Source: Candidatus Aminicenantes bacterium (GTDB lineage Bacteria > Acidobacteriota > Aminicenantia > Aminicenantales > UBA4085). From it: a DNA stretch of 33,738 nt. Each line of letters opens with the position of its first letter. The stretch's first letter is position 1. The position numbers and the translations under genes were made by a program. Below, one piece after another: positions 1 to 33,738 of the stretch. The stretch spans positions 69,761 through 103,498 of the forward strand of contig JAPKZJ010000011.1 in assembly GCA_026393855.1 (NCBI GenBank), given 5' to 3'. The notes under the pieces were generated by a model. The model was not told the DNA's origin. It saw only the letters and a program-made list of their open reading frames with translations, and did not search any database.

Positions 1-267
1 TACGCCCATCTTAAAATCCACGTAGCCGGGTTTTCGACCAGCCCCTATGGCGTGGAGTGGATGCGCTTCGACCCGGACTGCCCGATCCACGAGCTTATCC
101 GCGCCGTGCCCCATCTCGCCTTCGTGGTTGACGACCTGGACGAGGCGCTGATCGGGAAGACGCTCCTTGGCCCGCCGTCCAGTCCGTCCGGCGGGGTCCG
201 CGTGGCCATGATTCTCCACGATGGAGCCCCGGTGGAACTGATGGAATTCGATCCTCTCAAGGCATAG
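1..267 (+). CDS. VOC-fold (glyoxalase-like) protein, C-terminal part
   Basis: The reading frame is open from base 1 to a TAG at 265-267, so this is the end of a gene that begins outside the window; the ATG at 61 is probably internal. The visible 88 residues have the pattern of a vicinal-oxygen-chelate module: a region ending in VPHLAFVVDDLDEAL (the start of a second beta-alpha-beta unit), then a strand with RVAMILHDGAPVELMEF, where the Glu of VELMEF sits where VOC proteins usually place a metal ligand. The family includes glyoxalases, dioxygenases and antibiotic-resistance proteins, and the substrate cannot be told from this fragment. It converges on the dehydrogenase at 287-1321 with a 19-nt gap. 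The fold assignment is fairly safe; the function is unknown. Confidence 0.6.
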   Translation, partial: YAHLKIHVAGFSTSPYGVEWMRFDPDCPIHELIRAVPHLAFVVDDLDEALIGKTLLGPPSSPSGGVRVAMILHDGAPVELMEFDPLKA

Positions 268-286
268 TCCGGAGGCGCGGCCCAGC

Positions 287-1321
287 TCAGAACTTGATCG
301 AGGCTTTCAGGACGTCGTCCGTCCGGTCGGCGGCCATGGCGAAGGCCCGCGGGGCGTCGGCGATCGCGAATTCGTGGTTGGCCAGCCAGGCTACCTCGAG
401 GTGCTTGGTCTCGATGAGCAGGAGGGACCGTTCCAGGCAGCGGTTTTGGCGCCGGACATTCCGGATGGCGATCTCTTTGCGCCGCAGGCGGGCGATGGGG
501 TAGGTGATCCGCTCGGCCAGGGGGATGCCGATCTGGAAGATAGTCCCGCCGGGCTTGACCAGCTCGATGGCTTGTTCGATAGCGGCCGGATCACCGCTGA
601 CTTCGAACACGGCGTCCAAGCCGAGCGGCTGGCGGTCCAGCACGGCTCGGACGATATCCTCGCGGTCGGGGTTGGAGGACCACAAGGCTCCGGCCCGAAG
701 GGCGGCCTGGGTGCGGGCGTCCGAGCGGTCGCTGGCGTAAATCTCGCTGATCCCGACGGCCTTCAGGGCCATGACCACGCAGAGACCGATGGGCCCTGTC
801 CCCAGCACGCCGATTGAACGGCCCGGATGCCCGCCCCCGAGCTGGATGGCATGCAGGGCGATCGACAAGGGCTCGGCCAGCATGGCTTCGCTCAAGGTGA
901 CGCCGTCGGGCAAAGGAAAAAGATTCCGCTCGGGCATGGTGAAGAACTCGGCCAGGCAGCCGTCCTTCTCGCCGGGATGGCCCAGGAATCCCACCGTTCG
1001 ACAGGTATGGGGCCGCCCGCCCCGACACTGGTCGCAGCGGCCGCAGGAGATGGCGGGCTCGACGGCCACGCGGTCGCCGGGCTTGACCTTGGTCACGGCC
1101 GGCCCGACGGCTTCCACGAAGGCCGAGCATTCATGCCCGACCACGGCCGGGTAGACGACCTTTTCGCTCCCCACTTGGTCGGAGATGAAATAATGCAGGT
1201 CGCTCCCGCACAAGCCGGCCACGGCCGTCCGCAACAGGACTTCGTCGGGCGCTTGGATCTTCGGGTCCGGAAGGTCGCGGACTTCAACCGATCGGACTCC
1301 GGTCAAAACAACGGCTTTCAT
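287..1321 (-). CDS. Zinc-dependent medium-chain alcohol/polyol dehydrogenase
   Basis: A 344-aa cytoplasmic NAD(P)-dependent dehydrogenase of the medium-chain (MDR) superfamily, the usual length for the sorbitol/threonine dehydrogenase branch. Visible ligands are the catalytic zinc set C38 (GLCGSD), H63-E64 (GHE) and E149 (AEPLS), the structural-zinc cysteines C93, C96, C99 and C107, and the Rossmann loop GTGPIG at about 173-178. It oxidises a secondary alcohol or polyol; sorbitol, L-threonine or a sugar alcohol are all possible, and sequence reading alone does not decide. The start ATG at 1321 is preceded by GAGG at 8-nt spacing. It lies 46 nt downstream of the arylsulfotransferase-family gene on the same strand, with a hairpin and an extended -10 box in the gap, so it may have its own transcript. 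Confidence 0.85.
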   Translation of the reverse strand: MKAVVLTGVRSVEVRDLPDPKIQAPDEVLLRTAVAGLCGSDLHYFISDQVGSEKVVYPAVVGHECSAFVEAVGPAVTKVKPGDRVAVEPAISCGRCDQCRGGRPHTCRTVGFLGHPGEKDGCLAEFFTMPERNLFPLPDGVTLSEAMLAEPLSIALHAIQLGGGHPGRSIGVLGTGPIGLCVVMALKAVGISEIYASDRSDARTQAALRAGALWSSNPDREDIVRAVLDRQPLGLDAVFEVSGDPAAIEQAIELVKPGGTIFQIGIPLAERITYPIARLRRKEIAIRNVRRQNRCLERSLLLIETKHLEVAWLANHEFAIADAPRAFAMAADRTDDVLKASIKF

Positions 1322-1340
1322 CTGGGAAACCTCGCCTTTG

Positions 1341-1349
1341 ATGATAGCA
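1341..1349 (-). promoter_or_regulatory. Candidate extended -10 box for the dehydrogenase gene
   Basis: Reading the minus strand, TGCTATCAT matches the extended -10 form TGn-TATAAT with one mismatch and lies 19 nt before the ATG at 1321. No good -35 is present at 17 nt, as is usual for extended -10 promoters. The same TGCTAT start recurs before the genes starting at 2954 and 27112. Confidence 0.4.
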
Positions 1350-1351
1350 GA

Positions 1352-1369
1352 AGGCGGCCGCTCCCGCCT
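1352..1369 (-). terminator. Hairpin at the end of the arylsulfotransferase-family gene
   Basis: AGGCGG and CCGCCT form a perfect 6-bp GC-rich stem with a 6-nt loop, starting inside the stop codon of the gene that ends at 1368. On the minus strand it is followed only by TTCTGCT, not a true T-run, so it is a weak or factor-assisted terminator at best. It separates this gene from the dehydrogenase downstream. Confidence 0.35.
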
Positions 1370-2954
1370 AGCGTCCTTCTTCCGTTTTCTTCAGCAAGGC
1401 CGACTGGATTTGCGGATCGACGATCCGGGTCATGCGGTAGATGGAGGCCCGGCGGCCGTCTCCCTGCTTGTCGGGATTATAGAAGTCCCAGACGATCTTC
1501 CCGTCTTTCGTGATCTCAAACACGCGCCCGCCGCTGGTCTCCGTGATCAGGGTGTTGCCGTTGCCCAGGCGCTGGGCGGTGCCGCCCCAATTGGAATAGA
1601 ACGGCGCCGGGCCCGCGTCGCGATACTCCCAGACGATCGATTTGTCGCGCGGGTCGAGCTCGATGATGCGGGAGTATTTCCGCTTCGTGCCGTTGTCGAA
1701 GACAAGCAGGTTGCCGTTGTCCAGAAGCGTCGGGTGGTGCTGTTCCTGGAGGTCGCCCGGCCCCCAGGCCCAGTTCAGCGTCTCGGCCTCGATGTCGACG
1801 ATCCCGATGAGGTTGAGGGACCGCATCGACACCAGGACGTTGCCGCGGCGGCCCAGGCCGGGCACGTCCCGGCCGAGGATCGAGATGGAATTGGTGTGAA
1901 AAGGGTCAAATGAGGTGACGCGCGGGAGAAGGAGCCGGCCGGACAGCCTGGCCGTGATCGCCCGCCAGAAGAGGTCTTGGGGGTTGATGATCCGGGCATA
2001 GATGGCGACGACGTTCAAAATGGACAGCTGTTTCTCGAGGACCTTGTAGAGGGAGATCTGTTTCTTGACAACCCCTTCGGGCGACAGGACGACGACATAA
2101 TCGTCCACGATCGGCACGGGCAGGAAGTGGAGCAGCACGACCTCTTCCCGGCTGATCAGCGTGTAGATGTCCTGGTTGTCCGCCCCGGCGATCTCGTGGT
2201 GGGTCCTCATCGGCTTGCGCCAGAGAACCCGCGAATCCCAGTCCAGCCTCATCAGCTCGGTGTCCTCGACGCAGACCAGGAGATCGCCGTTGGCGCAGGC
2301 CGTGACGTACTGCCAGCGGTAGGGCGATTCCTGCGGCAGCCATGTGTGCAGGGTGTTCCCCGCCATGTCCAGAAGACAAGCGCCCGGCTTGTAGTAGGAA
2401 TTGTAGAGATTCAGGCCGGGGAACGCGGCCGCAGGATCGTAGACCAGCACGCCGTCCTTCTTTTCGACCCTGTGATCCACGTGCGAGAGATACGGCAGCG
2501 ACTCGAAGGCCGCCGCAGTCGCGGGCCGGCCGCCCGCGGGGAGGGCTTGGGCCGGCTTATGAGGCTGAAGAACGTAGATGATCGGCGCCGCCACGATGAG
2601 AAGCGACAAGGAGATCCAGACGGCCTTCCTCCAACCGGGCCCCCGCTGCCAGCCCAGCGCCGCCAGCACGACCAGGAGGGCGATTCCGAGGACGATGGAG
2701 ATTTCGCGCTGCCGCAGAGCCTGCGCGGCGAGGAGGAGGATCACCAAAGCCAGGATGATCGGATTCGGCCTGATCGCCCGGAGGAGGACGATGGCGGCTA
2801 CGAAAAAGACAGCTTGCCCGTAGAGGATCAAGACGAAGGGATCATTGAGGGATCCGATCAAATATCCAAGAACGATGGCGATGCCCGCGAAGATCAGAAT
2901 GTTGCGGAGCCGTCGGCGCTTCGGCGCGCGGACGGGGTCTGGAGGTATCGGCAT
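1368..2954 (-). CDS. Arylsulfotransferase (ASST)-family protein with N-terminal membrane domain
   Basis: About 528 aa from the ATG at 2954. The frame is open further upstream, but those codons lie across and beyond the only good -10 box, so I reject the longer start. Residues about 10-140 hold several hydrophobic segments (roughly four or five helices), then a long, presumably extracytoplasmic domain begins near residue 160. That domain has the repeated blade-like pattern of the ASST beta-propeller: an LLDMAGNTLHTW blade, FDPFHTNSISI, and EQHHPTLLDNGNLLVFDNG with the paired histidines typical of the family, then a WEYRD/WDFYNP ending. Family members move sulfate between phenolic compounds, but many homologues have no known substrate, and a membrane-anchored propeller could equally bind ligand. 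It is transcribed divergently from the ECF sigma gene at 3097. Confidence 0.7.
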   Translation of the reverse strand: MPIPPDPVRAPKRRRLRNILIFAGIAIVLGYLIGSLNDPFVLILYGQAVFFVAAIVLLRAIRPNPIILALVILLLAAQALRQREISIVLGIALLVVLAALGWQRGPGWRKAVWISLSLLIVAAPIIYVLQPHKPAQALPAGGRPATAAAFESLPYLSHVDHRVEKKDGVLVYDPAAAFPGLNLYNSYYKPGACLLDMAGNTLHTWLPQESPYRWQYVTACANGDLLVCVEDTELMRLDWDSRVLWRKPMRTHHEIAGADNQDIYTLISREEVVLLHFLPVPIVDDYVVVLSPEGVVKKQISLYKVLEKQLSILNVVAIYARIINPQDLFWRAITARLSGRLLLPRVTSFDPFHTNSISILGRDVPGLGRRGNVLVSMRSLNLIGIVDIEAETLNWAWGPGDLQEQHHPTLLDNGNLLVFDNGTKRKYSRIIELDPRDKSIVWEYRDAGPAPFYSNWGGTAQRLGNGNTLITETSGGRVFEITKDGKIVWDFYNPDKQGDGRRASIYRMTRIVDPQIQSALLKKTEEGR

Positions 2955-2970
2955 GGTGCTTATCCGGATT

Positions 2971-2979
2971 ATTATAGCA
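2971..2979 (-). promoter_or_regulatory. Extended -10 promoter (TGCTATAAT) of the ASST-family gene
   Basis: The minus strand reads TGCTATAAT, a perfect extended -10 element, with 16 nt between the hexamer and the ATG at 2954. No Shine-Dalgarno sequence is visible in that short leader, so the transcript should be leaderless or nearly so. No recognisable -35 is present. Confidence 0.55.
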
Positions 2980-3008
2980 GGAAGCCTGCGGAGTTGGCTT
3001 GCGTCCCG

Positions 3009-3043
3009 GAAAACCCGCCATTTAGAGCCAAACGTGGGTTTTC
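3009..3043. promoter_or_regulatory. Inverted repeat in the divergent ASST/sigma intergenic region
   Basis: GAAAACCC (3009-3016) and GGGTTTTC (3036-3043) form an 8-bp perfect inverted repeat with a 19-nt spacer, between the divergent starts at 2954 and 3097. It could be an operator. The arm GGAAAAC followed by CGT at 3033 also loosely resembles ECF-type -35/-10 pairs, but the spacing (18 nt) is longer than usual. Confidence 0.3.
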
Positions 3044-3081
3044 GCCGGGCTCGGCCGTCATAGGTAGTGAACGCCTTCTTC

Positions 3082-3088
3082 AAAGGAG
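3082..3088 (+). promoter_or_regulatory. Ribosome binding site fixing a GTG start for the first sigma factor
   Basis: AAAGGAG at 3082-3088, 8 nt before a GTG at 3097, is a far better initiation context than the ATG-like starts upstream. It sets the sigma factor start at 3097. Confidence 0.7.
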
Positions 3089-3096
3089 CCGAAGTC

Positions 3097-3615
3097 GTGA
3101 CTGAAGAACAATGGATGACGATATACCGGGAAACGGTGCACCCTCTCTACGCGTACCTGGCCCGGCGGACCGGCGGTATCCGGGAGCTGAGCGAGGACAT
3201 CGTCCAAGAGACCTATCTCCGAGCCTTGAAAAGCTGGGGCCGCATGGCTGCTCCAGACGCGCCGCTGGCTTGGTTGAAGCGGGTGGCCCTGAACATTCTG
3301 ATCGACCACCTGCGGCGGTTCAAAGGCGCCTATCGGGTCGAGCTCGACCCGGAGGGGACATCCGGAGCGGGACCTGCCAAGGACCCCGCTAAAGCTTTGG
3401 ATATCTGCCTGGCCGTGTCCGCCCTGGGCGGACGGAAAGCCCAGGCTTTGGAGCTGTTCTATTTCGACGGGAAGAGCGTCCGGCAAATCGCCTCGGAGAT
3501 GGCCATCTCCGAGCGCGCCGTGGAGGGGCTTCTCAGGCGGGCCCGCCGGTCCCTGCGGACGAAGCTTCCCGAAATCAACGACAACGGAGGAGATCATGAG
3601 CGAGACCCTGAATAA
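3097..3615 (+). CDS. ECF-type RNA polymerase sigma factor
   Basis: About 172 aa from a GTG start chosen by the strong AAAGGAG upstream. The first half is sigma region 2: a helix with LYAYLARRTGG, then SEDIVQETYLRALKSW, the core-binding and -10 recognition segment, and WLKRVALNILIDHLRR. A short linker leads to region 4 with ALELFYFDGKSVRQIASEM and the helix-turn-helix AISERAVEGLLRRARRSL. Regions 1 and 3 are missing, as in the ECF group. It directs RNA polymerase to a small regulon, commonly for envelope or stress responses. The 3' end overlaps the start of the next gene by 20 nt, so the two are translationally coupled, and that partner is the natural candidate for its anti-sigma factor. Confidence 0.9.
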   Translation: MTEEQWMTIYRETVHPLYAYLARRTGGIRELSEDIVQETYLRALKSWGRMAAPDAPLAWLKRVALNILIDHLRRFKGAYRVELDPEGTSGAGPAKDPAKALDICLAVSALGGRKAQALELFYFDGKSVRQIASEMAISERAVEGLLRRARRSLRTKLPEINDNGGDHERDPE

Positions 3616-4531
3616 GAACCTCGTGCCCGACGGGCGTTTCGTCGAGAACCTGGAGTGGCAGCTGGCCTCGGAATATCGCCGGACCCGGCTCTCGCGGCCC
3701 GCCCGCGGCCGGATCGCCGTGCCGCGGGGTATGGCGGCGGTCGTCCTGGCGGTGGCCTTCCTGACGACCGGCGTCACCGTCATCAAGGCGTCCGAGATGA
3801 TCAAGGACTCCTGGCGGAAGAAGATCGAGATCGCCAGGGCCGAGACGGACGTCCGACTGGCCGAATCCCGGCTGGCCGTCCTGCAGGCCGAGGCGGCTCA
3901 GACGGGCCGGCAGGTCAAGATAGGACTGGTCGGTATCGACGAGGGGAAGACGACGGCCTTGCAGGCGGCCGAGGCCGAGCTGGGCGTCAAGAGGTCCCGG
4001 GTGAGTCTGGACGAAGTCAAGGCGACGGGCGAGCCGGCGCGGGACGAGCTCTTCGCCCCTCGGGCGGGCGGACGGGACTTCGTTCTGGAGCGGCTCCAGC
4101 TGGACCTGGAGAAGACCGAGCTCGGGATGAAGATGGTCGCGGTCCGGGCCGACCGGCTCAAAAACCTGTGGGCCGTGGGCATGGCTGCCGAGACGGAGAT
4201 GGCCGATTCTCGGATGGCGACGGCCGTTGCCGCCGCGAAGGTCGAAGAGATTCGGGGCCGCATCGAGCTTCGCAAAAGCTTCCTGGACGGGAAGGCCGGC
4301 GCCGCTGAGGTCGAGATCCGGGGCCGTCTGGCCGAGGCTTCGAAAAGCCTCAAGGCCGCCCAGTCCAAGGTCGAGGCCCTGCAAGTGAAGATGGAGCGAT
4401 TGACGACGATGGAGGGACTGGGCTTGGTCTCGGCGACGGAAGCGGCCCGGTTGAAGTCCGAGCTGGAATCCGCCCAGGCCGAGATGAGGCTGGCCGCCGT
4501 CGAGAAAGACGCCCTGGAGAAGGCCCGCTGA
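3596..4531 (+). CDS. Single-pass membrane coiled-coil protein, putative anti-sigma partner
   Basis: A 311-aa protein not recognised as a named family. It begins with a short charged cytoplasmic segment (about 1-45), then one membrane helix (about 46-65, AAVVLAVAFLTTGVTVI), then about 240 residues of almost continuous charged heptad-like helix. Two segments look like turns of alpha-helical hairpins: RADRLKNLWAVGMAAETEMADSR and MERLTTMEGLGLVSATEAARL, close to the helix-Gly-turn-helix pattern of HlyD/TolC-type periplasmic hairpins. The start ATG has GGAGG just upstream and lies inside the sigma gene, so co-translation is likely. By position the short N-terminal segment could bind the sigma factor and the hairpins could sense the envelope; that is inference. 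No zinc-finger anti-sigma motif (HXXXCXXC) is present. Confidence 0.65.
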   Translation: MSETLNKNLVPDGRFVENLEWQLASEYRRTRLSRPARGRIAVPRGMAAVVLAVAFLTTGVTVIKASEMIKDSWRKKIEIARAETDVRLAESRLAVLQAEAAQTGRQVKIGLVGIDEGKTTALQAAEAELGVKRSRVSLDEVKATGEPARDELFAPRAGGRDFVLERLQLDLEKTELGMKMVAVRADRLKNLWAVGMAAETEMADSRMATAVAAAKVEEIRGRIELRKSFLDGKAGAAEVEIRGRLAEASKSLKAAQSKVEALQVKMERLTTMEGLGLVSATEAARLKSELESAQAEMRLAAVEKDALEKAR

Positions 4532-4545
4532 AAACGGGCCTCCTC
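4517..4545. terminator. Bidirectional hairpin between convergent genes
   Basis: AGGCCCG (4521-4527) pairs with CGGGCCT (4535-4541); allowing one mismatch, the stem extends with GAG against CTC. It spans the stop codon of the coiled-coil gene and sits 9 nt from the stop of ackA, so it could end transcription from both sides. No T-run follows on either strand. Confidence 0.4.
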
Positions 4546-4553
4546 GGGCCGGC

Positions 4554-5894
4554 TTACTTCTTGGGCTTGACCTGGATGTCCTTGAGGCCCGGCTTCCTCT
4601 CGCATTCCTTGCGGAAGTCCTGCTCGCGCTGCGAGTTCTCGTAGGCGGGCGACTGGAAGCGGTAGGTGAAGCGGGTGTGCTCGTCGTATTTGCCCTCGAG
4701 GATGGCGATGACGTCCTCGATGTTGACCCGCTCCTCGTCGGTCGGAATGACGAAGACCTTAACCTTGGAGTCGGCAGCCGAAATCTCGGTCTCGGCGTTG
4801 CGGGTCTTGGCCAGGGCGTTCTTGGCCTTGTCCAGCTTGATGCCCATGAACTCCAGGCCCTCGAGCGCTTTCTCGCGGATGAGATCCGACATCTCGCCGA
4901 CCCCGGCCGTGAAGACGATGGCGTCCGCGCCGCCGATCGCGGCGGCGTAGGCGCCGATGTACTTCTTGACCCGGTAGGCCTCGACGTCCACGGCCAATTG
5001 GGCCCGGGCGTCGCCCGCCTCGGCCGCCACCTGGATGTCGCGGCGGTCGGTGTACTTGCCGGTAATGCCCAGGACGCCCGACTTCTTGTTCAGGATGTCA
5101 TTCATCTTGCCCGGGGCGATGCCTTCCTTCTCCATGACCATCAGATCGATGGCTGCGTCGTGGTCGCCGGACCGGGTGCCCATGACCAGGCCCTCGAGCG
5201 GGGTCAGGCCCATCGAGGTGTCGTAGGAGACGCCGTTCTTGATGGCGTTGGCCGAGACGCCGTTGCCGATGTGGAGGCAGACCAGATTGGTCTTAAAAGG
5301 GTCCTTGCCCAGCAGCAGCGCGGCCCGCTTGGCCACATAGAGAAACGACGTGCCGTGGAAGCCGTAGCGGCGCACGCCGTACTTCTCATACCACTCGTAG
5401 GGCAGGGCGTACATGTAAACGTGGGGCGGCATGGTCTGGTGCCAGGCCGTGTCCATGATGGCCACGTGGGGGATGGACGGCAGGACGTCCATGGCCGCCT
5501 CGATGCCCAGGACGTTAGGCGGGTTGTGCAGGGGGGCCAGGCCGTACAGGCTCTTGAAGGTCTCGATGGTTTCCTTGGTGATGAGGGCCGACTTGGTGAA
5601 CTTCTCGCCGCCGTGGACGACCCGGTGGCCGACGGCCGAAATCTCCTTGAGGTCGGAGACCACCCCGATCTTGGGGTCGAGCAGGGTGTCGATGATCAGC
5701 TTGATGGCGTCTTTGTGGTTGCCGCACTCGTGGTCGAACTTGATCGGCTCGCGGCCCAGGCCGGCCTGGTTGATGTAGCTCTTGCCGATGCCGACCCGCT
5801 CGACCACTCCGGTGGCCAGGGTTTCTTTTTTAGTGTAGTCGTAGAGGCGATATTTGACGGACGAGCTTCCGCAGTTCAGGGACAGGACTTGCAT
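4554..5894 (-). CDS. ackA: Acetate kinase
   Basis: Converts acetyl phosphate and ADP to acetate and ATP (reversible); cytoplasmic, ASKHA fold. It begins VLSLNCGSSSVKY, with the conserved Asn at residue 7, and has the family landmarks GHRVVHGG, VAIMDTAWHQTMP, the YGFHGTS loop, CLHIGNG with the catalytic-site His, GTRSGD with the transition-state Arg, and GGADAIVFTAGVGE. At 446 aa it is longer than the usual ~400: the canonical end falls near residue 402 (IAILEGK) and about 44 charged residues follow. AAGGAG lies 6 nt before the ATG. It follows pta by 39 nt on the same strand, so the two form the acetyl-CoA to acetate, ATP-yielding pair. Confidence 0.97.
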   Translation of the reverse strand: MQVLSLNCGSSSVKYRLYDYTKKETLATGVVERVGIGKSYINQAGLGREPIKFDHECGNHKDAIKLIIDTLLDPKIGVVSDLKEISAVGHRVVHGGEKFTKSALITKETIETFKSLYGLAPLHNPPNVLGIEAAMDVLPSIPHVAIMDTAWHQTMPPHVYMYALPYEWYEKYGVRRYGFHGTSFLYVAKRAALLLGKDPFKTNLVCLHIGNGVSANAIKNGVSYDTSMGLTPLEGLVMGTRSGDHDAAIDLMVMEKEGIAPGKMNDILNKKSGVLGITGKYTDRRDIQVAAEAGDARAQLAVDVEAYRVKKYIGAYAAAIGGADAIVFTAGVGEMSDLIREKALEGLEFMGIKLDKAKNALAKTRNAETEISAADSKVKVFVIPTDEERVNIEDVIAILEGKYDEHTRFTYRFQSPAYENSQREQDFRKECERKPGLKDIQVKPKK

Positions 5895-5933
5895 GGCGTT
5901 CTCCTTGGCTTCTGTTCTAGAAAGACCCCGTCC

Positions 5934-6932
5934 TCACAGGCCGGCGGCCTGGAGCGAGGTGATGGCGACTAAATGGACGATGTCGTCCACTGAGCAGCCG
6001 CGGGACAGGTCGTTGACCGGCTTGGCGATGCCCTGCAGGATGGGCCCGATGGCCTGGGCCTTGGCCAGCCGCTCGACCAGCTTGTAGGCGATGTTGCCGG
6101 ACTGCAGGTCCGGGAAGACCAGGACGTTGGCCTGGCCGGCGATGGGCGAGTTGGGGGCCTTGGACTTGCCGATCTTCGGGATGATGGCCGCATCGGCTTG
6201 CATCTCGCCGTCGATCTTGAGCCCGGGTGCCATTTCCTTGGCCAGGGCCGTGGCGCGCTTCACCTTCTCCACCATCTCATGCTGGGCCGAACCGTAAGTG
6301 GAGAACGACAGCATGGCCACCCGCGGCTCCATGCCGCCGAGAACCCGGGCCGTCTCGGCCGAGGCGATGGCGATCTGGGCCAGCTCGGCGTCCGTGGGGT
6401 TGGGCATGACGGCGCAGTCGGCGAAGACGAACTTGCCCTGGTCGCCGTACTCGCAGTCGGGGACGATCATGATGAACGAGCTGGAAACGATGTTGATCCC
6501 CGGCTTGGTCTTGATGATCTGCAGGGCCGGCCGGATGGTGTCGCCGGTCGAGTGGAGGGCGCCGGAGACGAGCCCGTCGGCTTCGCCCTTGTGAACCATC
6601 ATCGTGCCGTAGAAGACGGTGTCGGTCATGAGCTTGCGGGCCTGTTCGACGGTCACGCCCTTGGCCTTGCGGGCCTCGTAGTAAGCCTGGACGTATTCCT
6701 CGAACTTGGGCGAGGTGGCGGGATCGACCGAGGGGACGCCGGAAACATCGACGCCCTGTTCCTTGGCCACCGCTTCGATCTTCTCGCGGTTGCCGACCAG
6801 GACGATCTGGGCCAGCTTCTCGTGCAGGATCTGGACGGCCGCCTTGACGGTGCGGGGCTCTTCGCCCTCCGGCAGGACGATCCGCTTGGGGTTGGCTTTG
6901 GCCTTCGCCTTAAGGTTCTCGAGCAATGTCAT
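5934..6932 (-). CDS. pta: Phosphate acetyltransferase, short form
   Basis: Transfers the acetyl group of acetyl-CoA to phosphate, giving acetyl phosphate for AckA. The start at 6932 ([12 protein letters not shown]) is chosen because GAGGAG precedes it by 8 nt; the open frame runs further upstream without a ribosome site. The resulting 332 aa equals the single-domain Pta type, without the long N-terminal domains of enteric Pta. Family features include [12 protein letters not shown] at the N terminus, [59 protein letters not shown], and [17 protein letters not shown] near the C terminus. It is the first gene of the pta-ackA pair and is divergent from the sugar transporter gene at 7104. Confidence 0.96.
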
Positions 6933-7064
6933 AAGTGCTTCTCCTCGACCAAAAACGATCCCCCGAGGATGATTCGAATTCGGTCTATTTCTTAGAAAAT
7001 CAAGGATTTGAAGGCGTATTTTCGCTTTCCGGGGGGGGAAAGTCAAGTTCCAGCCCGGGATGCG

Positions 7065-7091
7065 TTGATTTCCGGCGGGGGCCGTTGTAAT
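7065..7091 (+). promoter_or_regulatory. Candidate promoter of the RhaT-type transporter gene
   Basis: TTGATT (7065-7070) and TGTAAT (7086-7091) with a 15-nt spacer, shorter than ideal. The -10 ends 12 nt before the ATG at 7104 and no Shine-Dalgarno sequence is present, so initiation may be leaderless. Confidence 0.35.
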
Positions 7092-7103
7092 CTAGCGGCA
7101 ATC

Positions 7104-8168
7104 ATGTCTGCTTATCCCTTTCTCGGTGTCTTTCTGCACGGGGTCGGCGGCCTGGCCGCCGGAAGCTTCTACCTGCCATACAAGCGCGTCCGCGGCTGGG
7201 CCTGGGAGCGCTACTGGATCACCGGCGGCGTCTTCAGCTGGATCGTCGCGCCGTGGATCGCCGCCTTCCTGACCTCGCCCCGGCTCCTCGAGATCCTGCG
7301 CGGCGCCCCCGCCCGCAGCCTCTTTTGGACTTATATTCTGGGCCTGCTCTGGGGTGTCGGCGGGCTGACTTTCGGCCTGTCGATGCGCTACCTGGGCCTC
7401 AGCCTCGGCATGGCCCTGGCCCTCGGCTTCTGCGCCGTCTTCGGCACCATCGTCCCGCCCGTCTTCCAGGGCCAATTCGGCAGCCTGGCCTCGTCCCTGT
7501 CCGGGCAGATCACCCTGGCCGGCGTCTTCGTCTGCCTGGCCGGCATCGCCGTCTGCGGCCGGGCCGGGGCGCGGCGCGAGAAAGAGGTTCCGACCGCGGA
7601 CCGCAAAGCGGCTTCGCCCGAGCTCAATTTTGCCAAAGGGATCTGGGTGGCGGTCTTCTCGGGCGTCATGAGCTCGTGCATGGCCTTCGCCTTGGCCGCC
7701 GGCAAGCCTATCGCCGAGCGGGCCCTGAGCCTGGGGACGCCGAGCCTGTTCCAGAATTTCCCGGTCCTGATCGTGGCCCTGGCCGGCGGGTTTACCACCA
7801 ACGCGATCTGGTGCGGATACCTGATCCGGCGCAACCGGGCCAAGAACGCCGCCGCCGCGGCGGCCGGGCCGAAGGCGCCGTTCTGGCCCAATCTGATCTT
7901 CTCGGCTCTGGCCGGCGTCACCTGGTATATGCAGTTCTTCTTCTACGGCATGGGCACGACCCGGATGGGCCGCTACGACTTTTCGAGCTGGACCATTCAC
8001 ATGGCCTTCATCATCCTCTTCAGCAACCTCTGGGGGATTTTGCTGCGCGAATGGAAAGGCTCCCGGCGGCGGACGATGTGGCTTGTGGCGGCCGGACTGC
8101 TCGTCCTGGTGGCCTCAACCGTGGTCGTCGGGGCCGGCAACTACCTGGCCGCGGTGAAGGGCCGATGA
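7104..8168 (+). CDS. L-rhamnose/proton symporter (RhaT)-family transporter
   Basis: A 354-aa inner membrane protein with about ten hydrophobic helices. The N terminus (FLGVFLHGVGGLAAGSFYLPYKRVRGWAWERYW) is close to the RhaT signature, as are WGVGGLTFGLSMRYLGLSLGMALALG and the C-terminal FYGMGTTRMGRYDFSSW. RhaT imports L-rhamnose (and L-lyxose) with a proton; related proteins in other lineages may carry other deoxy- or methyl-sugars, and no rhamnose catabolic gene is in the window, so the substrate is open. The frame is open upstream of 7104, but the start is placed where the family begins. The stop TGA overlaps the ATG of the next gene (ATGA), so the two are made together. Confidence 0.88.
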   Translation: MSAYPFLGVFLHGVGGLAAGSFYLPYKRVRGWAWERYWITGGVFSWIVAPWIAAFLTSPRLLEILRGAPARSLFWTYILGLLWGVGGLTFGLSMRYLGLSLGMALALGFCAVFGTIVPPVFQGQFGSLASSLSGQITLAGVFVCLAGIAVCGRAGARREKEVPTADRKAASPELNFAKGIWVAVFSGVMSSCMAFALAAGKPIAERALSLGTPSLFQNFPVLIVALAGGFTTNAIWCGYLIRRNRAKNAAAAAAGPKAPFWPNLIFSALAGVTWYMQFFFYGMGTTRMGRYDFSSWTIHMAFIILFSNLWGILLREWKGSRRRTMWLVAAGLLVLVASTVVVGAGNYLAAVKGR

Positions 8169-9331
8169 CCTCCCGCGAGCGGGTCTTGGCGGCGCTCGAC
8201 CATCGCGTCCCTGACCGCGTCCCGATCGACCTGGGCGGGAACCAGACCGGCATTCACCGCGTCGCTTACGAAAACCTGATCGCCCGGCTGGGCTGGAGCG
8301 AGCCGATCGAGATCATGGATCTGGTCCAGCAATTGGCCCGGCCCTCGGAAGCCGTGCTGCGAAGGCTGGGAGTCGACACGCGGTACGTCGCCGCCGGCGC
8401 GCCCGCCGGTTTCAAGGGCGGCGTCGTGCGCCGCGAGCGGGATGGCCGGTTGTGGGAGGACTTCCAGGACGAATTCGGCGTCGTCTGGTCCAGGCCCGAG
8501 GACGCCCCGAACTACTTCGACATCAGCCATTCCCCGCTCGCGGGGCTGTCGCTCGACGAGATCAGGCAATACCCGTTCCCCAACGGCGGCGACCCCAGCC
8601 GCTTTGCCGGCTTGCGCGAAAGGGCCTTGACGCTGCATCGCGAGACGCCCTACGCCGTCATCTCGGGCATCTCGGGTGTGGTCTATGAGATCTGCTGGTA
8701 CATGCGCGGCCTGGAAAATCTCTTCATCGACATGATGGAGCAGCCCGAAATCCTCGAGACGCTTCTCGACCGCACGCTCCGCTACTGGCTGGATTGGTTT
8801 CGTGGCTTCCTGGACGAAGCCGGCGACGTCGTCGACGTCATCATGATCGGCGACGACCTGACGGGGCAGGATGGCCCGCTCTTTCCGCCTCGCATCTACC
8901 GGTCGATCGTTCAACCCCGGCAGAAAGCGCTCGTTTCTTACATCAAGTCCCGCACCCGGGCGAAAATCTGGTACCACTCCTGCGGCTCGATCCTGCCTTA
9001 CATCCCGGACCTGCTCGACAACGGGATCGACGCCCTGAACCCGGTCCAGGTCGCGGCCCGCGGCATGGACCCGGCCTCTCTCAAGGCCCGCTTCGGCGAC
9101 AGGCTGGTTTTCTGGGGAGGCGGGATCGACACGCAGAAAATCCTGCCGCGGGGAACGCCGGCCGAGGTGAGGGAGGAAGTCCGCCGCAACATCCGGGCCT
9201 TCAGCCCCGGCGGCGGTTATGTCTTCGCCAACGTCCACAACATCCAGGCCGACGTCCCGCCCGACAACGTCCTGGCCCTCTTCGACGCGGCCCGGGATTT
9301 CGGCATCTACGGCCCGAACGCTGCGGGCTGA
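8165..9331 (+). CDS. Uroporphyrinogen decarboxylase (URO-D/MtaA)-superfamily protein
   Basis: A 388-aa cytoplasmic protein starting at the ATG overlapping the transporter stop. It has the URO-D barrel pattern: RERVLAALDHRVPDRVPID at the N terminus, MIGDDLTGQDGPLFPP in the middle and, at residues 271-273, His-Ser-Cys in WYHSCGSILPYIPDLLDNGIDALNP. That H-X-C is the zinc motif of methylcobamide:CoM methyltransferases such as MtaA, where zinc activates a thiol; true heme-pathway HemE lacks it. GGGIDTQ and VHNIQADVPPDNVLALFDA complete the family pattern. It is therefore more likely a methyl-transfer or unknown enzyme than a heme enzyme. Coupling to a sugar transporter suggests work on a carbohydrate-derived or methylated substrate, which is inference. 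Confidence 0.85.
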   Translation: MTSRERVLAALDHRVPDRVPIDLGGNQTGIHRVAYENLIARLGWSEPIEIMDLVQQLARPSEAVLRRLGVDTRYVAAGAPAGFKGGVVRRERDGRLWEDFQDEFGVVWSRPEDAPNYFDISHSPLAGLSLDEIRQYPFPNGGDPSRFAGLRERALTLHRETPYAVISGISGVVYEICWYMRGLENLFIDMMEQPEILETLLDRTLRYWLDWFRGFLDEAGDVVDVIMIGDDLTGQDGPLFPPRIYRSIVQPRQKALVSYIKSRTRAKIWYHSCGSILPYIPDLLDNGIDALNPVQVAARGMDPASLKARFGDRLVFWGGGIDTQKILPRGTPAEVREEVRRNIRAFSPGGGYVFANVHNIQADVPPDNVLALFDAARDFGIYGPNAAG

Positions 9332-9384
9332 ATTCGGCTCTCGACCCGACCGGGAAAGAAGAACCCGGCCCGAATAAACGGCTT

Positions 9385-11391
9385 TTACCTTTGGATAGAC
9401 ACGGCCGGCGATGCGGGCCCGTATACCCCGCTCCGGGTCCGATAAGCGATTCTGTATTCGGCTTTGCCGTGCGCCGGCGGGTCGGCGTCCACGACTTCAC
9501 CGCCCCGCGAGACCGCGGACAGGATCACCCAATCCTTCTCGGCCGCGAGCTTCCTCTCCAAGACCGCTTCCAGGCCTTGCGGCGCCGGTGCGAACAGGAT
9601 CCTGACGAACGGGCTCGGTTTGAGGATGAGATCGGCCCTGGGCGCGGCCGGGGCCGGAATAGGCGGCGGCCCGATCCGGACCCAGACGGCAGCCGACGGA
9701 TCGCTGCGATTGCCGTTGGGGCCGATGGCCACGACCCGGTACCAGTATTCCGCCCCGGGCTCGACAAACGGATCGGTGGAATCCCGGGCCGCGGCGGGGA
9801 GGGGACGGCCCAGGACAACCCCAATTTCGCGCGGATCGCCGCTGCGCAGGACGACAAATTGGGCCGACCTGGACTCGGGTTGGCCCGGCCGGAACCGGAC
9901 GACGGCCTTGCCGCCGCCGCCGTCGCCCGAAAGGATTTCGGGCGCGGGCGGCAGGGAGCGATCGGGGACCACGACTTCAACCGTTGCGCTCGGCGGACTC
10001 TCCTGGTTGTCCAGGGCGATGGCCCGTACTCGGTAGCTCCACGTCGCCGGGCCTTCCGAGCCGCCGTAGTCGTCGTAGATCGTTTCGGCGGCGATATGGT
10101 CGTTCAAGCGCACCCAGTCTCCATTTTTGTCTTTCCGCTCGACGAGGTAACCAGCCAGGATAGAGCCGGACGTCCCTTTCCAATTCAAGCGGATTCGGGT
10201 CCGCTCGAGCTCCGCCGTCAGACCCGCGGGGCGGGCCGGAGGGCTCGCGCTTTTTGGGGACGCGGAAACGACCATGGATCGCGGGCCCTCCCGGTGATTC
10301 GCTCCGAGAACCTGGATTTGATAGAAATAGCTCAGGCCGCCCTTGACGTCGGCGTCCTCGTAGCGCGTGTTTCCGGCAGACAGACCGTCCGGCAAAAGGG
10401 AAGTAAAGGGCCCCGCGGGCGTCAGCCCGCGCCAAACCAAGATCTTTCCCGGCCGCGCCTGGGCCGGAGCCTTCCATTCCAGGACATTGCGGCCTTGTCC
10501 GCCGGTCGCCTTGAAATCGACGGGAGGCTCCAGGGCGGCGTGATCGTAATGGTAGACCGAAATCTCGGCCGGACCGCTTCTCCGGCCGAAGGCGTCGGCC
10601 CCGAAGATCCGGTACTCGACCAGCTTCTCCAGGGGCGCCTCCGCGTCGACAAGAACCGGCGCTTCCGGGTTCAGGTTGGCCGCCAGCAGAAGCGGCTTGG
10701 CTTGGATCGCGACGAAGGGGTCGTTTTCGGTTTTCCTCTCGACAAAATAGGCGTAGGTGACCTGGGCGGTGGGGTCCGCGGACCTGGTCCAGAAGAGGCG
10801 GACGCCTTCGGCAGCGGACAAGGCTCTCGCCGCCGCGGGAGCGGGCGGGGGGAGGGTGGGAACGGATGCGTCCACGGCCGGGCTTTGATAAGAGAGGCCG
10901 GTGGGCCTGCCGTCGATGGTTAAGCTGACGACCCGGTAGGACTTTTGCCCGGCCGGGATCTTGTCCAGGGTGGCCGAGAATCCTGCGGCCCGAGCGAAAA
11001 CGGGGTCGGTGACGATGTCGCCTAAGAGGACGAAATAGAATGACTCCCGTTCCTGATCGGACGAAAAAGACGGCAGCCCTTTGGCCAGGGTCTTGAGCAA
11101 GGCGGCCTTTTCCGGCGAAAAAGATGCCGCTGACGGAATATCGCCGGCCCTGACGCGCTTCAGCTCCCGGCCGGACTGGTCAAGGATCTGCCAGCCTCCG
11201 GCCGTCCAGCCGGCCCGGGGGACAGGCCAGAGGAGACGCACGACGCCGCCGCCGTCCGAAACCGCCAGACAGGCGTCGGCTCGGGCGGGGCCCGGTGCCT
11301 GGCCTCCGACGGAGGCGATGAGAAGACCGCCGACAAGGAAGCCAAGGGCGAGGAGAACGATAAGAGCCGGGAGAGGATGGTGTTTTTTCAT
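9385..11391 (-). CDS. Secreted fibronectin type III repeat protein
   Basis: A 668-aa exported protein and last gene of the barrel-PKD-FN3 operon. Residues 1-35 are a signal sequence (KK then a long hydrophobic stretch). A roughly 140-residue N-terminal region of unknown fold follows, then about five fibronectin type III-like beta-sandwich domains, starting near residues 180, 288, 393, 492 and 588. Each has the landmark W in strand B and a YxY motif in strand F (for example NVLEWKAPAQARPGKI, SYFYQIQVLGAN, WSYRVRAIALDNQ, YWYRVVAIGPNG). Such domains are typical spacers or adhesion modules on cell surfaces. No catalytic motif is seen. GAGGAG, overlapping the stop of the PKD gene, lies 7 nt before the ATG, so translation is coupled to the gene upstream. 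Confidence 0.8.
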   Translation of the reverse strand: MKKHHPLPALIVLLALGFLVGGLLIASVGGQAPGPARADACLAVSDGGGVVRLLWPVPRAGWTAGGWQILDQSGRELKRVRAGDIPSAASFSPEKAALLKTLAKGLPSFSSDQERESFYFVLLGDIVTDPVFARAAGFSATLDKIPAGQKSYRVVSLTIDGRPTGLSYQSPAVDASVPTLPPPAPAAARALSAAEGVRLFWTRSADPTAQVTYAYFVERKTENDPFVAIQAKPLLLAANLNPEAPVLVDAEAPLEKLVEYRIFGADAFGRRSGPAEISVYHYDHAALEPPVDFKATGGQGRNVLEWKAPAQARPGKILVWRGLTPAGPFTSLLPDGLSAGNTRYEDADVKGGLSYFYQIQVLGANHREGPRSMVVSASPKSASPPARPAGLTAELERTRIRLNWKGTSGSILAGYLVERKDKNGDWVRLNDHIAAETIYDDYGGSEGPATWSYRVRAIALDNQESPPSATVEVVVPDRSLPPAPEILSGDGGGGKAVVRFRPGQPESRSAQFVVLRSGDPREIGVVLGRPLPAAARDSTDPFVEPGAEYWYRVVAIGPNGNRSDPSAAVWVRIGPPPIPAPAAPRADLILKPSPFVRILFAPAPQGLEAVLERKLAAEKDWVILSAVSRGGEVVDADPPAHGKAEYRIAYRTRSGVYGPASPAVSIQR

Positions 11392-11402
11392 GAAGAATCT
11401 CC

Positions 11403-14400
11403 TCAGAGAGCCAGCCCCACTTCAAGATCGGCCGTTCCCAGGATGCCGAAATCGAGATGCGCCACAGCTTTCATGAACGTCGGATTGGGAACATGGGCGG
11501 AGATCGTCGCCGAAACCTCGAAGCCTTCGCAGATGCCGAAGGCGCATCCCCCCGCACGGACGCCCTGCGACCACGATCCTTCCATGAAGAATGGATCGAT
11601 GCCGATGGCCAGGCCGATATCCATCCAGGACCTGACGTAGCCGTTGAGGAGGCTGGGGCCGACGTTCAACTCGAACTTCTGGGAGCCGCCCATGCGGAGC
11701 CCCTTGCTGTCGAGCTCCAGATAGGAGTCCGCGCCCCCGATCTTGAAGATCGTGGCCTTGATCCGGGGGCCCGCCTTGCGGCCGGCGTAGACGTACCAGC
11801 CTCCCGGGCCGAAGTAGGCTGCGATGGCCGGCTTTGCTTCGGTCCCAAGGTCGAAATTGATCAGCCCGCCGAAAAGGTCCAGCCCGCCCCAGACCTTGGC
11901 GTTGACGGCCTTGTTGTAATAATTGATGTATCCGCCGAAATTGCCCATCTGCATGAGCTGGGCATTCTGGAAACCCATTTCGGCCGAGCCGGCGGTGCTG
12001 AGGATCATGTACCCATCGGCCATGATCGTAAACCGGTCCGTCGTCCCGATTGTCATGACGGCCGCGAAAGCGGCCGTTCCGGCCATGTCGGGAATCGCTT
12101 CGGCCAGGCCGCCGTGCCGGAAGACCTCGGCCGGGAAGTTGTAGGCGAACCCCCCTCCGATGCCGAAAATGGCCAACGGCACCGGGCTTAAGGGAAGGAC
12201 CAGATTGTCATACTTGGCGAAGAGCAGGAAAAAGCTCTTGCCGTTCTGATAGCCGAGGACGAAGGCTCCTTTGACGCTTTCGCAACCGAACATGGCCAGG
12301 TCGATCTCGCCGCCGAAACGCATGTTTTTCCCGGCTTTACCGGCCAGAGCCGCCGCGGCGAACGGGCCGGCGGATCCGGCGGAGCCATCCTCCGCCGGGT
12401 CGGCAGCGTTCGGATCATAATTATAGGATGGCGATATGGCGCTATCGATCTCCTGGCTTCCCAGCGGAAAGACGACCTGGCTCGAGAACGGAGAGTTCCA
12501 GGGCCCTTGGACGGCATGGTCCGCGCCTCCCGAGGAATAGATCCGGTAGTGGATGAGGACGGCGGTCGCCGGAATGTAGCTCGAATCGGGCGAGATCGAG
12601 ATTTCGGTTTCGATGCCGAAGGCCAAACGGTCGGCGCCGCTCGCTGCCGCATCGACTTGGACGCCCTTCAAGGCGGCTGTTGCTCCGCCGAAGACCGCGT
12701 TCCCGGATAGGCCGACATGGGTGCCCCAGGTCGGCCCGTCAAAATAGGTCCGGCCGTCCGTTCCGAAGTTGAGCCCGTTGAGGTGGAAGGCGGCGAACGG
12801 CTTGCCCTCGGCTTCGGTTGCGACCGCGGCATGCCCTCGGGCTCGCCAGCCGCGGGAATCCCTGCCCCAGACCAGGCCGTCCACGGTCATGGTGATGCGG
12901 CCTTTGTCTGCATATTGGATGGTAACGGGATCGGCCGTCAGGCCCGACCAATTCGTTCCGTACCCCTCCGCGTCGCTGATCAGCTGGAGAACGGCATCGC
13001 CTTTCAGGATCGCCTCGATCCAGGGCACGTGGATGGCGCAGAGGAAATACGTCCCTTCGGGCTTGTCTGCGGCGACTTTAAAGTCCAAGTGGTTGAAGGA
13101 AACCGAGGCCTGATCGACTTTGGCCGAGAAGCTCCCGCTTCGGACTGAACCGTATAGCCCTCCGTCCTTGATCCGCCAGGGTTCGAGATTGGTCATGGCC
13201 GGCGACTGCGTCCCGGCCAACCCGAAGGTGGCCGGGGTGACCACCGCCTGATCGAGGTAGACGCCGAGCCAGTCGGGCCCGGCGGCTTCGCCGGACGCGT
13301 TCGACGGCGCGGCTTGGCGGCTGAAGTCCACGGTTACGGCCGGGGCTTCGATTCGGAAGCCGGTCAGGCCGATGGCCGACTGGCTGAGAGACAGCCCCGC
13401 AGCCATCCAATCGCCCTCGGTATTCAAGGAGCCGGCGGCCGATTTCCAGGCCGGCGGCTGCCCGGCATTGCCTGCGGCCGAAGCCAGGAAGGATCCATGC
13501 ACGCCCTTCAGCTCCAGGTCGAAGACTGCCGTCAGGGGGGTCAAGGCCGGGCCGTCAACCTGCCCTTGGAACCGCTTGAGAAGCCCGCTGATGTTGGCCG
13601 GGAAGGCGAGCGTCCCGCCGTTCACGGGAGTCGCGTCCAGGGTCCCATGCAACAGGCGGCCGCTCGATTCTTCGATCGTCCACCCGGCGAAGGCTGTTCC
13701 GGGCGCGAAGGCTTTCTCGACGGCGGCGCCCGCCGTTCGGATATTATAGATCAGGGTTCCCTTGCCGCTGTAAACCTCGCCCTGGAGCTGAATGCTGCTG
13801 CCCAGGTCGGAGATGGTGAATTCGCCCCCGCTGGTCGGAAAGAGGATCCGGCAGAACTTGACGTCCCGGACTTCGTTGACGATGTAGCCTTTTGTTTCGG
13901 ACGTCAGGCGGGTGCCGGGCCCGAGGGCGGAATCCCCGGCCCAGGGGCCGTTCGGGGATGAGGGGGCATCGTAGTTCTTCAGGGCATCGTTGAGGTAGAC
14001 GACGGCCGGCCTTCCCTTGGTCTCGGGGTTCGGCGAAAGGAGCCCGATCTGGGGGACGGCCAGGCCGGCTTTTTCTTCCAGGGCCAGCTTGGCCGCGAAG
14101 GGATCGTATCCCTGGCCTCCGACGGCGGCAGCGGCTTCGCCGGCCGCCGGACCCGAACCGTCCTTCTTTAGCGGCGGCCCGGTTTTTTCAGTCAGGATCG
14201 CCAGCAGGTTCGCGGCGGCCTGGTTGACGCTTCCGCCCAATCCGGCCATGCCGTATTGGGGGGTGAATTCGGCCCGCGCTTGGACGTTGTGTTTGCCCAG
14301 GACGGCCACCGAAAACGGCTGGGACGTGAATACGAAATCATCCACCTCGGCGTCGGCGCAGCCGGTCTTGGCGGCCGGACCGAGATTGGCGCGTTCCTTC

Positions 14401-17381
14401 GAGGCCAGGGTATAGGTCTTATTCTGGACCGGGATGCCATCGACGAGCCAGGTTATTTCGACCGATCCGGCGCCGAAATAGCGGAGACGGGCCCGGGCGA
14501 TGAGGGCTTGGTCGCATTGTACGGCGACGGCATAGATGCCCGCATAGGCGGCGACGAGGTCTTTGCGGATCATGACCCCGTCCTGAGACGAGCCTTTCCC
14601 GGGCAGGATGATGTCGTGGCCGGGGAAATTGAGAATCTCGAGCGAGACGAGATGCACCGGCCCTGCGGCGCATTGGTCGGCGTAGTGGTTGATCAGGATG
14701 TTGGAACAGAAGATCATGTAGGCCCGGGGCAGGGCGGTGGACAGGGGGTTCGGTTCCTGCTCCTGGCCGCTCATGGGCAGAGGGCCTTGGGCGGATTCCA
14801 AAATGATTTTGTAGGGATCGCCCCCGGGCTGCGGCGGCGTCACGGCCTCGCCCAAGGCGGCGTAAAAGTCGGTCTTGGGCGCCTGGATGTCGTCTTCCGA
14901 GAGCTGGAAGACCCGGATGGTATGGGTCCCCTCGGCTTGGTAACGGTGGCTCTGCCACAAGCCCCCGTTCAGAGTGATCTTCTTCTCTTTGGACCAGCTC
15001 CCTCCCCCCTCCATTTTGCCGATGACGGGCACCGCGGACGAGCCGTCGCCCCAATCGATGAACAGGTTCTCGATCTTGACGGAGTTTCCCGCGGCGACGT
15101 GCGAAGCGTAGGGAGATTCCTTGAGGGAGAACGAGCCCTTGAGCTCGATGAGGTCTCCGACGAAATTGGCGTTGGAAGTCGGAGTGTTCGGCCCGGCTTT
15201 CTGATCGCGGTCGCCGGCCGTCTTGTTGACGGCCTGGATAGAGTTCCCGGCTTTCTGGGAACCCGCGCCGCCGCAGGCCAGGCCGGTGAAGGTCGAAGGC
15301 AGGTTGAACAGCCATAGCTCGGAGACGGCTTCCTCCACCGGCTGCTGCAGATAGGTCTTGCCGCCCGGCGACTTGGAATCGCGGACGCATGGGTAGACGC
15401 GAAAGGCCGCGACCTGCCAGGCGATGTCGGCCCCGGCTTTGAGCCCTTCGGCGTACAACGATTCGTAGGTGGGGCCCGATTCGCCGCTCCCACCCCCGAA
15501 CAGGCTGAGGTCAGAGACCTGGGCAAGATTGTTCTGCCCGGTCAGGACGAGGCCGGTATTGACAACCAAGCCGGTGGAAGGCTTAAGGGCTTCGAAAAGC
15601 TCGGCCAACACGTCGCCCGAAAGCCGCAGAGATTCCGGCGATCCCGGCAGCTGCTTTTTGAGGACGAGCTTCTGGCCGGTCGGCTTGAAGAACCGGACTT
15701 CGACGTAATCGTAATAGGCGAACGGCAAATCCCATTTCAGAAGGGTGGCGTCGTCGATGGTCGAAAGATGGAGATACTTGTCGCCGATGGGCGGAGTCTC
15801 CATGACGTCTCCCTTTTGGACCGGGGCGCCCGGCGGCGGATAAGCCCAGAACCAGGGGGACTTGAGCTCGATGGCGAAGCGCGGAATTTCGGAAAGGTCC
15901 GGGCAGACCAGGTTCGGAGTCGCCTCGGGCTTGGGCATGACCGTGACGCCGACCGTGATCTTGCCCGGCCCGTCATTCGTCCCGGTGAGATTGGAGGCCT
16001 TGACGGAACGGTCCCCGAGTTTGGCCGTGGGCGAGACGAAAACCTTGAGCTTGGCCCGGGAGCCGGCCTGGAATTGGGGGGCTTGGACGATGCCGACGCC
16101 GAATCCGAAGGCGAAGGAGGTTCCCTGCGTCAGATTCCGGCCGTCCAGTTGCAGCTCGTATTCTTTGCCGCGCTCCAGCTCGCCCGGCGTGACCGTCTCG
16201 ACGATGGGGCCGGCGTTTGCCGGCCGCCCGGCGACGACCGTGTAGGCGATGGGCGACAAGCTGAAGGCGGTGTGAGGCTGGAGAAACCGAAGCTCCACGG
16301 TATGGGGCCCCGGTGTTGCCGTGGGTAGGCCGGGCAGAGTGCCGGAGCTCATGGTGATCGACTGGGCGAAGGTGAGGGTTTGGCTGTCCGTCCGGAACGG
16401 CTGACCGTCGACGCGCCATTCGACCTGAATGGTCCCCGTTCCCTCGAACTTCAGGTCGGCGAAGGCGGCCAGACCCGTCGTGTTGCGCGGCACCAGCTTC
16501 GAAGTCTTGCCGTCCGCGAACCGGAGAACACCGTAGCTGACGTCGAACCCGGCCAACGGGCCTTGCGAGGGGGCCACGGAAACCGTCGTCGAGCCCGTCC
16601 AAGGGGAATTGCCGCAATTGTCCTGGGCCGTCACTTGGAACGCGCCGGGCTTGGCGTAGATGTGGCTTGCCGCGGTCGTGCCTTGGGCCAGGATGGTTCC
16701 ATCGCCGAAGCTCCACTTGATGCAGCCCGTAGTGAACTGGATGGCCTGGAACTGGACCGCCAGCCCCGTTTTTGGGGCGGCGGGCGAGAATTGGATCTGG
16801 CGCTTGTTCGTCACCGGCACGGACACCGTCGTCGGCGCCGCGCTGCCGCCCTGGTCCCGGGCTTGGACGAGGAAAGCTCCGGCCGCGTTGAACGTATGAG
16901 TCTGGACGGCGCCGCCGTCGTTGATGGTGACGCCGTCGCCGAAGTCCCAATCGACGGTGTTCGGGGTGAGGAAGTTCTGGGCCTGGAAAGTGACCGGCTC
17001 GCCGACGTTGGGCTGGGACGGGGAGAAGACGACGATGCGGTTGGGCGCCGGGACCTGGACGGTGGCTTGTTCAGTTATAGGCGCCGCAGCGCCGCTGGCT
17101 AAGAGGTAAAAATAGGAAACCGACACCGGAAAAGACCCGGAGGAGGCATACGCGTGGGAGGCTGTCAGGACGAGGACCGTGGTCTGAAGGCTGGTCCCAT
17201 CCCCGAAGTTCCAGGTGATCATACGGGACCTGTCGAGATTGGGTTGGGCGGGATTCAGGACGAAGGTCACCGTTTGGCCGATTGCGGGCTGGGCCGGCGA
17301 GAAGGTCACGGTCGCCGCCAGGGGGAGGGCCGAAGCCAGGACCAGGATGAGGATGAGGGTGATCGGTCGAAGCCTTGACAT
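11403..17381 (-). CDS. Giant secreted PKD-domain protein
   Basis: About 1992 aa from the ATG at 17381, which has AAGGAGG 5 nt upstream and is followed by a clear signal peptide (MSRLRPITLILILVLASALP). The frame is open for 182 more codons upstream, but those overlap the barrel gene and are rejected. Three PKD domains open the mature protein, shown by WNFGDG (57-62), WDFGDG (145-150) and WSFGDG (223-228); a further IDWGDGSS lies near 778. Two CARDB/Ig-like units follow the pattern GTGTIQVEWRVDGQPF and GAGSVEITWLVDGIPV. From about residue 1250 to the end there is a long beta-rich, Gly- and aromatic-rich region of unknown family, including FGIGGGFAYNF near 1740. Fourteen cysteines suggest disulfides outside the cytoplasm. 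PKD domains commonly bind carbohydrate or protein on the surface; the C-terminal function is unknown. Confidence 0.85.
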   Translation of the reverse strand: MSRLRPITLILILVLASALPLAATVTFSPAQPAIGQTVTFVLNPAQPNLDRSRMITWNFGDGTSLQTTVLVLTASHAYASSGSFPVSVSYFYLLASGAAAPITEQATVQVPAPNRIVVFSPSQPNVGEPVTFQAQNFLTPNTVDWDFGDGVTINDGGAVQTHTFNAAGAFLVQARDQGGSAAPTTVSVPVTNKRQIQFSPAAPKTGLAVQFQAIQFTTGCIKWSFGDGTILAQGTTAASHIYAKPGAFQVTAQDNCGNSPWTGSTTVSVAPSQGPLAGFDVSYGVLRFADGKTSKLVPRNTTGLAAFADLKFEGTGTIQVEWRVDGQPFRTDSQTLTFAQSITMSSGTLPGLPTATPGPHTVELRFLQPHTAFSLSPIAYTVVAGRPANAGPIVETVTPGELERGKEYELQLDGRNLTQGTSFAFGFGVGIVQAPQFQAGSRAKLKVFVSPTAKLGDRSVKASNLTGTNDGPGKITVGVTVMPKPEATPNLVCPDLSEIPRFAIELKSPWFWAYPPPGAPVQKGDVMETPPIGDKYLHLSTIDDATLLKWDLPFAYYDYVEVRFFKPTGQKLVLKKQLPGSPESLRLSGDVLAELFEALKPSTGLVVNTGLVLTGQNNLAQVSDLSLFGGGSGESGPTYESLYAEGLKAGADIAWQVAAFRVYPCVRDSKSPGGKTYLQQPVEEAVSELWLFNLPSTFTGLACGGAGSQKAGNSIQAVNKTAGDRDQKAGPNTPTSNANFVGDLIELKGSFSLKESPYASHVAAGNSVKIENLFIDWGDGSSAVPVIGKMEGGGSWSKEKKITLNGGLWQSHRYQAEGTHTIRVFQLSEDDIQAPKTDFYAALGEAVTPPQPGGDPYKIILESAQGPLPMSGQEQEPNPLSTALPRAYMIFCSNILINHYADQCAAGPVHLVSLEILNFPGHDIILPGKGSSQDGVMIRKDLVAAYAGIYAVAVQCDQALIARARLRYFGAGSVEITWLVDGIPVQNKTYTLASKERANLGPAAKTGCADAEVDDFVFTSQPFSVAVLGKHNVQARAEFTPQYGMAGLGGSVNQAAANLLAILTEKTGPPLKKDGSGPAAGEAAAAVGGQGYDPFAAKLALEEKAGLAVPQIGLLSPNPETKGRPAVVYLNDALKNYDAPSSPNGPWAGDSALGPGTRLTSETKGYIVNEVRDVKFCRILFPTSGGEFTISDLGSSIQLQGEVYSGKGTLIYNIRTAGAAVEKAFAPGTAFAGWTIEESSGRLLHGTLDATPVNGGTLAFPANISGLLKRFQGQVDGPALTPLTAVFDLELKGVHGSFLASAAGNAGQPPAWKSAAGSLNTEGDWMAAGLSLSQSAIGLTGFRIEAPAVTVDFSRQAAPSNASGEAAGPDWLGVYLDQAVVTPATFGLAGTQSPAMTNLEPWRIKDGGLYGSVRSGSFSAKVDQASVSFNHLDFKVAADKPEGTYFLCAIHVPWIEAILKGDAVLQLISDAEGYGTNWSGLTADPVTIQYADKGRITMTVDGLVWGRDSRGWRARGHAAVATEAEGKPFAAFHLNGLNFGTDGRTYFDGPTWGTHVGLSGNAVFGGATAALKGVQVDAAASGADRLAFGIETEISISPDSSYIPATAVLIHYRIYSSGGADHAVQGPWNSPFSSQVVFPLGSQEIDSAISPSYNYDPNAADPAEDGSAGSAGPFAAAALAGKAGKNMRFGGEIDLAMFGCESVKGAFVLGYQNGKSFFLLFAKYDNLVLPLSPVPLAIFGIGGGFAYNFPAEVFRHGGLAEAIPDMAGTAAFAAVMTIGTTDRFTIMADGYMILSTAGSAEMGFQNAQLMQMGNFGGYINYYNKAVNAKVWGGLDLFGGLINFDLGTEAKPAIAAYFGPGGWYVYAGRKAGPRIKATIFKIGGADSYLELDSKGLRMGGSQKFELNVGPSLLNGYVRSWMDIGLAIGIDPFFMEGSWSQGVRAGGCAFGICEGFEVSATISAHVPNPTFMKAVAHLDFGILGTADLEVGLAL

Positions 17382-17395
17382 GGACGCCTCCTTGC

Positions 17396-19372
17396 CTAGA
17401 ACGAGTACGTCAGCCGGACGGCCGCTCGCCACGCTTCCGTCGTTTGCCCGGACATCTGGGTCCGGATATATTGCGCCCGCAGGGAGACGATGGCGTCGCC
17501 CAGCCGGATCAGAGGACGGAGGTTCAGATTGAGGCCCGTGTCCGCCGAAATGGATTTGACCGTGCCCCCCGCTCCCATCCGGGAGTCGCCGGCGGACCCG
17601 GTGACGTTCCAGGAGAGCCAGCGGCGGATGATCGTCAGATCTCCGTTGAGGGAGGCGAATAGGGATGTCGTTTCCACGCCCGCCCCCGTCTGATCGACCC
17701 GGGAGTAGCTGAGAATCGGAAACAGGGTCAGCCGATCGGGGATTAGGATCTGCAAGCCGGCCATGGCCGAGGTTTGGGACCCTTGCATGGCCGGCGTCAG
17801 AGGACAACGAAGATCCGCCTTCTCCCCCGATGCGGAGACGCGGAGCCAGGAGGCCAGGCCGAGGTCCAGTCCGGCGGACAGTCCGGTCTTCTCCAGGGTC
17901 CCTTCGAAAGCGGGATAGGGATTCCAAGCTCCCGTGGCGAATCGCGCGTCCTGTTTTTCGCTGACATAACCGACCCGAATCGAGGACGAGGCGCCGATCT
18001 GCAGGCTGACGTCGGCCCGCCCCTGGTTCAGGCTCGCGGTGGCCAGATCGGGATCGCTGTCGACGTTGGTTTCTTCGGACCGGAAAGAGCCGCCGACCCG
18101 GACCGGGCCGACGGCCAGGCCTGCGGAAGCGTCGAAGCCCCGGCGATCGTTCTGGAGAAACGGCTGGCCGACGGTGTTGAAGTCCTTGTCGATGGAGCGA
18201 TAGCCGGCCTGGACGTCGAGCGCCCCCTTGTGGAACGTTCCGCGGAGCCGGTAAGCCTGTCCCGGAGTCAGGCTTTCGCCGTCCTCCAGATTGGCGTCGT
18301 AACGTCCGGCGGCAAACTCGGCCTGGAGGTCCAGGCTTTCGCCGAGGAGGCGCGACTCGCCGATGAAAGCCAGGACCTGGCCTTTCCGGCGGTGGAAGAG
18401 AGAGGACGTCCCGACGTTGACGCCGAGGGCGGGATCGTCCTCGCCCGAGACAAAAACGGCTTTCACGGACAGCGCCTTGGCCAGGGTCAGACCCGCCGTC
18501 CCGCCGACGAGCGAGGCGCCGGACTTGGGCCAGCCGAGGCCTTTGAATCCCCGCGCCTGCTGGGTGGCCGAGGTGAAGACGCGGAAAGCGAAGGTCTTGC
18601 CCTCGAAGCCGTACGCGAGGCCGCGGCGGCCGAAGGAGGCGATGGTGAATTCGGATTCGGAGAGGTTCAGATCGCCCATCCGGAAGGAGTGGTTTTTGAC
18701 CGTGGCCGAGAAGCTGAGGTCGGGCAAGTCAAACGGGTCCTCCCCCGCGACGGGTTGATTGGCGTAGGCAAGACGGGCGCCCAGGTCCAGGGCCAGCCCT
18801 TCCTTGCGGTAGCCATACTCCAGCCGGAGATGGTGGGCCTGGTTGAATCCGGAGGGCGTTGCGCCTTCGCCTTCCCTGACGATGAGGCTTTCGGCGCTGC
18901 CGTCGAGATGGAGAGGAAAGGGGTTGGCCGCTCCGGCGCCCTGGGAGGGCGGTGCGGGTGCAGTCGGCGCGACGACGGCGCCTGCGGGCGTCGCGTCGGT
19001 GACCGTGAAAACGGCGCTCGGAGCGCCCTCGGGGAGGTAAAGGATTTTTTCGCCGAGCTTATAGGCCAGGTAATACGCGAGTGACGGCCCGGCCAGGGCC
19101 GCGGTGTCGAGCCGGCCTTCGTAGGTCCGTCCGTCTTTAGACTCCAGAATCAGGCTTTCATAATCTTCCGCGTTCGGAGTCTTCCAGAAAACCATCAGCC
19201 ATTCGAGCCGGGCTTCGCTTTCGACGCGCAGGGCCAGGGGCTCGGTCTTGAGAAAACGCGCCGGCGGCGCATGATGAAGGTCCTCGGCCGGGGGAGATGC
19301 GGCCTGCCCTTGTCCGGATAGGGCGAGGATGGCGGCCACAAAAAAGGTCAGGACGCGAGTGCCAAACTTCAC
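17396..19372 (-). CDS. Ig-like plus outer-membrane beta-barrel protein
   Basis: About 658 aa, first gene of the operon. I use the GTG at 19372 because AAGGGGA lies 5 nt upstream and the product begins with a classical signal peptide (MKFGTRVLTFFVAAILALSG, then QGQA). An ATG at 19399 is possible but has its GA-rich site touching the codon; the still longer frame would begin at the promoter itself. Residues about 30-125 form an Ig-like sandwich (PLALRVESEARLEWLMVFW, PSLAYYLAYKLGEKILYLPEGAP). From about 170 on the protein alternates hydrophobic and polar residues in strand-length pieces (RLEYGYRKEGLALDLGARL, SIRVGYVSEKQ) and ends in TYSF, a C-terminal aromatic like that recognised by the BAM machinery. 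A porin or export barrel is inferred; no TonB box or plug domain was seen. Confidence 0.75.
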   Translation of the reverse strand: MKFGTRVLTFFVAAILALSGQGQAASPPAEDLHHAPPARFLKTEPLALRVESEARLEWLMVFWKTPNAEDYESLILESKDGRTYEGRLDTAALAGPSLAYYLAYKLGEKILYLPEGAPSAVFTVTDATPAGAVVAPTAPAPPSQGAGAANPFPLHLDGSAESLIVREGEGATPSGFNQAHHLRLEYGYRKEGLALDLGARLAYANQPVAGEDPFDLPDLSFSATVKNHSFRMGDLNLSESEFTIASFGRRGLAYGFEGKTFAFRVFTSATQQARGFKGLGWPKSGASLVGGTAGLTLAKALSVKAVFVSGEDDPALGVNVGTSSLFHRRKGQVLAFIGESRLLGESLDLQAEFAAGRYDANLEDGESLTPGQAYRLRGTFHKGALDVQAGYRSIDKDFNTVGQPFLQNDRRGFDASAGLAVGPVRVGGSFRSEETNVDSDPDLATASLNQGRADVSLQIGASSSIRVGYVSEKQDARFATGAWNPYPAFEGTLEKTGLSAGLDLGLASWLRVSASGEKADLRCPLTPAMQGSQTSAMAGLQILIPDRLTLFPILSYSRVDQTGAGVETTSLFASLNGDLTIIRRWLSWNVTGSAGDSRMGAGGTVKSISADTGLNLNLRPLIRLGDAIVSLRAQYIRTQMSGQTTEAWRAAVRLTYSF

Positions 19373-19377
19373 GGGAA

Positions 19378-19384
19378 TCCCCTT
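19378..19384 (-). promoter_or_regulatory. Ribosome binding site selecting the GTG start at 19372
   Basis: On the minus strand AAGGGGA is followed by TTCCC and then GTG. It lies about 50 nt downstream of the predicted transcript start and decides the N terminus of the barrel protein. Confidence 0.55.
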
Positions 19385-19442
19385 GAACGTCGAGCTCATT
19401 CCTCTCGTTGAAAGGCCTTTACGCGGCTTCGTCGATGGGCAA

Positions 19443-19471
19443 ACTGTATGCTGGGATTGGGGCCTTGTCAA
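19443..19471 (-). promoter_or_regulatory. Sigma70-type promoter of the barrel-PKD-FN3 operon
   Basis: On the minus strand a perfect TTGACA (19466-19471) is followed by 17 nt and TACAGT (19443-19448, 4 of 6). Transcription should begin near 19436, leaving a leader of about 65 nt before the GTG. The -35 region continues as TTGACAAGGCCCC, very like the promoter of the TonB-like gene at 29165. Confidence 0.7.
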
Positions 19472-19511
19472 GGATGCCGGGAATGCGCCCGAAGGCCGAA
19501 AAAACGAAAGC

Positions 19512-20195
19512 TTATCCGACGTCTTTTCTGAGCAGCGCGATGCGGGCCGCGTGCAGGCCGCGGAAGAGGGCCGCTTCGCGGATGACTGTCCACCCGGCCG
19601 CCTCCGCTTCGCGGGCGAAGCCGTCGCCCTCGATCATCCGGATCTTGCGGGGGCTCTTCTTGCGCAGGCGGCGCAGGGCCCGCTGGGCCTTGTGCAGGGC
19701 GTTGGAGCGGTAATAGGAAATGACGGCCCAGCCGGCCGAGACGCGGGCGAACTCCGTGAGGATGACTTTTCGATCGGCCGGGTCGTGGATGTGGTGCAGG
19801 AGGCGCATGCAAAAGACCGCGCCGAAAACGCCCGGGCGGAAGGGCAGGCCGTTCTTGGCGTCGGCGGCGACACCCGGCCTGCCGCTCGTCTCGTCCGCCC
19901 GCCGGACCATCTCGAAGGACAGGTCGGCGTTGACGGGGCGGGCGCCGATCTCGATGAGAAGCGGCGCGAAGCGGCCGTACCCGCAGGGCAGATCCAGGAC
20001 GAGCCCCGTCGATGCCGCGGACCCGGCGGCCTTGAAGAGCCGCCGGGTGATACGGCGCTCGCGGGCCTGGACCATCCGCTGGTCCCAGCTTTTGTAGCGG
20101 CGCCGTTCGTAATCGCGCACGCCCTCGGTCGTGAACGGCGACTTGGCCGTGCCGACCGGTCCCGCCGCCGGCCCTGGGCCGGGGTCAGGGCTCAA
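19512..20195 (-). CDS. SAM-dependent class I methyltransferase
   Basis: About 227 aa if a TTG at 20195 is used. That TTG overlaps the TGA of the isomerase gene and has GGAG about 8 nt upstream; a GTG at 20120 (MRDYERRRYKSWDQ) is the alternative, and no ATG is available near the N terminus. Motif I is VLDLPCGYGRFAPLL, which binds S-adenosylmethionine; VNADLSFEMVRRA follows as motif II, and CMRLLHHIHDP as the post-motif segment typical of Methyltransf_11 proteins. The N-terminal RRRYKSWDQRMVQARERRI is basic and helical and shares character with LPS-core kinase-linked methyltransferases. The substrate is unknown. It is the last gene of the arabinose operon by overlap, which may be only transcriptional convenience. 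Confidence 0.8.
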   Translation of the reverse strand: MSPDPGPGPAAGPVGTAKSPFTTEGVRDYERRRYKSWDQRMVQARERRITRRLFKAAGSAASTGLVLDLPCGYGRFAPLLIEIGARPVNADLSFEMVRRADETSGRPGVAADAKNGLPFRPGVFGAVFCMRLLHHIHDPADRKVILTEFARVSAGWAVISYYRSNALHKAQRALRRLRKKSPRKIRMIEGDGFAREAEAAGWTVIREAALFRGLHAARIALLRKDVG

Positions 20196-21670
20196 AACGG
20201 GTTCTCCGTCGGGTAAGGCCGGCTCGCCGGCCGGTTGACGCCGATGTCGTCGACACCCAGCATCCGAACCGCCGCATAAAGGGCCTTGCCCGCGGGCGCG
20301 AAGGCTACGGCGGTGTGGTGGGGGAAGCGCTTCTCGATCAGGACATGGCGATAGAAGCGGCCCATCTCCTTGACGGCGATGACACCGATGCCGCCGAACG
20401 ACTTCGGGTCGATGTCCAGGACTTCGCCCTCGGCCATGTAGGAGCGGAGGACGGCGTCGGCCGTCGCCTGGAGCCGGAAGATCGTCACATCGCCGACCTT
20501 GATCCGGCCTTCGAGTGTGCCCCGGGTGATGTCGGGGTCCTTCCCTGGCTCTATCAGCCGGTGCATGATGAGCTGGTGCTTGAGCCCGCCCTCGATCAGG
20601 CAGGACGAGGACGTGTTGCCGCAGTGGAAGCCCATGAACAGGTCGGTGGGCTTGTAGCCGTGGAGGGCCTTGCCGGCCGCCTTGTACATGTCCATGGGGA
20701 CCGTGTTGTTGATGTCGAGCAGGGTGGCCGGGCGTTCGGTGGCGCAGACGGCCATGTACTCGCTCAAGGCGCCGTAGATATCCACTTCGCAGGCCACGGG
20801 GATGCCGCGGCCGGCCAGACGCGAGTTGACGTAGCAGGGCACGAAGCCGAAATACTTCTCGAAAGCCGGCCAGCACTTGTCGGCGAAGACGCCGTATTTC
20901 GAGGCGCCCAGGTTGGCCTTCATGAAATGGGTCAGGGCGACTTCGAACTGGGCCAGCTTCTCGAGCAAATCGGGATAAGCGTTGCCGGCCCCCAGCTCCT
21001 TGGCCATGTCCTTGGCCACGGCCTTGACCTCGCGCGCCCCCTTGGCCTGGAGGAAGGCGTCGTAAAGGTCGAGCTCGGAGTTCTCCATGACCTCGACCCC
21101 GAGGTCGTAGAGCGGCTTGATGGGGGCGTTGCAAGCCAGGAAATCCTGCGGCCGGGGGCCGAAGGCGAAGACCTTGAGGCTCTTGAGCCCCAGCTGAATC
21201 CGGGCGACCGGCAGGAAGTCCGCGATCATCCCGGCGATCTCGTCCGCCGTTCCGACCGGGTATTCGGGTATGTAGGGGTGCAGCTTGCGCAGCCCGATGT
21301 TGTAGGAGGCGTTGAGCATGCCGCAGTAGGCGTCGCCCCGGCCGTCGATAAGGTCCTTGCCCGTCTCCTCGGCCGCGGCCGCGAACATCACCGGCCCGCC
21401 GAAGCGCTGGGCCAGGATGGTGGTAGGGCCCTCGGGCCCGAAGTTGCCCAGGAAGAGGACGAGGGCGTTGACGCCGGCGGCCTTCAGCTTGTCCAGGGCC
21501 TCCAGGGCGTGGGCCTCGTTCTCGACGATGGTCGGGATCTCGGCGATGCGGATGCCCTTCTCGCGGCAGGCGGCGGCGAGCTTGATTCGGCGGCGGCAGG
21601 ACAGCTCGATCGGGAAGCAGTCGCGGCTCACGGCCACGAGGCCCAGCTTGACGGCGGGGATGTTGATCAT
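20192..21670 (-). CDS. L-fucose/L-arabinose isomerase-family sugar isomerase
   Basis: A 492-aa cytoplasmic enzyme of the FucI/AraA structural superfamily (COG2407 type), closer in its motifs to FucI than to classical AraA. The metal and active-site region shows CEVDIYGALSEY with E295 and D297, LLDINNTVP, and GFHCGNTSS with H349; KRFPHHTAVAF near the C terminus offers further His. N-terminal segments such as ALVLFLGNFGPEG match the substrate-binding Rossmann-like domain. These enzymes interconvert aldoses and ketoses with Mn2+. With ribulokinase and ribulose-5-phosphate epimerase in the same operon, L-arabinose to L-ribulose is the likely reaction, so this gene would stand in for araA; L-fucose or D-arabinose cannot be excluded. 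AAGGAG lies 5 nt before the ATG. Confidence 0.87.
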   Translation of the reverse strand: MINIPAVKLGLVAVSRDCFPIELSCRRRIKLAAACREKGIRIAEIPTIVENEAHALEALDKLKAAGVNALVLFLGNFGPEGPTTILAQRFGGPVMFAAAAEETGKDLIDGRGDAYCGMLNASYNIGLRKLHPYIPEYPVGTADEIAGMIADFLPVARIQLGLKSLKVFAFGPRPQDFLACNAPIKPLYDLGVEVMENSELDLYDAFLQAKGAREVKAVAKDMAKELGAGNAYPDLLEKLAQFEVALTHFMKANLGASKYGVFADKCWPAFEKYFGFVPCYVNSRLAGRGIPVACEVDIYGALSEYMAVCATERPATLLDINNTVPMDMYKAAGKALHGYKPTDLFMGFHCGNTSSSCLIEGGLKHQLIMHRLIEPGKDPDITRGTLEGRIKVGDVTIFRLQATADAVLRSYMAEGEVLDIDPKSFGGIGVIAVKEMGRFYRHVLIEKRFPHHTAVAFAPAGKALYAAVRMLGVDDIGVNRPASRPYPTENPF

Positions 21671-21679
21671 GATCGCTCC

Positions 21680-22369
21680 TTACTTTTGTCCGTAATAGGC
21701 CCGGGGGCCGTGCTTGCGTTGATGGTGTTTGCGAAGAAGATACTCGGGCAGAGCGGCGACACGGGGCTCGACTTGCAGAGTCGCCAGGGCCATGGCGGCC
21801 ACGAGTTCTAGGGCGACTGCGTTATGAACCGCTTCTTCCGGGGTTCGGCCCCAAACGAACGGTCCGTGGCCGGCGACGAGCACGGCCGGCATGGCCGCCG
21901 GGTCGAGCTTGGCGAAGCGTTCGATGATGACCTTCCCGGTTTCGATCTCGTAATCGCCTTCGACTTCGGCCCGGCGCAGAAGCCGGGTCACCGGGACCGG
22001 CCCCGCGAAATGATCGGCGTGGGTCGTGCCCAGACAGGGGATGGACCGACGGGCCTGGGCGAAGGCCGTGGCCGCGGGGCTGTGGGCGTGGACGAGGCCG
22101 CCGATCCAGGGAAAAGCTCGGTAGAGGACCAGATGCGTCGGCGTGTCCGAAGAGGGGCGAAGCTTGCCCTCGACGATCTTCCCGTCCCGGTCGACGAGAA
22201 CGATGTCCTCGGCCTTCATTGTTTCGTAGCCGACGCCGCTGGGCTTGATGGCCAGCAAGCCGCGCTTGCGGTCGATGCCGCTGGCGTTGCCGAAAGTCAG
22301 GACGACCAAGCCGTGATCGACGAGGTCCCGATTGGCCTGCAGGACGCTTGCCTTGAGCTTGTCCAGCAT
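21680..22369 (-). CDS. araD: L-ribulose-5-phosphate 4-epimerase
   Basis: A 229-aa class II aldolase-like enzyme that converts L-ribulose 5-phosphate to D-xylulose 5-phosphate, the last step of L-arabinose catabolism. It carries the full family set: GNASG (27-31) and KPSG (42-45) for phosphate binding, SSDTPTH (73-79), zinc ligands H94 and H96 in VHAHS, TTHADHF, and GHGPFVWG with the third zinc His. The length is that of E. coli AraD (231). The ATG comes one base after the stop of araB (TGACATG), and the gene ends 9 nt before the isomerase gene, so the three are one transcript. Fuculose aldolases share the fold, but the SSDTPTH form and the neighbours favour AraD. Confidence 0.95.
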   Translation of the reverse strand: MLDKLKASVLQANRDLVDHGLVVLTFGNASGIDRKRGLLAIKPSGVGYETMKAEDIVLVDRDGKIVEGKLRPSSDTPTHLVLYRAFPWIGGLVHAHSPAATAFAQARRSIPCLGTTHADHFAGPVPVTRLLRRAEVEGDYEIETGKVIIERFAKLDPAAMPAVLVAGHGPFVWGRTPEEAVHNAVALELVAAMALATLQVEPRVAALPEYLLRKHHQRKHGPRAYYGQK

Positions 22370-22370
22370 G

Positions 22371-24077
22371 TCATTTCTCGGCCAGGACGCGGTCCCGGAT
22401 GGCCAGCAGGCTTTTCATGAGGGGATAGAGGGCGCCGGGGGCGTCTTTGATGCCGAAGGCGTCGTGGAGCCTGCGGTAGAGGGGATAGATCTCAGCGTAG
22501 ATTTTGCGGCGGGCTGGATCGGGTTTGTAGGATCGGGCCTTGACGCCGCAAATCGCCGCTTGCGCCGAGGCGAAGTCCTTGAAACCGCCCGCCGCGGGTC
22601 CCGCCGCCACGGCGCCGGCGATGGCCGAGCCCAGGGCGCAGGTTTGGGCCGAACGGGCGACCTTCATCTCCAGCCCGATCACATCGGCATAGATCTGCAT
22701 GACCAGGGGATTCTTTTCGGCGATGCCGCCGCAGTTGACGACCCGGTCGATCCCGACGCCATATTCCCGAAGCCTCTCGATGATGGTCCGGGCGCCGAAT
22801 GCGGTCGCCTCGATAAGAGCCCGGTAGATCTCGGCCGGCTGGGTGTGGAGCGTCTGCCCGACGAGCAGCCCGGTCAGGCGCTGGTCGACCAGGATCGTCC
22901 GGTTGCCGTTGTTCCAGTCTAAAGCCAGCAAGCCGGATTGCCCGGGCCTGATTCGGGTGGCTTCCTTGGTCAGCGCCTCGTGTGAGCCTAGACGGGGGCC
23001 GCCCGGTTGGATGCAGTCCACGAACCAGTTGAAGATGTCCCCGACGGCCGATTGCCCGGCCTCCAGCCCGAAGGCGCCCGGCAGGACCGAGCCGTCAACG
23101 ATGCCGCACAGCCCGGGAATGTCGGCCAGCGGCTTGTCGCTCGGCCAGACCGCGATGTCGCAAGTGCTCGTGCCGACGATCTTGACCAGCGTTCCGGGGA
23201 CGATGCCCGAGCCGATGGCGCCCAGGTGGGCGTCGAAGGCGCCGACCGCAACGGGCGTCTCTTCCGGCAGGCCTAGGGCCGCGGCCCAGGCCGGCGACAG
23301 CCCGCCGGCGACGACGTCAGCCGTGTAGGTTTTATCGAAAAGCCGGGCTCGAAGCGCCCCTAACTTTGGGTCGAGCTTGGTCAGGAAGTCCGCCGCCGGC
23401 AAGCCGCCCCAGGCCGCGTTGAATAGGGCCTTGTGGCCCGCGGCGCAACGGCTCCGCTTGATGCGGTCGGGCCGGGTGTCGCCGACCAGGGCGGCCGTGA
23501 TCCAGTCGCAGCATTCCACCCAGCTTGCGGCGGCGACGAAAACGGCCGGGTCGACCCGCAGGCAATGAAGAATCTTGCTGAAAAACCATTCCGAGGAGTA
23601 GGTGCCGCCGCACTTGGCCAGATACTCGGGATGCTCCCGGGCGGCCAGGGCGGTGAACTCGGCCGCTTCGGCGAACCCGGTGTGATCCTTCCACAGCCAG
23701 GCCATGGCGTTGGGGTTGCGGGAAAACTCTTTTTTGAAGCAGAGGGGCAAGCCGTCTTTGTCCACCGGGATGGGTGTGGAGCCGGTCGTGTCGACACCGA
23801 TGCCGATGATCCGGGCGGGCTTGAAAGAGCGGTCCTTTTTACGGGCCTGGGCCAGGGTCCGCCGGACGACGACCTCGATCCCGTGCAGGTAGTCGGCCGG
23901 ATGCTGGCGGGCCAGGTCCGGATTGCGGGCGTCCAGGATGATGCCGGCCCTCCCGCTGGGGTAGGGGAAGACCGAGGTCGCGACCTCGCGTCCATTGCGG
24001 ATATCGACGATCAGGGCCCGGACGGAATTCGTCCCGAAATCGAGCCCGAGGGCAAAGGCGGCGGCCGGCTTGGGCAT
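22371..24077 (-). CDS. araB: Ribulokinase
   Basis: A 568-aa FGGY-family kinase that phosphorylates L-ribulose at the expense of ATP; E. coli AraB has 566 aa. It starts with GLDFGTNSVRALIVD (phosphate-1 loop), then PADYLHG typical of ribulokinase, GIGVDTTGSTPIPVD, WKDHT, and later GAFDAHLGAIGSGI and MLPGA-like GSVLPGAFGLEAGQSAVGDIFNW, ending with NCGGIAEKNPLVMQIYADV and GSAIAGAVAAG. AGGAGAG lies 4 nt before the ATG. It is the first gene of the araB-araD-isomerase-methyltransferase operon. No AraC or AraR regulator is in the window, so regulation is not visible here. Confidence 0.95.
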   Translation of the reverse strand: MPKPAAAFALGLDFGTNSVRALIVDIRNGREVATSVFPYPSGRAGIILDARNPDLARQHPADYLHGIEVVVRRTLAQARKKDRSFKPARIIGIGVDTTGSTPIPVDKDGLPLCFKKEFSRNPNAMAWLWKDHTGFAEAAEFTALAAREHPEYLAKCGGTYSSEWFFSKILHCLRVDPAVFVAAASWVECCDWITAALVGDTRPDRIKRSRCAAGHKALFNAAWGGLPAADFLTKLDPKLGALRARLFDKTYTADVVAGGLSPAWAAALGLPEETPVAVGAFDAHLGAIGSGIVPGTLVKIVGTSTCDIAVWPSDKPLADIPGLCGIVDGSVLPGAFGLEAGQSAVGDIFNWFVDCIQPGGPRLGSHEALTKEATRIRPGQSGLLALDWNNGNRTILVDQRLTGLLVGQTLHTQPAEIYRALIEATAFGARTIIERLREYGVGIDRVVNCGGIAEKNPLVMQIYADVIGLEMKVARSAQTCALGSAIAGAVAAGPAAGGFKDFASAQAAICGVKARSYKPDPARRKIYAEIYPLYRRLHDAFGIKDAPGALYPLMKSLLAIRDRVLAEK

Positions 24078-24119
24078 AGCTCTCTCCTAGAGGGGAACGG
24101 CGTCCCCGGATACCTGCCT

Positions 24120-24125
24120 ATGATA
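24120..24125 (-). promoter_or_regulatory. Candidate -10 box of the arabinose operon
   Basis: The minus strand reads TATCAT (5 of 6) 42 nt before the araB start, in an AT-richer gap between relE-like and araB genes. No good -35 is at 17 nt (TTATTC), which would fit an activated promoter. Confidence 0.3.
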
Positions 24126-24168
24126 ATCCAGGCGCCGGGAAGGAATAAAGAGGCAGCCACCGGTAGTA

Positions 24169-24426
24169 TCAGCGATAAACGTCTTTGCGGTTGCCTATCT
24201 TGACGATCAGCACGGCCTTTTCGCGGTCATCGATGGCATATACGATCCGATAATCACCCTGGCGGATTCGGTATCTTTCCTCTCCCGAGAGCTTGGAGAC
24301 GCCCTCGGGACGAGGGTTCCCGGCGAGGTCCGAGATTCGTCCAATTATGCGGACTAAGTCGGGGGCGGGCAATTTGCGGAGTTCTTTCTCCGCGGAAGCC
24401 CGAAAGCCGACCTTATAGCTTGCCAT
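24169..24426 (-). CDS. RelE/ParE-family toxin
   Basis: An 85-aa basic protein with the RelE-type mRNA interferase pattern: SAEKELRKLP at the N terminus, a central helix, KLSGEERYRIRQGDYRIVYAIDD and IVKIGNRKDVYR. The arginines and tyrosines of the central and C-terminal strands correspond to the positions RelE uses to cut mRNA at the ribosome A site. It overlaps the antitoxin gene by 14 nt, the standard arrangement for coupled expression with the antitoxin first. ParE gyrase poisons share the fold, but the GxYRIVY and IGxRKDVY pattern favours RelE. Confidence 0.88.
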   Translation of the reverse strand: MASYKVGFRASAEKELRKLPAPDLVRIIGRISDLAGNPRPEGVSKLSGEERYRIRQGDYRIVYAIDDREKAVLIVKIGNRKDVYR

Positions 24427-24646
24427 CGGCTTTCAGTTTTTTGACCACGTCCTCGAAGGAAACTATTCTTTCGTTTTTCCGTTCCTCGAATGCTGCTAGA
24501 TCCTCGGCATCCTCGCGCAAGGCCAAGCGGACGGCATTGTTGACCAGGTCCGAGACGGAATATCCCGTCTCGGCGGCTTTAACCTTGAGCGCTCGATGCA
24601 GATCTTCTTGAAGATAGACTGTGTATCTTTTCGTGTTTTCACTCAT
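24413..24646 (-). CDS. Ribbon-helix-helix antitoxin
   Basis: A 77-aa protein starting at the ATG at 24646, with AGAGGA 8 nt upstream; a TTG one codon earlier is not needed. Residues 5-50 form a CopG/RHH-type DNA-binding domain: the strand RYTVYLQEDLHRAL, then helices with KVKAAETGYSVSDLVNNAVRLAL. The acidic and charged C-terminal part (about 52-77) should wrap the toxin. It pairs with the RelE-family toxin downstream and likely represses its own promoter. Confidence 0.85.
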   Translation of the reverse strand: MSENTKRYTVYLQEDLHRALKVKAAETGYSVSDLVNNAVRLALREDAEDLAAFEERKNERIVSFEDVVKKLKADGKL

Positions 24647-24666
24647 CAACGTTTTCCTCTGGGCCT

Positions 24667-24699
24667 ATTCTGACATTAAAACGCTAAAACATCAAGATG
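24667..24699 (-). promoter_or_regulatory. Promoter-operator of the RelE/RHH pair
   Basis: On the minus strand TTGATG (24690-24695) and CAGAAT (24667-24672) are 17 nt apart, a moderate sigma70 match. Within and beside it, the plus strand has an 8-bp tandem repeat (TAAAACGC, TAAAACAT, 24677-24692) and the small palindrome CATCAAGATG (24690-24699). RHH antitoxins bind such short repeated sites. Confidence 0.4.
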
Positions 24700-24756
24700 C
24701 TAATACTCCGCCGGGGAAATAAATCGCCAAGTTGTATGTATGTCGGAGTGATGGGT

Positions 24757-24762
24757 TATAGT
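24757..24762 (+). promoter_or_regulatory. Candidate -10 box of the orphan secreted protein gene
   Basis: TATAGT (5 of 6) 26 nt before the ATG at 24789; TTGTAT at 24732-24737 is a poor -35 with 19-nt spacing. Confidence 0.35.
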
Positions 24763-24788
24763 CGTTCTATTATTGAGGAGGGGCGATG

Positions 24789-25520
24789 ATGAGATTCATT
24801 CGGATCAGTTTAGCAATAGGGTTCTTGTCGGTTCTTGTTTTAACGGGATGGGCGGTTGAAAAAAACGCCGTCTTATCCATCCGTGTCTTCACGATTCTCC
24901 CGTTGCAAGGAGTCGTTTTTGGCGGCGCCGGCGGGAAAGGTGGAATCGTCGGTCGGCAGACAGCCGGCGATGTCACTTCGGCTTTTCCGGACGGCGTCGT
25001 GGTCCTTTCGCTGGAAGCCCCGGGCGGGCTCACGGACGCGGATATCGGACGCACGATCCGGAATAGCGTTAATTTCCCTATGGGGGAGGAAATCAGGAAG
25101 AAGGCGGGACCCCCGTTTGAAATCGCAATTGAGCCCGTGGGCGCACATCGTCTGGCGCTGAGCGGGGGCGGGGATGATGAATTCGGGCCGTCGGCGGAGG
25201 AGGAATCTTATTCAAAATCCCGATCTCACGGTTATCCTCTTCATTATTGGTTGGCTTGTACGATCATTAAGCGTGATGAAAACGGCCTCATCGCGCGGAT
25301 TTCTTTTCGAGGCGGTTGGATCCAAACGCCTCTGTCACAGGGCAGGACGCCCCCTGCGGACTCCGAGGCTGCGCCGCGATGGGCGAAATCCGAGGCTCCG
25401 AATCTGCTGAGTCAGACGATCGATATACGCCCAGGGCGGATCGTCCTGATCGGATTCCCTTCCCGCGATTTCGGTCCCCGCGGGACCGTCTATTGGCTGG
25501 CGGTTCAGATCATCGCGTAA
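24789..25520 (+). CDS. Hypothetical secreted protein
   Basis: About 243 aa, no family recognised. Two ATGs lie in tandem; I use the second (24789) because AGGAGG is 7 nt upstream. Residues 1-22 are a signal peptide (RFIRISLAIGFLSVLVLTGWA). The rest is mixed alpha/beta with a Gly-rich N-terminal stretch (FGGAGGKGGIVG) and two cores, PPFEIAIEPVGAHRLAL and HYWLACTIIKRDENGLIARISF. The last 35 residues (LSQTIDIRPGRIVLIGF, then WLAVQIIA) recall the C-terminal pattern of the secretin-N-like protein at 31949-32761 (SDITLKERGYLVVGV, then ILVINAEV). I see no catalytic motif. It is a single gene, with the toxin-antitoxin pair divergent on its left and a hairpin-bearing gap on its right. Confidence 0.6.
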   Translation: MRFIRISLAIGFLSVLVLTGWAVEKNAVLSIRVFTILPLQGVVFGGAGGKGGIVGRQTAGDVTSAFPDGVVVLSLEAPGGLTDADIGRTIRNSVNFPMGEEIRKKAGPPFEIAIEPVGAHRLALSGGGDDEFGPSAEEESYSKSRSHGYPLHYWLACTIIKRDENGLIARISFRGGWIQTPLSQGRTPPADSEAAPRWAKSEAPNLLSQTIDIRPGRIVLIGFPSRDFGPRGTVYWLAVQIIA

Positions 25521-25583
25521 AGAAGGATCATCCACCATCCCCGGGAAAGGAGCGCGGATCGGGGTATCGGCCAACGGCGAAAT

Positions 25584-25631
25584 GCGGAGTTCCGCCCTCG
25601 CGGGGATTGTCGAAGCGACGTCCCTACGAGG
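25584..25631. repeat. Two adjacent palindromic hairpins (REP-like) in the 25521-25808 gap
   Basis: First unit: GCGGA-GT-TCCGC (25584-25595). Second unit directly after: CCTCG..GGGA..GTCG, loop AAG, CGAC..TCCC..CGAGG (25596-25631), an imperfect long stem with two small internal loops. The rest of this 288-nt gap holds no gene or promoter I can support. The first hairpin read on the other strand (GGGCGGAACTCCGC) nearly matches GGGCGGAAATCCGC at 33639, suggesting a dispersed family. Confidence 0.45.
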
Positions 25632-25808
25632 ACTGCGAAGCGCTTGAGGCGCCGAAGAGAGCTGTGGGAAAAGGCGAAAAGAGCCCGAAGCCGCCGGGCC
25701 AATACCCCGAGCCGCGTTTCCAGGGGATGGGAGATGGACCTTTAAAATATCTTACATGACGCGCCGTTCTCGCCCCTCACTCCGCGACACACGGGGCGGC
25801 AAAGCTAG

Positions 25809-27005
25809 TCAGCCGATCAGCTTTTTGGCGACCTTCTTGAACTTGTCGATGGCGAAGCCGATCTGCTCCAGGCTGTGGGCGGCGCTGATCTGGACCCGGA
25901 TGCGGGACTTGCCCCGGGGGACGACCGGGAAGTAGAACCCGATAACGTAGATCCCCTCCTGCAGCAGCTCGTCGGCGAAGCGTTGGCTGAGCTGGGCGTC
26001 ATTGGGCAGGTGACCAAAAAGGACCGGGACGATGGGGTGGATGCCGGGCACGATCTTGAACCCGGCCTCCTCCATGCCCCGCCGGAAAAACCCGGTGTTC
26101 GACATCAGCCGGTCGCGCAATTCCGTCGACTCGGTGATGATCTTGAGGACTTCCAGGGTGGCGCCGGCGATGCCTGGGGTCAGCGAGTTGGAGAAGATGT
26201 AGGGCCGCGACCGCTGGCGGAGATACTCGATGATCGCCTTGCGGCCGGCGATGCAGCCGCCCGAGGCTCCGCCCAAGGCCTTGCCGAAGGTGGTGACGAT
26301 CAGGTCGACCTTGTCCATCACGCCGAAATGCTCGTGGGTGCCGCGTCCGGTCGGGCCGACGAAACCGGTGGCGTGCGAGTCGTCGACCAGGACCAGGGCT
26401 TCGTACTTCTCGGCCAGAGCGCAGATCTGGTCGACCGGGGCGAGGCTGCCGTCCATCGAGAAGACGCCGTCGGTGACGATGAGCTTGGTCTTGGCTCCCT
26501 CGGCTTCCTTGAGCCGCATTTCGAGGTCGGCCATGTCGCAGTTTTTATAGACGAAGCGCTGAGCCTTGCAGAGCCGCACCCCGTCGATGATCGAAGCGTG
26601 GTTGAGCTCGTCGGAGATGATGGCCGAGCGCTCGTCCAGCAGGGGCTCGAAGACGCCGCCGTTGGCGTCGAAGGCCGAGGAATAGAGCAGGGCGTCGTCC
26701 ATGCCCAGGAAGTCGGCCATGCCGCGCTCGAGCTCTTTGTGGACTTTTTGGGTGCCGCAGATGAACCGGACCGAAGCCATGCCGTAGCCCCAGCGGAAGA
26801 AGGCGTAGTTGGCGGCGGCCATGACCCGCGGCTCGTTGCACAGGCCTAGGTAATTGTTCGCGCAGAAGTTGAGGACCTTGAGGCCCCCTTCCGTCTTGAT
26901 CTCGACACCCTGGGTCGTAGTCAGAACGCGCTCGGTCTTGTACAGGCCTTCGGCCCGGATCCGGGCCAGCTCGGCTTCCAGATGATCGGTGAATCGCTTG
27001 TCCAT
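25809..27005 (-). CDS. kbl: Glycine C-acetyltransferase / 2-amino-3-ketobutyrate CoA ligase
   Basis: A 398-aa PLP enzyme of the alpha-oxoamine synthase family, exactly the usual Kbl length. It splits 2-amino-3-oxobutanoate with CoA into glycine and acetyl-CoA in threonine breakdown. The start at 27005 (MDKRFTDHLEAELARI) has AAGGAG 6 nt upstream; the longer open frame lacks one. Visible motifs are NFCANNYLGL, the substrate region DELNHASIIDG, VDDSHATGFVGPTGRG and the PLP-binding Lys at about 242 in TFGKALGGASGG. The zinc dehydrogenase at 287-1321 could in principle be the preceding Tdh step, but it is 25 kb away and not clearly a threonine enzyme. A serine palmitoyltransferase or BioF role is less likely given the N terminus. 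Confidence 0.93.
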   Translation of the reverse strand: MDKRFTDHLEAELARIRAEGLYKTERVLTTTQGVEIKTEGGLKVLNFCANNYLGLCNEPRVMAAANYAFFRWGYGMASVRFICGTQKVHKELERGMADFLGMDDALLYSSAFDANGGVFEPLLDERSAIISDELNHASIIDGVRLCKAQRFVYKNCDMADLEMRLKEAEGAKTKLIVTDGVFSMDGSLAPVDQICALAEKYEALVLVDDSHATGFVGPTGRGTHEHFGVMDKVDLIVTTFGKALGGASGGCIAGRKAIIEYLRQRSRPYIFSNSLTPGIAGATLEVLKIITESTELRDRLMSNTGFFRRGMEEAGFKIVPGIHPIVPVLFGHLPNDAQLSQRFADELLQEGIYVIGFYFPVVPRGKSRIRVQISAAHSLEQIGFAIDKFKKVAKKLIG

Positions 27006-27030
27006 GAAAGGCTCCTTATGGGAACAAAGC

Positions 27031-27036
27031 ATTATA
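27031..27036 (-). promoter_or_regulatory. -10 box of kbl
   Basis: A perfect TATAAT on the minus strand, 25 nt before the kbl ATG, so the leader is short but includes the AAGGAG. The -35 position (TTCCCC) is weak. Confidence 0.5.
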
Positions 27037-27068
27037 AAGCAGCTGTGGGAAAAGGGGAACCCCTCGGG

Positions 27069-27098
27069 TTGGTGGACCGGCGGCAAGTGTGCTATAAA
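27069..27098 (+). promoter_or_regulatory. Promoter of ispH, extended -10, leaderless
   Basis: TTGGTG (27069-27074), 18-nt spacer, TATAAA (27093-27098), the latter preceded by TGC to give the extended form TGCTATAAA. The hexamer ends 13 nt before the ATG at 27112 and there is no Shine-Dalgarno sequence, so the mRNA should start only a few bases before the start codon. Confidence 0.6.
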
Positions 27099-27111
27099 TC
27101 AGGCGCCGGCC

Positions 27112-27987
27112 ATGCGCATCACCCTCTCGGGCAACCTCAGTTACTGCTTCGGCGTCCGCAAGACGCTGACCCTGGTCGAGGACCTGTTGGCCCGCAACCC
27201 CGACCGGACCTACTACATGTACGGCGAGATCGTTCACAACGAGCTCGTCATTCGCGGCCTGCGGGCCAAGGGCTTGAGCATCATCCGCGACCTGACCCAG
27301 ATCGGGCCGACCGGCAGCGTCATCATCCCCAGCCACGGCGCCCCCCTGGGGGTCTTCGAGGATCTGCAGGCTCGCGGCGTCGACGTCATCGACGCCACCT
27401 GCCCGATGGTTCGCCTGATCCACGAAAAGGCCCGCCGGCTTGAGGCGGACGGTTTCACTGTCGTCATCATCGGCGATCCCCGCCACGACGAGGTCCGGGG
27501 CATCGCCGGCCATGTCGACCGGGCTCTGGTCTTCCGCCACCCCGCCGACGTCACTGCAGCTTCGCTGGCCGGTGTCGGCCGGGCCGGGATCGTTGTCCAG
27601 TCGACCTTTATCCGCGAGGAAGCTCGGGCCGTCCTGGAGGCGGTTCGGGCGCTGGTTCCCGAGGTTCTCTTCGAAGACACGATCTGCCGGCCGACCTCCG
27701 AGCGGCAGGAGGAAGTCCGTCGCATGGCCGCCCGGCACGATTGCGTGCTGATCGTCGGATCGCGGCGCAGCGCCAACACCCGCCATCTCTACGATTTGGC
27801 CGGCGGCGAGAAGGCCTGCGTCCATTTCGTGGACGATCCCGAGCAGGTGGCCGAACTGCCGATCCCGTCGGGCGCTTCGGTCTTCGTGGCTTCGGGCGCC
27901 TCGACCCCCATGTCGGCCGTCGAGAGAGTGGTCGAACTCCTGGAGCGACGGAAAACCCCGGCGCCGAGTAGCGAAACCCATGCCTGA
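27112..27987 (+). CDS. ispH: 4-hydroxy-3-methylbut-2-enyl diphosphate reductase
   Basis: A 291-aa iron-sulfur enzyme of the MEP pathway that makes IPP and DMAPP. The three cluster cysteines are present: C12 (LSYCFGV), C97 (DATCPMV) and C192 (DTICRPTSERQEEV). Other active-site positions also match the family: HN in IVHNELVI, SHG, the His and Glu pair in RHDEVRG (proton donor Glu), QST for the usual QTT, and GSRRSANT, which holds the diphosphate-binding Ser and Asn. An open frame upstream of 27112 is rejected because the protein starts where IspH does and the promoter lies in that stretch. It overlaps the prenyl synthase gene by 8 nt, linking precursor and chain synthesis. Confidence 0.94.
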   Translation: MRITLSGNLSYCFGVRKTLTLVEDLLARNPDRTYYMYGEIVHNELVIRGLRAKGLSIIRDLTQIGPTGSVIIPSHGAPLGVFEDLQARGVDVIDATCPMVRLIHEKARRLEADGFTVVIIGDPRHDEVRGIAGHVDRALVFRHPADVTAASLAGVGRAGIVVQSTFIREEARAVLEAVRALVPEVLFEDTICRPTSERQEEVRRMAARHDCVLIVGSRRSANTRHLYDLAGGEKACVHFVDDPEQVAELPIPSGASVFVASGASTPMSAVERVVELLERRKTPAPSSETHA

Positions 27988-29056
27988 TCGTTCCTCCTTC
28001 CCGGAGTATCTGGCCGGCGTCAAGGTCGAGGTCGGGGCGTTTCTCGATCAGTACCTGGCCGGTGCTTCACGGCGCTACGGTCGGGTCAACGCCTGGGGGC
28101 CGGATGCGGCGGGCCGGCTGCGCGTCTTTGTCCGGACCGGCAAGATGCTGCGGGCCGGCATGGTGGTCGCCGGGTATAGCGCGGCCGGCAAGCGGCCGGG
28201 AACCGCCGTTGTCCGGGCCGGCGCCGCGGTCGAGCTTATCCAAGCCGGCCTGCTCATCCACGACGACATCATCGATCACGACCTCTTCCGGCGGGGCGGC
28301 CCATCGCTCCACGTCCAATATGCACGGCAGGGCGCCAAATCCGGAGCGATGGACCCGGACCATTTCGGCGAAGGGATGGGCATCTGCCTGGGCGACATCG
28401 CCCTGTTTATGGGCTTCGAGATTCTGGCCGGCCTGCCCATCCATCCCGCGACGAGGGCGGCCGTCCTGGGGCTCTGGTCGGACGACCTCTGCCGGGTCGG
28501 CCTGGCCCAAATGCAGGACCTGAACTTCAGCCAGACTTTTCCCGACACGGCGGAATCGGAGATCCGCCGCCTCTACATCAACAAAACGGGCCGCTATACG
28601 TTTTCGGCGCCCATGCGGACCGGGGCCATCCTGGGCGGAGCCTCCCCGCGGCTCCAGGCCCGCCTGGCTAAGCTGGGCGAGACGATGGGCCTTCTTTTCC
28701 AATGGCGCGACGACGAGCTGGGGCTATATGGCGACGCCAAGGAGCTCGGCAAGCCCATCGGGTCGGATATCCGCGAAGCCAAGCTGACCCTGTTGATGCG
28801 CCGGTTGTTCGATCGGACGGGGGGCAAGGACCGCAAAAGGCTTGTCGTGATCTTCGGGAATCCCGGCCTGAACGCGGCCATGCTCCGCGAGGTTCGCGCC
28901 ATCGCCGACCGGAGCGGCGTCCAGGCGGGCCTCCACGTCGAGATGGACCGGCTGAAGACCCGGACCGGCCTTGTCATTGACGCCTTGAGCGCCCCGCTCG
29001 GCGCCCGCCTTCGCCTCCGTTCGGCCTTGGATTACGTCGTCGAGCGGAACAAATAG
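27980..29056 (+). CDS. Polyprenyl diphosphate synthase
   Basis: A 358-aa trans-isoprenyl diphosphate synthase that condenses IPP onto allylic diphosphates. The first Asp-rich motif is DDIID (95-99) in LLIHDDIIDHD; the second is DDELG (244-248) in QWRDDELGLYGD, followed by GKPIGSDIREAKLTLL. The second motif ends in Gly, not Asp, a variant known in working homologues such as many actinobacterial enzymes, so loss of activity need not follow. Large residues just before the first motif (VELIQAGLLIHDD) would limit chain length, but product length cannot be read reliably. It starts inside ispH (8-nt overlap) and is therefore co-expressed with the enzyme supplying its substrates. The gene ends at TAG 29054-29056. 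Confidence 0.92.
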   Translation: MPDRSSFPEYLAGVKVEVGAFLDQYLAGASRRYGRVNAWGPDAAGRLRVFVRTGKMLRAGMVVAGYSAAGKRPGTAVVRAGAAVELIQAGLLIHDDIIDHDLFRRGGPSLHVQYARQGAKSGAMDPDHFGEGMGICLGDIALFMGFEILAGLPIHPATRAAVLGLWSDDLCRVGLAQMQDLNFSQTFPDTAESEIRRLYINKTGRYTFSAPMRTGAILGGASPRLQARLAKLGETMGLLFQWRDDELGLYGDAKELGKPIGSDIREAKLTLLMRRLFDRTGGKDRKRLVVIFGNPGLNAAMLREVRAIADRSGVQAGLHVEMDRLKTRTGLVIDALSAPLGARLRLRSALDYVVERNK

Positions 29057-29066
29057 GTAATAGATA

Positions 29067-29089
29067 GGGGGACACCATACGTAATCCCC
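29067..29089. repeat. Short hairpin resembling a REP/transposon terminal sequence
   Basis: GGGGA (29068-29072) pairs with TCCCC (29085-29089) around GGGGGACACCATACGTAAT. From memory, sequences of the type GGGGACACCATACTTAAT recur at REP elements linked to tyrosine transposases; no transposase is here. It may also help end the prenyl synthase transcript. Confidence 0.3.
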
Positions 29090-29164
29090 GATTTCCCCGG
29101 GCCGAGATCTCCCCGGTTCGGACGGTTGACCACTCGCGAAACAAATCCGCTTCCGTCCAGATGC

Positions 29165-29193
29165 TTGACAAGCCCCGGTCAGCCTCCTAGAGT
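29165..29193 (+). promoter_or_regulatory. Sigma70-type promoter of the TonB-like gene
   Basis: A perfect TTGACA (29165-29170), 17-nt spacer and TAGAGT (29188-29193, 4 of 6). The predicted start near 29200 leaves a leader of about 37 nt. It is strikingly similar to the barrel-operon promoter (TTGACAAG plus a C-run, and TACAGT). Confidence 0.65.
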
Positions 29194-29236
29194 CGGGGTA
29201 ACTGAAGATTTCTTTGCCCGCCGGAAAGGATGACCC

Positions 29237-30034
29237 ATGAAGAATCCCCGCCATCTACTGATCGCTCTCACCGTCTGCTGCGGCCTTGTCTTGGCTTCAT
29301 CCCAAGGCTGGGCCGAGCCCGCCGCTGTTCAGGCCGCAACCGTTCCAGATCGGGGGCACGCTCTCCTGAACAAGCTGGATTCTTTCTTCGAGAGCTTGAT
29401 GGGCGGAGTCCTCGCGCCGGATTCGGCTGCCAAGACGCTGGCTGGACTCAAGGTCGAGTCGGAACAGGCGCGGGCGCGGGGCGCGGTTACGGAGGACTTC
29501 TTCCGTCGCTACGCCCGCATCGTCCGGACGGTCCGGCTGGTCGTGGCGACGGATCCGAATGCCGCTCAGGCCGCGAGCGCGGAAAAGGAGATCGGTCTCT
29601 TCATCAAGGACATCCTCGGGCAGGGCTTGGAGGCGGATGCCTCTGTCTCCCAGCAGATCAACAAGCTGTCCGAAGCCGTGGCCAAGGAGATCGCCGCGCT
29701 CCGGCGCGGCTTGATCGAGCGGGGTATCCCGTATTCCGACGCGACTGACGAGCCGGTGCGGGAGAAGGATCTGCCGGTCGCTCCCAAGCAGATCAAGGAC
29801 GTCCGGCCCGTCTATCCGGCCGTGGCCCAGAACGCCCGGGTGCAAGGGGTCGTCATCTTGGAAGCGCTTATCGATATCCAGGGCAACGTGAAACCGGGCA
29901 AGATCATCTACTCCATTCCGCTGCTTGATCAGGCGGCCATCGACGCCGTCGCGCAGTGGAAGTACGAGCCGACGTTTGTCGACGGCAAGCCCGTCGAGGT
30001 AATTCTGACGGTGACCGTGACCTTCACGCTCTAG
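29237..30034 (+). CDS. TonB-family protein with N-terminal signal sequence
   Basis: A 265-aa protein. Residues 1-26 are a signal peptide or uncleaved anchor (RHLLIALTVCCGLVLASS, then QGWA). Residues about 30-175 are predicted helical with many charged positions. Residues about 185-265 form the TonB C-terminal domain: VRPVYPAVAQNARVQGVVILEALIDIQGNV, then LLDQAAIDAVAQWKYEPTFVDGKPVEV and a final beta strand. The usual proline-rich spacer is missing and no exbB/exbD genes are near, so it may be a soluble periplasmic TonB-domain protein, perhaps contacting outer-membrane proteins, rather than a true energy transducer. GGAAAGGA lies 6 nt before the ATG. Its 3' end overlaps the PIN gene on the other strand by 11 nt. 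Confidence 0.82.
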   Translation: MKNPRHLLIALTVCCGLVLASSQGWAEPAAVQAATVPDRGHALLNKLDSFFESLMGGVLAPDSAAKTLAGLKVESEQARARGAVTEDFFRRYARIVRTVRLVVATDPNAAQAASAEKEIGLFIKDILGQGLEADASVSQQINKLSEAVAKEIAALRRGLIERGIPYSDATDEPVREKDLPVAPKQIKDVRPVYPAVAQNARVQGVVILEALIDIQGNVKPGKIIYSIPLLDQAAIDAVAQWKYEPTFVDGKPVEVILTVTVTFTL

Positions 30035-30467
30035 GAATTAGCCCCGAGGCCTGGAGCTTGCGAATCAACCCGGCCGACGTCTCAATCGGGATTCCTTGAT
30101 AGGTCTTCAAGGCAAGCAGGTGACGGTCCCCGCTGACGATCGCTTCGGCTGAGCCTGCCGCGGCCGCCGCCAGGAACTTGTCGTCCGAAGGATCAGCCCT
30201 GACCACCGCGGGCACCGCGTTGATCTGTACGGCTTCGACCAGCGGCAGGATGACTTCATCGAGCAAGCCTCGGATCTCCAATTGGGTCAGCTTGAACTTG
30301 GGATAGGCCAGGACCCGGATATATTCCTGAAGAATGGCACGAGTCGCGATGATTCGCATCCGGCCTTGTCCGCCGAGATCAATCAAGCGCCCCGGAACAC
30401 CGCCGAAAAGGAGTCCGGAGACGAGAACGTTGGTGTCGATGACGATCCGGGCGGGGGAGTCGGTCAC
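30024..30467 (-). CDS. PIN-domain ribonuclease toxin
   Basis: About 147 aa from a GTG at 30467 that overlaps the antitoxin stop (GTGA); a TTG at 30482 is a weaker alternative. PIN-domain acidic residues are D11 (VIDTNVLVSG), E48 (ILQEYIRVL), D95/D96 (ADPSDDKFL) and D114 (IVSGDRHLL), which bind Mg2+ for RNA cleavage. The size and order match COG1569-type toxins. It is expressed behind an AbrB-type antitoxin. It converges with the TonB-like gene and shares 11 nt at the 3' ends. Confidence 0.87.
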   Translation of the reverse strand: MTDSPARIVIDTNVLVSGLLFGGVPGRLIDLGGQGRMRIIATRAILQEYIRVLAYPKFKLTQLEIRGLLDEVILPLVEAVQINAVPAVVRADPSDDKFLAAAAAGSAEAIVSGDRHLLALKTYQGIPIETSAGLIRKLQASGLIPRA

Positions 30468-30700
30468 TTCTTGCGGGACCAAGCCACGGCGTCTTCGACA
30501 TCCTTGTCGGTCAGTCCGAGCGCGGCGGCCTTGCGGCGGACCTGCCCGAGAACCGACTCGGACGCGGAGGTGATCTGGACGGGGTCCAGGACGATCTTGC
30601 CCTCCTGGACTTCGGCCTGGAAGTATTCGACCCCTTCGAACTTCTCCATGACCTTCTTGGGGAGGGTGATCTGGTTTTTATAAGTGCGCTTGCAAAGCAT
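30464..30700 (-). CDS. AbrB/MazE-type antitoxin
   Basis: A 78-aa protein with a SpoVT/AbrB swapped-hairpin DNA-binding start: LCKRTYKNQITLPKKVMEKFEG, where QITLPKKV is the signature, then VEYFQAEVQEGKIVLDPVQI. The last 35 residues are helical and charged and should bind the PIN toxin. GGAGGA lies 8 nt before the ATG. It likely represses the promoter at 30724-30752, whose spacer holds an inverted repeat. Confidence 0.87.
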   Translation of the reverse strand: MLCKRTYKNQITLPKKVMEKFEGVEYFQAEVQEGKIVLDPVQITSASESVLGQVRRKAAALGLTDKDVEDAVAWSRKK

Positions 30701-30723
30701 GGCGGGAATCCTCCGGAGAAAAT

Positions 30724-30752
30724 ATGATAATGTCTGGCGGCATTATTGTCAA
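30724..30752 (-). promoter_or_regulatory. Promoter-operator of the AbrB/PIN pair
   Basis: On the minus strand TTGACA (30747-30752, perfect), 17-nt spacer, TATCAT (30724-30729, 5 of 6). An inverted repeat ATAATG-N8-CATTAT (30727-30746) fills the spacer, where a bound antitoxin would block RNA polymerase. Confidence 0.75.
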
Positions 30753-30769
30753 GAAGTAAGGATGCATTA

Positions 30770-31843
30770 CTAAATAGGCGAGTCGGAATTCTTACGGGCG
30801 ATGAAGCGGCCGTACCGCGCGGCCGCTTTATCGATCAACGCCCGAATGTCGCTATCCGGCCGCTCGAAGAAATCCAAAGTCGCCGTGGCGGCTGCGGCCG
30901 CTTTTTTCCACGTCCCGACGATGCGGCCATTCACGACCACGATGGGGCGGAAGATGCCGTTGCTGGAGACGGCCTTATGCCGGCTTTCATGGGGCAGGGA
31001 AGCCCGGCGGTCCTTGTAGCCGATGAGGAATTCATCGAAAGCAGGCAGTAGATAAGCCGAATCCGGAGCGGAGGGGGAGACCGACAAACCGCCGGAAAAC
31101 CAGCTAGTCGCGGAGGCGACGGTCTCTGAGCGAAGATTCCGTTTTACGGACTCCAAGGCTTGCCGCGCCTGGCCGACGGGAAGGCCCGACCACCAGATGA
31201 AATCCTGAAAGGTGGCGGGGCCGTGACCCTTAAAATATCGGACAGCCAGCCTAGCCAAGGCTTCTTCCTTTGGCAAAGCTTCGGTTCGAGGTACCCATTC
31301 CTCGAGCAAGGCGAACGTCGCTTTTCCGTTCTTCATTGCCCCGCTGCAGATGAGGCCCGCGGCCTCCGCGCAAAGAAAGAGATGGGAGGCGCGGCCGTCC
31401 GCGGTGGCGATCTTCGCCCTTCCCAGCGCGGCGATCAGGTCCTCGCGGGTCAGGTGGATGCCGCCGCGAAGCGCCTTCTCCAGTACGGCGAAGCTCTTCG
31501 TCAGGACCGCGGGCGCCAGCCCCAATTGATTGTGCCGGGCTTTCATGGCCCCCAGAATCTGCGGCGCCGTAAGCGCGAGCATCCAGCGGATGTCCGCGGC
31601 CGCGGCGAAATGCCAGGTCGGCCGGAGCAGATGGGTGCGGATGATCGCCCCGCGGCTGACCGCGGCCTCGATGGTCCCGACCGTGGCATGGGGGAGACGG
31701 ACGCCGATGGCCCAAAGCGCCATGGGCAAGTCCTGGGCTTGTATGGCGCCCAACCGGCCGACGATGTCTTCCGCGGTTTTCAGCCTCGTCCCGGCGATCT
31801 GCTGGCTGGCGAGCCGAAGGCGGGCGATATCGAAGGATTTCAT
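30770..31843 (-). CDS. Winged-helix (AlkZ/HTH_42) family protein
   Basis: About 357 aa, cytoplasmic, of the family that includes the DNA glycosylases AlkZ and AlkX (YcaQ), which excise bulky or crosslinked alkyl lesions. The QxQ motif required by AlkZ is present as Q35-A-Q37 in GAIQAQDLPMALWAIG; THLLRPTWHF and the C-terminal LLPAFDEFLIGYKDR are family landmarks. The subgroup is the one common in Bacteroidota and related environmental bacteria, of unproven activity. The start is uncertain: ATG 31843 matches the family N terminus, while ATG 31852 is 9 nt after a possible TTGCCT-N17-GATTAT promoter. Neither has a ribosome site. It follows the secretin-N-like gene by 105 nt. Confidence 0.83.
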   Translation of the reverse strand: MKSFDIARLRLASQQIAGTRLKTAEDIVGRLGAIQAQDLPMALWAIGVRLPHATVGTIEAAVSRGAIIRTHLLRPTWHFAAAADIRWMLALTAPQILGAMKARHNQLGLAPAVLTKSFAVLEKALRGGIHLTREDLIAALGRAKIATADGRASHLFLCAEAAGLICSGAMKNGKATFALLEEWVPRTEALPKEEALARLAVRYFKGHGPATFQDFIWWSGLPVGQARQALESVKRNLRSETVASATSWFSGGLSVSPSAPDSAYLLPAFDEFLIGYKDRRASLPHESRHKAVSSNGIFRPIVVVNGRIVGTWKKAAAAATATLDFFERPDSDIRALIDKAAARYGRFIARKNSDSPI

Positions 31844-31948
31844 GGTCGTCATCTTCGGCCTATAATCCATCACGACGGCGGCGAAGGCAAGGGGATCGAC
31901 GCCGCCGGGCGAATCGCGGAACTCGCTCGGCGGACGAAGGCGGGGGCG

Positions 31949-32761
31949 TTACTTCACTTCGGCGTTGATGACGAGAATGAGGGCCATTTCCCGTAATGGG
32001 AATCCGAGGCCGCTGACGCCGACGACGAGATAGCCTCTTTCTTTAAGGGTGATGTCGCTTGTTTTTAAGAGTTCCTGCCTGGGCCCGTTCTGGCTCTGGG
32101 TCACAGTGATTTCGCCCAGCGAGATGGTTCGTTTTCCAGGCTCATCTCCCCGCAAAACGACTTCGCGGATTACAAGATCGATTCCCCAGGGACTGACGAG
32201 CGTAGTTCCATTCGAGCCCGAGCCGTCTTTGGCGATAAGAAAAGAGGGGCTGCCAATCCAGTAGTGTTTGAAGTTCCAGAGGCCCTTCATCTCATCCAGT
32301 ACTTTTTTTAGGTCTCGGTCGGCGATTTCCTTTGTTTCCACCAGCGCCATGTTTTTGACGATTTGGGGCGGTTCGTCTTGCGAGGCGGCGATGGCGTAGA
32401 CGCGGAATTGGATGTTCTTCTTCTCCACATCCAGCTTCTTCAGCAATGCCTCGAAGGCCGGGATCTGCGAGCTCATGATGCGGACGGTCAGGGACTTCTC
32501 CGTTCCCGTGCTGTCCATGACGTAGAAGCGGGCGGAGCGCATGAACTCGGTCGCGCCGATGTACTTCAGCTCGTAGCTCTTGACGACCATAAAGTCGGCC
32601 TTGGCCTGGCCGGCTTGAGCCGGCTGGGCTATGGAGACGGCTTCCTGCGCCGCGCCGGGTGTCCCAGCGGCTTGGGCGAAGAGGGGAAGCATTGCGCCGG
32701 CGGCCAGAAGCACGGCCGCCATAAGAATTCGAATGACCAGAGACCGTTCAATCCTTTTCAT
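31949..32761 (-). CDS. Secreted protein with a secretin N-domain-like fold, no secretin core
   Basis: About 270 aa from the ATG at 32761 (GAGGAGG 6 nt upstream); the longer frame runs through the neighbour gene and is rejected. Residues 1-30 are a signal peptide (RILMAAVLLAAGAMLPLFAQA). Residues about 52-130 have the secretin_N (NolW-type) pattern: SYELKYIGATEFMRSA, then LTVRIMSSQIPAFEALLKKLDVEKKNIQFRVYAIAAS, where a KH-like module is followed by a strand. The C-terminal 80 residues resemble short secretin-core strands (SDITLKERGYLVVGV, then MALILVINAEV) without the full pore domain. It may be a stand-alone periplasmic part that binds a secretin or another ring. The start overlaps the small gene upstream by 14 nt, tying it to the sigma cassette. 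Confidence 0.6.
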   Translation of the reverse strand: MKRIERSLVIRILMAAVLLAAGAMLPLFAQAAGTPGAAQEAVSIAQPAQAGQAKADFMVVKSYELKYIGATEFMRSARFYVMDSTGTEKSLTVRIMSSQIPAFEALLKKLDVEKKNIQFRVYAIAASQDEPPQIVKNMALVETKEIADRDLKKVLDEMKGLWNFKHYWIGSPSFLIAKDGSGSNGTTLVSPWGIDLVIREVVLRGDEPGKRTISLGEITVTQSQNGPRQELLKTSDITLKERGYLVVGVSGLGFPLREMALILVINAEVK

Positions 32762-33011
32762 TTCGTTCCTCCTCGAAAAGATGAAAATCCGGCTTTTGGA
32801 AAAAGACGACCTTAATGTTCTTGCCGGCGATTTCGAATTCCGTGCGGATCTCGGAGATCGGATAAGGCCGGCGTCTATTCGATCGCTCGGCCCGGGAGGT
32901 GAACTTATCCGCTGCCTCCTGAATACGGCGATCCAGGGCGGTCGGAACCTCGTGCTCGACGCTTCGGACCAGTCGGGAAATGCTCTCGTCAAGGCGTTCG
33001 TCGCTATTCAT
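32748..33011 (-). CDS. Small protein, putative soluble anti-sigma factor
   Basis: An 87-aa hydrophilic protein with no signal peptide or membrane helix and no named family. The first 40 residues are helical (DERLDESISRLVRSVEHEVP, then TALDRRIQEAAD), and the last 35 look like a beta hairpin (SEIRTEFEIAGKNIKVVFFQKPDFHLF). It begins inside the end of the ECF sigma gene (8-nt overlap) and ends inside the start of the secretin-N-like gene (14-nt overlap). Position and size suit an anti-sigma factor or a sigma-linked adaptor; this is inference from context. It lacks the HXXXCXXC zinc motif. Confidence 0.55.
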   Translation of the reverse strand: MNSDERLDESISRLVRSVEHEVPTALDRRIQEAADKFTSRAERSNRRRPYPISEIRTEFEIAGKNIKVVFFQKPDFHLFEEERNEKD

Positions 33012-33492
33012 GCGTCACTCCCATGATGTCTCTGAGGGCGGCCCGGGCCTGGAACAGGATCAGCTTGATGTGGCCCTCTTTCAGCCTCGTGAGGCCCGCG
33101 ATCTCGGTAATTGAGAGGCCGCTTTCGTAGAACAGAAAGAAAATATCCCGCTCGCGGGGCTTCAGTTGGGCGGCGTACCGATAAACTTCGCCCACGGCGT
33201 CGCCCGGGCCGCCGGCGACCGAGGCGGCGATCTTGTCGGGGTCTTTCATTGATTCGGTTCGGCGGTTTTTCTTGAAATGAGTCCTGATCTCGTTGTGAGC
33301 GATCCCGAAGATCCAAGCCCCGAAGTTCTCATCCCGCCGGAAGGATCGGAAATATCGCAAACCGTGCAGAACCGTCTCTTGGAAGACGTCATCCGCATCC
33401 TGCGAGAAATTCAGGGATTTAAGGATGTAGTTGTAGAGCTTAGGCTTCAGCGGGGCCAAATAGTCCCAGAATAGACTCTGTGAAGTCTCCAT
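33004..33492 (-). CDS. ECF-type RNA polymerase sigma factor
   Basis: About 162 aa from the ATG at 33492 (METSQSLFWDYL). A GTG at 33594 opens a longer frame but touches an AT-rich box (TATATT) that may be the -10, so it would precede the transcript start. Region 2 is LYNYILKSLNFSQDADDVFQETVLHGLRYF with RRDENFGAWIFGIAHNEIRTHFKKNRR; region 4 is LKPRERDIFFLFYESGLSITEIAGLTRLKEGHIKLILFQARAAL, a clear helix-turn-helix. It heads a four-gene run on the minus strand: sigma, small putative anti-sigma, secretin-N-like protein and perhaps the AlkZ-like gene. Its regulon is unknown; self-regulation is common for the group. Confidence 0.88.
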   Translation of the reverse strand: METSQSLFWDYLAPLKPKLYNYILKSLNFSQDADDVFQETVLHGLRYFRSFRRDENFGAWIFGIAHNEIRTHFKKNRRTESMKDPDKIAASVAGGPGDAVGEVYRYAAQLKPRERDIFFLFYESGLSITEIAGLTRLKEGHIKLILFQARAALRDIMGVTHE

Positions 33493-33638
33493 CCTCCCCC
33501 TCTCGAGGATCGCCGCATCGCCGAATCCCCGGCTCGTTGCCTCAGCCAGGCCGTTTAGGGCGGAGATGGCCGCAATAGGGGATTGGGTCTTCACATAATA
33601 TAACGGACGGCGGGAAAAGGTTAGCGACGGAGTCCGAT

Positions 33639-33654
33639 GGGCGGAAATCCGCCC
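33639..33654. repeat. Short palindrome GGGCGGA-AA-TCCGCCC
   Basis: A perfect 7-bp inverted repeat with 2-nt centre, in the gene-free stretch upstream of the second sigma gene. Its core GGGCGGAA-N-TCCGC is also present on the minus strand at 25584-25597, so the two may belong to one dispersed palindrome family. Confidence 0.35.
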
Positions 33655-33702
33655 TTAAGTCGATCCGCCCGCGGCTCCCGCGCCGCGGACGCAGGGAACG
33701 TC

Positions 33703-33738
33703 ACCGGAGCCCGATCTTGAGGCCGATCGGGCTCCGGT
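33703..33738. terminator. Perfect 14-bp inverted repeat at the window edge
   Basis: The 14 bases at 33703-33716 (ACCGGAGCCCGATC) are exactly complementary to 33725-33738, with an 8-nt loop. This is the strongest stem in the window. No plus-strand gene ends near it, so it may terminate a minus-strand gene beyond the right edge, or be a dispersed hairpin; any T-run on the right cannot be seen. Confidence 0.45.

Follow-up and report, generated by a model that had tools for sequence, protein, structure and literature searches.

A putative outer-membrane barrel and anchor-domain module in Acidobacteriota, with a giant-client version

What might a bacterium build from three consecutive genes for putatively exported proteins, one of them a giant, none of which resembles an enzyme? 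The question is raised by the window analyzed here, a stretch of 33,738 nucleotides (G000:C11:69761-103498) from a Candidatus Aminicenantes MAG of 3.68 Mb, for which a first-pass annotation had proposed a dedicated assembly of an Ig-domain barrel (A), a giant PKD protein (B) and an FN3 protein (C). Little is known about how proteins are displayed on the surface of Acidobacteriota, whose members rank among the most common bacteria in soil and the subsurface.

The A-B-C operon and its products

The three minus-strand open reading frames were found as claimed (Table 1), with gaps of 14 nt between A and B and 11 nt between B and C by ORF coordinates. Each gene also has the ribosome site ascribed to it: AGGAGG in front of B, GAGGAG in front of C and, for A, an AAGGGG that is better spaced with respect to an alternative GTG start at 19372. 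The N-termini of all three proteins are signal-peptide-like as judged by eye, in agreement with the annotation. Position 19471, which had been quoted as the end of the operon, is not a gene start and falls on the TTG of the promoter, A beginning at either the ATG or the GTG. The promoter itself does contain the perfect TTGACA reported for it, but the match is suggestive only, because shuffles of the 10.5-kb region yield about 1.1 sites of this quality. Since the end of a methyltransferase-type gene, also on the minus strand, lies at 19512, transcription may also read through into the operon from upstream. As had been annotated, a Pfam scan revealed no enzyme family in A, B or C, and the three proteins contain no CXXCH heme motif. 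Elsewhere in the window, a sugar catabolism cluster (fucose-isomerase-like, class II aldolase and FGGY kinase genes, 20192-24077) lies just upstream of the operon, and an acetate kinase gene adjoins a phosphate acetyl/butyryl transferase gene (4554-7046).

Table 1. Coordinates of the operon and of the domains encoded in it, as positions in the window
Feature	Position	Strand	Description and basis
Gene A	17396..19399	-	667 aa from ATG 19399; signal peptide, Ig-like domain, Pro/Ala linker, predicted barrel
Ig-like N-terminal domain of A	18995..19279	-	residues 41-135; AlphaFold strands
Barrel of A	17399..18913	-	residues 163-667; about 26 strands, C-terminal Phe; AlphaFold model
Gene B	11403..17381	-	giant protein, 1992 aa
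Three PKD domains of B	16572..17312	-	residues about 24-270; Pfam PF18911 1.6e-21, PF00801 3.9e-21
Anchor domain of B	16236..16577	-	residues 269-382; alignment A4 (34 sequences), E 2.3e-36; common to all barrel-linked partner proteins
IPT/TIG-like domain of B	15942..16208	-	Qn_am_d_aIII weak in B; TIG over cut-off in the homologous G368 giant
Giant extension of B	11403..15944	-	residues 480-1992; own family without Pfam match; A5/A6 homologs in 11/396 genomes
Weak second anchor-like segment in the extension	14382..14534	-	E 6.1e-5
Gene C	9385..11391	-	FN3-type protein, 668 aa; putative companion of giant B
Shine-Dalgarno AGGAGG of gene B	17387..17392	-	sequence; 5 nt before ATG
Shine-Dalgarno GAGGAG of gene C	11399..11404	-	7 nt before ATG; overlaps B stop
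Sigma-70-like promoter TTGACA-17-TACAGT	19443..19471	-	10/12 consensus positions; consensus match only

An AlphaFold model of A, moderate in quality (pLDDT 77.7, pTM 0.60) and built from a shallow alignment of 13 homologs, begins with a signal helix and an Ig-like domain and continues through a disordered linker into about 26 long strands, bearing out, as a prediction, the annotated barrel with an Ig domain. Foldseek matched this model to outer-membrane barrels in the PDB, the best TM-score by query length being 0.48 for MtrB (6r2q_B) and those of other large barrels 0.2-0.4, and we infer that A is located in the outer membrane. PDB sequence searches with the barrel returned nothing significant, and A reached the cut-off of no Pfam or NCBIfam family. 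Weak Pfam matches to Porin_4 were present in two of 13 barrel-family members (best 4.8e-7) and absent from A itself, while SlpA_C matched family members down to 4e-6 and A with 17.4 bits, where the cut-off is 35.

The giant B is a PKD protein of the annotated length, in which the PKD domains precede a domain of ~112 aa for which we introduce the name anchor domain. Neither this domain nor the ~1500-aa extension matched a named Pfam or NCBIfam family over cut-off, so that with the barrel the locus holds three such protein families. Likewise, PDB sequence searches with the anchor domain and with the giant returned nothing significant, profile comparison revealed no internal repeats within the giant, and tblastn of the giant against plasmids gave no match. 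An AlphaFold model of its C-terminal 912 aa (pLDDT 61, pTM 0.44) was too poor for reading a fold, and the Foldseek matches obtained with it were set aside because their TM-scores were very low (at most about 0.2). C itself lies below all Pfam cut-offs; its ortholog P0007 exceeds that of fn3, in keeping with the annotation of C as an FN3-type protein.

Linkage of barrel and anchor-domain genes across the phylum

We searched for A in 99 relatives and in 396 genomes of the phylum and read 33 strong barrel loci in context, using unfiltered ORF scans for all conclusions on gene neighbors. A gene encoding the anchor domain directly followed the barrel gene in 30/30 readable loci of this main set, in most of them about 10 nt downstream, and usually encoded one to seven PKD motifs ahead of the anchor; the three other strong loci (L047, L048 and L113) stop at contig ends, with PKD repeats still visible in two. 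Four divergent barrels (L187, L188, L189 and L210) are likewise followed by an anchor gene, for a total of 34/34 readable loci. The anchor domain, searched independently with alignment A4, was strong in 34 of the 396 genomes, including all 32 strong-barrel genomes, and in the two further genomes diverged barrels adjoin the anchor gene. This co-occurrence has a hypergeometric probability of 4e-45 over the 396 genomes, many of which are close relatives and not independent. In named records, relatives of the barrel belong to Candidatus Aminicenantes and other Acidobacteriota MAGs, and a contig search there retrieved six Aminicenantes/Acidobacteriota MAG contigs, apparently identical to contigs already covered.

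In other families, a single polypeptide of about 1100-1640 aa contains both the anchor and, after it, the barrel (G115, G129, G201, two genes of G310, G340 and probably G138). In profile comparison, the fused family matched both the anchor profile (95.8%, E 7e-9) and, over the whole barrel, the stand-alone barrel profile (98.8%, E 5.5e-17). Fusions of this kind usually signify contact between the separate proteins, and these natural ones indicate which parts should touch.

These data bear first on whether an ordinary porin merely stands, by chance, beside fast-evolving PKD and FN3 proteins, a view in keeping with the promiscuity of these common domains and with the weak Porin_4 and SlpA_C matches of some barrels. 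The adjacency in 34/34 loci across diverged families, the tight spacing, the fusions and the co-occurrence of full-length B and C largely refute this explanation and leave it very improbable. None of the 13 barrels scanned reached a porin family cut-off, and every readable one of the barrel loci is linked to an anchor gene.

A second possibility is that the barrel is an export pore of a two-partner-like or autotransporter-like kind, with A carrying B and its fellow anchor proteins across the outer membrane and the anchor as secretion signal. Linkage of the barrel to large Sec-exported clients, its predicted large size and the fused proteins of G115, G310 and other genomes, in which client-like N-terminal domains precede a C-terminal barrel, would all suit such a pore, but no TpsB, autotransporter, usher or other family was found over cut-off, the anchor is situated mid-protein rather than at a terminus, and the barrel has about 26 strands compared to 12-16 in known type V barrels. 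We consider export by A unlikely on balance.

The order of the fused domains, anchor before barrel, would also fit a periplasmic position of the anchor, and with it a third possibility: that the barrel forms a transmembrane sheath or a transport conduit that the anchor plugs, B and C lying mostly in the periplasm, in the manner of MtrB enclosing MtrA or of LptD-LptE. The 26 strands and the best PDB TM-score, that of MtrB, point in the same direction, but a TM-score of 0.48 denotes fold-level likeness at best, A, B and C lack heme motifs, no transport partner genes adjoin the operon, and arrays of PKD, FN3 and IPT domains are more usual outside the cell. A plugged conduit seems to us improbable.

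Several variations on the arrangement were observed. The genome from which the window derives has a second pair of a barrel and a short 3-PKD/anchor protein (L052, G000:C64, 949-4570), after which comes a small protein (207-905), IPT-like by eye. In some genomes anchor-PKD genes flank the barrel on both sides or occur in tandem (L111 2527-6176, L109, L112), the tandem copies of L111 having identical anchor domains. G340 carries a fused anchor-barrel gene and, directly after it, a stand-alone A-family barrel cut by the contig end (L178 6267-12611), and in G086 a weak relative of the barrel lies in a cluster of small exported proteins that includes no anchor gene (L057 6061-8388). Some barrel-bearing genomes also encode extra anchor-PKD proteins that are not linked to the barrel gene (L190, L192), and these look like further clients.

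Conservation of the giant and its companion

The genes A, B and C recur in the same order in a second genus of the same family as well as in further families of the phylum. The giant extension is present in 11 of the 396 genomes, drawn from several families, and is strong in nine, all nine of which have full-length C; full-length C was found in ten genomes, with only G217 (64% complete) lacking B. C lies directly downstream of B in G000, G003, G115, G129, G201, G209 (two copies), G340, G368, G378, G204 and G457, the sole B locus without it there being the weak one of G363. A barrel stands upstream of B-C in six genomes (G000, G003, G115, G129, G201 and G368), in fused form in G115, G129 and G201, and the contig ends of G340 are consistent with the same arrangement. 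From these data we regard the trio as an old gene set and not as a local accident. The expectation that the three genes would be found together in relatives was thus largely borne out, except that G204 and G457, whose B is divergent, have no recognizable barrel adjoining the giant and C.

The G204 locus (L209 4683-11912, L211 958-2487) encodes a giant of 2409 aa and C, with an upstream protein, P0010, that has no barrel match. In G368 (L114 2271-10000 with L182), a barrel, a short PKD-anchor protein, the giant and C apparently form one row across two contigs, and the giant of G129 is split into two ORFs with a 4-nt overlap (L176 4555-9254), reflecting a frameshift, a sequencing error or a real split.

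The dedicated gene set proposed in the first-pass annotation is therefore supported by gene order, co-occurrence and linkage, but the unit has to be redrawn: the wider unit is a two-gene module of barrel and anchor-domain protein that extends across the phylum, and the trio is its giant-client version. Because the trio, and more widely the pair, recurs across the phylum, it has the appearance of a genuine cell-envelope system that has yet to be named, and the module provides a concrete, testable candidate for surface display in Acidobacteriota.

Proposed function and comparison with known systems

The reading that we favor, with confidence somewhat above even, is a conserved outer-membrane seat-and-client system, with the barrel as seat, the anchor-domain proteins as clients, B as a giant client and C as its companion. 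The 26-strand barrel A would sit in the outer membrane, partner proteins with the anchor domain would be exported by Sec, and the anchor domain would dock on or in the barrel, a contact suggested by linkage and fusion. The barrel would thereby keep the PKD/IPT arms and the 1500-aa head of B in position, most likely on the outside of the cell, and C would serve the giant head as its dedicated companion and probably bind to it. The linkage of the genes, their co-occurrence across the phylum and the natural fusions of anchor and barrel were observed directly and support this reading; the giant and C of G204 and G457, which have no recognizable adjoining barrel, count against it, as do the anchor-first order of the fused proteins, the moderate model of the barrel and the poor one of the giant. 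A bolder claim, that an undescribed Acidobacteriota system uses the 26-strand barrel both to export giant surface proteins and to hold them via the anchor domain, independently of known secretion systems, is one we put forward tentatively, as a possibility well short of likely.

The first-pass annotation knew of no named secretion or adhesion system with this gene set, and the barrel indeed did not reach the cut-off of any family known from secretion or gliding; a search of the literature on Acidobacteria and Aminicenantes for PKD/FN3 surface systems found nothing relevant. Known barrels nevertheless offer partial parallels. Like type V systems (two-partner and autotransporter), the module pairs a barrel with a large partner and has fused versions, but the barrel of A differs in size and sequence, and Pfam and NCBIfam revealed no POTRA, 16-strand TpsB barrel or TPS domain in A or client. 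Chaperone-usher barrels such as FimD and PapC are large like A and match it structurally with TM-scores of 0.25-0.39, whereas no chaperone or pilin genes adjoin A-B-C and no family match was found. SlpA, the Deinococcus S-layer/outer-membrane barrel, shows weak barrel similarity and the top Foldseek E-value, but with a TM-score of only about 0.2-0.3, and the N-terminus of A is Ig-like, unlike the tether of SlpA. MtrB is a 26-strand barrel that holds MtrA (PMC7198977), and A resembles MtrB/PioB in strand number (26, from a moderate model), in its best structural match and in being a barrel with a partner protein. A gave no match to the MtrB/PioB family profile in Pfam or NCBIfam, A-B-C differ in lacking a cytochrome or heme motif, with no multiheme cytochrome among the scanned neighbor genes, and the partner is of PKD/IPT type.

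A parallel in gene logic comes from the type IX secretion systems of Bacteroidota, in which SprF is thought to hold SprB and a conserved client domain is bound by its barrel (PMC9143113), with cognate shuttles, multiple barrel-client pairs and orphan clients (PMC12618676). Here, too, the gene of a predicted outer-membrane barrel adjoins that of a large, probably surface, protein, as with PorP/SprF and the type B CTD adhesins SprB and PG1035, and putative orphan clients lie elsewhere, which could suggest an ordinary type IX pair of a PorP/SprF protein (A) and a type B CTD adhesin (B) (PMC9143113, PMC12618676). However, the PorP/SprF profile matched none of 13 barrels in NCBIfam and nothing in the Pfam scan, and no Bac_Flav_CTERM or type B CTD was detected by NCBIfam in 14 B-family proteins, two of which gave a weak Por_Secre_tail match (0.013). 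A genome search with SprA (TIGR04189) and the type B CTD (TIGR04131) gave no match, and its controls also gave no signal. PorP-like barrels are FadL-type with 14 strands (PMC9143113), as opposed to about 26 in A, the barrel gene comes first in our locus, and the anchor domain of B lies mid-protein and not at the C-terminus. Membership of A-B in the PorP/SprF-SprB family was rejected because of the missing profile match, the strand number and the absence of a C-terminal CTD, and an ordinary type IX pair is correspondingly hard to credit. By analogy, the best reading is that the barrel-client pair would act like SprF-SprB without belonging to that family; if the proposed docking is true, Acidobacteriota would have solved independently, in a second way, the problem that SprF-SprB solves in Bacteroidota.
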